Shown here: positions 1 through 51,720 of the stretch, one piece after another
Layout of the letters: every line of letters starts with the position of its first letter
Position numbering within the stretch: position 1 is the stretch's first letter
Source: Desulfobacterales bacterium
Lineage (GTDB): Bacteria > Desulfobacterota > Desulfobacteria > Desulfobacterales > Desulfobacteraceae
Direction of reading: 5' to 3'
Assembly (NCBI GenBank): GCA_022361535.1
Contig: JAKSAU010000110.1
Coordinates: 1-51,720, forward strand
Length of the DNA: 51,720 nt
The notes under the pieces: model-generated
The model's input: only the letters and a program-made list of their open reading frames with translations
What the model was told of the DNA's origin: nothing
Database searches by the model: none
Translations under genes and position numbers: made by a program

Positions 1-963
1 AATGTCTTGTTTTCGTTCGCGCAAAGGAGGGATGTGGATGGGAAATACATTAATCCGGTAATACAAATCTTCTCTGAACGTCTTTTCACTGACCATGTGC
101 CATAAATCTTTATTAGTAGCAGCAATTATTCTTACATCAGCAGTAATGGTTTTACTTCCGCCAAGACGTTCAAACTGTTGGGTTTCCAGGATTCTTAAAA
201 ATTTTGCCTGGACATCAATCTCCATATCTCCGATTTCATCTAAAAAAAGCGTGCCACCGGAGGCCATTTCAAATTTGCCTTTTTGCTGTTTGTGGGCACC
301 GGTAAACGCGCCTTTTTCATAGCCGAAGAGTTCAGCTTCCAATAAGGATGATGGGATCGCAGCACAGTTAACGGTTGAAAAAGGCCCTGAGGATCTTGGA
401 CTGTTCATATGCGTAGCACGGGCCAAAAGTTCTTTGCCGGTACCACTTTCTCCTGTGATGAGAACAGACGAATCCGTATGCGATACAGAACCGGCAAGCT
501 CAAGTACATCACAAATTTTTGGAGAATTACCCACAATGTTTTTAAAGGTAAACTTGTCTTCAATTTCCTGACGTAAGTGCCTGACTTCATGGGCTAGACG
601 GCTTACTTTTAATGCCTTTTTTATACTTTCACGAAGGGTTTCTTCTTTAAAAGGTTTGGTAACATAATCAAATGCACCTTCCCGAATGGCTTTGACTGCA
701 TTTTCAATTGAACCGTAGGCTGTGATTACAATCACAGGTATATCAGGATCTTTTTCTTTAACATGGGCCAATACATCCATACCGCTTTTTTTAGGCAGTT
801 TTAGATCTGTTACTACCAAATGGATCGGCTGATTTTCAAAGATATCAATGGCTTGTTCACCGTCTTGTGCTTCAAGGATGGCAATATCCAAATCAGAGAT
901 CTGCATACTGATTACCTGTCGCATTCTGTCTTCATCTTCAACTAATAGGATTTGAGGCGGCAT
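1..963 (-). CDS. NtrC-family sigma-54-dependent response regulator (partial, C-terminus off the left edge)
   Basis: The reading frame is open from its start to the left edge, giving 321 codons. An N-terminal receiver domain starts MPPQILLVEDEDRM; the phosphoacceptor aspartate lies in VVTDLKLPKKSG (about D53) and the conserved KPF follows. The AAA+ domain shows the Walker A motif GESGTGKE, the GAFTGA loop that contacts sigma-54, and Walker B FLDEIGD. The frame ends just after IPPLRER, so the C-terminal helix-turn-helix is not seen. The ATG at 963 sits 9 nt after AAGGAG; another ATG at 969 is only 3 nt away and so less likely. It overlaps the end of the upstream kinase gene by 26 nt, a typical translational coupling. 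With that kinase it should activate sigma-54 promoters; a candidate target is 5178-5194. The family assignment is very secure, the target is inferred. Confidence 0.96.
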   Translation of the reverse strand, partial: MPPQILLVEDEDRMRQVISMQISDLDIAILEAQDGEQAIDIFENQPIHLVVTDLKLPKKSGMDVLAHVKEKDPDIPVIVITAYGSIENAVKAIREGAFDYVTKPFKEETLRESIKKALKVSRLAHEVRHLRQEIEDKFTFKNIVGNSPKICDVLELAGSVSHTDSSVLITGESGTGKELLARATHMNSPRSSGPFSTVNCAAIPSSLLEAELFGYEKGAFTGAHKQQKGKFEMASGGTLFLDEIGDMEIDVQAKFLRILETQQFERLGGSKTITADVRIIAATNKDLWHMVSEKTFREDLYYRINVFPIHIPPLRERKQDI

Positions 964-2794
964 TGCCATGCTCTCCTTGGCTTAACGGTAAAACAATTGT
1001 AAATCGGGAACCTTTACCCGGCATACTCAAAACATCCATTTTGCCATTGTGGCTTTTTATGATTTGGGAAACTACGGATAGTCCGAGTCCGATGCCGTTA
1101 TCCCTGAAACTGACAAAAGGGTCAAATACTTTTTGTACTTCTTCAGCCGTCATTCCGCAGCCCTGATCAATGATGTCCACTTTAATGCAATTTATTTCAT
1201 CAGTATTGACGGCATTATCTAAATCTGGATGAATTAGAATTTTAATGGTTCCTTTTCCCGCCATGGCTTGAATTGCATTGAGCAAAAGATTTAAAGCAAC
1301 CTGATGGAGTTGATCCCTGTCTGCATGAATTTTTGGAAGATCCGGGGAAATTATAAGCCTGAAAGTCACATCAGAGTATTGAATATTAAGAGCGGTTTTA
1401 ATTTCTTCAATAAGAAGCGCTAAGTCTACTTGTTTGAATACAGGGCTTGATGGCTTCGCAAAATTAAGAAACGCAGTCAAAGTATGATTAAGCCGGTCGA
1501 CCTCTTCCATGATGAACCGGGCAGCTTTTTCACGTATCTGTATTGGACGGTCCGGGTTAGCAACCAACTGCGCCGAACCCTGAATTATACCCAAGGGGTT
1601 TTTAATCTCATGGGCAATACCAGCAGTCATTTGACCAACTGCTGCTAATTTTTCAGTTTGGGCAAGTTCTTTATAAGTTCGTTCTAGTTCCATGGAGCTT
1701 TTATGCAATGAAGCAGCCATTTGGTTAAAGGATGCAGCAAGGGTTGATGCAATATCCGGGTCCCTGATATCTACCTTATATTCAAGATCACCGCTTGAAA
1801 TTCGTTCAATGCCTTGCCTGAGACGTGTCAGAGGACGGGCTATGGTCATGGCAATGAGATAGGATAGAAGGCTGGCCAAAAGAATACCGCCGATGACCAA
1901 GGATATCATCGCCCGCCTGATGTTGGTGACATTTTCAAAAAGGTCAGATACAGGCAAGGTTACCCCAACTGTCCACTGGTTGCCCGGGTAATCGGCATAT
2001 GCCGTAAAATATTGGTTTCCGTTAAATTGGGACATACCAAATTTTTTATCTTTGGCTTTAAGGTCCTGGTGGATCGTTGTAAGCAGGTCAGTATGAAACC
2101 TTTCCCAAGGTTGCCGAGCCAAGGCAGGATGGGCAATTATTCGCCCGTTTTGCCTGTTAAAGATATAGGCAACCCCCTTGGCGCCTATTTTTATGGAATT
2201 AAGAAATTTTGAAAAAGAAGAAATGTCAATATCAATGCCACAAACAGCCTGAAGCTTTCGTGTGGTATCATAGATTGGAACTGATACAGTCATGCCAGGT
2301 TTTCTTGCAGAGGCAAAAAGGTAAACATCTGTCCAGTGTATATCAAGCGAGGTCAGAGCAGCCTGGTACCATGGACGTATTCTGGGATCAAAGGTTTTAT
2401 GCACCTCAGGAACCTGGGCCGGCGACATAAGAAACCTGCCTGTTTCATCTCCATAAATAATATTAAAAAATTCAGGATGATCTTTTCTGAATAGATTAAA
2501 ATACCGAAGGATTTCCTTGTCGTTTTGCATGTCAATAAGACCGCTTTCAAACAAGGATTTGATAAGTTTAACGTTAAACGTATGGTGCGATAAAAAAGAT
2601 TCCACTCGTTTTGAGATCTGATCAGCTGAGCCAAGCGCAAAAGCCTGCATCTGATTTTCAATTACACGGGTTGCCTGGATGTAGCAAAAGTAACCTGTTC
2701 CGGGGATAACAACTGTGATGACAAGGGTTAAAGCAAGAAAAATCCTGATTCTAAAAGAATGTCGGAACCTTGAAATATGAGGGAAATAACTCAT
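938..2794 (-). CDS. Membrane sensor histidine kinase with dCache sensor, NtrB/ZraS-like
   Basis: 618 residues. A membrane segment at about 17-38 is followed by a long periplasmic region (40-290) with dCache_1 features, including DPRIRPWYQAA at 136-146, a motif common in small-molecule-binding Cache domains. A second membrane segment lies at about 295-319, then a HAMP domain (320-366), a HisKA domain with the H-box HEIKNPL (H395), an N-box near 497-510, and the ATP-lid motifs DQGCGM and GIGLGLS. There is no attached receiver, so it should phosphorylate the regulator encoded immediately downstream. Its ATG overlaps the stop of the preceding lipoprotein gene as ATGA. The Cache domain suggests direct sensing of a periplasmic amino or organic acid, but the ligand cannot be read from the sequence. 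Confidence 0.95.
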   Translation of the reverse strand: MSYFPHISRFRHSFRIRIFLALTLVITVVIPGTGYFCYIQATRVIENQMQAFALGSADQISKRVESFLSHHTFNVKLIKSLFESGLIDMQNDKEILRYFNLFRKDHPEFFNIIYGDETGRFLMSPAQVPEVHKTFDPRIRPWYQAALTSLDIHWTDVYLFASARKPGMTVSVPIYDTTRKLQAVCGIDIDISSFSKFLNSIKIGAKGVAYIFNRQNGRIIAHPALARQPWERFHTDLLTTIHQDLKAKDKKFGMSQFNGNQYFTAYADYPGNQWTVGVTLPVSDLFENVTNIRRAMISLVIGGILLASLLSYLIAMTIARPLTRLRQGIERISSGDLEYKVDIRDPDIASTLAASFNQMAASLHKSSMELERTYKELAQTEKLAAVGQMTAGIAHEIKNPLGIIQGSAQLVANPDRPIQIREKAARFIMEEVDRLNHTLTAFLNFAKPSSPVFKQVDLALLIEEIKTALNIQYSDVTFRLIISPDLPKIHADRDQLHQVALNLLLNAIQAMAGKGTIKILIHPDLDNAVNTDEINCIKVDIIDQGCGMTAEEVQKVFDPFVSFRDNGIGLGLSVVSQIIKSHNGKMDVLSMPGKGSRFTIVLPLSQGEHGNAASNPIS

Positions 2795-3726
2795 GGTATA
2801 TTCCCCGTGGCCAAGGCTTCTATCTGCCGCTGCAAATATGGATTCTGTGAGTCTTTTAGATACAGTGGAATTTTTGGCGCTGCAACAGGAGCAAGTTCAG
2901 AATTTTCAAGCATAGCCTTCAAAGCGAAACCATGGACCTGGTTTGAAGCAGTGTTCTCAAACAAGCGGTTAAATGCCTGGATTGCTATGTCTGGCGAGGG
3001 AGCATTGCGTATAATTTCCAAAAAGGCGATTTCAGACCACAAGATCTGAGGCGTAGTTGGTTTCAAGGGTTTAGGTTGGTCTGGTGGATACACCAGGTTG
3101 GCCCAGGGTATCGCGACTGACAAATTCATAGGAATGTCACCATAGTTATTTGCAACAGAAAAATAGTGGTTTATTCCGGTATTTGAATCTCCTAAAAGAT
3201 CAGTATAGATCCAGCCAAGGTACCAGTGAGTTTTGGCTACAACCTCATCAACTGTGTTAAATTGTTTTAAAATACTGGTGAAATCATTGACAGCCTGGCG
3301 AATGTCAAGGGCTGTGGCAAACCTGTAGTCAGGTTCCAAATGAAGGTAAGCTAGTCCTAAAGCAGCGTGGCCGCATTGAAGTTTTTCTTCAGGAAAAAGA
3401 GCGACAACAGCCCTGAAGGCAGCTTGTTTTTCTCTTTTATCCGTAAACCCGGACCTTGCATAGTTGAGTTGGCCGTCTGCAGTAGGGAAGTGAGGCATTG
3501 AGATTCCATCTTGAACGACCATAGGCAGTTCAGATGTTGTAATTTGTGTTGCTTCCTTTGGGACAAAAGCGTCACCACAACCCGACAGCAAGTTTAGTCC
3601 AAAGACAAGAAACGCTATTACAAGTTTTCTGCCAAAATATTGGAACCTGCTAAATTTCTGCAAGGATATGTGCGAACAAAGTACAGCGTTCCCAAAGGCT
3701 CGCCTTTTCAATATATTCCTCCTCAC
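2791..3726 (-). CDS. Putative exported lipoprotein of unknown function
   Basis: Up to 311 residues. The hydrophobic stretch KLVIAFLVFGLNLLSGC ends in a lipobox (LLSGC), so the mature protein should be lipid-anchored with an N-terminal Cys. The middle looks helical and repeat-like (YLHLEPDYRFATALDIRQAV; THWYLGWIYTDL), resembling TPR or SEL1-type helices, but I do not recognise a named family. The ATG at 3726 gives an unusually long n-region and overlaps the M20 gene by 77 nt. A TTG at 3663 in the same frame would give a normal signal peptide (MQKFSRFQYFGRK...) and only a 14-nt overlap; neither has a clear ribosome-binding site. It lies between the peptidase and kinase genes, so it may be an accessory to the sensor or to substrate uptake; that is inference. 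Confidence 0.75.
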   Translation of the reverse strand: MRRNILKRRAFGNAVLCSHISLQKFSRFQYFGRKLVIAFLVFGLNLLSGCGDAFVPKEATQITTSELPMVVQDGISMPHFPTADGQLNYARSGFTDKREKQAAFRAVVALFPEEKLQCGHAALGLAYLHLEPDYRFATALDIRQAVNDFTSILKQFNTVDEVVAKTHWYLGWIYTDLLGDSNTGINHYFSVANNYGDIPMNLSVAIPWANLVYPPDQPKPLKPTTPQILWSEIAFLEIIRNAPSPDIAIQAFNRLFENTASNQVHGFALKAMLENSELAPVAAPKIPLYLKDSQNPYLQRQIEALATGNIP

Positions 3727-4792
3727 TATGGTCCTTGGCTCCTATAGGACCAAGACCGTCAATTACAGGGGTTCCCTGGTCAGCGATGATATTGGCATCT
3801 GACACACCCTGGCGAAGCTCTTCAATGACCGGCTTACCAAGCTCTTGGGATAAGTTTTCTATTTTTTTGAAAAGTGCTTTGTTGGCGTCTGTCTGCGGCA
3901 TTGACGGGCGGCTTGATTTGATTTCCAAGCTGGTATGTGTACCAGGAACAAAGGTCTTCTTTGTTAATCTTGATATCTGATCCTGGATGAAGTTTGCTTG
4001 GCTTTGGGTCAAATACCTGAAATCAAGCTTGGCCACAGTTTTATCCGGTACAGTGTTTGGTCCGATGCCACCTTTTATGGTGCCTACGTTGGCAGATAAC
4101 CCCTTATCGGGATCATTCATAGATTCAATGGCTAACGTTTTATGTGCCATCTCAAGAATTGCGCTGGCTTTTTTATTACCGGCAAATGCAGCATGACCTG
4201 CTTTTCCGTCTATTGTCATTTGCATGGAAAAGTTACCTTTACGCCCGCTGACAATTTCATTGGATACGCCCCCTGCTTCTAAAACATATGCCACGCGTGA
4301 ACGGGCAGCTTCTTTTGCAATAAGGCTTCTTGAGGTAGGAGATCCGATTTCTTCATCACTGTTAAAGATAAAAGTGATTGGACAGCGAGTAATGGCTTTG
4401 GAATGAATTAAAGCCTTGAGGGCAAAAATACCAACAACCAAGCCTCCTTTCATATCTGCTACGCCTGGACCAAAACAACGGGTATCACTTTCTTTGTACC
4501 AGTTAAAACCGGAATTTTCTGGAAAAACCGTATCCATGTGACCAGTTATCAGTATTTGATTTTTCCTCTCCCCCTGCCAGGGAGAACGGACAATAAGATT
4601 GTTACCAAGATCGGCTTCTTCTTTAAATGTGTACTCAAATCCCATTTGGGCAAATTCTTTAGCGATCCTGTCTCCAACCCGGTCCACACCAGCTTTGTTT
4701 CTAGAAAAGCTTTGAATAAGTACAAGTTCTTCAAGCAGGGTTAAAAGCGCCTGGGTATTATCCATTATAAAGGTGTTAATTGTCTGATTCAT
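3650..4792 (-). CDS. M20 family metallopeptidase (CPG2/ArgE/DapE type)
   Basis: 380 residues, the usual length for M20 enzymes. Zinc-site motifs are present: HMDTVFP (H85, D87), GPGVADMKGG (D113), the catalytic NSDEEIG (E147/E148), an acidic ligand in the E172 region, GKAGHA of the dimerisation domain (H200), and a C-terminal histidine in GAKDHSEEEY (H355). These enzymes use two metal ions to hydrolyse amide bonds of N-acyl amino acids, C-terminal glutamates or dipeptides. No signal peptide is visible, so it is probably cytoplasmic. A second possible start is the ATG at 4765. It is first in the minus-strand operon that ends in the kinase and regulator, which hints that the two-component system governs use of a peptide-like or acyl-amino-acid substrate. 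Exact substrate unknown. Confidence 0.9.
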   Translation of the reverse strand: MNQTINTFIMDNTQALLTLLEELVLIQSFSRNKAGVDRVGDRIAKEFAQMGFEYTFKEEADLGNNLIVRSPWQGERKNQILITGHMDTVFPENSGFNWYKESDTRCFGPGVADMKGGLVVGIFALKALIHSKAITRCPITFIFNSDEEIGSPTSRSLIAKEAARSRVAYVLEAGGVSNEIVSGRKGNFSMQMTIDGKAGHAAFAGNKKASAILEMAHKTLAIESMNDPDKGLSANVGTIKGGIGPNTVPDKTVAKLDFRYLTQSQANFIQDQISRLTKKTFVPGTHTSLEIKSSRPSMPQTDANKALFKKIENLSQELGKPVIEELRQGVSDANIIADQGTPVIDGLGPIGAKDHSEEEYIEKASLWERCTLFAHILAEI

Positions 4793-5177
4793 TTTACGAC
4801 TTTAAATATGCTTTTAGTAACATGCAAGCTTGTTTATTACGCTTTGCATCCCTTACCGAAATCAAGTCCTCCAAAAAAGGATGATTCTGAGCAAATATGA
4901 CAGATGGAAATCTGGTGTCAAGTTGAAAAGGTCAGTGGCGGCTTTAAGAAAAATGTGGTTTACAAAGCTTTTGTAAAGAGATAAATTTCTTTTTGATCTC
5001 CCAGGACATGTTGCTAATGATGTGATGAAACGATCAAATTTGATGAAATGCTCAATTTGACTTAATATGCCTGGAATTTCATCAAATTTACTTAACCATG
5101 TCAGCATCAGGTATAAAAAGTGATGATATCCTCAAAAACGATATATATAAAAACTCAGTATTTCGTAGTTACTTGGC
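4793..5177. other. Intergenic region between the divergent M20 and TRAP operons
   Basis: AT-rich region without a convincing gene. An 81-codon frame on the minus strand (4862-5107) has no ribosome-binding site or recognisable domain and overlaps the repeats, so it is not called. The region carries several TCAA-n-TTGA-like elements (4918-4926, 5034-5043, 5052-5060, and a partial one at 5082-5091), described separately. A promoter for the minus-strand operon was not identified with confidence. Confidence 0.6.
5033..5091. promoter_or_regulatory. Candidate upstream activator sites for the NtrC-type regulator
   Basis: AAATTTGATGAAAT (5036-5049) is repeated in exact inverted orientation as ATTTCATCAAATTT (5076-5089). 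The left arm contains the perfect 12-bp palindrome ATCAAATTTGAT (5033-5044), and a related element TCAATTTGA lies between the arms (5052-5060). The cluster is centred about 120-130 bp upstream of the -24/-12 promoter, a normal distance for a sigma-54 enhancer. That it binds the adjacent regulator is inferred from position and symmetry only. An alternative is a 14-bp stem-loop acting in RNA. Confidence 0.45.
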
Positions 5178-5194
5178 CTGGCATAGGTTTTGCT
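5178..5194 (+). promoter_or_regulatory. Sigma-54 (-24/-12) promoter of the TAXI-TRAP operon
   Basis: CTGGCATAGGTTTTGCT fits the sigma-54 consensus YTGGCACGRNNNTTGCW at all but two defined positions. The invariant GG (5180-5181) and GC (5192-5193) are separated by exactly 10 nt. Transcription would begin near 5205, leaving a leader of about 180 nt before the receptor gene. The divergent operon encodes an NtrC-type activator, which this promoter class requires. Confidence 0.75.
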
Positions 5195-5204
5195 CCTATC
5201 ATAT

Positions 5205-5387
5205 TCTTTTAAAGAGAAACAAGGCGGATTCATCCGCCATTACAACTTAATATTAAACGGTGTTAACACCACAAGTTTGCAGGATGAAAGGAGGGATGAG
5301 GCAACGCGCAGCATGACTTTAGTCTTGCGCCAATCTGCTTGAGACAAAACATTTTTAAATTTAATTTAATCTTATTTGGAGGTTACG
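5205..5387 (+). promoter_or_regulatory. Structured 5' leader of the TAXI-TRAP operon
   Basis: Three short hairpins are visible: GGCGGA-TTCA-TCCGCC (5223-5238), the palindrome GGTGTTAACACC (5259-5270), and a bulged stem GCGCA...TGCGC enclosing GACT-TT-AGTC (5306-5330). The region between is purine-rich (5284-5302). It ends in the ribosome-binding site TTGGAGG (5376-5382), 5 nt before the ATG. I could not match it to a known riboswitch. The hairpins may stabilise the mRNA or regulate it. Confidence 0.4.
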
Positions 5388-6365
5388 ATGAAAAAATTAT
5401 TGGTTCTTGGTATTGCAGCATTTTTCGGTATGGTTCTTTTCCTTGGTTCAGCACCTGTACAGGCAGCTGACCAGACCTTTGTCACAATCGGTACCGGCGG
5501 GGTAACCGGTGTATATTATCCGACTGGCGGCGCTATTGCTCGTCTGGTTAACAAAGGCAGAAAAGAGCATGGTATTCGTTGCTCAGTAGAAAGTACTGGT
5601 GGATCTGTTTATAATGTGAACACAATCGCAGCCGGCGAATTGGACATGGGTGTTGCCCAGTCTGATGTTCAGTATCATGCGTATAACGGAACCGGTAAAT
5701 TCGAAAAACAGGGTCCTAACAAAGATCTTAGAGCCATATTCTCAGTTCATCCTGAGCCTTTCAATGTTGTTGCCCGTGCTGATTCCGGCATTAAAAACTT
5801 CATGGATCTTAAAGGTAAACGTGTTAACATCGGTAACCCTGGATCCGGCCAGAGAGCTATAATGGATACACTGATGGGTGAACTTGGCTGGACTTCAGCA
5901 GAATTTAAACTGGCTTCTGAGCTGAAACCGGCAGAAATGCCCAAAGCCCTTTGTGACAATAAGATTGATGCGTTTGTATATTCTGTAGGCCATCCTAATG
6001 GAAACATCAAAGAAGCTGTTACTTCCTGCGATTCCGTAATGGTCACCGTAGACGGTCCGGTCGTGGACAAGCTGGTTGCTGACAACGGTTACTACAGAAC
6101 TGCCACTATCCCAGGCGGCATGTACAGAGGTACTGACACTGATACCAAAACCTTTGGTGTAGGTGCCACCTTTGTTACTTCTGCCAAGGTTCCTGAAAAG
6201 GTTATCTACGAAGTGGTTAAAGCGGTTTTTGAGAATTTTGACCAATTTAAAAAACTTCACCCGGCCTTTTCTGTTCTTAAAAAAGAAGAAATGATTAAAG
6301 ACGGTCTGTCTGCTCCTTTGCATGACGGCGCTGTTAAATACTACAAAGAAGCCGGCCTGATGTAG
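5388..6365 (+). CDS. TAXI family TRAP transporter solute-binding receptor
   Basis: 325 residues from the ATG at 5388; a frame-open TTG at 5376 lies inside the ribosome-binding site TTGGAGG and is rejected. A clear Sec signal peptide ([18 protein letters not shown]...) ends in VQA|ADQ. The mature protein opens [18 protein letters not shown], the signature of TAXI (TRAP-associated extracytoplasmic immunogenic) receptors, and continues with the TGGSVYNV and MGVAQSDV segments typical of the family. It should bind a small organic acid or amino acid in the periplasm and deliver it to the fused permease encoded next. Characterised family members include a glutamate/glutamine binder; the ligand here is not known. 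A strong hairpin lies directly after the gene. Confidence 0.96.
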
Positions 6366-6390
6366 TTTCAGGTTACGGTGTGACCATGTG

Positions 6391-6419
6391 CGGTTCTGTG
6401 CCCTGACGGCACAGAACCG
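6391..6419 (+). terminator. Intercistronic stem-loop after the TAXI receptor gene
   Basis: CGGTTCTGTGCC (6391-6402) pairs perfectly with GGCACAGAACCG (6408-6419) across a 5-nt loop. There is no T-run after it, so it is a poor intrinsic terminator. It is better explained as a 3'-end stabiliser or partial attenuator that raises receptor mRNA over permease mRNA. Confidence 0.65.
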
Positions 6420-6477
6420 TACTGCTTTATTTCTGCTGCCTGATGCACCTTTCTTTTCCCATGGAGGAGCCGTCACC

Positions 6478-9054
6478 ATGACCCAAGATCAAACCGCTGC
6501 AGCATCCAAGGATGAACTGCAGGAGATGATTGCCGAAGCGGATACCGGGGCCCGGAATCCGGCCGGCAGTTTTCCTAAAAAAATTCTTTTCTTTGTGCCA
6601 TTGCTTTGGACCCTCTTCCAACTCTGGTATGCCTCACCTTTACCGTTTATATTCAATATTTTTGTGTTGAACGATTCAGAAGCCCGTGCCATTCATTTGG
6701 CTTTTGCCATGTTTCTGTCTTATACGGCCTATCCGACTTTTAAATCATCTCCGCGAAGTTATATTCCTGTGCAGGACTGGATCGTGGCATTGGTCGCAGC
6801 GTTTTGTGCTGCCTATCTCTTTATTTTCTATACGGAACTGTCTGACCGGCCTGGTATGCCCACTACGCTTGATTTAGTTGTGGCTGTAATCGGGTTAGTG
6901 CTGTTGCTGGAAGCAACAAGAAGAGCGCTGGGACCGCCTTTGATGGTGGTGGCATCCGTATTCTTGCTCTATACCTTTTTTGGGCCGTATATGCCTGAGG
7001 TCATTGCACACAAGGGCGCCTCTCTTTCTAAGGGCATGTCCCATTACTGGCTGTCTACAGAAGGTGTATATGGTGTTGCCCTTGGGGTTTCTACCGGCAT
7101 GGTTTTCATGTTTGTGCTTTTTGGCTCTCTGCTTGAAACAGCAGGTGCGGGCAACTATTTCATCAGGACGGCATTTGCAGGCTTAGGGCATATGCGTGGC
7201 GGACCTGCAAAGGCTGCAGTTGTTTCGTCGGGTATGACCGGGCTAGTATCCGGGTCTTCTATTGCCAATGTTGTAACTACTGGTACATTTACTATTCCAT
7301 TGATGAAAAAGGTTGGGTTTCCTGCTGAAAAAGCAGGTGCTGTTGAAGTTGCAGCCTCAACCAACGGCCAGCTTACCCCGCCTGTAATGGGGGCCGCGGC
7401 TTTCCTTATGGTCGAATATGTAGGTATTTCATATGTAGAAGTAATCAAGCACGCATTTTTACCTGCTATTATTTCCTATATTGCCCTGGTTTACATTGTT
7501 CATCTTGAGGCCTGTAAAATTGGTCTTAAAGGAATGAAACGTCCTATTACCAAAACCCTCGCCCAGAAGTTACTTTCTTTTGTGATGACGATCCTGTTTA
7601 TTATCATCATTGGTGGGGCAACATATTACGGGCTTGGCTGGATCAAAGGTGTGGCAGGTAAAGCAACCATTTATGTGGTTACCTTACTGCTTTTTACTGC
7701 ATACGTAGCGCTTATCTGGTTAGCATGCAAAGTCCCTGAGCTCGACACTACCCATGAAATCAAAGAACTGCCTGAATTAGGGCCTACAGCCCAGGCCGGG
7801 TATTATTTCCTCCTTCCCATTGTGGTTCTCATGTGGTGTCTGACTGTTGAGCGTCTGTCTCCTTCATTGTCCGCATACTGGGCTACAGTACTGATGATTT
7901 TTATTGTACTGACCCAGCGCCCACTTAAAGGGTTTTTCCGCAAAAACAATGATGCTCAATTCACCTTTAAAACAGGGTGGGACAACTTAATAGATGGGCT
8001 TGTTTCCGGTGCACGGAATATGATTGGTATCGGTGTAGCAACGGCAGCTGCCGGTATTGTTGTAGGTACAGTAACCTTGACCGGTATCGGTCTTGTTATG
8101 ACCGAGTTTGTCGAGTTTATTTCAGGCGGTAACCTTGTATTGATTCTATTATTTACTGCAGGTATCAGTCTGCTGTTAGGTATGGGGCTTCCGACAACGG
8201 CCAACTATATTGTTGTCTCCACCCTTATGGCTCCGGTTATTGTTGAACTTGGCGCACAAAACGGACTTATTGTACCGCTAGTGGCAGTGCATCTTTTTGT
8301 GTTTTACTTTGGTATTCTGGCTGATGATACACCACCTGTGGGGTTAGCAGCTTTTGCTGCAGCAGGCATATCAGGAGGGGATCCGATTCGCACAGGTATT
8401 CAAGGGTTCACCTATGATATCAGAACTGCTATTCTGCCATTCCTGTTCATTTTTAATACGGAATTGCTAATGATCGGTATCGGTACCTGGTATCATCTTA
8501 TAGTCGTCATCATCGCCGCTGTTATCGCCATGTTGATCTTTGCTGCAGCAACACAAGGCTACTGGATAACCAAAAATAAATTTTACGAAACCATTGCCTT
8601 GCTGTTGATAGCATTTACCTTGTTCCGTCCCGGATTCTGGTGGGATAAAATTTTCCCGCCTTTTGATGAACGACCGGGAATGGAATTGGTCGAAATCGTT
8701 GAGTCGGTTGAACCTGGGAAAATGCTCAGACTACTGATTAAAGGCGAAAACATGGATGGTGATCCTTACCAGAAATCAATGATGTTGCCGGTTGGTTCTG
8801 CGCCTACAGGCGAAGAACGGTTGACAGAAATCGGAATCGAGTTGAGAACCGAAGAAGACAAAGTGTTTGTAGATAACGTTGTCTTCGGATCTAATGCCGA
8901 AAAAATGGGTATTGATTTTGATCAGGAAATTGTAATGATAAAACTGCCTGCAGAACGACTGCCTAAGCAGTTAATGTTCATTCCTGCACTGGCTCTGATG
9001 GGACTTATTTTTGCCATGCAGAAAAAGCGGAAACAGCGCCTTGGCGAAAAGTGA
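6478..9054 (+). CDS. TRAP transporter fused permease (DctQ-DctM, TAXI type) with C-terminal DUF3394-like domain
   Basis: 858 residues from the ATG at 6478, which has GGAGGAG 8 nt upstream. The frame is open further upstream to 6388, but that part would run through the intercistronic hairpin and is excluded. Four N-terminal membrane helices correspond to the small DctQ-like subunit. The remaining helices form the DctM-like large subunit, with conserved segments such as SGSSIANVVTTGTFTIPLM, ASTNGQLTPPVMGAAAF and GMGLPTTANYIVVSTLM, and helix ends ADDTPPVGLAAFAAAGIS. The last ~130 residues (after FPPFDERPGMEL) form a soluble domain ending in one more helix, as in the DUF3394 extension of fused TAXI permeases. 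It imports the receptor's ligand using an ion gradient. Confidence 0.95.
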   Translation: MTQDQTAAASKDELQEMIAEADTGARNPAGSFPKKILFFVPLLWTLFQLWYASPLPFIFNIFVLNDSEARAIHLAFAMFLSYTAYPTFKSSPRSYIPVQDWIVALVAAFCAAYLFIFYTELSDRPGMPTTLDLVVAVIGLVLLLEATRRALGPPLMVVASVFLLYTFFGPYMPEVIAHKGASLSKGMSHYWLSTEGVYGVALGVSTGMVFMFVLFGSLLETAGAGNYFIRTAFAGLGHMRGGPAKAAVVSSGMTGLVSGSSIANVVTTGTFTIPLMKKVGFPAEKAGAVEVAASTNGQLTPPVMGAAAFLMVEYVGISYVEVIKHAFLPAIISYIALVYIVHLEACKIGLKGMKRPITKTLAQKLLSFVMTILFIIIIGGATYYGLGWIKGVAGKATIYVVTLLLFTAYVALIWLACKVPELDTTHEIKELPELGPTAQAGYYFLLPIVVLMWCLTVERLSPSLSAYWATVLMIFIVLTQRPLKGFFRKNNDAQFTFKTGWDNLIDGLVSGARNMIGIGVATAAAGIVVGTVTLTGIGLVMTEFVEFISGGNLVLILLFTAGISLLLGMGLPTTANYIVVSTLMAPVIVELGAQNGLIVPLVAVHLFVFYFGILADDTPPVGLAAFAAAGISGGDPIRTGIQGFTYDIRTAILPFLFIFNTELLMIGIGTWYHLIVVIIAAVIAMLIFAAATQGYWITKNKFYETIALLLIAFTLFRPGFWWDKIFPPFDERPGMELVEIVESVEPGKMLRLLIKGENMDGDPYQKSMMLPVGSAPTGEERLTEIGIELRTEEDKVFVDNVVFGSNAEKMGIDFDQEIVMIKLPAERLPKQLMFIPALALMGLIFAMQKKRKQRLGEK

Positions 9055-9095
9055 TACAAGGAATGAAGTCCTGATACTAAAACAGGAGAAACATC

Positions 9096-9539
9096 ATGTT
9101 TAATAAAATACTTGTGCCGGTGGATATCGACTATCCGAGAACCGCCAAGGCTGTCTTTCAGAATGCTTTGGAATTGGCCTCTTTAAGTGGTGCGGAAATC
9201 AGGATTGTCAGCGTAATGCCAGATTTCTCCATGCCAATTGTAGCTTCTTTTGTTACCGAAGATATAAAAAAAGAAGCCCGAGAAGAGTTCAAGAAGAACC
9301 TGGATGCCTTTGTTGAAAAAAATTGCACCGGTGGCGGCCCCCGGGTCTCCCATAGAATATTAGTTGGCAAGCACTACGAAGAGATTCTTAAAGTGGCGGA
9401 CAAATGGGAAGCTGATTTGATTGTGGTTTACCATAACCATCGTCGGAATATTAATGAGTCTTTTTCCAATAACTGTGCCAGAAAACTTGTCAAGCATGCC
9501 AATTGCTCTGTATTAAGGCTCCGTAATGTCTTGAAATAA
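9096..9539 (+). CDS. Universal stress protein, UspA family
   Basis: 147 residues, the single-domain UspA length. It begins MFNKILVPVDIDYPRTAKA, matching the first strand and loop of the fold, and ends with SVLRLRNVL, the final strand. The usual nucleotide-binding glycine motif (G-2x-G-9x-G-S/T) is replaced by YHNHRRNINESFSNNCARKLV, so ATP binding is doubtful. It has a good ribosome-binding site (CAGGAG) and follows the permease by 41 nt. UspA genes often close TRAP operons, where they bind or regulate the permease in some organisms; that role is inferred here. Confidence 0.9.
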   Translation: MFNKILVPVDIDYPRTAKAVFQNALELASLSGAEIRIVSVMPDFSMPIVASFVTEDIKKEAREEFKKNLDAFVEKNCTGGGPRVSHRILVGKHYEEILKVADKWEADLIVVYHNHRRNINESFSNNCARKLVKHANCSVLRLRNVLK

Positions 9540-9560
9540 ACCTTAACTTGCTCTAATTAA

Positions 9561-9596
9561 AAGGTTCGGGTGTTTATATGCCCGGGCCTTTTTTTA
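9561..9596 (+). terminator. Intrinsic terminator of the TAXI-TRAP-usp operon
   Basis: AAGGTTCGGG pairs, with two G-U pairs, with CCCGGGCCTT over a short AT-rich loop and runs into a long T-tract (9589-9595). It closes the operon and sits just before the next gene. Confidence 0.8.
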
Positions 9597-9616
9597 TTCT
9601 TTTTTGTGGAGGAAAG

Positions 9617-11617
9617 ATGGCAAATCAGTTTTTTGTCTCCTGTCCCATGGATTGTTTTGATTTGTGCAGGTTTATAGTAACTGTGGAAAATAATCAGATC
9701 ATTTCACTCAAGGGTGACCCTGATCATCCGCTAACCCGTGGGGTGACATGCTCAAAAGCCAAGCATCTGATTGCACGGCAGAATCACCCTGACAGACTCA
9801 CCAAGCCCTTGCTTAGAACAGATAAGGGATTTCAACCCATATCATATGATAGGGTGTTTGATATCCTGACTGACAAATTGACCAAAGTTAAAAACAAATA
9901 CGGGAACACCGCCATTCTCAACTATACTTCAGATGGATATGGCGGAATGAAAGGCAGAAGCCAAACTATCTTCATGAATTATTTTGGAGGCGACAGCAGA
10001 TTTTCAGGCAGTCTTTGCTGGAGCGCAGGTATGGCTGCGCAAAAATATGACTTTGGTACGGCTATGGGCAGTAATCCCCTTGATGTGCTTAATTCAGACT
10101 TTGTTATTCTTTGGGGGAGGAATCCCAAAGTGACTAACCTGCATCTATATTCTCTTTTAAAGCAGGCTGTAAAGACTGGAACCAAAGTCATTGTTATTGA
10201 TCCGAACAGAACTGATACAGCCAAAGCATTTGATAGGCATGTTCAGGTGAAGCCTGGTACAGACGGCGCTCTTGCCTTAGGTTTAGCTCATATCCTGGAT
10301 CGAGAAAATTTAGTTAATGACGCATTTGTTAACCAATATGTAAAAGGTGGGAAACGGTTCCGGCAAAGTTTAGTTGTTTATACTCCGGAATATGTGCAGT
10401 CTATTACCGGTGTTGATAAAGGTGTAATTGAGGAATTGGCCATCGAGTACAGCAAGGCCAAAAGTGCTTCCATCTATATCGGATACGGGATGCAAAGGTA
10501 CCAAAATGGAGGCAATTCAGTCCGCAGTATCAATGCCTTGGCAGCTTTATGCGGAAATATCGGAAAATCAGGTAACGGAATTCATTACGCATCAAAATCT
10601 TTATCCCCATTTATAGGTAGGCCGGAAGAAGACAGTGAACGTTTTGTTACAGAAAAAAGACGGTTTCCTGCTCCCAATTTAGGATCTTTTATGGCATCGG
10701 CTCAAGATCCACCTATAAAGCTTGCTTTTTTTTCAGCAGGCAATCCATTGGTGCAGACCCCGGATTTAACGACTGCCGTTAATGCAATGAACATAGTACC
10801 TTTTAAAGTGGTTTTTGATCAGTTCATGACTGATACGGCTTCAATGGCTGACATTGTATTGCCTGCAGCAACAGTATTTGAGCAGGAAGATATTTTTAGT
10901 ACCTCCATGTATTCCCATGTGATGAATTACAGCCAGAAAGCGCTTGAACCCCCAGAAACCATCCTTCCTGAATTTGATTTTTATTTAATATTAGGTAAAC
11001 TGCTGAGCCTCGATTACGGGTTTGCATCTTCAAAAGAATATCTTGAACAATGTGCTGACCCGCTTTTAGAGGCATTAAATAGGCAGGAAAAAAATGCATC
11101 TTTGAAACTAGATGATTTAGCAACAACTTATCCGTATTTAAAAGATCATGATATTGCCTGGGCTGATTTAAAGTTTTCAACTCCATCAGGAAAAATTGAA
11201 TTGTACAGTGATAGGGCAAAAGCCGATGAGCTAAGTCCTATAGCAAATTATACTCCGCCACTTGATGCTACAAAGCAATTTCCTTTGCGGTTGCTGACCT
11301 GTCACACTAAAGCGTCTATGCACTCCCAATCGTTTTTGGATACGCAAAAGATACCGGAAATCAGTTTACATTCTAAAACAGCGACTAAATACAAGTTAAC
11401 TAAAGGCGAGACTGTCTTGGTAAAAGGGGTAAACGGGCAGATAAGAGCTACAGTCAATGTTGATGATACCATACATGAAAACACCGCTTTTATGTACCAG
11501 GGATACTGGCATAAAAGCGGTGCTGTGAATTTTTTAACCCGTGAAAGAGTTACGGATATGGGCAATCAGGCTGCATATTATGACAGCTTTTGTTGCGTCA
11601 TTCCAACTGAACCTTAG
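9617..11617 (+). CDS. Molybdopterin-dependent oxidoreductase (DMSO reductase/formate dehydrogenase superfamily)
   Basis: 666 residues from the ATG at 9617, preceded by GGAGGAAAG; an upstream in-frame ATG at 9578 lies inside the terminator and is rejected. The N-terminal [4Fe-4S] motif is CPMDC...C...C with cysteines at 9, 13, 17 and 45. Further molybdopterin-binding segments include GSLCWSAGMAAQKYDFG, VILWGRNPKVTNLH, DPNRTDTAKAFDRHVQVKPG and FDQFMTDTASMADIVLPAAT; the C-terminal domain includes LLTCHTKASMHSQSF. There is no Tat signal, so it should be cytoplasmic. No electron-transfer partner subunit is adjacent. The substrate cannot be assigned; names such as formate dehydrogenase would be guesses. 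The metal ligand residue may be the Cys or Ser of GSLCWSAG. Confidence 0.9.
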   Translation: MANQFFVSCPMDCFDLCRFIVTVENNQIISLKGDPDHPLTRGVTCSKAKHLIARQNHPDRLTKPLLRTDKGFQPISYDRVFDILTDKLTKVKNKYGNTAILNYTSDGYGGMKGRSQTIFMNYFGGDSRFSGSLCWSAGMAAQKYDFGTAMGSNPLDVLNSDFVILWGRNPKVTNLHLYSLLKQAVKTGTKVIVIDPNRTDTAKAFDRHVQVKPGTDGALALGLAHILDRENLVNDAFVNQYVKGGKRFRQSLVVYTPEYVQSITGVDKGVIEELAIEYSKAKSASIYIGYGMQRYQNGGNSVRSINALAALCGNIGKSGNGIHYASKSLSPFIGRPEEDSERFVTEKRRFPAPNLGSFMASAQDPPIKLAFFSAGNPLVQTPDLTTAVNAMNIVPFKVVFDQFMTDTASMADIVLPAATVFEQEDIFSTSMYSHVMNYSQKALEPPETILPEFDFYLILGKLLSLDYGFASSKEYLEQCADPLLEALNRQEKNASLKLDDLATTYPYLKDHDIAWADLKFSTPSGKIELYSDRAKADELSPIANYTPPLDATKQFPLRLLTCHTKASMHSQSFLDTQKIPEISLHSKTATKYKLTKGETVLVKGVNGQIRATVNVDDTIHENTAFMYQGYWHKSGAVNFLTRERVTDMGNQAAYYDSFCCVIPTEP

Positions 11618-12063
11618 TCGACCTTATGCCAGGTCTGAGTTCTTGAAATAAACAGGAAGCTTCCTTGGACTTTAAGCTTGGTGTCACCGTCAACCCAGAT
11701 TGAACACTTATACTCTTTGCCTTTTTTAGGATCGAGGATTTTTCCAAATGAGTATTTACCTTTGTATTCCTGTAAGTCTCTGATGATTTCCATACCCAGG
11801 GTCGGTTGGTCTTTTCTGTCATCATCGTCATCACATTTGTCGCAAGTAGGATGCTGATTGTCAGTCGGTTTCAAAAAGAGTTCAACAATCTTACCATAGT
11901 ATTTACCGTTTTTTTCAAAGATCTCAACAATGGATTTGGGTTCATTGGTTTCATCGTCAATGGTTTTCCATTTGCCTACAATCGGTGCCTGTGCTGAGGC
12001 GAGGCTAACCATAAAAAAAGTAAAAATGGCGGTGAGGATGCTTAACCTGAGACTTGTTTTCAT
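11614..12063 (-). CDS. DUF2147 family exported protein
   Basis: 149 residues from the ATG at 12063, which has GGAG 7 nt upstream; an earlier in-frame ATG at 12102 lacks such a site. A Sec signal peptide (MKTSLRLSILTAIFTFFMV...) ends at ASA|QAP. The mature part opens IVGKWKTIDDETNEPKSIVE and YYGKIVELF, the hallmark of DUF2147 (a beta-rich periplasmic domain of unknown function). An unusual acidic insert with two cysteines (CDKCDDDDD) follows. Its stop codon overlaps the stop of the convergent oxidoreductase gene by 4 nt, so the two share their 3' ends with no terminator between. Confidence 0.85.
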   Translation of the reverse strand: MKTSLRLSILTAIFTFFMVSLASAQAPIVGKWKTIDDETNEPKSIVEIFEKNGKYYGKIVELFLKPTDNQHPTCDKCDDDDDRKDQPTLGMEIIRDLQEYKGKYSFGKILDPKKGKEYKCSIWVDGDTKLKVQGSFLFISRTQTWHKVD

Positions 12064-12164
12064 AATTCTTCTCCATTGAATAAGGTTTAAAAAGAACGGC
12101 ATAAAACAATGTTATTCTTATTAGTCCGCCGTTCATTTTATGTCAATAAAAATTCATAAACCTA

Positions 12165-12193
12165 TTGACAAAAACAATTCTTCTATTTATAGA
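12165..12193 (+). promoter_or_regulatory. Sigma-70 promoter of the tetR-acyl-CoA dehydrogenase operon
   Basis: TTGACA (12165-12170) and TATAGA (12188-12193) are separated by 17 nt. The -35 box is perfect and the -10 box close to consensus. The -10 box is also the left half of the palindrome at 12188-12207. Confidence 0.75.
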
Positions 12194-12207
12194 ATGAGTA
12201 TTCTATA
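12188..12207. promoter_or_regulatory. Palindromic operator, probably for the adjacent TetR regulator
   Basis: TATAGAAT-GAGT-ATTCTATA is a perfect 8-bp inverted repeat with a 4-nt spacer. Its size and position over the -10 box and transcription start, 22 bp before the tetR start codon, fit an autoregulatory TetR operator. Confidence 0.7.
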
Positions 12208-12228
12208 TTTGAAATGATTGCTTAACTT

Positions 12229-12867
12229 ATGGAAACTAAAGAAAAAAAAGAAAAAACCCTGTCCCGGAAAGAAAGGGATGATTTAAGGAAGAGGAATGAA
12301 ATCCTTGAAGCTGCCCTTGAAATTTTTGCCTCACGCGGGTTTCACAGTACCACCATGGCACAAATTTCAAAGGTTTCTCAGTATCCTTTAGGCACCATTT
12401 ATAAATACTTCCCCGGAAAAAAAGAGATGTACCATGACCTGGTGATTAATCGGGTTCGTGACCTTGGCGTGATTCTGGCTGAAATAAGGACAAACGACAG
12501 TTTTGGCCTTTGTGACAAACTTAAAGCCTGCCTTAAAGCTCAGGCTGATTTTTACAAAGCCAACCAGGAAGTCGTTAAAATATATATATCTGAACGATCG
12601 ACAATTGATGCTGTTGGTATGCCCAAACTCAATGAAAAAGTGAACAGCTTTCATGACAAGATGGTGGCCTTGTTTCAAGATCTTTTTGAGCAAGGTATAA
12701 AATTCGGTGACTTCAAGGCATACCCACCAAGGGATATGGCAGAGCTTTATGCCGATATAGTTCACTCTGCTGCCTGGGCATCACTTTTCAGAGAAGAGGA
12801 TGAGACCCAGACAGATCGCAGGCTTTCAATGATTTTTGATATGTTTACTAACGGAATAAAAAAATAA
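12229..12867 (+). CDS. TetR/AcrR family transcriptional regulator
   Basis: 212 residues. The N-terminal helix-turn-helix is plain: ILEAALEIFASRGFHSTTMA, then ISKVSQYPLGTIYKYFPGKK, which contains the recognition helix and the signature YKYF. A basic, lysine-rich leader precedes it. The C-terminal ligand domain is of the type found in fatty-acid/acyl-CoA metabolism repressors, fitting the acyl-CoA dehydrogenase gene 41 nt downstream. It should repress its own promoter through the palindrome at 12188-12207 and be released by an acyl-CoA or similar ligand; the ligand is inferred. A run of nine C residues (12868-12876) directly follows the stop codon. Confidence 0.93.
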   Translation: METKEKKEKTLSRKERDDLRKRNEILEAALEIFASRGFHSTTMAQISKVSQYPLGTIYKYFPGKKEMYHDLVINRVRDLGVILAEIRTNDSFGLCDKLKACLKAQADFYKANQEVVKIYISERSTIDAVGMPKLNEKVNSFHDKMVALFQDLFEQGIKFGDFKAYPPRDMAELYADIVHSAAWASLFREEDETQTDRRLSMIFDMFTNGIKK

Positions 12868-12908
12868 CCCCCCCCCACTCACTTTTAAGGATAAAGGAGA
12901 TATCCGAC

Positions 12909-14720
12909 ATGGCACAATCCATTGCAGACAGACGAGACCAGGACTTTGTACTTCATGAAATGCTTTCAGCCTCTGAGCTGGCTGATCATGAAATTTTTGA
13001 AGATTTCAATAAAAAAACCATGGACATGGTCGTTAAAGAAGCAAGAAATCTGGCAGTAAAAGAAATTCTTCCTACAAACAAGGAAGGTGATGAGCAGGGA
13101 TGTCGTCTTGAAAATGATAAAGTCATCATTCCCGAGTCCTTTCATAAGATTTATGATCTTTTCTGTGAAGGTGAATGGCTGGCAATGTGTGACGACCCCG
13201 AATACGGGGGTCAGGGAATGCCCAGAGTTCTTGCAACAGCTGCCGGAGAATTGTTTACAGGTGCCAACTGTGCATTTTTGATGTACCCGGGACTTACCCA
13301 CGGCGCAGGTAAGCTGGTTGAAGAGTTTGGTACAGAGGAACAAAAACAGACCTATCTTAAAAATCTTTATACTGGTAAATGGGCCGGTACCATGTGTTTG
13401 ACTGAGCCTGAAGCAGGGTCTGATGTTGGTAATTTAACCTCTACGGCCGTTAAGAATGAAGACGGGACCTATACCATTACAGGTAACAAAATTTTTATCT
13501 CAGGCGGTGATCAGGATATCACTGAAAATATCATCCACCCGGTCCTGGCCAGGATCGAAGGTGCACCTGCCGGTACAAAAGGTATCTCCTTGTTTCTCGT
13601 TCCCAAATACAGGGTAAATGAAGATGGCAGCGTTGGTGAATTCAATGATGTAACCTGTGTAGGCCTCGAAGAAAAAATGGGTATCCATGGTAATGCAACT
13701 GCTTCATTGTCATTTGGCTCCAAAGGCAATTGCATTGGTGAACTATTGGGCGAAGAGAACAAAGGCATGAAAGCCATGTTCGTCATGATGAATGAAGCAA
13801 GACTTGGTGTTGCCATGCAGGGTTTTGGTTTTGCAACTGCCTCATACATTAATGCCGTCAACTATGCAAAGGACAGAATCCAGGGCGTGGATTTGACCAA
13901 AATTTTTGAAGCAGAGCCAAAACCAGTTTCCATCATCAATCATCCGGACGTAAAACGTCAGCTTATGATGATGAAGTCCTATGTAGACAGTATGCGCGGC
14001 CTGCTTTATTACACCGCACTTTGCTTTGATAAAGCCAAAGTTGCAGAAACAGAAGAGGAAAAAGATAAATGGGATGGCCTGATTGAGCTGCTAACGCCGA
14101 TCACAAAAGCTTATAATACTGATCGCTCTTTTGAAGTTTGTGTCCAGGGTGTACAGATCTACGGCGGCTATGGTTTTATCCAGGAATATCCCCAGGAACA
14201 ATTGCTCAGGGATTGCAAGATTACCTCTATCTACGAAGGAACCAACGGTATTCAGTCCATGGATCTTTTGGGTAGAAAACTTGGATTGAAAAAAGGCAAG
14301 CCTTTCATGGATCTTCTTGGTGAAATGAATGTTACCATTGCATCAGCAAAAGAAATTGAAGAACTTGCTCCTCTTGCAGCCAAAGTTGAACAGGCTGTGA
14401 ATAAACTCGGCGAAGTTGCAATGCATATGGGTATGACAGCCATGTCTGAAAAAGTGCTTGATGCATTTGCCATGTCTAATCCGTTCCTGGATGTCTGCGG
14501 TGACGTCTGCATGGCGTGGATTGAACTGTGGAGAGCTGTAGTGGCCCAGCCAAAAATTGAAAAAGCCAAGAAAAAAGATGTGGCTTTCTATCAGGGCCAA
14601 GTCAAAACTGCTGAATACTTTATTTCCTGGATACTGCCTGCAACAATGGGTAAAATGGAAGCACTCCAGGGAAATATCCCGGCCATTATGGAAATGCCGG
14701 ACGCAGCATTTGCTGGTTAA
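12909..14720 (+). CDS. Acyl-CoA dehydrogenase, long (about 600-residue) type
   Basis: 603 residues with AAAGGAGATATCCGAC as ribosome-binding region. The flavin and substrate segments are clear: MCLTEPEAGSDVGNLTSTA, KIFISGGDQD, LEEKMGIHGNATASLSFG, NEARLGVAMQGFG, YGGYGFIQEYPQEQLLRD and IYEGTNGIQSMDLLGRKL, the last containing the catalytic-region glutamate. The extra C-terminal domain (after about residue 460) places it with the larger DmdC/FadE-like enzymes rather than the 380-residue short-chain ones. It oxidises an acyl-CoA to the enoyl-CoA, passing electrons to electron-transfer flavoprotein. It is in one transcription unit with tetR. No other beta-oxidation gene is adjacent, so chain length is unknown. 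Confidence 0.95.
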   Translation: MAQSIADRRDQDFVLHEMLSASELADHEIFEDFNKKTMDMVVKEARNLAVKEILPTNKEGDEQGCRLENDKVIIPESFHKIYDLFCEGEWLAMCDDPEYGGQGMPRVLATAAGELFTGANCAFLMYPGLTHGAGKLVEEFGTEEQKQTYLKNLYTGKWAGTMCLTEPEAGSDVGNLTSTAVKNEDGTYTITGNKIFISGGDQDITENIIHPVLARIEGAPAGTKGISLFLVPKYRVNEDGSVGEFNDVTCVGLEEKMGIHGNATASLSFGSKGNCIGELLGEENKGMKAMFVMMNEARLGVAMQGFGFATASYINAVNYAKDRIQGVDLTKIFEAEPKPVSIINHPDVKRQLMMMKSYVDSMRGLLYYTALCFDKAKVAETEEEKDKWDGLIELLTPITKAYNTDRSFEVCVQGVQIYGGYGFIQEYPQEQLLRDCKITSIYEGTNGIQSMDLLGRKLGLKKGKPFMDLLGEMNVTIASAKEIEELAPLAAKVEQAVNKLGEVAMHMGMTAMSEKVLDAFAMSNPFLDVCGDVCMAWIELWRAVVAQPKIEKAKKKDVAFYQGQVKTAEYFISWILPATMGKMEALQGNIPAIMEMPDAAFAG

Positions 14721-14760
14721 TTAATGCTGTTAACCCGGTAACACCGGTAAATTAAAATTT

Positions 14761-14797
14761 AAGACAGGGCAGGGGAGAAATCCTTCTGCCCTGTCTT
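14761..14797 (+). terminator. Stem-loop after the acyl-CoA dehydrogenase gene
   Basis: AAGACAGGGCAG (14761-14772) pairs perfectly with CTGCCCTGTCTT (14786-14797) over a 13-nt loop. The plus strand lacks a T-run after it, so termination may be weak or factor-dependent. It lies 40 nt after the stop codon. Confidence 0.6.
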
Positions 14798-14930
14798 GGT
14801 CTGGCTGTTTTAATTCACTGGATTCTAATCCCTCCAAAGCAGTAATCCAAAAAAAGTTCTTTATGCTTATCAGGTCGTTTGATTTTAGACGTTTATTAAT
14901 TGACCTCTGCATTGCAAACAAGGCCACAAT

Positions 14931-15365
14931 ATGAAGCAAAAAAAAGAACTGCATATGAATGATGTGTTCAGCGCATCGTTAAAATGGATCATCAATATTT
15001 TAATTCTTTATATTATCCTTGTCCTTCTTATGGGACTGGGTAAAACTTTATTTTCAATAAAAGACCTGTTTTATGGAGATCAGTTTGCCCAGGGGTTCAG
15101 TCATGTTATTACAGATATCTTAACATTTTTAGTGATACTTGAACTGTTCAGAAGCTTTATTGAATATTTTAAAGCTAAACGGTTTCGTCTTCATTCAATG
15201 ATGGACCCATTCATCATTTTTGTAGCCAGAGAGTTTATCGTAATATTGTATTCGCACAAGCACGTTAATTGGCAGAATTTGATAGGGTTTGCAGCAGTAA
15301 TTCTTTCATTAGGAATTGTAAGGACAATGGCAGTAGTCTATAGCCCAAAAGACTTAGAAGAATAG
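14931..15365 (+). CDS. PsiE-like membrane protein (phosphate-starvation-inducible E family)
   Basis: 144 residues with four predicted membrane helices: about 18-38, 60-80, a short one near 98-110 and 120-136. The conserved PsiE segments are present, such as ELFRSFIEYF followed by KAKRFRLHSMMDPFIIFVA and the histidine-containing loop YSHKHVNW. The function of PsiE is not known; in E. coli it is induced by phosphate limitation. An alternative start is the ATG at 14955, 24 nt downstream. No phosphate-regulon genes are nearby. Confidence 0.85.
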   Translation: MKQKKELHMNDVFSASLKWIINILILYIILVLLMGLGKTLFSIKDLFYGDQFAQGFSHVITDILTFLVILELFRSFIEYFKAKRFRLHSMMDPFIIFVAREFIVILYSHKHVNWQNLIGFAAVILSLGIVRTMAVVYSPKDLEE

Positions 15366-15409
15366 AACAATTTAATGACAATCATTTCAATTTATAGTGG
15401 CGTATCCGC

Positions 15410-15709
15410 TTAGCCCATACCGATCATTTTTAAGGCTTCATCAATTTCAAAAAATGGTCTCATTTGGTATTTGAATCCGCTTACGCCAAAAAACGTTGCC
15501 ATATAGTCGCCAATAAACTGAGACCCTTCAGCAAGTTTTGCGTTATCTAATTCATATATTGATAATGTTATAATCCCGTCATCTGTTGTCGCGTTTATAT
15601 AAGGACCTCTTCTTGTCACATAGTCCGGCAGTTGTGGTGCCTCCAAAAATCTGGTGGCCATATCCTTTGCGCTTTCAGGGGGATAAGAAATATTTGTTAC
15701 GATAACCAT
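15410..15709 (-). CDS. Small conserved-looking protein of unknown function
   Basis: 99 residues with an excellent ribosome-binding site (AAAGGAGGTATATC) immediately before the ATG, so it is surely expressed. I do not recognise the family. The pattern is alternating strand and helix (MVIVTNISY; SAKDMATRFLEA; GIITLSIYEL; LAEGSQFIGDYMATFFG; YQMRPFFEI), which resembles a ferredoxin-like dimeric alpha-beta barrel, but this is only a guess. No signal peptide or membrane segment. Its upstream region holds a large nested inverted repeat (15754-15820) that would form in its mRNA leader. Confidence 0.8.
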   Translation of the reverse strand: MVIVTNISYPPESAKDMATRFLEAPQLPDYVTRRGPYINATTDDGIITLSIYELDNAKLAEGSQFIGDYMATFFGVSGFKYQMRPFFEIDEALKMIGMG

Positions 15710-16183
15710 GATATACCTCCTTTAGTATGGATCAATTTGCTCACTCGGCTTCTTAAAATTTTCTGGTTAGCTCCACAGACGTTTGTAGTTATGCCCGTGG
15801 AGCTAAGTAGCAAAATTTTATAGGCCTTTTCATTGTTTATCCTTAAAGAAAATAATCAACTAAAAGAGTTTGTTTTGTGACAAATAACACGTGTGCGATT
15901 AGAATTTAATATATGAGAGAGTGGTAAAAATGTAATAGACGATTAACAAAAATCAAAGCGCAGGGCAATCAGGGAAACACCTAAATTGGGATAGGCTTTT
16001 GCCTATTTATGAATCCGATTGTATTGAAAGTCTTGCGAACAAATCTTATCTTTAGTCAAACGCTCTGAAAATTTAAACAAGTTATCTTGAAACACAAACC
16101 TGTAACTCAATATTTTGTCCAGCCTGCCTGTTATCATTTTCTTAGTGAGCGTTTAAAACTTGATTTTTAATAAAGGAGATATC
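15710..16183. other. Divergent intergenic region between two small genes
   Basis: AT-rich; no gene is supported. It holds the nested inverted repeat at 15754-15820, a small stem ATAGGC-TTTT-GCCTAT (15991-16006), and two distant inverted copies of AAACGCTC/GAGCGTTT (16058-16065 and 16147-16154). A short open frame at 15632-15823 is a shadow over the minus-strand gene and the repeat. Confidence 0.6.
15754..15820 (-). repeat. Nested inverted repeat, 5' leader structure of the 99-residue gene
   Basis: Two collinear pairs of perfect inverted arms: outer TAAAATTTT (15754-15762) with AAAATTTTA (15812-15820), and inner TTAGCTCCAC (15767-15776) with GTGGAGCTAA (15797-15806), around a 20-nt loop. Small internal bulges (4 and 5 nt) separate the arms. 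It would form a stable 67-nt hairpin in the minus-strand leader, about 45 nt before the start codon. Confidence 0.7.
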
Positions 16184-16417
16184 ATGGATATTGATGCTAA
16201 ACAAAAACATATCGTAGATCTTAATATTCTAAATACCTACAATAAAAGAGGGTGTGAGGCCTGTCACCAAAAGTTTAATTTAGGTGATACAGTGGTTCTT
16301 GCATGCGGACCATGGAAAGATGACTGTGCCAAATTTATCCATGCTGATGAGGCCGTTTTTGATGCCAAAACCGAAACCTGGTATGAGCGAAATTACTATA
16401 AAACAAAGAATTCATAA
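16184..16417 (+). CDS. Small Cys-containing protein of unknown function, possibly zinc-binding
   Basis: 77 residues from the ATG at 16184, which follows AAAGGAGATATC; the frame is open upstream to 16160 but that part lies before the ribosome-binding site. Sequence features: GCEACHQKFNLGD, then VVLACGPWKDDCAKFIHADE. The four cysteines and two histidines, with spacing C-x2-C-H...C...C...H, look like a treble-clef or LIM-like zinc site. The CxxCH also matches a haem c motif, but there is no signal peptide, so a cytochrome is unlikely. No family name is offered. Confidence 0.75.
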   Translation: MDIDAKQKHIVDLNILNTYNKRGCEACHQKFNLGDTVVLACGPWKDDCAKFIHADEAVFDAKTETWYERNYYKTKNS

Positions 16418-16670
16418 AAAGATTTAAAATATAAGCCCCTTGCTTTTATTGACCTTTTAAACAATTGCTTTTGTTTGTGCTTAGGAGTATAAAAATTTAT
16501 CAAGCGTTAAATTGAGTTAACTGCAACTCGATCTTTTTAATTTTAAACAAAGAAGCAAGTGTTTTAAAAAAGCGATCAAGGTTTTTAATATATTTAGAAA
16601 ACGCCGGTTATACGAATCATCAAACCGACGCTTACGATAAACTTATTTTCTTGCACAAAAAAAATTTAAC

Positions 16671-16688
16671 ATGCGCTAAAAAGCGCAT
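16671..16688 (+). promoter_or_regulatory. Small stem-loop just before the pilB/gspE-like gene
   Basis: ATGCGCT-AAAA-AGCGCAT is a perfect 7-bp hairpin, 18 nt before the start codon. The region upstream (16418-16670) shows no gene. Confidence 0.4.
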
Positions 16689-16706
16689 AGAACACTGGGG
16701 CAGACC

Positions 16707-18566
16707 ATGCAACATGATTTCAATCTGATTGTGCAACTGTTGATAGAAGACGGGTTGTTGACAAAAGATCAAGCTGTCTATGCCGGAAAAGTTACGAGTA
16801 AACTACACAATAAACGTGCTCTTTTGGATGTTATCAAGGAGTTGGGGTACATCACGGAACAAGATATCCGAACCAGCTTAAAAAAGAATCAGGGTAAAAT
16901 TCGAATTGGTGATCTCTTAAACGGCCTTGGCTATTTAACCAAAGACCATCTTGAAAAAGCCCTTGCATTTCAAAAACAAGGGGAAGAACAAAAAAAACTT
17001 GGCGATATCTTGATCGACCACAATTATATCTCAGAAGACAATCTAACTGAAATAATTTCACTCCAGATGAATATTCCTATTATTGATTTTATTTCACGTG
17101 ATCCTGAACCTGAACTTATAGGCTTGGCAGAGTTGGAGCAGTTCAAGGCGTATGGGTTTCTACCGTTTAAAACACTAGAATCCGGTGCTGTCCAAGTCGC
17201 TTTTTCAGACCCCCTTGACCCACAAAGTATAAACCAGGCAAAGCGGATATTTAAAACTATTGAAGAAGGAATCATCAGGAAGGGAGAACTTGAGGAAAAG
17301 TTCCTGCAACTTCAGTCCGATATGGAATCCGGCCAGGACGAGTTGTCATCCAAATTCAATGTAGTTGATATTGCAAATCAAATAATAGAAAGTGCGTTTC
17401 ATCAAGATACAAGTGATATCCATGTACAACCGCTTGAAGACCGCGTGCGGGTGAGGTTTAGACAGGACGGTGTCATGGTTCATTACAAGGATTATCCGTC
17501 CAGTATCCACGCCAAATTGTGCAGCCGTTTTAAAATCATGTGTGGTGCTGACATTGCAGAAAAAAGGCGGCATCAGGATGGCCGCTTATTATTTAAGCAC
17601 AACGGTATCAAATTTGACCTTAGAATGTCATTTTTTGTGACGGTCTATGGGGAACAGATTGTCATGCGGCTTCTCAAAACCCAGGAGCAGCTTTTGGGCA
17701 TAGATGAAATAGGTATGCTGCCTAATACGCTTGAGCGGTTTAAAGAAGAGATCCTGACCATTCCCTCCGGGGTTATCATGGTAACAGGCCCAACAGGATC
17801 AGGAAAATCATCAACAGTTTACAGTTGCATTAACCACATTAATAAACCGGACATTACTATTATTACTGCCGAAGATCCGGTGGAATACAAAATTAACGGC
17901 GTGGCCCAATGTTCTATTAAAACCAATATCGGCAGGACATTTGAAGAAACCTTAAAACATATTGTTCGCCAGGATCCGGATGTGGTTGTAATTGGCGAGA
18001 TCAGGGATTTGTTTTCAGCCCAGACATGTATTCAAACAGCTCTTACAGGTCATAAGGTCTTAACTACGTTTCATACAGAAGACAGTATTGGCGCTTTGGT
18101 CCGGCTTCTGAATATGAATATTGAACCTTTTTTGGTATCATCCACGGTGGTCTGTGTGATTGCCCAAAGGCTGCTTAGAAGAGTATGCCGGGATTGTGCA
18201 GTTCCTTATCATCCTGATCTTTCAGAGCTAAGGCGGCTTGGGACCTCACACGCAGAAATGGCAGATGCCAGGTTTTTAAAGGGCAGGGGATGCCCTAAAT
18301 GCCGTTATACCGGCTATAAAGGCAGGATTGCTGTTATCGAAATGCTGATCCCTGAAAATATGATCCGTGATGCGGTTCTGGCCAAAAAAACAACACATGA
18401 GCTAAGAGAAATAGGTCTTGAACATGCTGGTTTATTAACCTTGTTTGAAGATGGGTTGGTTAAAGCTGCCATTGGTTTGACTACGTTGGAGGAAGTTTTA
18501 AGAGCACTTCCAAGGGTGAGTAAACCGCGTCCGTTGTCTGTGATTCGTCGAATTGTTGGAGTGTGA
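16707..18566 (+). CDS. PilB/GspE-type secretion or pilus assembly ATPase with N-terminal MshEN repeats
   Basis: 619 residues. The N-terminus holds MshEN-like repeats: RIGDLLNGLGYLTKDHLEKA (67-86, continuing ALAFQ) and a second KLGDILIDHNYISEDNLTE (97-115). This motif class binds cyclic di-GMP in MshE. The ATPase part has the Walker A motif GPTGSGKSS (361-369), the aspartate box AEDPVEY (388-394), Walker B VVVIGEIRD (426-434), the histidine box TTFHTEDS, and the zinc tetracysteine CRDC (494, 497) ... CPKC (529, 532). It powers type IV pilus extension or type II secretion, but no other pilus or secretion gene is in the window. The next gene starts inside its stop codon. Confidence 0.93.
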   Translation: MQHDFNLIVQLLIEDGLLTKDQAVYAGKVTSKLHNKRALLDVIKELGYITEQDIRTSLKKNQGKIRIGDLLNGLGYLTKDHLEKALAFQKQGEEQKKLGDILIDHNYISEDNLTEIISLQMNIPIIDFISRDPEPELIGLAELEQFKAYGFLPFKTLESGAVQVAFSDPLDPQSINQAKRIFKTIEEGIIRKGELEEKFLQLQSDMESGQDELSSKFNVVDIANQIIESAFHQDTSDIHVQPLEDRVRVRFRQDGVMVHYKDYPSSIHAKLCSRFKIMCGADIAEKRRHQDGRLLFKHNGIKFDLRMSFFVTVYGEQIVMRLLKTQEQLLGIDEIGMLPNTLERFKEEILTIPSGVIMVTGPTGSGKSSTVYSCINHINKPDITIITAEDPVEYKINGVAQCSIKTNIGRTFEETLKHIVRQDPDVVVIGEIRDLFSAQTCIQTALTGHKVLTTFHTEDSIGALVRLLNMNIEPFLVSSTVVCVIAQRLLRRVCRDCAVPYHPDLSELRRLGTSHAEMADARFLKGRGCPKCRYTGYKGRIAVIEMLIPENMIRDAVLAKKTTHELREIGLEHAGLLTLFEDGLVKAAIGLTTLEEVLRALPRVSKPRPLSVIRRIVGV

Positions 18567-19414
18567 TTGCAATGAATAAAATGATATCTGTAGATGACCT
18601 GGTTCGTCAGGTAATTATTAAAAATAAAAAAGATGTGCCCGTATTCAATAAAATTGCTATGAAAATTCAACAAGAATTTTCTACAAGCAATGACCCTGAT
18701 ATTGACAGAATTATCGGGTATATTATGCAGGACCAGTCTCTTGCAGCTGATGTGATCGCCCTTGCCAATTCTTCTTTTTACAAGGGTATTTCCCAGGTGA
18801 CTACAATCAAAGAGGCTGCAACCCGGCTTGGTATGACAGAACTTTCCAATTGTGTCATGCAAGCTACCCAGTCTGTAAATTATAATTCAAAGGACCGTTT
18901 TTCACAGCAATATATGGCAGCCATGTGGCAGCATTCCGTTGCCTGTGCAACAGGTTCTCAATGGATTGTTCAGCGCTGCGGATATCCGGAATTTTCGGCC
19001 CAGGCGTTTTTAAGCGGATTGATGCATGATATCGGCAAACTTTTGGTACTTAAGGCCTTTGAAATTATAAAGCAGGCAAAGAATCAAAAAATAGACATCA
19101 GTGTCGCTGCAAAAAACGAATTTCTAAACGTCCTGCACAGTGAATACGGGTATGAGCTTATGTGCCGCTGGAATCTGCCTGATGAGTATTGCATTGTATG
19201 CAGAGATCATCATGAGGACGAGTTTGACGAGTCAAATATTCTTTTGGTTGCAACCCGGCTTGCAGACCTGGCTTGCAGAAAACTAGGGATAGGGATTAGC
19301 AAGGATCCTGAAGTCGTGCTTGTAACAAGTGTAGAAGCCAATATTCTTAATCTGTCAGAAATTGCCCTTGCTGAGTTGGAAATTGCTCTTGAATCGAGAA
19401 CCGGCCTTAAATAG
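18563..19414 (+). CDS. HDOD domain protein
   Basis: 283 residues from the GTG at 18563, which overlaps the previous stop as GTGA; the ATG at 18572 is an alternative with GGAG 10 nt upstream. The HDOD fold is recognised by PVFNKIAMKIQQEFSTSNDP, the ALANSSFYKG segment, TIKEAATRLGMTELSNCVMQ, and GLMHDIGKLLVLKAF, with later histidines in CRDHHEDE. HDOD proteins are usually non-catalytic signalling modules linked to chemosensory, two-component and second-messenger circuits. Translational coupling with the ATPase suggests it regulates that machine; this is inference. Confidence 0.9.
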   Translation: MIAMNKMISVDDLVRQVIIKNKKDVPVFNKIAMKIQQEFSTSNDPDIDRIIGYIMQDQSLAADVIALANSSFYKGISQVTTIKEAATRLGMTELSNCVMQATQSVNYNSKDRFSQQYMAAMWQHSVACATGSQWIVQRCGYPEFSAQAFLSGLMHDIGKLLVLKAFEIIKQAKNQKIDISVAAKNEFLNVLHSEYGYELMCRWNLPDEYCIVCRDHHEDEFDESNILLVATRLADLACRKLGIGISKDPEVVLVTSVEANILNLSEIALAELEIALESRTGLK

Positions 19415-19573
19415 AGGACAATAGAGTTTTTTGATTAAGAGTCTTTCAATAGATTTGACCTGTGGCTTGAAAGTTCAAAATCTAATACGACCAGTGTACG
19501 GCAACAATTAACTAAAAAACACTTAATCAACCAAGCCAGAAAGTTACCATTTGGTTATTTACTTTAAAGATTA

Positions 19574-19601
19574 TTGACACTTTTAAGTTGGGCAGTGTAT
19601 T
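19574..19601 (+). promoter_or_regulatory. Candidate sigma-70 promoter of the thiol-redox cluster
   Basis: TTGACA (19574-19579) and TGTATT (19596-19601) with a 16-nt spacer, 32 nt before the first gene of the cluster. Confidence 0.5.
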
Positions 19602-19632
19602 TTTTCGGCTCGAATATAAATTAGAGTGTTAG

Positions 19633-20052
19633 ATGAGAATTTATCAATTAAAATTTTTTTGTCCTGCCTTGTTTTTTATTTTTTTATGGGCTGGAAGTTC
19701 ATTTGCAGGCACTCACTGTTTAACAAAATGGAATGGTCCGGACTGTTGTGTTGAAACCAATTCATATTCAGAACGCCTTCTAATCCAACAATCATATACC
19801 AGTGCAGCTATCTGTATTCCTTGCGGCATGACAAACAAAAACACATGTTGTTTAGATTGCCTCATTACGTTTGGACCTCTGAATTATCAGGCAATTCAAA
19901 ACACTGGTGGATACTACCAGCCAAGTTTATTCTCATCTGGTGTACGAATACCCACCCTTAATCAAGCAAGTAACTACAGTTTTTTATCTTCAGCCAGGAA
20001 TCATAAGGCATCCTACAAGATATATATCTCAAACCAATCCCTTCTCTGTTAA
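19633..20052 (+). CDS. Exported cysteine-rich protein of unknown function
   Basis: 139 residues. A signal peptide (MRIYQLKFFCPALFFIFLW...) ends near SFA|GTH. The mature part has nine cysteines: 29, 38, 39, 61, 64, 72, 73, 76 and 139, arranged as GPDCC, ICIPC, NTCCLDC and a C-terminal LLC. This density and the CxxC pairs suggest structural disulfides or metal binding. The ribosome-binding site is weak. I do not recognise the family. It is the first gene of a cluster with DsbB, DsbA-like and TlpA-like proteins, so it may be a dedicated substrate for the disulfide machinery or a metal scavenger; both are guesses. Confidence 0.7.
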   Translation: MRIYQLKFFCPALFFIFLWAGSSFAGTHCLTKWNGPDCCVETNSYSERLLIQQSYTSAAICIPCGMTNKNTCCLDCLITFGPLNYQAIQNTGGYYQPSLFSSGVRIPTLNQASNYSFLSSARNHKASYKIYISNQSLLC

Positions 20053-20165
20053 CTTTTTTAGATACTTTGAGTTCTATATGGACGTTTAAAATCCGTCTGT
20101 AATGAATGGCGACAAAACTAAATCTATCGCCTTATATTTTCAATAAAAACAGAGAAAGAAAACCT

Positions 20166-20600
20166 ATGTCACAAAACAATAACGTGTCAGAAGGTAACTG
20201 GTATATCTTGCTTGCCGCCTGGATGGTCGCAGCAGCATCCACATTAGGCAGCATATTTTTCAGCCATGTCATGGAGTTTGCTCCTTGCGTCTTGTGCTGG
20301 TATCAAAGGATATGCCTGTTCCCATTAGTTATCATTCTTGCAATTGGGCTATTTCCTTTTGACAAAGCTGTCGTAAAATACGCATTACCTATAGCAGTTA
20401 GCGGCTGGTTCGTTGCCGCTTATCATAATCTGCTGTATTCAGGAATAATTCCACAGGAAATGCAGCCTTGTACAAAAGGTGTTTCCTGTACGGAAAAGTA
20501 CATAGACCTATTCGGCTTTTTAAGTATCCCAATGCTATCGCTTATTGGATTTTCAATTCTTGTTTCAATATTATTTTTGTTAAAAAAAAGGACATCTTAA
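20166..20600 (+). CDS. DsbB/BdbC-family disulfide bond formation membrane protein
   Basis: 144 residues from the ATG at 20166 (weak site GAGAAAG upstream); an in-frame ATG at 20106 would add 20 charged residues. Four membrane helices are visible. The first periplasmic loop holds the redox pair CVLC (41, 44) in FAPCVLCWYQR, the family signature, and the second loop holds the pair C102 and C108 (MQPCTKGVSC). It re-oxidises a DsbA-type partner by passing electrons to quinone. The next gene starts directly after its stop codon and encodes such a partner. Confidence 0.92.
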   Translation: MSQNNNVSEGNWYILLAAWMVAAASTLGSIFFSHVMEFAPCVLCWYQRICLFPLVIILAIGLFPFDKAVVKYALPIAVSGWFVAAYHNLLYSGIIPQEMQPCTKGVSCTEKYIDLFGFLSIPMLSLIGFSILVSILFLLKKRTS

Positions 20601-21248
20601 ATGAAATATAAAATTTTTGCAGGTATCTGTCTGTTATTTATCGGGTTGTTTGCTGCTACAAGTTTCTATTATAAAAAGGACCAGGCCCGTATGTACAAAG
20701 ACATGGCGGCCAATGATTCGTCAACCTTCGTAAGACCTCATTCCAGGATACTGGGGCCGGAAGATGCAAAAGTAGTAATTGTAGAATTCATGGACCCTGC
20801 ATGTGAAACTTGCGCTGCATTTTCTCCTCTTATCAAGCAAATCATGGATAGGAATCCAGACAAAATAAAATTGGTAATCAGGTATGCGCCTTTTCATCAG
20901 GGTGCTGACGGATTTGTTAAAATTTTAGAGGCTGCAGGAAAGCAGGATAAATACTGGGAAACATTGAATGTGATGTTTAAAACCCAGTCTGTATGGGCCA
21001 ACCACCACAATTATCAACCTGAACTTCTTTGGGACTTTTTACCAAAAGCCAGCCTTGACATAGAACAGCTTAAAAAGGATATGGAAGACCCCACACTAAA
21101 CGATATTATTGCCCAGGACATGGCTGATGCCAAAACCTTGAATGTTCAAAAAACCCCCGGTTTTTTCGTCAATGGAAAACCGTTGGAGCCTTTTGGATCA
21201 AAGCAATTGATCAGACTTATATCATCAGCATTAAATGAGAAATACTAA
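20601..21248 (+). CDS. DsbA-like thiol:disulfide oxidoreductase, membrane-anchored (BdbD type)
   Basis: 215 residues. An N-terminal hydrophobic segment (about 5-23) acts as anchor or uncleaved signal. The thioredoxin-like domain has VVIVEFMDPACETCAAFSP, with the active site C68-E-T-C71, and the cis-proline loop QKTPGFFVNGKPL. The CxxC dipeptide ET is unusual compared with the PH of classic DsbA and will change the redox potential. It starts directly after the DsbB gene (0 nt gap), so the two are a translationally coupled oxidation pair. Confidence 0.92.
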   Translation: MKYKIFAGICLLFIGLFAATSFYYKKDQARMYKDMAANDSSTFVRPHSRILGPEDAKVVIVEFMDPACETCAAFSPLIKQIMDRNPDKIKLVIRYAPFHQGADGFVKILEAAGKQDKYWETLNVMFKTQSVWANHHNYQPELLWDFLPKASLDIEQLKKDMEDPTLNDIIAQDMADAKTLNVQKTPGFFVNGKPLEPFGSKQLIRLISSALNEKY

Positions 21249-21265
21249 AGTGAGTACCTTTCTTC

Positions 21266-21288
21266 TGGGCATGACAACATCATGCCCA
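21266..21288 (+). terminator. Intercistronic hairpin between DsbA-like and TlpA-like genes
   Basis: TGGGCATGA pairs perfectly with TCATGCCCA over a 5-nt loop. No T-run follows, so it is more likely an mRNA stabiliser or processing site than a terminator. Confidence 0.5.
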
Positions 21289-21331
21289 AAGCAGGAAGCG
21301 TAATTCATGCTGTATATTTAGGAGCAAAGCT

Positions 21332-21838
21332 GTGAGAAACAAAATACATCTTTTCATTGTTATAAGTCTTGTATTTTCTTTTTTTGCCTGCAGTGAAAAA
21401 CCTGTCGGGCTTGTTATCGGAGAGCCGGCACCAGATTTTACGTTAGTAGATGCAAAGGGAAAGTCCTGGACACTCTCAGACCTGAAAGGCCAAGTCGTAT
21501 TTATAAACTTCTGGGCCACGTGGTGCCCCCCATGCCTCCAGGAAATGCCATCCATGCAGAAGCTGTTTAATTTGGTTCCGAAGGATAAATTTAAAATGCT
21601 GGCAGTACTTAACAACGACAAAATGGCACTCGGTCAGTTTATAGCCACACAAAAACACTTAACAATGCCGATTTTAGATGACTCAAAAAATTTTGTTGGA
21701 AGCAAATACAGCCTTACCGGCCTGCCGGAGACTTTTATCGTTGATAAACATGGCATTCTAAGGGAAAAATTCATCGGACCTGAGCAATGGAATGCTCCAG
21801 AACACGTTCAAATGATAATGAGTTATATAAATCAATAA
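21332..21838 (+). CDS. TlpA/ResA-like thioredoxin lipoprotein
   Basis: 168 residues from a GTG start, with TTAGGAG 9 nt upstream. The signal peptide ends in a lipobox-like SFFAC, so Cys20 should be lipidated. The thioredoxin fold of the TlpA/ResA class is clear: GEPAPDFTLVDAKG, then VVFINFWATWCPPC with active-site C65 and C68, and the cis-proline in LTGLPETFIVD. Such proteins reduce periplasmic disulfides, for example on apocytochromes. The two genes that follow encode a tiny CXXC membrane protein and a ferredoxin-type membrane protein that could supply its electrons. Confidence 0.93.
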   Translation: MRNKIHLFIVISLVFSFFACSEKPVGLVIGEPAPDFTLVDAKGKSWTLSDLKGQVVFINFWATWCPPCLQEMPSMQKLFNLVPKDKFKMLAVLNNDKMALGQFIATQKHLTMPILDDSKNFVGSKYSLTGLPETFIVDKHGILREKFIGPEQWNAPEHVQMIMSYINQ

Positions 21839-21854
21839 AGCGACAAGAACTAAT

Positions 21855-21998
21855 ATGAATCAAAGAATAAAATTAAAGCCATTTATCATCTTACTTGTGT
21901 TTCTAATTTTCGTGTTGGTCGGCATTTCATTTGATGAACCCTTACGGATTTTAAAATTGTCCACACAGATATGCCTGCCATGCATTGGAATTGGATGA
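21855..21998 (+). CDS. CD1871A-like 47-residue CXXC membrane protein
   Basis: A 47-residue product: one membrane helix (FIILLVFLIFVLVGISF, about 10-26), then a short segment ending STQICLPCIGIG. The C-terminal ICxxCIGIG is the signature I recall for the CD1871A family of small CXXC proteins. The gene begins 16 nt after the TlpA-like gene and ends 3 nt before the next start, so it fits exactly in the operon. The helix would place the CXXC at the outer face of the membrane, next to the thioredoxin domain of the neighbouring lipoprotein. Family name is from memory; the frame itself is certain. Its ribosome-binding site is weak. Confidence 0.8.
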   Translation: MNQRIKLKPFIILLVFLIFVLVGISFDEPLRILKLSTQICLPCIGIG

Positions 21999-22001
21999 CA
22001 T

Positions 22002-22886
22002 ATGGAATCTCTTCGCAAATGGGTCCAGTTTTTATGTTTTTTTTTAACCAACGGATATTGGAATTTTCCTTTTACGCAGTCCATTTATAAAGGGCCACTC
22101 AAAGTTATTTGCTCTCCAGGTCTTAATTGTTATTCATGCCCGGCAGCGACAACATACTGTCCCATAGGTTCGCTTCAGCAATTGTTGGGAGGAATCAGGT
22201 TAGCCTTAGAAACAGGACATTTTTATATAGGGTTTTATGTGATCGGGACTATGGGACTTATAGGTGCATCAGTTGGTAGATTGATCTGTGCCTGGATTTG
22301 TCCGTTCGGCCTGTTACAGGAGCTACTCCATAAAATACCGTCAACTAAATTTGATATCTGGCCGGTATTAAAATATGCGAAATACTTACTATTAGCGTTT
22401 TTAGTTGTCCTTTTGCCTTTATTTGCAATTGATTCTTTTGGTAATGGTGAACCCTGGTTTTGTAAGTACTTTTGTCCAGCTGGAACTCTTGAGGCCGGTA
22501 TTCCCATGATTTTGCTCCAGCCGGATCTTCAGGACAAGCTTGGAGGTTTATTTTTATTGAAAATATCGATTCTTGTATTCTTTTTGATCTGGTCGGTAAT
22601 AGCCAGCAGGCCTTTTTGCAGAACTGCTTGCCCCCTTGGGGCGTTTTATGGGCTTTTTAGCAAAGTGAAGCTTGTAAAATTGGCTGTTGATCAAAAAAGA
22701 TGTACAGATTGTGAAGCCTGCCATGCAGTTTGTCCAATGGGAGTAAAAGTAAATGAATCAGTTAATGATACAGAATGCATCACTTGCCTGGCGTGTACTA
22801 AAGCCTGTCATCTAAATGCAGTCAGCATTGAAATAGGTGGGGTATCCATTTCAGGGAAACGGAAGTTAAATCCTGGTGAGAGTTAA
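22002..22886 (+). CDS. NapH/NosR-like membrane ferredoxin (4Fe-4S binding protein)
   Basis: 294 residues. Several membrane helices alternate with cysteine clusters of the CxxxCP type: CAWICPFG (96-103), CKYFCPAG (154-161) and CRTACPLGA (206-214), plus an early CYSCPAATTYCPIG. The C-terminal part carries two [4Fe-4S] motifs: C234-x2-C-x2-C-x3-C and C259-x2-C-x2-C-x3-C. This layout matches NapH, MauN and NosR C-terminal proteins, which move electrons across the membrane from quinol or cytoplasmic donors. The start lies 3 nt after the tiny CXXC gene. Its likely role is to drive electrons outward to the CXXC protein and the TlpA-like lipoprotein. Confidence 0.92.
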   Translation: MESLRKWVQFLCFFLTNGYWNFPFTQSIYKGPLKVICSPGLNCYSCPAATTYCPIGSLQQLLGGIRLALETGHFYIGFYVIGTMGLIGASVGRLICAWICPFGLLQELLHKIPSTKFDIWPVLKYAKYLLLAFLVVLLPLFAIDSFGNGEPWFCKYFCPAGTLEAGIPMILLQPDLQDKLGGLFLLKISILVFFLIWSVIASRPFCRTACPLGAFYGLFSKVKLVKLAVDQKRCTDCEACHAVCPMGVKVNESVNDTECITCLACTKACHLNAVSIEIGGVSISGKRKLNPGES

Positions 22887-23012
22887 ATACCAGGTGAAAA
22901 GACTGAAATGTTGAGCCGGTTTTTGTTATATGGGATACCCTTGTTCACCAGGGCCGATCAGAAATTTATTTTGAGAATTGTTATAAGTATAGATAGGTTT
23001 ATAAAAAGTTTT

Positions 23013-23056
23013 AAAATAACTACCCGGAAACCTAAAGGTTTCCGGGTAGTTATTTT
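23013..23056. terminator. Bidirectional intrinsic terminator
   Basis: A perfect 20-bp stem (23013-23032 with 23037-23056) with the loop TAAA. Both arms end in AT-rich tails (TTATTTT), so it can end both the plus-strand thiol-redox cluster and the minus-strand leuA transcript. Confidence 0.92.
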
Positions 23057-23062
23057 ATCAAA

Positions 23063-24607
23063 TTAAAGCGGAGAGGGTCCTTGTGGCGGATGGGCTTTCA
23101 TGTATTCAAGCCGGTTCAAGCCGTTAATATAAGCCAGTGCAGAAGCTGTAATGATATCAGGATCAGCCCCCTTGCCCAATGCAACAATCCCGTCTTCTTT
23201 AAGCCTTACTGTAACCTCACCCTGGGCGTCTGTACCTTCAGTTAGGGCGGAGATGGTAAATCGCAGCAGTTCGGATTTGGTTCCGGTAAGTTTTGATATG
23301 ATGTTATAAACTGCATCAATGGGCCCTGAACCTTCTGTAGCTCCCTGGACAGGCCTGCCGTTAATGTTGAGCATAACAGACGCGGTCGGGTAAACTGTGT
23401 TGCCTGACAGAACATGGATATACTCAAGGCAGAAAACCTCGGAAGATCTGAGAACCCCTTCATTGATAAGTGCTTCAATATCTTCGTCAAGGATGCTCTT
23501 TTTCTTATCTGCCAGATTCTTGAATTTTTTAAATACAACATTCAGTTCATCTTCAGAAAGATCATAGCCCATTTCCTTAATGTGGGCGTTGAGAGCATGT
23601 CGGCCTGAGTGCTTGCCAAGTACAAGGCTGTTTTTGGAAATCCCAACCGTTTCTGGCTTCATGATTTCATACGTCATGGGGTTTTTAAGAACACCGTCCT
23701 GATGAATACCGGCTTCATGGGCAAAAGCATTTGCTCCCACAATGGCCCGGTTAGGCTGTACCAAAATACCTGTAATCATAGATACAAGCCTGGAAGTTGG
23801 GTAAATTCGGGTGGTATCAATTCCGGTGGTGTGGGGGAAGAAATTTGGCCTGGTATTCAGGGACATGACCACTTCTTCCATGGATGTGTTTCCTGCCCGT
23901 TCTCCGATGCCGTTGATGGTTACTTCGACCTGGCGGGCGCCGTTGCTGACGGCTGCAAGGGTGTTAGAGGTGGCAAGGCCAAGATCATTGTGACAATGGA
24001 CAGATAAGACTGCTTTATCGATGTTGGAAGTGTTTTCCATGACGTATTTGACCAACTCGCCAAATTCTTCCGGGATGGCATATCCAACGGTGTCTGGCAG
24101 GTTGATGGTGGTTGCACCAGCATCAATCACAGACTCAAACACGGTGCACAAAAAGTCTTTGTCGGATCTGGAGCCGTCTTCGGCAGAGAATTCTACGTTT
24201 TTGGTAAAAGATGCTGCCAGCTTTACGGACTCAACTGCTTGCTTTAATACATCTGCCGGCTCCATTTGAAGCTTGTATTTCATGTGCAGTTCAGAGGTCG
24301 CAATAAAGGTATGGATTCTTGGATTAACTGCATCCTTGACGGCATCCCATCCGCGCCTGATATCATCTTCATTAGCACGGCAAAGGGCTGCTACCTGGGT
24401 TTTTTTTAATGTTTCGGAAATGGCTTTTACAGCTTCGTAGTCTCCAACTGAGGCTGCCGGAAAACCTGCCTCAATTACGTCTACCCCCAGAGCCTCAAGC
24501 TGGGTAGCAATTCTCAGCTTCTCAGCCTGGTTCATACTGGCTCCGGGGGATTGTTCGCCGTCCCTCAATGTTGTATCGAATACGATAATTCGTCTGTCAT
24601 CATTCAT
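23063..24607 (-). CDS. leuA: 2-isopropylmalate synthase
   Basis: 514 residues, the length of the full bacterial enzyme with regulatory domain. The DRE-TIM barrel shows FDTTLRDGEQSPGASM near the N-terminus, VHCHNDLGLATSN, and the NGIGERAGNTSMEEVVM segment. The C-terminal LeuA dimer/allosteric domain is present (after about residue 390), so leucine feedback is expected. It condenses acetyl-CoA with 2-ketoisovalerate, the first committed step to leucine. It is last in the five-gene minus-strand operon, 19 nt after cimA; leuB and leuCD are not in the window. Confidence 0.97.
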   Translation of the reverse strand: MNDDRRIIVFDTTLRDGEQSPGASMNQAEKLRIATQLEALGVDVIEAGFPAASVGDYEAVKAISETLKKTQVAALCRANEDDIRRGWDAVKDAVNPRIHTFIATSELHMKYKLQMEPADVLKQAVESVKLAASFTKNVEFSAEDGSRSDKDFLCTVFESVIDAGATTINLPDTVGYAIPEEFGELVKYVMENTSNIDKAVLSVHCHNDLGLATSNTLAAVSNGARQVEVTINGIGERAGNTSMEEVVMSLNTRPNFFPHTTGIDTTRIYPTSRLVSMITGILVQPNRAIVGANAFAHEAGIHQDGVLKNPMTYEIMKPETVGISKNSLVLGKHSGRHALNAHIKEMGYDLSEDELNVVFKKFKNLADKKKSILDEDIEALINEGVLRSSEVFCLEYIHVLSGNTVYPTASVMLNINGRPVQGATEGSGPIDAVYNIISKLTGTKSELLRFTISALTEGTDAQGEVTVRLKEDGIVALGKGADPDIITASALAYINGLNRLEYMKAHPPQGPSPL

Positions 24608-24626
24608 TTTTATTTACCCTTTATGT

Positions 24627-26270
24627 TTAAACTGATTCTAAATTCTTAGATTTTTCATGATCGGTTTTCTGCGCTTTGTTCTTATCCAGTGACAACTTGT
24701 ACTGAAAACTGTCTGCCAGCGCCTGCCATGAGGCTTCAATAATATCTTCTGAGACCCCAATGGTGGAGAATATGTTATCCGTATCCCTGGATTCAATGAG
24801 AACCCTAACCTTGGCGTCAGTACCGTCAGAACCGTCAATCACACGGACTTTAAAGTCAACCAGGTACATGTCATTGACCTGCGGGTACACGGCAGATAAT
24901 GCTTTTCTTAGTGCATTATCAAGTGCAGATACAGGACCATCGCCCTCGGCAGAAGTGATTTCAGTCTTGTCACCCACCCGGATCTTGATCATGGCGTGGG
25001 AATAGCATGGGCGTTCTTTATCCTTTTCAACCACTACTCTGAACGACTCAAGGTCAAAGGTTGATTCATACTGCTCGGTGAGCTTTTCCATGATCAATTT
25101 CAGTGAGCCTTCAGCTGCGTCAAATTCAAACCCGTCATTTTCAAGCTCTTTAATATTGTTGACGATCAAGGCTTTCCTGGTTTCATCTTTGCCAAGGTCA
25201 ACACCAAGCTCTTCTGCTTTGTAGGTAATATTGCTTTTCCCGGATTGTTCTGAAACAAGCACCCGGCGTTCATTTCCCACCTGTTCAGGTGCCATATGTT
25301 CATAGGCTCTAGGATTTTTCATAATGGCAGAAACATGAACACCGCCTTTGTGAGCAAATGCAGATTTTCCAACAAAGGGTCTTGTGCTGACCGGCGGCAT
25401 GTTGGCAGTTTCGGATACAAACCTTGACAAGTTCTGCAGTTTTGCCAGGTTTTCATCACTAATGCAGTCCCGATTCATTTTTAATGCCAATATAGGGATA
25501 ATGGCTGTTAAGTCTGCATTGCCGCATCGTTCGCCATATCCGTTAATGGTACCCTGAACCATAGTCGCACCTGCGTGAACCGCATTGATGGTATTGGCCA
25601 CAGCCATGGCACAGTCGTTGTGTGTGTGAACTCCGAAGATCACATCTTCATGGTCTTTAAACCGTTCAATGGTTTCCCTGGTGATGGTATCAATGTCACA
25701 GGGAAGGCAGCCGCCGTTGGTGTCGCAAAGCACCAGACAGCGTGTTCCTCCTTTTAAAGCTGCGTCAAGAGTTTCCAAGGCGAACTCGGGGTTGGCCTTG
25801 TATCCGTCATAAAAATGTTCGGCATCATAAATGACTTCTCTGTCGTGGGCGCATAAATAAGCCACACTTTCAGTGATCATGGCCAAATTTTCTTTACGCG
25901 TGTTGGACATGATGTCTTGTACATGAAGGTCCCATGTTTTACCGAAAATAGTTACAGCAGGTGCACCTGAATCTATAAGAGCCTTAAGATTAGCATCCTC
26001 TTCACAGGTTTTGCCTGGCCGCCTTGTTGACCCAAAGGCTGATATTTTAGCCTGCTTGAACTCCACGTCTCTGACCAGATCGAAAAAGGCTTGTGCTCCG
26101 GGATTTGAACCGGGCCAGCCGCCTTCAATATAATGGATTCCAGATTCATCCAGGCGCATTGCCATTTTAAGTTTGTCTTCAGGGGAGAAAAAGATATTTT
26201 CCCCCTGCATCCCGTCCCTTAGGGTTGTGTCATACAAAATGGCTTTCTTTTTTACGCTTTCGCTATTCAT
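24627..26270 (-). CDS. cimA: (R)-citramalate synthase
   Basis: 547 residues. It is a second DRE-TIM aldolase with YDTTLRDGMQGENIFF near the start and YIEGGWPGSNPG, the segments that distinguish CimA from LeuA; VHTHNDCAMAVANT supplies the metal-binding HxH and YGERCGNADL follows. A C-terminal regulatory domain with GDGPVSALDNALRKAL is present. It condenses pyruvate with acetyl-CoA to citramalate, giving isoleucine without threonine deaminase. The start overlaps the ilvN stop by 4 nt. Presence of both cimA and leuA in one operon explains how a single regulatory leader can set all three branched-chain amino acids. Confidence 0.95.
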   Translation of the reverse strand: MNSESVKKKAILYDTTLRDGMQGENIFFSPEDKLKMAMRLDESGIHYIEGGWPGSNPGAQAFFDLVRDVEFKQAKISAFGSTRRPGKTCEEDANLKALIDSGAPAVTIFGKTWDLHVQDIMSNTRKENLAMITESVAYLCAHDREVIYDAEHFYDGYKANPEFALETLDAALKGGTRCLVLCDTNGGCLPCDIDTITRETIERFKDHEDVIFGVHTHNDCAMAVANTINAVHAGATMVQGTINGYGERCGNADLTAIIPILALKMNRDCISDENLAKLQNLSRFVSETANMPPVSTRPFVGKSAFAHKGGVHVSAIMKNPRAYEHMAPEQVGNERRVLVSEQSGKSNITYKAEELGVDLGKDETRKALIVNNIKELENDGFEFDAAEGSLKLIMEKLTEQYESTFDLESFRVVVEKDKERPCYSHAMIKIRVGDKTEITSAEGDGPVSALDNALRKALSAVYPQVNDMYLVDFKVRVIDGSDGTDAKVRVLIESRDTDNIFSTIGVSEDIIEASWQALADSFQYKLSLDKNKAQKTDHEKSKNLESV

Positions 26271-26758
26271 TTTCCATTCTCCCTGCCCAGGGCGATTGCA
26301 CCTGTAGAAGCGATTTCCACAATGCCCATAGGTTGCATCAATGAAATAAAGGCTTTTATTTTTCCACTGTTACCAGAGACTTCAATGATGAAATGAGAGT
26401 GTCCGACATCAACAATTTTAGATCTGAATATATCTACACAACGCATGATTTCAGCTCGTTTGTCAGGTTTCGCATGAACTTTTACCAATGCAAGCTGGCG
26501 TTCCACATACCGCTTTTCAGTAAGGTCGTTTACAGTGATGACATTTATCAGTTTGTGGAGTTGCTTTTTTATTTGCTCGATTATATGCGCGTCGCAATAC
26601 GTGACCATGGTGATCACTGACACATTGGGGTCAGTTGTCTTTGCAACACTCAAAGAATCAATATTAAAACCGCGGCCGGAAAAAAGACCGGCTATCCTGG
26701 ACAATACGCCAGGTTCATTATCAACAAGAATGGAGAGCAAATATCTGTTAATTTCCAT
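26267..26758 (-). CDS. ilvN: Acetolactate synthase small (regulatory) subunit
   Basis: 163 residues, the usual size. The N-terminal ACT domain starts RYLLSILVDNEPGVLSRIAG, with LFSGRGFNIDSLSVA, the valine-binding fold. The C-terminal ALS_ss domain has VDVGHSHFIIEVSGN. It binds the catalytic subunit encoded 14 nt upstream and gives feedback control by valine. It is also called ilvH in some genomes. Confidence 0.95.
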   Translation of the reverse strand: MEINRYLLSILVDNEPGVLSRIAGLFSGRGFNIDSLSVAKTTDPNVSVITMVTYCDAHIIEQIKKQLHKLINVITVNDLTEKRYVERQLALVKVHAKPDKRAEIMRCVDIFRSKIVDVGHSHFIIEVSGNSGKIKAFISLMQPMGIVEIASTGAIALGRENGK

Positions 26759-26772
26759 GGGTATAGTCCTTT

Positions 26773-28464
26773 CTAAACCAAAAGCATGTCTGTTATGGCA
26801 CCGCCCGCAGGCACCATTGGGTAAACCGATTCTTCACGTTCAACGATGAAATTCATTACAACGGTTCCCTCGGTATTTAACCCTTGTTCAAGAGTTTCGG
26901 TTACTTTGGCCGGATCATCACACATAAATCCTTTAGCGCCGTAAGCTTCTGCAAGTTTAACAAAATCAGGAGCGTGTTCCATGTTGGTGGCAGCATAAGC
27001 TTTATCATAGAAGAATTCCTGCCATTGACGGACCATTCCAAGAAACCGGTTGTTCAGTATGACGATTTTAATGTCAAGGTTTGCTGAAACTGCAGTCATC
27101 AATTCCTGAGAGTTCATCTGTATAGAACCGTCTCCGGCAACACAGACAACGAGTTTATCAGGCTGGCCGGCTTTTGCACCGATAGCGGCAGGAAGCCCGA
27201 AACCCATGACACCTAGCCCGCCGGATGTAATAAAGTGATTGGGCTGGTCAAAGTGGTAATACTGGGCAGTCCACATCTGATTTTGACCTACTTCAGTAGT
27301 CACAACGGCTTTGCCCTCGGTCACTTCATACAACTTTTCTACAACATACTGGGGTTTGATGGTGTCATAGCCCTGTTCATATTTGAGCGGTGTGGTCTGT
27401 TTCCATTCATTAATCTTATTGAGCCAGTCTTCCCGATCAACCTGAAAGGATGAGGGATCTTCTTTTTCCATAAGTGCATAAATATCTGCCAGGGCCATTT
27501 TGCAATCCCCGACAATGGGACAGTCAACTTCAACGTTTTTATGAATAGAGGTCGGATCGATATCGATTTGAATAATTTTGGCATCAGGTGCAAATTTTTC
27601 TAAGTTCCCTGTAACACGATCATCAAACCGGACACCTGCAGCAAAAATAAGATCGCTGTGCCCGATACTCATATTAGCCCGGTAGGTGCCGTGCATACCG
27701 AGCATCCCAAGCCAATTATCGTCAGAACCGGGAAAAGCGCCAAGTCCCATCAATGAGGCGGTTACAGGAACGTTGGCAAGTTTGGCAATTTTTGTGAATT
27801 CTTCGGAAGCCTGTGAAGAAATGATACCCCCCCCACCAAACATAACCGGACGCCTGGCAGCTTTAAGCATCTCAACAGCCTTGGACATCTGTTTCTTATT
27901 AGGCTTGTAATTAGGCTTATAGGATCTCATCTTTGTGGGCTCAGGCATATCAAATTCAATCTGGGCCTGAGTAATATCCTTTGGCAGGTCTACAAGAACC
28001 GGACCCGGACGACCGGAACTTGCAATATGAAAGGCCTCCTGGATGATGCAAGCAAGTTTATTTGGATCTTTGACAAGGTAGTTGTGTTTGGTACAGGGTC
28101 TGGTGATACCTACAATATCAACTTCTTGGAAGGCATCGTTTCCAATCAGACCTGTAGGAACCTGGCCTGTAAAAACCACCATGGGAATGGAATCTGAATG
28201 GGCAGATGCAATACCTGTAACCGTATTGGTCGCGCCTGGACCTGAGGTAACAAGTGCAACACCAGTGGTCTTGTGTGCCCTGGCATAAGCATCAGCCATG
28301 TGGACGGCACCCTGCTCATGACGGACAAGAATATGATTCAGGTCATCATGCCTGTCTATCTCATCATGGATATCAATGGTAGCACCCCCGGGATACCCGA
28401 ATATAGTATCTACTCCCTGGGATTTAATCATATGAACGAGGATTTGAGCCCCTGTGAGTTTCAT
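26773..28464 (-). CDS. ilvB: Acetolactate synthase large (catalytic) subunit
   Basis: 563 residues of the thiamine-diphosphate enzyme family. The N-terminal pyrimidine domain has VDTIFGYPGGATIDIHD and the catalytic glutamate in LVRHEQGAVHMADAYAR. The FAD-linked central domain follows, and the C-terminal domain has the cofactor motif GDGSIQMNSQELMTAV...LNN. It joins two pyruvates to acetolactate, or pyruvate and 2-ketobutyrate to acetohydroxybutyrate, the shared first step for valine, leucine and isoleucine. It lies 18 nt after ilvD in the operon. Confidence 0.97.
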   Translation of the reverse strand: MKLTGAQILVHMIKSQGVDTIFGYPGGATIDIHDEIDRHDDLNHILVRHEQGAVHMADAYARAHKTTGVALVTSGPGATNTVTGIASAHSDSIPMVVFTGQVPTGLIGNDAFQEVDIVGITRPCTKHNYLVKDPNKLACIIQEAFHIASSGRPGPVLVDLPKDITQAQIEFDMPEPTKMRSYKPNYKPNKKQMSKAVEMLKAARRPVMFGGGGIISSQASEEFTKIAKLANVPVTASLMGLGAFPGSDDNWLGMLGMHGTYRANMSIGHSDLIFAAGVRFDDRVTGNLEKFAPDAKIIQIDIDPTSIHKNVEVDCPIVGDCKMALADIYALMEKEDPSSFQVDREDWLNKINEWKQTTPLKYEQGYDTIKPQYVVEKLYEVTEGKAVVTTEVGQNQMWTAQYYHFDQPNHFITSGGLGVMGFGLPAAIGAKAGQPDKLVVCVAGDGSIQMNSQELMTAVSANLDIKIVILNNRFLGMVRQWQEFFYDKAYAATNMEHAPDFVKLAEAYGAKGFMCDDPAKVTETLEQGLNTEGTVVMNFIVEREESVYPMVPAGGAITDMLLV

Positions 28465-28482
28465 GGTTGTCTCCTGTAAGAT

Positions 28483-30150
28483 TTATTTGAATATTGCTCC
28501 ATTACCAGCGGATGAAACCATCCGTGCGTAACGGGCCATATAACCTGTTTTAATTTTTGGTTCCGGTTTTTCCCATGTAGAGAACCGGGTTTCTATTTCT
28601 TCTTTTGGAACTAAAAGTTCAATGGTCTTATTAGGAATGTCAATTTGGATTTGATCGTTTTCCTGGACGATTGCTATCAAGCCACCCTGTGTGGCTTCAG
28701 GGGATACATGGCCAATGCTTGCACCCTTGGTTCCGCCGGAAAATCGTCCATCAGTGATCAAAGCACACTTGTCATCTAATCCCATACCGGCAATGGCAGA
28801 AGTCGGCGTGAGCATTTCACGCATGCCAGGCCCGCCGGCCGGTCCCTCGTAACGGATAACAATTACATCACCCGGATTAATCTGTCTGTCCATAATGGCC
28901 TGGGTCGCATCTTCTTCTGAGTCGAAAACCCTGGCAGGTCCCTGGTGCGTCATCATCTCCGGCAATACTGCAGACTGCTTGACCACACAGCCTTCCGGTG
29001 CAATGTTCCCGAACAGTACCGCAAGTCCTCCTTCTTTATGGTAGGGATCTGCAACAGGCCGGACAACTTCCGGGTATTTAACAGATACAGTTTCAAGATT
29101 TTGGGCAATAGTGCTGCCCGTAGCCGTAATCAGTTCTGTATTTATCATGTTGTTGTCAGCAAGTTCTTTTAAAACCGCCTGAATGCCTCCGGCTGCGTCA
29201 AGATCTTCAATATGGTCTTTGCCGCCAGGGCTAAGAGAGCATAAGTGGGGTGTCTTTTTGCTGACCTCATTGATCAATTCAAGTGGGATATCTACACCTG
29301 CCTCAGCAGCAATGGCCTTAAGATGAAGCACGGTATTGGTAGAACAGCCCAGGGCCATGTCCACGGCCAAGGAATTCATAAATGCTTCTCTTGTCATTAC
29401 TTTTGAGGGAGTGATTTCTTTTTCCAGAAGTTCCATAACCTTAATACCTGCCTGTTTAGCAAGACGAAGTCTGCTGGACATTGGCGCTGGGATTGTGCCA
29501 TTGCCAGGCAATGCCATACCAATTGCTTCAGTGAGGCAATTCATGGAGTTTGCAGTGAACATACCGGCACAAGAGCCGCAGGTCGGACATGCTGCATTTT
29601 CAACTTCCAGGAGTTCTTTTTCAGATATTTTTCCTGTCTTAACAGCACCAACAGCCTCAAAAATGGAAATTAAGTCGATTTTTTTTGTTCTGTCTTGTGG
29701 ATGCCGGCCGGCCAGCATGGGGCCGCCACTGATAAAAATGGCAGGAATATTCAGTCTGGCTGCAGCCATCAGCATGCCGGGAACAATTTTATCACAGTTG
29801 GGGACCATGACGATTGCATCAAAAGGGTGGGCCGTTGCAGATACTTCTATACTGTCTGCAATCAGCTCTCTTGAAGCAAGAGAATAGTGCATGCCTTTGT
29901 GGTTCATAGCGATACCGTCACAAATCCCGATGGTGGAAAATTCCATGGGTGTGCCGCCGGCCATGGAGATCCCTGCTTTGACAGCGCTGACAATGGAATC
30001 AAGGTGCATATGTCCCGGAATCAGTTCATTGGCTGAATTGGCAATACCGATAAGTGGTTGGGAGATTTCCCGGTCCGTGTAACCCAAAGCTTTCATCAGG
30101 CCGCGGTGGGGTGCCCGTGCAACTCCTTTTGTAGCAATATGGCTTCTCAT
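28483..30150 (-). CDS. ilvD: Dihydroxy-acid dehydratase
   Basis: 555 residues. Iron-sulfur and active-site motifs are present: [31 protein letters not shown], and [19 protein letters not shown] near the C-terminus. The enzyme dehydrates dihydroxy acids to 2-keto acids in valine and isoleucine synthesis. It is the first structural gene after the attenuator; a GGAG lies 14 nt before its start, further than ideal. The missing pathway enzyme, ketol-acid reductoisomerase (ilvC), is not in this window. Confidence 0.97.
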
Positions 30151-30177
30151 AAGTTTTTTTAGGTCTCCATAAACCAG

Positions 30178-30218
30178 AAAAGCCGTTATCAGCCCTCTTG
30201 GGGCTGATAACGGCTTTT
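30178..30218 (-). terminator. Attenuator terminator of the ilv-leu operon
   Basis: A perfect 18-bp stem (30178-30195 with 30201-30218) with a 5-nt loop. Read on the minus strand it ends in CGGCTTTTCTGG, a short T-run. It sits between the leader peptide and ilvD. Its 5' arm (minus 30214-30200) can instead pair with the end of the leader-peptide region (minus 30253-30239), 13 of 15 positions pairing including two G-U, to form an antiterminator. Confidence 0.85.
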
Positions 30219-30242
30219 TTAAGTTCTTTTTAGTTTAAGCCA

Positions 30243-30326
30243 CTAATAGCCCCTTCGCCCGGAGGTGAGAATAATCACCTCCACGATAATAAGGACTATT
30301 AGGCTGTTAATAATGTTTGTCTTCAT
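30243..30326 (-). CDS. Branched-chain amino acid leader peptide (ilv leader)
   Basis: A 27-codon frame: MKTNIINSLIVLIIV, then EVIILTSGRRGY. Seven Ile, three Leu and three Val make 13 of 27 residues, with runs LIVLIIV and VIIL, as in the E. coli ilv and leu leader peptides. The stop codon lies 24 nt before the terminator stem, and the last codons overlap the antiterminator arm. Low charged tRNA for any of the three amino acids would stall the ribosome and free that arm; normal translation to the stop would cover it and let the terminator form. The frame also contains a GGAGGTGA/TCACCTCC hairpin (30261-30282). Ribosome-binding site is weak (AGAG). Confidence 0.85.
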   Translation of the reverse strand: MKTNIINSLIVLIIVEVIILTSGRRGY

Positions 30327-30354
30327 AATTATTTACTCTAATTTAAAAAGATTT

Positions 30355-30381
30355 ATTATATATAAATTCTGAGAAAGTCAA
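30355..30381 (-). promoter_or_regulatory. Candidate promoter of the ilv leader and operon
   Basis: On the minus strand TTGACT (30381-30376) and TATAAT (30360-30355) are near-perfect boxes, but the spacer is only 15 nt. A hexamer TAATAA two bases later gives 17 nt. It lies 30 nt before the leader start codon, the right place for a short attenuator leader. Confidence 0.55.
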
Positions 30382-30546
30382 GAAAAAAATAAATGATGAG
30401 TCAATTAATGGCGATTTCAGTTTAAGTAATCGCATGTTTAACATTTATACACTTAACCTCAAACCAATACAATTAGAGTAAGAATTAATATACAAGAAAT
30501 TATATAAACCAGGTTTGTTTGAATTCTGTGATTTGTGGATTTGAAT

Positions 30547-30576
30547 TTGACATTCAAACAAGGGTCTGACTATACT
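30547..30576 (+). promoter_or_regulatory. Sigma-70 promoter of the hybrid kinase-regulator operon
   Basis: TTGACA (30547-30552) and TATACT (30571-30576) with an 18-nt spacer, 57 nt before the kinase start codon. The rest of 30382-30546 holds no gene that I can see. Confidence 0.7.
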
Positions 30577-30633
30577 CCCATAGCTAATCCATCAACGAAG
30601 AATATTTGAAAATCAGATAACTCCATACAAACA

Positions 30634-33138
30634 ATGGCCGAAAAACAACTTCATACGCAATTACTACTTTTAACGACGGGTATTATCCTTTCATTAACCG
30701 TGCTTGCTGTTTATGCCAATGCTATGGCATTGGTTCTTCCTGGTGCATTTTTTCTTTGCCTGGCATGGTCCACGTATTTACTATTTGGTAAGCAAAAGGA
30801 AACCTTTACTATAACAGAAAGAACACTTCCTCTTGTTTTTTTAGGATACGCCGTATGGTTTGGCTGTCTTACAGGAGGTATCTTCAGCCCTGGTATCTTA
30901 CTGCTTTTTTTGGTGCCTGTCATAGGCATACTGCAAGGCGTGACCTCATGGTTCGTTGTGTACAATGTGTTAGTTTTATCCTCTCTTTCTTTCTTTTATT
31001 TTGGACCAGCCTGGGGACCTGGCGCATTAAATCTTAACGAGCACCGTTTTGCTTACCTATGCATAATATCTTTAGCATTCTGCTGTGGAACTTGGATTGT
31101 ATTAGCAAATGGTAGAAGAGTTCGCAGAGACATTGAAACTTCAAAAGCCTCTTTAGCGAAAGTTTCTGAAGAGGCAAAAACCACACTTGAGGTCAAAGAC
31201 AGGTTTCTTGCCAATATGAGCCATGAAATACGCAATCCCATGAACGGTATTATTGGAATGATGCACCTTTTACTAGATTCTGACCTTGATGAGGAACAGC
31301 GTCGCCATTCCAATATTATATACAGCAGCGCTAGAGCTTTGCTCTCCATTGTAAATGATATCCTTGATTTATCTAAGATTGAAGCCGGAAAACTTGAGTT
31401 GGATATCCGACCGTTTGATTTGCAGATCGCAATTGAAGACATTGTTTCACTGCCAGAATTACAAGCCAGACAAAAAGGTCTTGATTTCAGTTATTCCATT
31501 GATGCCGATGTGCCAAGATTGCTCAAAGGGGATATTGGTCGGATTCGTCAGGTCATTTTAAACCTTACCGGCAATGGCATCAAATTTACAGAAGATGGAT
31601 CTGTGAGTTTGAACATTACACTAAAAGAGGATACCCCTGACCATGCTTTGATCCACTTTAGTGTGGATGATACAGGCATTGGAATCAAAGAAGAGGCTTT
31701 GGAGAATCTTTTTTCCGCATTCGTCCAGGCTGACGCGTCTATTACAAAAAAATACGGGGGCACCGGACTTGGTTTGTCCATATCTAAACTAATGATTGAA
31801 AAAATGGGCGGCCAAATTAATGCCGAAAGCATTGAAATGATCGGCTCTACCTTCTGGTTTGAACTACCGCTTGAAAAACAGGACCCGGGAGAAGCTGCTA
31901 TTGATCTTACTGCAATCCCGTTGAGCGAAATAAGAGCAATTGTGCTGTCTGATGCAGATACACCAGGCAAACAACTGATCAAAGCGCTTGAAATTAGTCG
32001 GGTGAAATATGAAGTATATGAGAATGATGCGGTTTTCCAGATTCTTGATCAGGCGTATACAAATCAACAACCTTTCCATGTAATAGTGATGGAGGTAAAT
32101 GAATCCGATCAGTATGCAAGGGCTTTGGGAAAATCATTTAAAGACCATAACGAGCATTGTTCAATAAAACGCATACTTGTTACCGGGGTTGGACAAAAAG
32201 GGGATGCCCGTGACTTCGAAGATTTAGGATTTAGCGCTTACTTAAGTTTTCCTTTGGAAGAAACAACTCTCAAGGACTGTATAAGTGCAGTTTTAGCTTT
32301 TAGTAACAGAGAATGCATAAATCATCCTATCATTACGCGGTTTTCCCTTGCTGAAAGCAAAAAACAAAGTTCAAAAATACTCGTAGTTGATGATATTGAA
32401 ACAAATCGGATTACTGCCAAAGCACTTATCAATAAACAAGGCTATCAAACAGATGAGGCCTCTGATGGACAGGATGCATTAGAAAAAGTAAAATCCAATA
32501 ATTACGATCTGGTTTTAATGGATTGCCAAATGCCGGTAATGGATGGATACGAAGCCTGCCGGCAAATAAGAGCCTGGGAGGAAGGAAATAGTAGACAAGC
32601 TATACCGATTATAGCAATGACAGGCAATGCTTTTGAAAAAGACCGAGAGAATTGCTTTAAAGCCGGTATGGATGATTTTATTGCCAAACCTGTTGAACCG
32701 GATACGCTTGCAAGGATCATTTATCTTCATATAAATGAAGATGACCCATCCCAACAGGATATGTCCATTGATTTAGAAGCATCTGAGCCAGAAACGGTTG
32801 AAACCGAAGAGGTCCAGGTCTTTGACAAAGAGACACTTATACAGAGGTTTGGAAATGACAGTGAACTTGTCCAGGTTGTATTAGAGTCTTTCTTTCAAGA
32901 GATCGGAGATCTTATTGAGAATCTGGATGATGCTATACAAACAGATAATTATGAAAACGTGAGAACATGTGCTCATGCGTTAAAAGGCTCTGCTGCAAAT
33001 GTAAATGCGGAACAGGTCAGGCAGACAGCTTTTCAACTTGAACAGGATTCAGGTAACGCCGATCTAAGCAATGCAGACGAGCTCTTTTCACGTATTAAAA
33101 AACAACTGAAATTATTTTCCGAGGAAGCCGGGGTATGA
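30634..33138 (+). CDS. Hybrid sensor histidine kinase (BarA-like: HisKA-HATPase-REC-REC-HPt)
   Basis: 834 residues. About five N-terminal membrane helices (to about residue 158) form an unassigned membrane sensor with almost no periplasmic loop. A short coiled segment leads to HisKA with FLANMSHEIRNPMNGIIGMM (H197), then a HATPase domain with the N-box near 308-318, DDTGIGI and GGTGLGLSI. Residues 430-555 look like a receiver without the usual acidic and Asp residues, so it is probably inactive. A second, intact receiver follows (KILVVDDIETNR; LVLMDCQMPVMDGYEA, D630). The C-terminal HPt domain has CAHALKGSAANV (H781). Phosphate should flow H197 to D630 to H781 and then to a partner, most likely the REC-TPR protein whose gene overlaps by 4 nt. 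Confidence 0.95.
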   Translation: MAEKQLHTQLLLLTTGIILSLTVLAVYANAMALVLPGAFFLCLAWSTYLLFGKQKETFTITERTLPLVFLGYAVWFGCLTGGIFSPGILLLFLVPVIGILQGVTSWFVVYNVLVLSSLSFFYFGPAWGPGALNLNEHRFAYLCIISLAFCCGTWIVLANGRRVRRDIETSKASLAKVSEEAKTTLEVKDRFLANMSHEIRNPMNGIIGMMHLLLDSDLDEEQRRHSNIIYSSARALLSIVNDILDLSKIEAGKLELDIRPFDLQIAIEDIVSLPELQARQKGLDFSYSIDADVPRLLKGDIGRIRQVILNLTGNGIKFTEDGSVSLNITLKEDTPDHALIHFSVDDTGIGIKEEALENLFSAFVQADASITKKYGGTGLGLSISKLMIEKMGGQINAESIEMIGSTFWFELPLEKQDPGEAAIDLTAIPLSEIRAIVLSDADTPGKQLIKALEISRVKYEVYENDAVFQILDQAYTNQQPFHVIVMEVNESDQYARALGKSFKDHNEHCSIKRILVTGVGQKGDARDFEDLGFSAYLSFPLEETTLKDCISAVLAFSNRECINHPIITRFSLAESKKQSSKILVVDDIETNRITAKALINKQGYQTDEASDGQDALEKVKSNNYDLVLMDCQMPVMDGYEACRQIRAWEEGNSRQAIPIIAMTGNAFEKDRENCFKAGMDDFIAKPVEPDTLARIIYLHINEDDPSQQDMSIDLEASEPETVETEEVQVFDKETLIQRFGNDSELVQVVLESFFQEIGDLIENLDDAIQTDNYENVRTCAHALKGSAANVNAEQVRQTAFQLEQDSGNADLSNADELFSRIKKQLKLFSEEAGV

Positions 33139-34283
33139 TTGATATTGAAACCATGTCCATTCTCGTAGTGGACGATATGAAAAGTATGCGGCTGACCATC
33201 AGGAAGATGTTGAGGAACTTGAATATCGGGAAGATGCTGCGATTTGCAGACAATGGCAAAACCGGGCTGGAAGTGTTACGGTCTACGCCGTGTGATCTGG
33301 CAATTATAGACTGGAATATGCCTGAAATGAATGGTAGCCAAATGCTCCATCATCTTCGACAAGATAAGATGCTAAGAGACATGCCCGTCATCATGGTTAC
33401 AGCAGAAAATGAGCGTGATATCGTGGCTGAAGTCGCTGAGCACGAAATAGATGCATACCTGCTCAAACCGCTTACCCTGGCAGCATTGGACTCAAAAATA
33501 AAATCCGTTGTAGCTAATGTTAACAATCCGGATGAAGCAACCCAGCATTTACTAAATGCCAGGGAATATGAAGAAGCCGGGAATATAGAAGGCGCCATTG
33601 AACAGATTCGTCTTGCTTTGTTTCATAAACCTTCTGCCTCAAGAATTTTAAGAAAATTAGGACTGCTTCATTTTAAAGTAAAAAAAGCCGCCATTGGTGA
33701 AAAATGTCTTAAAAAAGCAATTTCAGTTAACAAACAAGATACTATTTCCCGTGACCACCTTTCGCGCGTGTATATCAAAAAAAGAGAATACAGGAAAGCG
33801 GCTAGGATTTACCTGGAAATTCTTAGCCTAAGCACAAGATATTTTGATTCTGCCACACGCCTTGGAGAAAATATGCTGGTAAACGGATATAAAGGTGAGG
33901 CACTGGCACTCTTTTCAAAAGTGATTTCCAGGAGTAAAGGAAATACTGCATTAAAAGAAAGAATTATTGATATCTGCTTAGACAACCATGAGCTTGAATA
34001 CGTCACTCAAATCATGGAGCAGACCCTAAAAGAAAATCCATCTAACTATGACCTGATGTTTAAGGCCGGATTGGTATACATGGAAAACGGGGACTATGAA
34101 AAAGCCCTTTCCAATTTTCGAACGGTAGATTCAAACAGGAAAGGGGATGTTGAGGCCAAGCTTCAGATTGCCAGGATTTATTATATCAACCGCAAAGTGC
34201 TTAAAGCTGATGATTACTTGAATCAGGTGCTTCGAATTGATCCGGGCAATAAGGATGCCTTGTCCCTAAGACAGGAATTATAG
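33135..34283 (+). CDS. Response regulator with receiver and TPR repeats
   Basis: 382 residues. The N-terminal receiver shows ILVVDDMKSMRLTIRKML, AIIDWNMPEMNG (phosphoacceptor D59), VTAEN and LLKPL. There is no DNA-binding or enzymatic output domain; the rest (after about residue 135) is a row of tetratricopeptide repeats, e.g. AREYEEAGNIEGAIEQIRLA, KKAISVNKQDTISRDHLSRV and FKAGLVYMENGDYEKALSNF. It should act by protein-protein contact. The start overlaps the kinase stop as ATGA, so they are one signalling pair. It ends 3 nt before the convergent larB stop, with no terminator between. Confidence 0.93.
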   Translation: MIDIETMSILVVDDMKSMRLTIRKMLRNLNIGKMLRFADNGKTGLEVLRSTPCDLAIIDWNMPEMNGSQMLHHLRQDKMLRDMPVIMVTAENERDIVAEVAEHEIDAYLLKPLTLAALDSKIKSVVANVNNPDEATQHLLNAREYEEAGNIEGAIEQIRLALFHKPSASRILRKLGLLHFKVKKAAIGEKCLKKAISVNKQDTISRDHLSRVYIKKREYRKAARIYLEILSLSTRYFDSATRLGENMLVNGYKGEALALFSKVISRSKGNTALKERIIDICLDNHELEYVTQIMEQTLKENPSNYDLMFKAGLVYMENGDYEKALSNFRTVDSNRKGDVEAKLQIARIYYINRKVLKADDYLNQVLRIDPGNKDALSLRQEL

Positions 34284-34286
34284 GGT

Positions 34287-35048
34287 TTATAAGGCCACAC
34301 CGACATGGTTTATGGAAGAAGCCATAAAGCCGGCTCCAAATCCGTTATCTATATTCACTACTGCAATATTTGAACTGCACGAATTGAGCATGCCTAACAG
34401 CGCTGTCATGCCATTAAAACTTGTACCGTAACCAATACTTGTCGGAACCGCAATAACAGGAGCGCGTACCATTCCGCCGACAACAGAGGGCAGGGCGCCT
34501 TCCATTCCTGCAACTACGACGATTACAGCTGCCTCATCAATGATTCGTTTATGTGCAAAAAGCCTATGAATGCCTGCAACGCCAACATCAAATAATGTTT
34601 CAACTTGGTTACCCATAGCCCTGGCCGTCAATGCTGCTTCCCGTGCAACAGGTATATCAGAGGTACCTGCTGAAATAATAAGTACGGTACCTTGACCGGT
34701 TATTTGGGGAGGAGTTTTTTCAAGTTTTAGCAGACGGGCATCCTCGAAATACTTTGCATCCGGGAATTTGTCCAAGACAGGTCCCGCTTTTTGTGAATCA
34801 ATGCGCGTTACCAGAACGATATCTTCGGTTTGTTCAATTTTTTCAAGGATGGCAATAATCTGTTCACACGTTTTGCCTTCCCCGAAAATCACCTCTGGAA
34901 ATCCCTTGCGCAAAGATCTGTGGTGATCTACGTGTGCAAATCCGATATCTTCAAAAGAAAGGTGTTTGAATTCTTTTTGTGCTGCCTCAACAGTCAATGA
35001 CCCTTCGGCCACCTGGGACAAAAGGCGGGTCAGTGTTTCAGTGTTCAT
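34287..35048 (-). CDS. larB: LarB-like pyridinium-3,5-biscarboxylic acid mononucleotide synthase (AIR carboxylase family)
   Basis: 253 residues. The C-terminal half has the PurE-like fold: ISAGTSDIPVAREAALTARA, VGVAGIHRLFAHKR, VVVAGMEGALPSVVGGMV and VIAVPTSIGYGTSFNGMTAL. The N-terminal extension (EAAQKEFKHLSFEDIGFAHVD and FPEVIFGEGKT) is the part that marks LarB. It carboxylates nicotinic acid adenine dinucleotide in making the nickel-pincer cofactor used by lactate racemase-type enzymes. larC, larE and larA are not in the window. It follows the actin-like gene by 8 nt. Confidence 0.93.
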   Translation of the reverse strand: MNTETLTRLLSQVAEGSLTVEAAQKEFKHLSFEDIGFAHVDHHRSLRKGFPEVIFGEGKTCEQIIAILEKIEQTEDIVLVTRIDSQKAGPVLDKFPDAKYFEDARLLKLEKTPPQITGQGTVLIISAGTSDIPVAREAALTARAMGNQVETLFDVGVAGIHRLFAHKRIIDEAAVIVVVAGMEGALPSVVGGMVRAPVIAVPTSIGYGTSFNGMTALLGMLNSCSSNIAVVNIDNGFGAGFMASSINHVGVAL

Positions 35049-35056
35049 GTGTTCCT

Positions 35057-36202
35057 CTAATTCTGTCTTCTAAGCCAGGCTAACCCTTTTCCGGATTTTT
35101 CGTTGAGTTCTTCAGATGTCTGGTCGGCGGGCGGTTCAACAGGTTCTTTGGGTGTCTCTTTTTTAGGACGCTCTTTAGCCGGAGCGACCTTTTTATTGCC
35201 CCATTTGTAATGGCCGAATTTACAATATCCTTGTACATTGTTGAATCGGGCATCGATATTTTTCTGGATTGGAATAACATTGCCTTCAATATTGGGAATC
35301 AAGTATTCAGCCAATGGTATGGAACCTCCTCCGGACAGGACAATTGTGTCAATATCCCAGTCGTTCTCCCACAATCGGGTCAAATCAGAGGCAATTGCAG
35401 AGGATGCGTGGGTATAAACCCGTTTTTTAAGGTTGGTAATGTTGTATTCTTTTCCTTTAATTTTTATCATTCCGGATTCAACAAATTTGAAGATCCGGTA
35501 CAATTCGATATTGATCCCGCTTTCCTGCCTTAGTTTGTTGGCAATGACGGAGAAGCATTTGGAAATTCCTGTATCCATGGTGGTGGATCCGCGTTCAATA
35601 TACTGTAAGTGATCAAATATTGAAAAGTCAGTGGTTTTAAACCCGATATCAACAACACCTATTTTTGATCCTGCCAAACCACGGTCGGTAATTTTACCTT
35701 TTTCGTCAAAGATTAAGTTGAAAATTGATCCAATGGGCTGAGGAATAACATGAACCTTATCAATCTGGATTCTGCGATGTTCATCCGGTTCGTCCTGGTT
35801 GTGGTAAGTTATCTCATGTGTTCCGCGGATAATTTCTTTAAGTCTTTTAGTATCTCGCTTGAGATACCCAACTGGCAAGCCGGTAACTACGTTCATGGGA
35901 CCGGTAGTATTGGAACAAATTCCTGCGGCAGCAATAGCAAGGATTTTAATAAATTCTTCAACCAGTTTATCCTGGTCCAAGGTGTACTCTGTGATATTGG
36001 ACTGCAGTTCTGCATAGGAGCCGAGAAAATAGGTCTTGTCATTGATGGTAATATGAAGATTTGAAGTCGCAGAAGCGTCCCCCATTGAAGAACGGAACTG
36101 TATGTCTGTGGCGTCTCCAATCAGGGACTTGAATATAACGGAATTTTTTCCGTTGTATGCCTTGGTAAAACCGAAACCAACATCAATTCCAACTATTTCC
36201 AT
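35057..36202 (-). CDS. ParM/Alp-like actin-family protein
   Basis: 381 residues with a strong ribosome-binding site (AGGAGGTCAGGAC). Actin-superfamily nucleotide motifs are clear: phosphate-1 GIDVGFGFTKA near the start, phosphate-2 GVVDIGFKTTDFS, and the adenosine loop TIVLSGGGSIPLAEYL. The overall form is that of ParM/StbA and related bacterial actin-like proteins rather than MreB, FtsA or MamK. The C-terminus ends in a Lys/Pro/Glu-rich tail (about 335-380) that is likely disordered. Actin-like proteins of this kind often segregate plasmids, but no ParR-like partner or centromere repeats are adjacent. It precedes larB in the same operon, an unexpected pairing. Confidence 0.9.
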   Translation of the reverse strand: MEIVGIDVGFGFTKAYNGKNSVIFKSLIGDATDIQFRSSMGDASATSNLHITINDKTYFLGSYAELQSNITEYTLDQDKLVEEFIKILAIAAAGICSNTTGPMNVVTGLPVGYLKRDTKRLKEIIRGTHEITYHNQDEPDEHRRIQIDKVHVIPQPIGSIFNLIFDEKGKITDRGLAGSKIGVVDIGFKTTDFSIFDHLQYIERGSTTMDTGISKCFSVIANKLRQESGINIELYRIFKFVESGMIKIKGKEYNITNLKKRVYTHASSAIASDLTRLWENDWDIDTIVLSGGGSIPLAEYLIPNIEGNVIPIQKNIDARFNNVQGYCKFGHYKWGNKKVAPAKERPKKETPKEPVEPPADQTSEELNEKSGKGLAWLRRQN

Positions 36203-36452
36203 GTCCTGACCTCCTGATGCGTTTGCTAAGGATAAATGTGATTCGTCCTGGAAGTTGTCAAACCGAAGAATATCATTGTCACGCCCGGCGCGTCAAGCAA
36301 TAGAATACCGTTGACCTGACCGGTCGCAATAATTTCGCCTACAAAATACCCAGCTTAATCAAAAACATATTTAATTTGTAACGAAATTGGAATGTGAATC
36401 CTTGGCCTATCTTGCAGAAAACGCCAAAATAATGTAATAGGAGGCCGAATTT

Positions 36453-37193
36453 ATGGAAAAAGTAATCATGGAAAAAGACAGGGTATTTGCCCAAAAACAA
36501 ACAACAATATCTCCTTTCAGATTTAATGAAAAGGTGGCCCGCGTATTTGACGATATGCTAGTCAGATCTGTACCCTTTTACGGAGAAGCGCTTAAACAGG
36601 AAGCCAGGCTCAGCAAACGGTATTATCAACCCGGCACCCGGATATACGATCTTGGATGCTCCCATGGTAACTTAGGCTTACTTTTGCTGGACAGTTTCGG
36701 TACTTGCCCATTCAATCTTATCGGAGTAGACAGTTCCATCCCAATGATTGAAAGATATAAAAAACGGCTGGACGCTCATGACAACAGCCTTCCTGTTGAG
36801 CTTGTCTGCGGGCTGATGGAAGATGTAAAAATCAAAAATGCCTCAGTTGTGGTTATTAACCTGACCCTCCAGTTCCTTAGTCCCGAAAAAAGGGACGGAC
36901 TAATTCAGACTGTCTATGACGGGATGTGTCCTGGCGGTGTACTTCTTGTCACTGAAAAAACTGTTCATCCTGATTCAGGCCTAAGCAGTCTTGAGCAGGA
37001 TTTTTATTTTCAGTTTAAGCGTGAGAACGGATACACGGATCTTGAGATCAGCCAGAAGCGTGATGCATTGGAAAAAGTTCTTATTCCTGAATCCGTAGCT
37101 GCACACGAACACAGAATCATTTCTGCTGGGTTCTCAGTATTCAATGTCTGGCTCAAATGGTTTAACTTCACCTCCATGATGGCTGTTAAATAA
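36453..37193 (+). CDS. cmoA: Carboxy-S-adenosyl-L-methionine synthase
   Basis: 246 residues with ATAGGAGG upstream. The methyltransferase fold has IYDLGCSHGNLGLLLL (64-79), and GVDSSIPMIERYKKRL; the conserved N-terminal block is ISPFRFNEKVARVFDDML and the ALKQEARLSKRYYQPGT segment. CmoA uses prephenate to turn S-adenosylmethionine into carboxy-SAM for wobble uridine-34 modification of tRNA. The next gene is cmoB, its partner. An alternative start is the ATG at 36468. Confidence 0.96.
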   Translation: MEKVIMEKDRVFAQKQTTISPFRFNEKVARVFDDMLVRSVPFYGEALKQEARLSKRYYQPGTRIYDLGCSHGNLGLLLLDSFGTCPFNLIGVDSSIPMIERYKKRLDAHDNSLPVELVCGLMEDVKIKNASVVVINLTLQFLSPEKRDGLIQTVYDGMCPGGVLLVTEKTVHPDSGLSSLEQDFYFQFKRENGYTDLEISQKRDALEKVLIPESVAAHEHRIISAGFSVFNVWLKWFNFTSMMAVK

Positions 37194-37239
37194 GCAACCT
37201 TCCTATAGCTGTTCAAAAATGTGATTAAAAAGAAGAAAA

Positions 37240-38208
37240 ATGGAAAGATTTTTAGCACAAAGTACTCGGTTTTGTTGTGACAAATGGCATAAAGAACTTA
37301 AAGCGATCGTACATGAAAAAAGACAGTTTTTAGACAATGCCAAAGGCAATTTTTTAAGATTTCAAACTGTTGTTGATTCATTACCTAACATTGAACCCGG
37401 ATCTATTGACCTTAGTGCCAAAGCTGTTCGAGCGGGAAATTCAGAAGACCTGCCAGATTCGACTGCTGATTTGCTACTAAAAGGTCTAAAAGATCTGTGT
37501 CCATGGCGGAAGGGGCCTTTTGACCTTTTTGGTATCCACATTGACACCGAGTGGCAGTCCTGGATGAAATGGGAGCGTCTTGCCCCACACCTTCCTGATC
37601 TTTCTAACCGTAAGATACTTGATATCGGTTCGAGCAACGGGTATTACATGTTCAAAATGGCTGAATATAAGCCAATGTTTGTTCTTGGACTTGAACCCCA
37701 AAGCTCTTTTTATTACCAATACAAAGCTGTTCAAAAATACCTGAATATAGAAAATGTATTCTGCCTTCCTATTCCGTATCACCAGTTACCTCTCATGGAC
37801 GGCTATTTTGATCTGGTCTTTTGTATGGGAATTCTCTACCACCGCAAATCACCGGTTGAGATGTTAAAACAAATCTATGACAGTCTGTCTAAAGGTGGTC
37901 AGATCGTATTGGAGAACCTGGTACTTGACAGCAGGCAGAATTATTGCCTTTTTCCTGATGACAGGTACGGAAAGATGAGAAATGTCTTTTTTATACCAGA
38001 CTTAGCTGCAATGGAGTCCTGGCTTAAGCGGGCAGGGTTTTCTAATATTAGATGTGTAGATGTTACAACGACCAGCATAACTGAACAGCGCAGAACAGAC
38101 TGGATTCAAACCGAATCACTTGAAGATTTTCTCGATCCCAATGATCCGTCAAAAACAATTGAAGGGTATCCGGCACCTGTCAGGGCTGTTTTTATGGCAG
38201 AAGCCTGA
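37240..38208 (+). CDS. cmoB: tRNA U34 carboxymethyltransferase
   Basis: 322 residues, the normal CmoB size. The central block LKDLCPWRKGPFDLFGIHID and TEWQSWMKWERLAPHLPDL is diagnostic, followed by the SAM-binding motif ILDIGSSNGYYMFKM and FCMGILYHRKSPVEML. It transfers the carboxymethyl group from carboxy-SAM to 5-hydroxyuridine-34, giving cmo5U in tRNAs that read NNN family boxes. It begins 46 nt after cmoA. Confidence 0.96.
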   Translation: MERFLAQSTRFCCDKWHKELKAIVHEKRQFLDNAKGNFLRFQTVVDSLPNIEPGSIDLSAKAVRAGNSEDLPDSTADLLLKGLKDLCPWRKGPFDLFGIHIDTEWQSWMKWERLAPHLPDLSNRKILDIGSSNGYYMFKMAEYKPMFVLGLEPQSSFYYQYKAVQKYLNIENVFCLPIPYHQLPLMDGYFDLVFCMGILYHRKSPVEMLKQIYDSLSKGGQIVLENLVLDSRQNYCLFPDDRYGKMRNVFFIPDLAAMESWLKRAGFSNIRCVDVTTTSITEQRRTDWIQTESLEDFLDPNDPSKTIEGYPAPVRAVFMAEA

Positions 38209-38274
38209 TTGTATGGTTGACGTTATTGCCGGTTTTTTTAACGGATATTCTAAATTTTCTAAAACGAAAAGCAA

Positions 38275-38958
38275 TTAGATGGCAATTGGGTCGGTCTGAT
38301 AGGTGACCGCAAACGTCTGATCATCTTTATCAAAGAAGATTACCCCGTCAAGATATCCGACATCTCCAGCGCCTTCATGGGGGAGACCAAGCTTGAATTC
38401 TTTGATTGGAAATATATTCCAGTCGTGAGATATGCAAACGGCAGCCTGTCCGGGTTGCAGTTCTTTAAGCCGGGTAGCCATGAAATCTACCAGGATATCT
38501 GCAGTTTTACCGGGTTCCTCCATAACAGTAGGATCAATGGCCTTGTCAAACCAGTCTCGGATAAATTGTGTACTTCCCCGGTCCATCATTAATCCCAGTG
38601 CTTGTTCAATGTCCTTTATATAAAACGGAGCCAGGGTGTGATGGGTAGTATTGTGCATAAGATTGGTATTGGTAACGGCACTAAATCCTTTGTCAATTAA
38701 ATATGCTGTCTCTATACACCTGCCAAAATGGCTTGAATGAAGTACCGGTTGGATGTCTGCAGGAAATGCTTTGCCAAGATCAAAAGCATATGTTTTGCCT
38801 TGCTCAGTCAGACCCATAAACGGTTCCATACGAGCATCCTTGTGGTAAAACCTGTCTGAGTGGCGAAGAATAATTGACATCCGGTCAACGCCTTGTTCAA
38901 TTAAGGTTCTTACCATTTCAAGGGTTTCCATGGATTTTAGCTCGTACTTACGTTCCAT
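38275..38958 (-). CDS. Histidine phosphatase superfamily protein (phosphoglycerate mutase-like)
   Basis: 227 residues. The catalytic motif is MSIILRHSDRFYH (R32, H33), where RHS-D replaces the more usual RHG-E/T. Other superfamily elements are GLTEQGKTYAFDLGKAF, HSSHFGRCIETAYLI and the second histidine in AVCISHDWNIFP. The family holds phosphatases of very varied substrates, and none can be chosen here. It converges on cmoB and is divergent from the arginase-family gene. Confidence 0.85.
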   Translation of the reverse strand: MERKYELKSMETLEMVRTLIEQGVDRMSIILRHSDRFYHKDARMEPFMGLTEQGKTYAFDLGKAFPADIQPVLHSSHFGRCIETAYLIDKGFSAVTNTNLMHNTTHHTLAPFYIKDIEQALGLMMDRGSTQFIRDWFDKAIDPTVMEEPGKTADILVDFMATRLKELQPGQAAVCISHDWNIFPIKEFKLGLPHEGAGDVGYLDGVIFFDKDDQTFAVTYQTDPIAI

Positions 38959-39101
38959 TTTTTCTCCGTTTCCCTATCTTCATTCGGGGTTGTGTACTTG
39001 GATTTTTATTGAATAGGTTTCTTACTCTATGATATATGACCTGTCAACAGATTGAGGGCTTAAGTTTACCATCGCGTTCCACATCGCAAAAGGATTTAAA
39101 T

Positions 39102-39992
39102 ATGTCAAAGCATATCAGTATAATCGGTGTACCAATGGATTTCGGCCAGATGCTAAGGGGAGTGGATATGGGTCCTGCCGCTTTAAGATATACAGGCCTT
39201 ATTTCCCGTCTAAGAGACCTCGGTCATGACGTCACTGATGAAGGCGATGTGCAGATTCCTATCCGTGATACAGATATGGACATGGCCCATGATAAATATG
39301 TCAAAGAAATTACACAGATCTGCCACACCATTTTTGACGTGGGCAGCCGGGTGAGAAAACAGGGCAGCTTCCCTCTTTTTCTCGGCGGAGATCATTCCAT
39401 TGCGGTTGGAACAGTTGCTTCCATGGCCCAGGACGAGCCCATTGGTTTGATTTGGGTGGATGCACATGGTGACTTTAATACCCCTGAAACCTCTCCTTCG
39501 GGCAATATTCATGGTATGCCTCTTGCCGCATTGATCGGTGAAGGCCATGAATCCCTTGTGAATGTTGGAAACACCGGCATGAAAGTGCATCCTGACAATG
39601 TCGTTATGATCGGACAACGGGATCTTGATACGGCTGAAAAAGAACGCATCAAAAAGTCTGGTATTACCATATTCACTATGCGGGATATTGATGAACAAGG
39701 TATATCTACAATTGCGTCAAAAGCCATGATGAAATTCGCCCACTTAAAACGATTTCATCTTACACTTGACATGGACGCTCTTGATCCGGTTGAGGCACCA
39801 GGTGTGGGTACGCCTGTTCCAGGGGGGATAAGCTACAGGGAGGCACATCTGCTCATGGAAATTTTATCCGATTCAGGCAAGCTGTGCTCCATGGATCTGG
39901 TGGAAGTTAATCCTATTCTCGATGTGGCCAATAAAACCGCAGAACTTGCAGTAGAACTGACTCTATCTGCATTAGGCAAAAGCATTTTATAG
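39102..39992 (+). CDS. Arginase/agmatinase family ureohydrolase (arginase-like)
   Basis: 296 residues from the ATG at 39102, with AAAAGGA upstream; a further in-frame ATG at 39036 would add 22 non-conserved residues. All manganese-site motifs are present: FLGGDHSIAVGT, WVDAHGDFNTPETSPSGNIHG and LDMDALDPVEAPGVGTPVPG. The STSPSGNIHGMPLA-like arrangement and the start ISIIGVPMDFGQMLRGVDMG favour true arginase over agmatinase, but formiminoglutamase and other members remain possible. No arginine-pathway gene is nearby. It ends 15 nt before the helicase gene. Confidence 0.88.
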   Translation: MSKHISIIGVPMDFGQMLRGVDMGPAALRYTGLISRLRDLGHDVTDEGDVQIPIRDTDMDMAHDKYVKEITQICHTIFDVGSRVRKQGSFPLFLGGDHSIAVGTVASMAQDEPIGLIWVDAHGDFNTPETSPSGNIHGMPLAALIGEGHESLVNVGNTGMKVHPDNVVMIGQRDLDTAEKERIKKSGITIFTMRDIDEQGISTIASKAMMKFAHLKRFHLTLDMDALDPVEAPGVGTPVPGGISYREAHLLMEILSDSGKLCSMDLVEVNPILDVANKTAELAVELTLSALGKSIL

Positions 39993-40007
39993 TTACAGGC
40001 GAACAAG

Positions 40008-42935
40008 TTGTCCCTTGGCGATTATATTTCCGGTTTAAAATCCTTTAAAGGATTCTCAGGAGACATTGTCTGCCACAAAACCTTTGATGCCCAACCTGCT
40101 GTACATGCAGACATAGATGATGGCCCTGCTTTCAAAAACAATCTTGAGCCACTTATGGCTGAGCTTGGCATACCAAAGCTTTATCTGCACCAATCCCTTG
40201 CTATAAAACAAATTCTTAAAGGCACTCATACGGTGGTGGCGACACCCACGGCTTCCGGGAAAAGTCTTGTGTACAATCTGCCTGTGATAGATGCATTGAT
40301 TTCAGATCCTGCCTGTCATGCCCTTTACCTGTTTCCTTTAAAAGCATTGGCCAGAGATCAGATGGATACTGTGTGCAAATTACTCAACCGCGCAGATGCT
40401 AAAGTATTTGAGACACTATCTGAAAAAAACAGCAAGCTAAGTGCAGGGGTATATGACGGGGATATTACAGCCTATCAAAAGGCCAAAATACGTAAAAATC
40501 CACCCAATATCCTTTTATCCAATCCTGAAATGCTGCATTTGGCTATGCTGGCGCACCATCATCTATGGGAATCCTTCTTTGCCAATCTAAAATATGTTGT
40601 GGTGGATGAGGTTCACACATACAGAGGGGTGATGGGGTCTAACATGGCCTGGGTGTTCAGGCGGTTGCTGAGAGTCTGCAGGTTCTACGGTTCAAATCCG
40701 TGTTTTATTTTCTGCTCTGCGACGATTGCAAACCCTGCACAGCTTGCTCATCAGCTTACAGGTCTGCCTGTCCAGGTTGTAGATGTACAAAGCGCTCCTA
40801 CCGGCAAAAAAGATGTGCTGATGATGCGTGGTCTTGATGGGGCGGCACAAACGGCCATAACATTAATTCACGCAGCAGTTCATCGAAATTTAAGAACTAT
40901 TGTTTATACCCAGTCAAGAAAGATCACAGAGCTTATAGCTGTGTGGGCATCACAAAGGGCTAAAACGTTTGCAGATAAAATATCTGCTTACCGTGCCGGA
41001 TTTTTACCAGAAGAGAGAAGGGAAATTGAAACAAAACTTGCCACGGGTAAGCTTTTGTGTGTTGTCTCCACCTCTGCACTTGAACTTGGTATTGATATTG
41101 GTAATCTTGATCTTTGTGTTTTGGTGGGATATCCGGGGACAATCATGTCCACCTGGCAGCGGGCCGGCCGTGTGGGAAGAGACGGTAAAGATTCTGCAAT
41201 GGTTCTAATTGCCCATGAAGACGCTCTTGACCAGTATTTCATCAATCATCCGGAGGTTTTTTTTAATATGCCTCCTGAAACCGCATTGGTGAATCCCGAG
41301 AATCCAATGATACTGCACCGGCATTTGGATTGTGCAGCTGCAGAACTCAGTCTTAAAACAGATGATCCCTTTTATTTGGAACCTGTCGTTCAAAGAGGTG
41401 TTGACCATCTTGCAAATAGAGGCAAACTTCTTCAAAGCCGTGACGGTACAACCTGGTATTCAGCCAGAAAATCGCCCCATCGTGAGGTTAGTCTGCGGGG
41501 AACCGGAAAAACCATTCCTATTTTCAAGGAAGAAACCCGCCAAAGTTTAGGGGAAATAGACTGGCACAGATCCTACTTTGAAACCCATGAAGGTGCGGTT
41601 TATTTGCATCGCGGTAAGACATATGTGGTTACCCTGTTTGACCACATCAAAGGTGTCGTTAGAGCAAAAGAAGAGACTGTCAATTATTACACCCGGGCCA
41701 GATCTTCAAAATCCACCGAGATCATTTCAGTGGATGATACCTGCATGGTAAGAGGTACACGACTTGGGTTCGGGCGTCTTAAAATACGCGAACAGGTAAC
41801 CGGATATGAGATGAAACGTGTATCTACAGGCAAGTCGCTTGGTACGGTTTCTCTTGATTTGCCTGAACTCACCTATGAAACCCAAGGGCTTTGGATCGAG
41901 ATTCCGGAAAAAGTCAGAGAGCATTTAGAAGTCGCACAGCTTCATTTCATGGGCGGTATCCATGCCATGGAGCATGCAGCTATCGGAATAATGCCTTTGC
42001 TGGTTATGACAGATCGAAACGATTTGGGTGGCATTTCAATTCCATATCATCCCCAGGTAGAAAAAGCCGTTGTTTTTATATATGACGGGGCACCAGGCGG
42101 CCTTGGATTGTCAAGACAGGCATTTGACAATGCCTCCCTATTAATTCAAAGAACGTTGGAAACCATAGCCGATTGCCCATGCGAAACAGGGTGTCCCGCA
42201 TGTGTTCATTCCCCGAAATGCGGATCAGGAAACAGGCCCATTGATAAATTTTCGGCGAAGACGATCCTTGAGATGATTTGGGAAAATAACGGAACAGAAG
42301 ATGAATTTTCAATGCCTCCATCAAATAACCACTTACCATTGCCAAAAGTTTCTGCAGACAACAAGATTTTGGATAACACAGATAAAAACAGTAAGAAACC
42401 TGAAAGATTTGGTGTGCTTGATATCGAAACCCGCCGTTCCGCCAAACAGGTTGGGGGGTGGCACAAGGCAGACCGTATGGGAGTAAGCTGTGCTGTTTTG
42501 TATGATTCTGAAAGCCAAGATTTTCTAGTCTATTATCAGGATGATATGGATGAGCTTGTCCAGCAATTAAAAAAGATGGACCTGGTTATCGGTTTTAACA
42601 TCAGCCGTTTCGACTATAAAGTATTGTCCGGGTTAAGTCAGTTTGATTTTCAGTCACTGCCAACCCTGGATATGCTAATGAAAATTCATGAGCGCTTAGG
42701 CTATAGATTGTCTCTTGACCACCTGGCAGGGCAAACTCTAGGTGTTCAAAAAAGTGCGGATGGCCTTTTAGCTCTTGAGTGGTGGCAGCAGGGCAAGATT
42801 GACCTTATTGTGGAGTATTGCACCCAGGATGTCAGGGTAACACGGGATTTATATCTTTTTGGGCGGGACAAAGGATTTTTATTATTCAAAAATAAGGCTG
42901 GTTTTCAAGTTCGTATACCAGTGACTTGGATGTAA
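40008..42935 (+). CDS. Fused MrfA-like DEAD/DEAH helicase and MrfB-like DEDDy exonuclease
   Basis: About 975 residues with a TTG start at 40008; the first ATG is some 50 codons in, before the conserved region, so the exact start is uncertain. Residues 77-92 hold motif I (VATPTASGKS), then VVVDEVHTYRGVMGS, ELGIDIGNLDLC and QRAGRVGRDG, all helicase motifs. A DUF1998-type zinc site follows (CPCETGCPAC...C, near 723-741). The last ~178 residues are a separate 3'-5' exonuclease-like domain: LDIETR (D805, E807), GFNISRFDYKVL (D869) and YCTQD (Y937, D941), the DEDDy set. In Bacillus the two parts are separate proteins, MrfA (YprA) and MrfB (YprB), which act in mitomycin C crosslink repair. Their union in one chain supports direct cooperation. 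Confidence 0.9.
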   Translation: MSLGDYISGLKSFKGFSGDIVCHKTFDAQPAVHADIDDGPAFKNNLEPLMAELGIPKLYLHQSLAIKQILKGTHTVVATPTASGKSLVYNLPVIDALISDPACHALYLFPLKALARDQMDTVCKLLNRADAKVFETLSEKNSKLSAGVYDGDITAYQKAKIRKNPPNILLSNPEMLHLAMLAHHHLWESFFANLKYVVVDEVHTYRGVMGSNMAWVFRRLLRVCRFYGSNPCFIFCSATIANPAQLAHQLTGLPVQVVDVQSAPTGKKDVLMMRGLDGAAQTAITLIHAAVHRNLRTIVYTQSRKITELIAVWASQRAKTFADKISAYRAGFLPEERREIETKLATGKLLCVVSTSALELGIDIGNLDLCVLVGYPGTIMSTWQRAGRVGRDGKDSAMVLIAHEDALDQYFINHPEVFFNMPPETALVNPENPMILHRHLDCAAAELSLKTDDPFYLEPVVQRGVDHLANRGKLLQSRDGTTWYSARKSPHREVSLRGTGKTIPIFKEETRQSLGEIDWHRSYFETHEGAVYLHRGKTYVVTLFDHIKGVVRAKEETVNYYTRARSSKSTEIISVDDTCMVRGTRLGFGRLKIREQVTGYEMKRVSTGKSLGTVSLDLPELTYETQGLWIEIPEKVREHLEVAQLHFMGGIHAMEHAAIGIMPLLVMTDRNDLGGISIPYHPQVEKAVVFIYDGAPGGLGLSRQAFDNASLLIQRTLETIADCPCETGCPACVHSPKCGSGNRPIDKFSAKTILEMIWENNGTEDEFSMPPSNNHLPLPKVSADNKILDNTDKNSKKPERFGVLDIETRRSAKQVGGWHKADRMGVSCAVLYDSESQDFLVYYQDDMDELVQQLKKMDLVIGFNISRFDYKVLSGLSQFDFQSLPTLDMLMKIHERLGYRLSLDHLAGQTLGVQKSADGLLALEWWQQGKIDLIVEYCTQDVRVTRDLYLFGRDKGFLLFKNKAGFQVRIPVTWM

Positions 42936-43099
42936 CCTTCTCTTATCACATATAAAATTCAGGACTTTTAAAAAGTAAAACAATTTTACACATTTGTAAA
43001 TTTTTCTTGTATCCATTTCATTTTCCTGTTAGTGAAGTACCCTTTTTGGGGCTAACACAATGCTAACAAAACTTTCAATCATATTTATCAGGAGGTGAC

Positions 43100-43552
43100 A
43101 TGCGCTTTTCAGTGCTAACATTGCTTGCCGTCTTGAGCTTATTATGCAGTACGCTCTATGCCCAGGAAAAGGTTTTTATCGGGTCTATTCAGTGCAAGGA
43201 TTGTCATGAGGAACAATATGACAATTTTACAAAATATTCTAAAAAAGCAAACTCATTTTCAAGCATAAAAAAAATGGAAAAAAAGCTGTTGCCAGGTGAG
43301 TATCAGGAATGCTTTCAATGCCATACAACAGGTTTTGGCCAAAATGGTGGATTTGTATCGGAAAGTGGCACCCCTGATCTTAAAAATCCAGGTTGTGAAG
43401 TTTGCCACGGGCCTGGAAGCCTTCATGCCGAATCACAAGATCCGGAAGATATCATCACAGAAATTGATATAGAAACATGTATAAGTTGTCATAACCAGGA
43501 TAGGGTAAACGAATTCAACTTCAAGCCCCTGCTTTATAGTGGCGGACATTAA
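43100..43552 (+). CDS. Exported tetrahaem c-type cytochrome (cytochrome c554-like)
   Basis: 150 residues with CAGGAGGTGAC upstream. The signal peptide ends near LYA|QEK. There are four CxxCH haem sites: CKDCH (32-36), CFQCH (71-75), CEVCH (99-103) and CISCH (127-131), with the sequence IGSIQCKDCHEEQYDNFTKY and CEVCHGPGSLHA typical of c554-type multihaem cytochromes. It should be periplasmic and carry or sense electrons. It lies 17 nt before a chemoreceptor with its own CxxCH, so a joint role in redox sensing is likely. Confidence 0.92.
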   Translation: MRFSVLTLLAVLSLLCSTLYAQEKVFIGSIQCKDCHEEQYDNFTKYSKKANSFSSIKKMEKKLLPGEYQECFQCHTTGFGQNGGFVSESGTPDLKNPGCEVCHGPGSLHAESQDPEDIITEIDIETCISCHNQDRVNEFNFKPLLYSGGH

Positions 43553-43569
43553 TAAAGGGAGAGGGGAAT

Positions 43570-45249
43570 ATGATCAGAAATATAATAAGGATGATCAATC
43601 GCAGGTTGTGGATAAAGGTCCTGATACCGGTTACTTTAAGTGTTATGTTGATTATGGGAGTTTCTCTTTGGTTCAGCATTGTTTCCCAGGCAAAACTGGG
43701 CAAAGAGCAGTTGACTACACAGAATGAAAGCCTTGCAAGAGCTGTAGAAGGCGGAATGTTCGATGCTTTGGCAATTGGAGACAATGACACGGTTAGAGCG
43801 CAGTTTAAGCGGTTAGGTGAAAAGGCTGCAAACCTGAAAGTATATGTATATGATTTCAATAAAATAATTTCATTTTCCACAGATAGCTCAGCAGTTGGAA
43901 AATCAATGGATGAGTATACCGAAAATCTTTTAGGCAAAGAAGATATTAATCAAATGATCCAATCCGGAAATACGTCTGCTGATTCAATTGAAACAAGTCT
44001 GAACGGATTGGATTACGTTATGAAAAATGATCCTATTTTAAATGAGCAAAAATGCTTTCACTGCCATGGTAAACGACCTGTTCTCGGTGGTATATCCGTG
44101 CTTTCTTCCATGGCTGATGTTCAGGCAGGAATCGACCGAGGCAGGAACACCAGTATTTTGATTTTTGTTTCCGGGCTTGTGGTCATCGTTTTACTGGTCT
44201 GGCTCTTTTTCTTCTTTATAGTAAATAAAAAGGTCATCCTTGTCCTTGAAGCTGCATCTAAATTGAGGCAAAAAGACTTCAGGCAACTGAACACTGAAAA
44301 AATGGGTGACGAAATTAACCATATTTTGAATCGTTTAAACCAAGTGGCCAAGGAATTGAGGCAGACAATCGGCCAAATTGTTGAAAATTCTAGTAAGCTT
44401 GCTCAGTCTTCAAAACAAATGAGCCATATTGCAGATTCACTTGATGCTTCGAGTGGTCAGACTTCTAAAAAATCAAGTCATGTGGCTGCGGCTGCCGAGG
44501 AAATGAGCGTAAATAACACAGCCATTTCCAATGCCATGGCAGATGCTACGGACACATTGAATACTTTGGCATCAGCAATTGATGAAATGAGCGCAACAGT
44601 TGGGGAAATAGCAAAGAATTCATCAGAATCAAAATCACTTATCGACAATGTTGCATCTGGATTTGATGAAATCTTATCTTCGGTAAAAACGTTAGGTGTA
44701 AGAGCTAAAGATGTCGATGCTGTAACCGATGAAATCCGTTCTATCAGTGAACAGGTTTCTTTGCTAGCACTTAATGCTAAAATTGAGGCCGCAAGGGCAG
44801 GGGAAGCAGGAAAAGGTTTTGCTGTTGTGGCTCAGGAAATAACCGAACTTGCTTCAGAGACCAGTCAGTCTACCGTGAAAGCTGATGAAAAACTGGAAGG
44901 AATAAGGACGATGGTTAAAGAGTTGGTTGACCAGGTTTCCGGGCAGGCTGAAAACGTACAAAACAGCAACCAGGCCATTTCAGGTATTGCGGCGTCTGTA
45001 GAAGAACAAAATGTTACAACCAACGAGATCGCAAAAAATATTAATGACGTGTCTGCTAAAATATCTGAGGTAAACGAACGCGTGTCACAAGGTGCCCAAG
45101 CTGCGGGAGAAATTGCCCAGGAAATAGTTGGAGTTGAAGAGATGTCTGCCAACGTGGGCACAGAAAGTCATAATCTGAACAAGGGTGCCGGGGACCTGGC
45201 TAAGATGGCAGACGAGTTCAGTGAGTTGATGAAGCAGTTTAAGATATAA
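43570..45249 (+). CDS. Methyl-accepting chemotaxis protein with periplasmic haem c motif
   Basis: 559 residues. Membrane segments at about 15-37 and 194-217 enclose a periplasmic sensor of about 155 residues. That sensor carries CFHCHGKR (C162, C165, H166), a CxxCH haem c site just before the second membrane segment. A HAMP-like linker follows, and then a long coiled-coil signalling domain with the conserved hairpin tip ALNAKIEAARAGEAGKGFAV. The start codon ATG follows a good GGGAGAGGGG site. Haem-containing chemoreceptors are known in sulfate- and metal-reducing bacteria, where they sense oxygen or redox state. Heme attachment here is predicted from motif and topology. Confidence 0.93.
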   Translation: MIRNIIRMINRRLWIKVLIPVTLSVMLIMGVSLWFSIVSQAKLGKEQLTTQNESLARAVEGGMFDALAIGDNDTVRAQFKRLGEKAANLKVYVYDFNKIISFSTDSSAVGKSMDEYTENLLGKEDINQMIQSGNTSADSIETSLNGLDYVMKNDPILNEQKCFHCHGKRPVLGGISVLSSMADVQAGIDRGRNTSILIFVSGLVVIVLLVWLFFFFIVNKKVILVLEAASKLRQKDFRQLNTEKMGDEINHILNRLNQVAKELRQTIGQIVENSSKLAQSSKQMSHIADSLDASSGQTSKKSSHVAAAAEEMSVNNTAISNAMADATDTLNTLASAIDEMSATVGEIAKNSSESKSLIDNVASGFDEILSSVKTLGVRAKDVDAVTDEIRSISEQVSLLALNAKIEAARAGEAGKGFAVVAQEITELASETSQSTVKADEKLEGIRTMVKELVDQVSGQAENVQNSNQAISGIAASVEEQNVTTNEIAKNINDVSAKISEVNERVSQGAQAAGEIAQEIVGVEEMSANVGTESHNLNKGAGDLAKMADEFSELMKQFKI

Positions 45250-45274
45250 CAGCGCTCTTAAAATTTATTCAAAT

Positions 45275-46069
45275 TCAAGCAGGGTCAGCTTTTAGTACCT
45301 TCTCAGCAAGTGTATCAAGCACTGGCCCTGCCTTTTCCCGAATTATTACATCCGCTCGATAGTCCAGTGGGGTATCAGAAAGGTTGATAATCGCTAAAAA
45401 AGCGCCTGCACTTTTAGCATATTCCGGCATGGATGCAGCGGGTTGAACCAGTAAGGTTGATCCAACAGCAATAAATACACGGCTTTTATCTGAAAGCCGA
45501 GCTGCTTTGCGGGTTTCATTTTCAGGCATGCTCTGTCCAAATGAAACGGTATCCGGCTTAAAGTATCCTCCGCAGTCGCATTCCGGGGCAAGATCTCCTG
45601 ACTCGATCCGATCCATTGCCTGATCCCATGTGATCAGACTACTGCAGGACATACATCGAATCCGTCTTGAGTTTCCGTGCAGTTCAATCACTTTTTCCTG
45701 TGGGATACCTGATGCTTGATGAAGGCCATCTATATTCTGCGTAATTATCGATTCCAGAATCCCTTCTTTGACAAGTTTTGCCAAAGCATAATGCCCGATA
45801 TTTGGCTTCGTATGCTTTAAACTTTTTTCCATTTCAAGTCGCTGCCGCCAGTACTCTATCCTGGCAGGTTCTGAGCTCATGAATTCATCAAAATAAACAG
45901 GTTTAAATTTATCCCATAAACCGCCTTGGCTGCGGTAGTCAGGAATCCCGCTTTCAGTTGAAATGCCGGCACCGGTAAAAGCTATGTTTGAATTTGAAAC
46001 CTTAAGTTTTCGGGCTAAAAGGATAATTTTGTCGATTACGTCTGAGGAGAATTGCTTTTTTTGTACCAT
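45275..46069 (-). CDS. Sirtuin-type NAD-dependent protein deacylase
   Basis: 264 residues with AAGGTG upstream. NAD-binding and catalytic motifs are present: AFTGAGISTESGIPDYRS, ITQNIDGLHQASG, ELHGNSRRIRC with the catalytic histidine, and VGSTLLVQPAASMPEYA. The zinc site is CMSC plus CDC-GG, the C-x-C form seen in many bacterial CobB proteins. It removes acyl groups from lysines. The start lies inside the end of murJ (34-nt overlap), so the two are co-transcribed. Confidence 0.94.
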   Translation of the reverse strand: MVQKKQFSSDVIDKIILLARKLKVSNSNIAFTGAGISTESGIPDYRSQGGLWDKFKPVYFDEFMSSEPARIEYWRQRLEMEKSLKHTKPNIGHYALAKLVKEGILESIITQNIDGLHQASGIPQEKVIELHGNSRRIRCMSCSSLITWDQAMDRIESGDLAPECDCGGYFKPDTVSFGQSMPENETRKAARLSDKSRVFIAVGSTLLVQPAASMPEYAKSAGAFLAIINLSDTPLDYRADVIIREKAGPVLDTLAEKVLKADPA

Positions 46070-47676
46070 GGAATCACCTTTGATAAAACTTTTCCGTAAA
46101 GGATATTGATCTCAGAAATATGACATATTTTCCCAGTTAAACCGAACAAAAAAAGAAAAATAATGCCAGTGATAATGCAAATCAAAAGGTTCATAGCCAA
46201 AGTGCCGGGAAGGATCAGAAAAGTAACTGCCATATAAGTCAACTGTAAAACTATACCAAGAATAATGCTGATCAAAACCATTTTAATGAAAAAACGATAT
46301 ACCAACCCTTTTTCATTGTTCTGACTCTTCCGGTTCCAGGCCTCAAAAAGCAAGCCTGTACTCACAGCAACGGTTAAGGACAATCCCAATGCAACGCCTT
46401 TAATCCCCCAGGTCGTCATTGACCAATAAAGCAGAGGTAAACTTGCTAAAACACAGAAAGTGGAAAAAAGAGCGGGAAATAAAGTGTTTTGGATGGCAAA
46501 ATACCCCCTGGAAACAATGGTTTGTGCAGAAAATGCAAATGCTCCAACCATAAAATACGGTAATACTCCTGAAGTGATAGCAGTATCATGAGCATCAAAG
46601 GCACCCCGCTGAAATAAAATGGAAACAACCTCTTTGCTCAGGATTATAAAAAGAACAGAAACCGGGATGACAAGGAAAATAAATTTAAGGGTCTGGTTGA
46701 TGATTGAATTAAGTTTTATAAAGTCGTTATCTGCAGCAATTTTAGCCATAAAAGGGTAGGACGCCATACCGACAGCCTGACCGAACAGTCCGACCAGGAT
46801 GAACATGATGCGAAGGGCATAGTTCATCGCTGAAATGCTGCCTTCATCAAGAAATGACCCGAAAAATTTCATCAAAATTTCTGTTGAAAAGGTCATGGTC
46901 AGGCCTAACATAAGCGGCAAAGTTAAGAGTATGTATTTTATAAAGTCAGGATGTTTCAAATTGAAGGTGAAGATGTAGGTCAACCCTGTTTTTTTTGCTC
47001 CAAAAAATTGAAGTAGAAAACTGCCTATAAATGCACCGACCAGAACACCCCAGGCAAAACCTTCCATACCTAGAATCGGGTGCAAAATAATTCCACCCAA
47101 AATAATTCCTGTGTTGTAAACCAATGGCGAAAGTGCGGGAATAAAGAATTTCTCCTTTGAAAACTGAACTGCCATAAATAAGCCGCCTGCAAAAAAGAAA
47201 AACTGGGCTGGAATGATAATCCGCGTCATTCTCACGGCTAAGGCAAATGCTGGACCGTCCTTGAGACCGGGTGCAAGAATTTGTATCAGCTCAGGGGCAA
47301 AATACACGGACAGAGCAATGAAGACCAAAAGAGCCAGACCGAATCCATTAAAGATGACTGAAAAGATACGGTATCCTTCAAGTTCATTGTTTTCAGAAAG
47401 GTAACGGGAAAAAATTGGAATAAATGTAATGGATAGAAATCCTGACGCCACCACATGATTAAGTATTTCCGGTATGACAAAAGCTACCTGGTAGGCATCT
47501 ACACCGTAACTGGCACCGCCTAACCAAGCAATGGCAGTTTCACGCACAAGCCCGATTACTCGGCTTAAAAATACCGAAGCCATCATGATAAACGAGGCAA
47601 AACCGATTTTTTTTAATGTAGTAGATGAAGTCATAGTTAAAAGTCCGTGTCCAGCTTTAGCATAAAGAGTATGCAA
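46036..47676 (-). CDS. murJ: Lipid II flippase
   Basis: Up to 546 residues with about 14 membrane helices. The MurJ/MviN start is clear: SVFLSRVIGLVRETAIAWLG, then DAYQVAFVIPEILNHVVASG and FIPIFSRYL. It moves the peptidoglycan precursor lipid II across the inner membrane. The ATG at 47634 (MTSSTTLKKIGF...) matches the usual family start better than the ATG at 47676, though neither has a good ribosome-binding site. Confidence 0.94.
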   Translation of the reverse strand: MHTLYAKAGHGLLTMTSSTTLKKIGFASFIMMASVFLSRVIGLVRETAIAWLGGASYGVDAYQVAFVIPEILNHVVASGFLSITFIPIFSRYLSENNELEGYRIFSVIFNGFGLALLVFIALSVYFAPELIQILAPGLKDGPAFALAVRMTRIIIPAQFFFFAGGLFMAVQFSKEKFFIPALSPLVYNTGIILGGIILHPILGMEGFAWGVLVGAFIGSFLLQFFGAKKTGLTYIFTFNLKHPDFIKYILLTLPLMLGLTMTFSTEILMKFFGSFLDEGSISAMNYALRIMFILVGLFGQAVGMASYPFMAKIAADNDFIKLNSIINQTLKFIFLVIPVSVLFIILSKEVVSILFQRGAFDAHDTAITSGVLPYFMVGAFAFSAQTIVSRGYFAIQNTLFPALFSTFCVLASLPLLYWSMTTWGIKGVALGLSLTVAVSTGLLFEAWNRKSQNNEKGLVYRFFIKMVLISIILGIVLQLTYMAVTFLILPGTLAMNLLICIITGIIFLFLFGLTGKICHISEINILYGKVLSKVIPWYKKSNSPQT

Positions 47677-48086
47677 ATTAAAGTATTCACTTACGCGACG
47701 TCTGATTTGAGAAAGCTATTTTTCCAAAAAGCGTGAGTTGATAAATATCAAAATGATGAAGGTATATTTTGACAGTCTTCTCCGATAAGCAAAACTAAAT
47801 TATATCTAATACTGCATAATTTACTCGATAAAATAGTCTTATAAATTTAATCTGACAAAAGTTAACACAAATTGATTTAAAGGACAGCTGCCTTACTCAA
47901 TTTATGTGGTTAAATATGCTTTATATCCAGATTGTGTCTTTTACCGTCGATTTTAAAATTAATTTCATCCTGACAATGTCTAAAAATGTTTGACTGCAAA
48001 CTGCCTGCCCAGATATACTACGTGATCAAAAAGGTCTATTTATGGCCTCGGCGATTTCTTAAAATACTAAAACACAGGATTTAACA
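47677..48086. other. Divergent intergenic region before the membrane-protein/kinase operon
   Basis: AT-rich and without a gene. It carries the promoter at 47990-48019. No convincing promoter for murJ on the minus strand was found. No repeats stand out. Confidence 0.6.
47990..48019 (+). promoter_or_regulatory. Candidate sigma-70 promoter of the small membrane protein/kinase/M48 operon
   Basis: TTGACT (47990-47995) and TATACT (48014-48019) with an 18-nt spacer, 67 nt before the first start codon. Confidence 0.6.
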
Positions 48087-48362
48087 ATGTTCTCAAAGCT
48101 TGGGATTTTCTCTTTAATAAGTGGTTTTGTTGTAGGATTGTTCAGTATTCTTTCCCAGTTCATGGGTTCGGATAATATTTTTGTAGACCTTACGCTTTCT
48201 TCGTTTTCAGAAGCAAATGCCGAAGCAATCGTTGATGCTATATCAGTGGAATTCATCAGTTCCGCATTGTATACTTTGTTTTTTGATATCCCATTGGCGG
48301 GTATACTTATTGGGGCTGGTGTCATGTTTCTTGTCATAGCGCTTTTCGTCAAGGAACATTAG
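48087..48362 (+). CDS. Small membrane protein of unknown function
   Basis: 91 residues with hydrophobic segments at about 5-25 and 66-87, separated by an acidic, likely periplasmic stretch (SSFSEANAEAIVDAISVEFI). I do not recognise the family. The ribosome-binding region (ACAGGATTTAACA) is moderate. It precedes the kinase gene by 8 nt, so it may be a partner of the kinase membrane sensor; this is inferred from position only. Confidence 0.7.
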   Translation: MFSKLGIFSLISGFVVGLFSILSQFMGSDNIFVDLTLSSFSEANAEAIVDAISVEFISSALYTLFFDIPLAGILIGAGVMFLVIALFVKEH

Positions 48363-48370
48363 CCTGGGCT

Positions 48371-50575
48371 ATGGACGCCAGAGACATTGAATCTATTCGT
48401 CCCGAGGGTGTTCGATTAAGGCTACCTGGAGATCTTGAAAATGCCTATCGGCATCGGATAATGCCGGTACGTGTGTATGACCTCAATCTGGCAGCCCTCA
48501 CCTGTCTGGTTTTCTCGCTTGCCGGAATATTCTTAGGTCCTGAAATGCAAGCAGGTGCTTGGCTTGGTCTTGGAATCCTGACGACAACGGTAATATGGAG
48601 CCGTGTCAAACCTCCGAAAAAATCATCTGGGCTTCTTGTCTTTTTTTTAGTGATAATTTCGTCCACAGCCTGGATTGTTCTTACGTTACCTGTAACTGCA
48701 TGGGAAGAAAACCTTGTTCTATACTTGTTGCTTGGAATTGAAACCGCAATATTTACAGGGTTCAAGCTTTCTCCACTCAGGGCGACAGTATTGGCATTGT
48801 TGCTCGTTTCAGTTTATCTGAGTCTTTTAATTATTTGGTCTGTTGATCCTGCATTATCAATTGCAGCCCAGACAACTATTCTCTTTATTTCGACCGGTTT
48901 TGGCACAACAGCTGTTTACGGGATCGCCCATGAAAACAGAAGCCGCTTTGTCTATAACCGCATAAGACGTGAACTTGAGCAGAAAATTAAGACTTTTGAA
49001 CATCAGCAGCATGAAGAACTTATTGATATGAATAAAAGCCTTGCTCTTGAAATCAGTGCCCATGCGGAGGCTGAAGCACGTCTCAAAGAAAGTGAAGAAA
49101 ACTATAAAAACCTTGTAAATTCACTACCCCAGGGCATTTTTATTGTTCAAAAAGGACAGATTGTTTTTTCGAATCCCGGACTTGAACAACTTACCGGATT
49201 TTCAGTTGACCAGTTGAATGGTATGATCCCTGATGAACTGTTTGCAGGTAAAGGATATGAATTTATTCGGTCTGCAAGTAACCGCAGAATCAGCACTGAA
49301 ACCCAATGGGTTGATGTTCGCTACAATACAGAACCTGCCAGACTATTTGTCATCAAAGATGTTTCTGAGCAGATTCACGCTCAAAAAGAAAAAAAACAAC
49401 TTGAATCCGAGTTGCAAAAGGCCAAAAAAATGGAGGCTCTCGGTTTGATGGCAGCAGGTGTTGCACATGATTTGAATAATGTTCTGTCCGGATTAGTATC
49501 AACACCTGAATTGGCGATGATGGAATTGCCTGAAAATTCAAAGATGAGGGAAACATTACTGACCATAAAAGATTCCGGCAAGCGTGCATCGGTTATTGTA
49601 GATGAGTTATTAACCCTTGGCAGGGGATCAGCCAAGAGTATAGAACCCGTGTGTGTCAATGACATTGTTACTGACTACTTAGAGTCACCTGAATTTAAAA
49701 AGAGTACGGATTTTTACCCTGATATTTTAGTTGAAACCAATCTTGAAAAAAATCTGCCTATTATAGGTGCTTCAGGCATTCATATTCGAAAAGTAGTGAT
49801 GAATTTGGTGAACAATGCCTTAGAAGCAATAAAAAATAAGGGACGTGTTATCCTTACTACCGAAAAAGTAAAATTTAAAGATACTCGGTTGAAAGGATAT
49901 AAAAAAATATTGGAAGGCGATTATCTGTGCCTGCGAGTTTCGGATACAGGTCCTGGAATAGATGCTGGTGATTTAGATCGTATTTTTGAACCCTTTTACA
50001 CCAAAAAAATAATGGGCAGGTCCGGAACAGGATTAGGGCTATCTATAGTCTGGAATGTGGTTCATGACCATGAAGGATATATACAGGTAAAAAGCGATAA
50101 AAATGGTACCTGTTTTGAATTGTATTTTCCTGTTTCAACAGCCTTGCAGAACACTGATAAAATCGATAAGATATACACCCTTAGCGATTATACCGGAAAC
50201 AATGAAACCGTACTCGTCGTTGACGATGCTGACAACCAGCAAAAGATCACATCAAATATGCTGCTGCGTATGGGTTATAAGGCTTTTGCAGTTGCATCAG
50301 GTGAGGATGCCATTGATTTTGTTACTCATAATCCGCAAGTAGATTTGGTCGTTTTGGACATGATCATGGCACCAGGCATGGATGGACTTGAGACATTCAA
50401 AGCCCTTCGGGATATCAATCCTAACATAAAGGCCGTTCTTGCCAGCGGGTATTCCAAGACCGAACTAGTAGAAGAGGCGCAACGGTATGGTGCAGGACCG
50501 TTTATCAAAAAGCCGTTTTCCCTTCAAACTTTGGGATTGGCCATTAAAAAAGAATTAAAAAGGGTGGAAAAATGA
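48371..50575 (+). CDS. Hybrid sensor histidine kinase (membrane sensor-PAS-HisKA-HATPase-REC)
   Basis: 734 residues. Six or so N-terminal membrane helices (about 38-185) form a compact membrane sensor. A coiled coil follows, then a PAS domain (245-335; LVNSLPQGIFIVQKG and NPGLEQLTGFS). HisKA has GVAHDLNNVLSG with H366, in the HDLNN variant. The HATPase has DTGPGI and GTGLGLS, and the C-terminal receiver has VLVVDDA and VVLDMIMAPGMDG (D663). The attached receiver with no HPt suggests that phosphate is passed on to another regulator or that the receiver modulates the kinase. The gene overlaps the M48 start as ATGA. Confidence 0.94.
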   Translation: MDARDIESIRPEGVRLRLPGDLENAYRHRIMPVRVYDLNLAALTCLVFSLAGIFLGPEMQAGAWLGLGILTTTVIWSRVKPPKKSSGLLVFFLVIISSTAWIVLTLPVTAWEENLVLYLLLGIETAIFTGFKLSPLRATVLALLLVSVYLSLLIIWSVDPALSIAAQTTILFISTGFGTTAVYGIAHENRSRFVYNRIRRELEQKIKTFEHQQHEELIDMNKSLALEISAHAEAEARLKESEENYKNLVNSLPQGIFIVQKGQIVFSNPGLEQLTGFSVDQLNGMIPDELFAGKGYEFIRSASNRRISTETQWVDVRYNTEPARLFVIKDVSEQIHAQKEKKQLESELQKAKKMEALGLMAAGVAHDLNNVLSGLVSTPELAMMELPENSKMRETLLTIKDSGKRASVIVDELLTLGRGSAKSIEPVCVNDIVTDYLESPEFKKSTDFYPDILVETNLEKNLPIIGASGIHIRKVVMNLVNNALEAIKNKGRVILTTEKVKFKDTRLKGYKKILEGDYLCLRVSDTGPGIDAGDLDRIFEPFYTKKIMGRSGTGLGLSIVWNVVHDHEGYIQVKSDKNGTCFELYFPVSTALQNTDKIDKIYTLSDYTGNNETVLVVDDADNQQKITSNMLLRMGYKAFAVASGEDAIDFVTHNPQVDLVVLDMIMAPGMDGLETFKALRDINPNIKAVLASGYSKTELVEEAQRYGAGPFIKKPFSLQTLGLAIKKELKRVEK

Positions 50576-51720
50576 CCATAACTGACCTGGAAAGTTCTAT
50601 AGAAAATCAACTGATTAAAAACTGCCTTACCAGGCGAAGTTTCTTACAGTTATCAACCTTGGCGTCTTTGAGTTTTTTAGGGGGACTTGCCGGATGTGCC
50701 ATAGACCCTGTAACCGGACGAAAGCAATTAATGCTCATGTCAAGAGACCAAGAGGTTGCCATTGATAAACAACATTCACCTTTTCAGTTTTCATCTGATT
50801 ATGGGGTAACACAGGATAAAGCACTTAATGCCTATATTTCCGACGTCGGGAATCGAATGCTTCCAGTGGTGCATCGTAAAGATATGCCCTATAATTTTCA
50901 ATGTGTTAATGCCACCTATATTAATGCTTACGCATTTCCTGGAGGATCCATTGCCGTGACAAGGGGAATCCTGCTTGAACTTGAAAATGAAGCAGAACTT
51001 GCAGCCTTGTTAGGCCACGAACTTGGTCATGTAAATGCCAGACACTCTGCAGAGCAGGCATCAAAAGGAACTATTTCAGGTCTGCTTGTAAGCGGACTTT
51101 CCGTACTTGCTTCCTCCCAAGGGTCAGGATTGGGCAGCTTGACTCAGCAGCTTGGTACACTAAGCCAGGGTTTGTTTTTGTCCAAATACTCACGGGAAAA
51201 TGAAAACGAAGCAGACGCTCTTGGGCACGAATACATGACCGGAGCTAAGTATGACTCTCAAGGATTTGTAGGACTTATGAATATGCTCAACAGTCTTAAT
51301 AAATCACATGGTTCCAGTGTGCAAATGCTTTTTGCAACCCATCCTATGAGTTCAGACCGTCTGGAAAAGGCTGTATCCCGAGATAGGGGACAGTATACTT
51401 ATACAAGGGATTTTTCTCTCCACAAAGATCGGTACATGGATAACACAGCATCCTTAAGACAAATGAAGGGTGCTATTGTCCTGATGCAGGAAGGGGAAAA
51501 ACATCTTGCCAAAGAAGACTATGGAAAAGCAGAATCGGCCTTTAAATCAGCACTTAAAAAGGCTGACAGGGATTATACGGCTCATCTTCTGATGGCCAAG
51601 TGTATGCTGATCCAAGAAAAATCCGGCCAGGCCCTTTCCCATGCAAAAAAAGCTAAGCAGTTGTACCCACAGGAGTCTCAAGGCTACTATATTGCTGGAC
51701 TGGCCAGCCTTGCAGAAAAA
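50572..51720 (+). CDS. M48 family metalloprotease lipoprotein with TPR (partial, C-terminus off the right edge)
   Basis: The frame is open to the right edge (383 codons). The N-terminus has a twin-arginine motif TRRSFLQLSTLASLSF followed by the lipobox LAGC, so it is probably a Tat-exported lipoprotein. The zinc protease motif is LLGHELGHVNARHS, with the third ligand in ENEADALGHEYM; NAYAFPGGSIAVTRG precedes it. After the protease domain a helical TPR-like region begins (EDYGKAESAFKSALKKA). This layout matches BepA/YfgC and LoiP-like outer-membrane quality-control proteases. It is co-transcribed with the upstream hybrid kinase. Confidence 0.93.
   Translation, partial: MTITDLESSIENQLIKNCLTRRSFLQLSTLASLSFLGGLAGCAIDPVTGRKQLMLMSRDQEVAIDKQHSPFQFSSDYGVTQDKALNAYISDVGNRMLPVVHRKDMPYNFQCVNATYINAYAFPGGSIAVTRGILLELENEAELAALLGHELGHVNARHSAEQASKGTISGLLVSGLSVLASSQGSGLGSLTQQLGTLSQGLFLSKYSRENENEADALGHEYMTGAKYDSQGFVGLMNMLNSLNKSHGSSVQMLFATHPMSSDRLEKAVSRDRGQYTYTRDFSLHKDRYMDNTASLRQMKGAIVLMQEGEKHLAKEDYGKAESAFKSALKKADRDYTAHLLMAKCMLIQEKSGQALSHAKKAKQLYPQESQGYYIAGLASLAEK

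What the first reader, a model, noticed from the sequence alone, without database searches (positions are those of the whole stretch)
30178..30381. A complete ribosome-mediated attenuator controls ilvD-ilvB-ilvN-cimA-leuA
Upstream of ilvD there is a 27-codon leader peptide with 13 Ile/Leu/Val residues (runs LIVLIIV and VIIL), a perfect 18-bp terminator, and an alternative pairing: minus 30253-30239 can pair with terminator arm 30214-30200 at 13 of 15 positions, counting two G-U pairs. Ribosome stalling on the Ile/Val/Leu codons would free that arm and favour antitermination; reaching the stop codon would cover it. Attenuation of this kind is well known in enterobacteria (established), but a leader peptide covering a cimA-containing operon in a presumed deltaproteobacterium seems little described. 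One leader with all three residues fits an operon serving all three amino acids.
Basis: partly seen in the sequence, partly recalled or inferred. Interest (0 to 1): 0.75.

Follow-up and report, generated by a model that had tools for sequence, protein, structure and literature searches.

The report
Amino-acid-sensing RNA switch before ilvD operon
A short decoy gene rich in isoleucine, leucine and valine codons sits before genes that make these amino acids and very likely lets translation decide whether transcription continues; the mechanism is a classic one, found here to be widely conserved among the relatives of this sulfate-reducer-like bacterium.

Summary
The finding is real and its reading holds. 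Minus strand 30381-30178 has a promoter-like pair, a 27-codon leader ORF with 13 Ile/Leu/Val, and a perfect 18-bp terminator 28 nt before ilvD. A fixed detector finds the device upstream of ilvD in 129 of 138 sequences from the order, 133 with four added by eye, against 0 of 414 shuffles and 0 of 1500 control windows. In two relatives where cimA precedes ilvD, it stands before cimA. Across 128 leaders the Ile/Leu/Val run ends a median 18 nt short of strand 2, about the reach of a stalled ribosome. It was not found upstream of ilvD in 73 sequences from three other groups. Verdict: ribosome-mediated attenuation, a new member of a known kind. My searches listed no paper on it in this order, but two older surveys could not be read. 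Covariation for 2:3 is weak. Regulation itself is inferred, not measured.

The parts
30355..30381 (-). promoter-like pair TTGACT (30381-30376), 15 nt, TATAAT (30360-30355)
   Evidence: coordinates; in 127 sequences, 82 score 9.5 or more against 23 of their single-base shuffles. The consensus scan allows 16-18 nt only and does not list it
30243..30326 (-). leader peptide ORF, 27 codons and stop, 13 Ile/Leu/Val
   Evidence: similar leaders in relatives
30291..30305 (-). strand 1 of the protector helix 1:2, inside the Ile/Leu/Val run
   Evidence: 1:2 with inner hairpin -33.9 kcal/mol, z -5.0, 0 of 200 shuffles as good
30261..30282 (-). inner hairpin GGAGGUGA / UCACCUCC, perhaps a pause hairpin, in the leader ORF
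   Evidence: paired in about 90% of cells, a few compensatory changes in relatives
30237..30255 (-). strand 2: pairs with strand 1 (protector, 30255-30238) or strand 3 (antiterminator, 30253-30237); contains the leader stop codon 30245-30243
30201..30218 (-). strand 3: 5' arm of the terminator, partner of strand 2 in the antiterminator
30178..30195 (-). strand 4: 3' arm of the terminator ending in UUUU
28483..30150 (-). ilvD, first structural gene
   Evidence: NF002068 814.5 bits, TIGR00110 779.3 bits
26773..28464 (-). ilvB, acetolactate synthase large subunit
   Evidence: TIGR00118 809.1 bits
26267..26758 (-). ilvN, acetolactate synthase small subunit; overlaps cimA by 4 nt
24627..26270 (-). 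cimA, citramalate synthase
   Evidence: TIGR00977 709.5 bits (cut-off 450)
23063..24607 (-). leuA, 2-isopropylmalate synthase
   Evidence: TIGR00973 705.7 bits (cut-off 598.7)

Best explanation
A ribosome-mediated transcription attenuator. RNA polymerase starts near 30345 (inferred from the promoter-like pair) and makes the leader; a ribosome follows. If charged Ile-, Leu- or Val-tRNA is short, the ribosome stalls in the run of codons 9-20, covers strand 1, and leaves strand 2 free to pair with strand 3, so the terminator cannot form and ilvD-ilvB-ilvN-cimA-leuA is transcribed. If all three are plentiful, the ribosome reaches the UAG inside strand 2 and covers it; strands 3 and 4 then form the terminator. 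Without translation, 1:2 and 3:4 form and transcription also stops. Shown: the parts, their alternative pairing, their conservation and their position at the front of the gene row. Inferred: stalling, readthrough and sensing of all three amino acids.
For: Detector: 129 of 138 ilvD upstreams positive, 0 of 414 dinucleotide shuffles, 0 of 1500 other same-strand windows of the same loci (the 6.7 threshold was set after seeing the real scores). Four of the nine negatives carry the device by eye (L088, L104, L121, L151). All 128 leaders analysed contain Ile, Leu and Val; 52% I/L/V against 23% in ilvD. Before strand 4 is made, the 5' terminator arm pairs at 8 or more nt with the stretch upstream of it in 124 of 128 folds; the stop codon overlaps strand 2 in 108 of 128. 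Strand 2 is found at the same place (within 3 nt) in 128 of 128 when the whole leader is searched. I/L/V content is 80-96% at most codons 18-48 nt before strand 2 and falls to 28% at 15 nt and 8% at 9 nt, as expected if a stalled ribosome must not reach strand 2. Where cimA precedes ilvD the device stands before cimA (L007, L219). Helices 1:2, inner hairpin and 3:4 pair in 85.8% of cells against 57% or less when slid.
Against: No expression data. Of 128 antiterminator duplexes 29 are matched by more than 5 of 100 spacer shuffles. Within the family the antiterminator helix is mostly invariant, so its covariation is weak: 2 of its 15 pairs change on both sides, and a slid control of that structure has 6 such pairs against 5 observed. 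The outer 1:2 helix is paired in only 73% of cells, and a slid control of the 1:2 and 3:4 structure reaches 12 doubly changed pairs against 13. RNAalifold on the family keeps the terminator, part of the inner hairpin and part of 2:3, but not 1:2. The window's U-tract is short (UUUUCUGG): 121 of 128 leaders have more U in those 8 nt.
Confidence: 0.94

Rival explanations
1. The attenuator works as described but senses mainly one amino acid (leucine through CUA codons, or isoleucine), the other residues being incidental.
For: CTA is 22% of Leu codons in leaders against 2% in ilvD, in the rest of the order 13% against 3%; Ile is at least as frequent as Leu and as Val in 104 of 128 leaders.
Against: All 128 leaders hold all three residues, and each of I, L and V is common within the 18-50 nt before strand 2 in the 99 best-supported leaders. 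CTA may also be favoured by strand 1 pairing.
Confidence: 0.3
2. The terminator is a plain terminator or fixed damper and the leader ORF is not used as a sensor.
For: Not excluded by any expression data; the terminator alone would be stable (-30.8 kcal/mol).
Against: The gene upstream (30634-33138) is divergent, and one search lists no minus-strand ORF of 100 aa or more between it and ilvD, so the terminator has no other evident client. Leader composition, antiterminator and footprint-sized spacing are conserved together, which a plain terminator does not need.
Confidence: 0.04
3. A different RNA sensor such as a T-box or another Rfam element controls the operon.
For: T-boxes are reported in Geobacter, another deltaproteobacterium (PMC3766115, passages).
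Against: No Rfam family reaches its gathering score anywhere in the window.
Confidence: 0.01
4. The device shares descent with, or was acquired from, the enterobacterial ilvGMEDA attenuator rather than arising on its own.
For: The window leader scores 32.7 bits, E 2e-8, against RF02744, a family named rev_39, 5' UTR of ilvG, in Pectobacterium (PMC4710047, passages). E. coli ilvL has GTGGTGGTGATTATTATCCCACC where the window has GTGGAGGTGATTATTCTCACCTCC.
Against: The score is far below the gathering score of 88. In 96 genomes of the order none passes the cut-off; of five weak hits one is a leader of the family (G019, 19.4 bits), and the other four match model positions 193-228 only (run with stricter filters that lose weak matches). 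GTGG.GGTGATT occurs in 39 of 53 family leaders and 0 of 75 other leaders. Codon constraint (Val-x-Val-Ile-Ile) makes convergence easy.
Confidence: 0.08

Closest known systems
E. coli ilvGMEDA attenuator (ilvL leader); Rfam RF02744 Rev39_5p_UTR covers the ilvG 5' UTR of soft rot enterobacteria and rings in E. coli
   Same: Leader peptide rich in Ile/Leu/Val, terminator before the first gene, and a similar hairpin coding Val-x-Val-Ile-Ile.
   Different: Different operon (ilvD first, with cimA and leuA), different terminator sequence, below the RF02744 gathering score.
Corynebacterium ilvBNC leader-peptide attenuator
   Same: Leader peptide attenuator of a branched-chain operon, three-hairpin model (PMC11857589, listing and start of abstract only).
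   Different: Other phylum; no comparison of sequence was made here.
T-box regulators of Geobacter (deltaproteobacteria)
   Same: Respond to amino acid shortage (PMC3766115, passages).
   Different: Recognise uncharged tRNA without a leader peptide; no T-box found in the window.

Membership tests
Ribosome-mediated (leader-peptide) transcription attenuator of branched-chain amino acid operons | short translated ORF with regulatory codons for the operon's products | tested here: met
   27 codons, 13 I/L/V; 128 of 128 analysed leaders contain all three. Translation itself not tested.
Ribosome-mediated (leader-peptide) transcription attenuator of branched-chain amino acid operons | intrinsic terminator between leader ORF and first structural gene | tested here: met
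   18-bp stem, UUUU tract, 28 nt before ilvD
Ribosome-mediated (leader-peptide) transcription attenuator of branched-chain amino acid operons | antiterminator that excludes the terminator | tested here: met
   2:3 -20.2 kcal/mol, 2 of 200 shuffles as good; found in relatives; little covariation
Ribosome-mediated (leader-peptide) transcription attenuator of branched-chain amino acid operons | protector helix 1:2 that excludes the antiterminator | tested here: met
   met in the window: -33.9 kcal/mol with inner hairpin. Across the family weaker: outer helix paired in 73% of cells, absent from the RNAalifold consensus
Ribosome-mediated (leader-peptide) transcription attenuator of branched-chain amino acid operons | readthrough rises when the cognate charged tRNA falls | not testable with these tools
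   needs expression data
Rfam RF02744 (Rev39_5p_UTR, ilvG leader) | score at or above the gathering score of 88 bits | tested here: not met
   32.7 bits; 0 of 96 order genomes over the cut-off
T-box riboswitch (RF00230) | match to the Rfam T-box model | tested here: not met
   no gathering-score match to any family in the window

The most novel reading that the evidence does not exclude
The Desulfobacula-group leader and the enterobacterial ilvL leader share one pause hairpin (GUGGNGGUGAUUAUUNUCNCCNCC) by descent or transfer, so that this attenuator is an old device that moved between phyla, and it is carried along at the front of the gene row through rearrangement.
Probability: 0.1. Interest if true: 0.5.

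Novelty: new member of a known kind. Interest (0 to 1): 0.4.

Why it matters
It gives a group of anaerobes a concrete, testable rule for when they make branched-chain amino acids, in an operon that, by its cimA, should make isoleucine from citramalate (inference from the enzyme's known role). A survey of the four Rfam attenuator families then available (His, Leu, Thr, Trp) held that these may have originated in gammaproteobacteria with very few transfers (PMC3766115, passages); leader peptides are also reported in Actinobacteria and Firmicutes (PMC2965389, passages), and an order-wide case in Desulfobacterota adds another group. The set of 128 leaders also measures a design rule: regulatory codons stop a median 18 nt before the antiterminator strand.

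Tried and rejected
T-box or other catalogued RNA: none at gathering score. The conserved GGAGGUGAU, a Shine-Dalgarno-like stretch inside the leader (likeness recalled), was considered as an internal ribosome hook; compensatory changes on the two sides of the hairpin (GGAGGC/GCCUCC in L110, GGAGGUA/UACCUCC in L143) favour an RNA hairpin instead. One search selected rows on GTGGAGGT[GC], carried by 52 of 58 family sequences, so the complete invariance it prints for those positions is by construction. Descent from the enterobacterial attenuator was tested with RF02744 and not supported. Whether the device exists before other genes in the three negative groups was not tested.

Full report
What is there. 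On the minus strand, upstream of ilvD, lie a TTGACT-15-TATAAT pair (30381-30355), a 27-codon ORF (30326-30243) reading MKTNIINSLIVLIIVEVIILTSGRRGY, and an 18-bp perfect stem-loop (30218-30178) ending in UUUU, 28 nt before the ilvD ATG. The RNA folds far better than chance (-67.8 kcal/mol, z -8.2, 0 of 200 shuffles as good).

Three states. With strand 1 left out and strand 4 not yet made, strand 2 pairs with strand 3: 15 bp, -20.2 kcal/mol, 2 of 200 shuffles as good. With strand 4 present the terminator wins (-37.0 for the 84-nt piece, 0 of 200). Without strands 3 and 4, the protector forms (-33.9, 0 of 200). The UAG of the leader lies inside strand 2. This is the classic set 1:2, 2:3, 3:4.

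Whose genome. IlvD places the window near Desulfobacula (L001, 81% identity, named) and unnamed members of the same family group at up to 88%. No whole genome is held for the window.

Conservation. I searched 86 genomes of the family of that Desulfobacula MAG and 291 drawn from its order; 67 and 221 have a match at E 1e-180 or better. I read the ilvD upstream of 137 of these genomes plus the window (loci, regions). Better IlvD matches and those with enough upstream sequence were preferred, so distant members are under-sampled. A fixed detector asks for an I/L/V-rich short ORF followed by a terminator. It is positive in 129 of 138, in 0 of 414 shuffles and 0 of 1500 other windows from the same loci at the score of the weakest real case; without that score it fires in 3 and 6 of these. 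The threshold was set after seeing the real scores. Of the nine negatives, L088, L104, L121 and L151 carry leader and terminator by eye (L121 with an extra inverted repeat in between); L118 and L203 have cimA directly before ilvD; L152-L154 hold a divergent IlvD (about 58% identity) with none of the other four genes in reach. Among the 80 named loci, 8 are positive at ilvD: L001, L002, L003, L005, L006, L009, L010 and L076.

The exceptions help. In L007, and in the genome of L203 (read as L219), cimA precedes ilvD, and a leader (MQPQAITSTVGIIAVVVGIIISLLPAGGLVMA; MEIIVVIVGIIISLLPAGGLVMA) with a terminator stands before cimA. The device stays at the front of the gene row when the order changes. 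The contig of L118 begins inside cimA and could not be checked.

Operon. In the 86 longer regions L132-L217, 75 have ilvD, ilvB, ilvN, cimA and leuA in that order; the other 11 lack one or more in the stretch held. From ilvN start to cimA start the median is 531 nt in 19 family members and 1714 nt in 60 others, leaving those about 1.2 kb, room for a gene that I did not identify; in the window ilvN and cimA overlap by 4 nt.

Antiterminator across the order. For 128 leaders (L108 dropped as the same genome as L001) the median 2:3 duplex is -14.1 kcal/mol, median z -2.8 against spacer shuffles; 99 of 128 are matched by at most 5 of 100 shuffles and 29 are not. In 124 of 128 the 5' arm pairs at 8 or more nt with the stretch upstream of it before strand 4 exists; in 108 the stop codon overlaps strand 2. 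Searching the whole leader without any mask gives the same strand 2 within 3 nt in 128 of 128.

A footprint rule. Counted from the start of strand 2 (as RNAduplex gives it, with one dangling base), codons 18-48 nt upstream are I/L/V in 80-96% of leaders, except at 30 nt (73%) and 27 nt (41%), where the family has mostly Glu at one place and others often Gly; at 15 and 12 nt this falls to 28% and 27%, at 9 nt to 8%, and at 3 nt to 0% (the 99 best-supported leaders look alike). The last codon of the run starts a median 18 nt before strand 2, quartiles 15 and 19; 89 of 128 lie within 13-20 nt (whose printed label says 15..19). The reach of a ribosome beyond its A site is of that size (recalled). 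So the codons stop where a stalled ribosome would begin to cover strand 2. I regard this as the best single piece of evidence that the ORF is read as a sensor.

Covariation (57 family sequences, A1). For 1:2, inner hairpin and 3:4, 85.8% of cells pair, against 57% or less when partners are slid; 13 pairs change on both sides (shuffled mean 7.8, 0 of 500 as high), though one slid control reaches 12. The outer 1:2 helix is the weakest, 73%. For inner hairpin and 2:3, 89.5% of cells pair against 52% or less when slid, but 2:3 gives little covariation: 2 of 15 pairs, and a slid control has 6 doubly changed pairs against 5 for the structure. RNAalifold on the same rows keeps the terminator, part of the inner hairpin and part of 2:3, not 1:2. 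The strand 3 core CCGTTA[CT]C occurs in 125 of 128 sequences, which fits double constraint on that strand.

RNA kept, frame not. In 75 leaders outside the family, 38 end in tandem UGA UAA, while 13 end in a pattern like Leu-Ile-Met-Ala because they read the same kind of RNA in another frame and stop a few codons later (the pattern also takes one Ile-Thr-Gly end, L160). Pairing rather than peptide seems conserved there.

Codons. Leaders are 52% I/L/V against 23% in ilvD; CTA is 22% of leader Leu codons against 2% in ilvD and CTG 6% against 40%, the same trend inside and outside the family. Rare codons could sharpen the response, but pairing of strand 1 with the stop region also favours CTA.

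Limits of the range. Upstream of ilvD the detector finds nothing in 30 sequences from the order of a Desulfacinum MAG (35 of 39 genomes matched), 30 from that of a Desulfovibrio MAG (40 of 41) and 13 from that of a Desulfatiglandales MAG (13 of 41). They may control other genes this way; I did not look.

Known kinds. Rfam has no gathering-score match in the window. Below threshold the leader hits RF02744 at 32.7 bits, which PMC4710047 lists as rev_39, 5' UTR of ilvG (passages). E. coli K-12 ilvL (L218) holds a similar hairpin. A search of 96 order genomes with RF02744, run with stricter filters, gave no match over the cut-off and one weak leader match, and GTGG.GGTGATT is found in 39 of 53 family leaders but 0 of 75 others, so I take the likeness as probably convergent.

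Literature. PMC3766115 (passages) analysed Desulfovibrionales among deltaproteobacteria and suggests a gammaproteobacterial origin of the attenuators it covered. PMC2965389 contains no word beginning Desulf or ilv in its main text. Searches combining leader peptide or attenuation with Deltaproteobacteria, Desulfobacter, Desulfobacula, Desulfobacterales or cimA listed no paper on this device, judged by titles and starts of abstracts (of one search's 296 papers only 15 were listed). Vitreschak 2004 and Lopatovskaya 2010 were seen only as references and may list cases.

Verdict. An ordinary mechanism, soundly present, of wide breadth in its order. Confidence 0.94 that it is a ribosome-mediated attenuator; lower that it senses all three amino acids equally.

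Noticed in passing
L051, L058, L064 (about 3.1-3.7 kb before ilvD): I/L/V-rich leader ORFs with strong terminators stand before an acetolactate-synthase-like ORF (by its start, recalled) in Oligosphaera, a Verrucomicrobia MAG and a Lentisphaerae MAG, so such leaders seem to occur outside Proteobacteria.
   Followed up: partly
L076, 164 nt before ilvD; L055, about 3.45 kb before ilvD; L004, about 5.9 kb before ilvD: Further leader-plus-terminator candidates in an unplaced bacterium, a Christensenella MAG and a Desulfatiglandales MAG.
   Followed up: no
window 30282-30275, minus: GGAGGUGAU inside the leader ORF looks like a Shine-Dalgarno sequence; GTGGAGGT[GC] is kept in 52 of 58 family sequences, within an inner hairpin.
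   Followed up: partly
L121, between leader and terminator: A long inverted repeat lies between leader ORF and terminator without removing either (sequence).
   Followed up: no
window 30201-30218 and relatives: Terminator arm core CCGTTA[CT]C is near invariant (125 of 128) across the order, perhaps more than pairing alone would ask for.
   Followed up: no
window 35057-36202, minus: The ORF looks like a plasmid-type actin (ParM-like) protein by its start MEIVGIDVGFGFTKAYNG; recalled resemblance, no search made (sequence).
   Followed up: no
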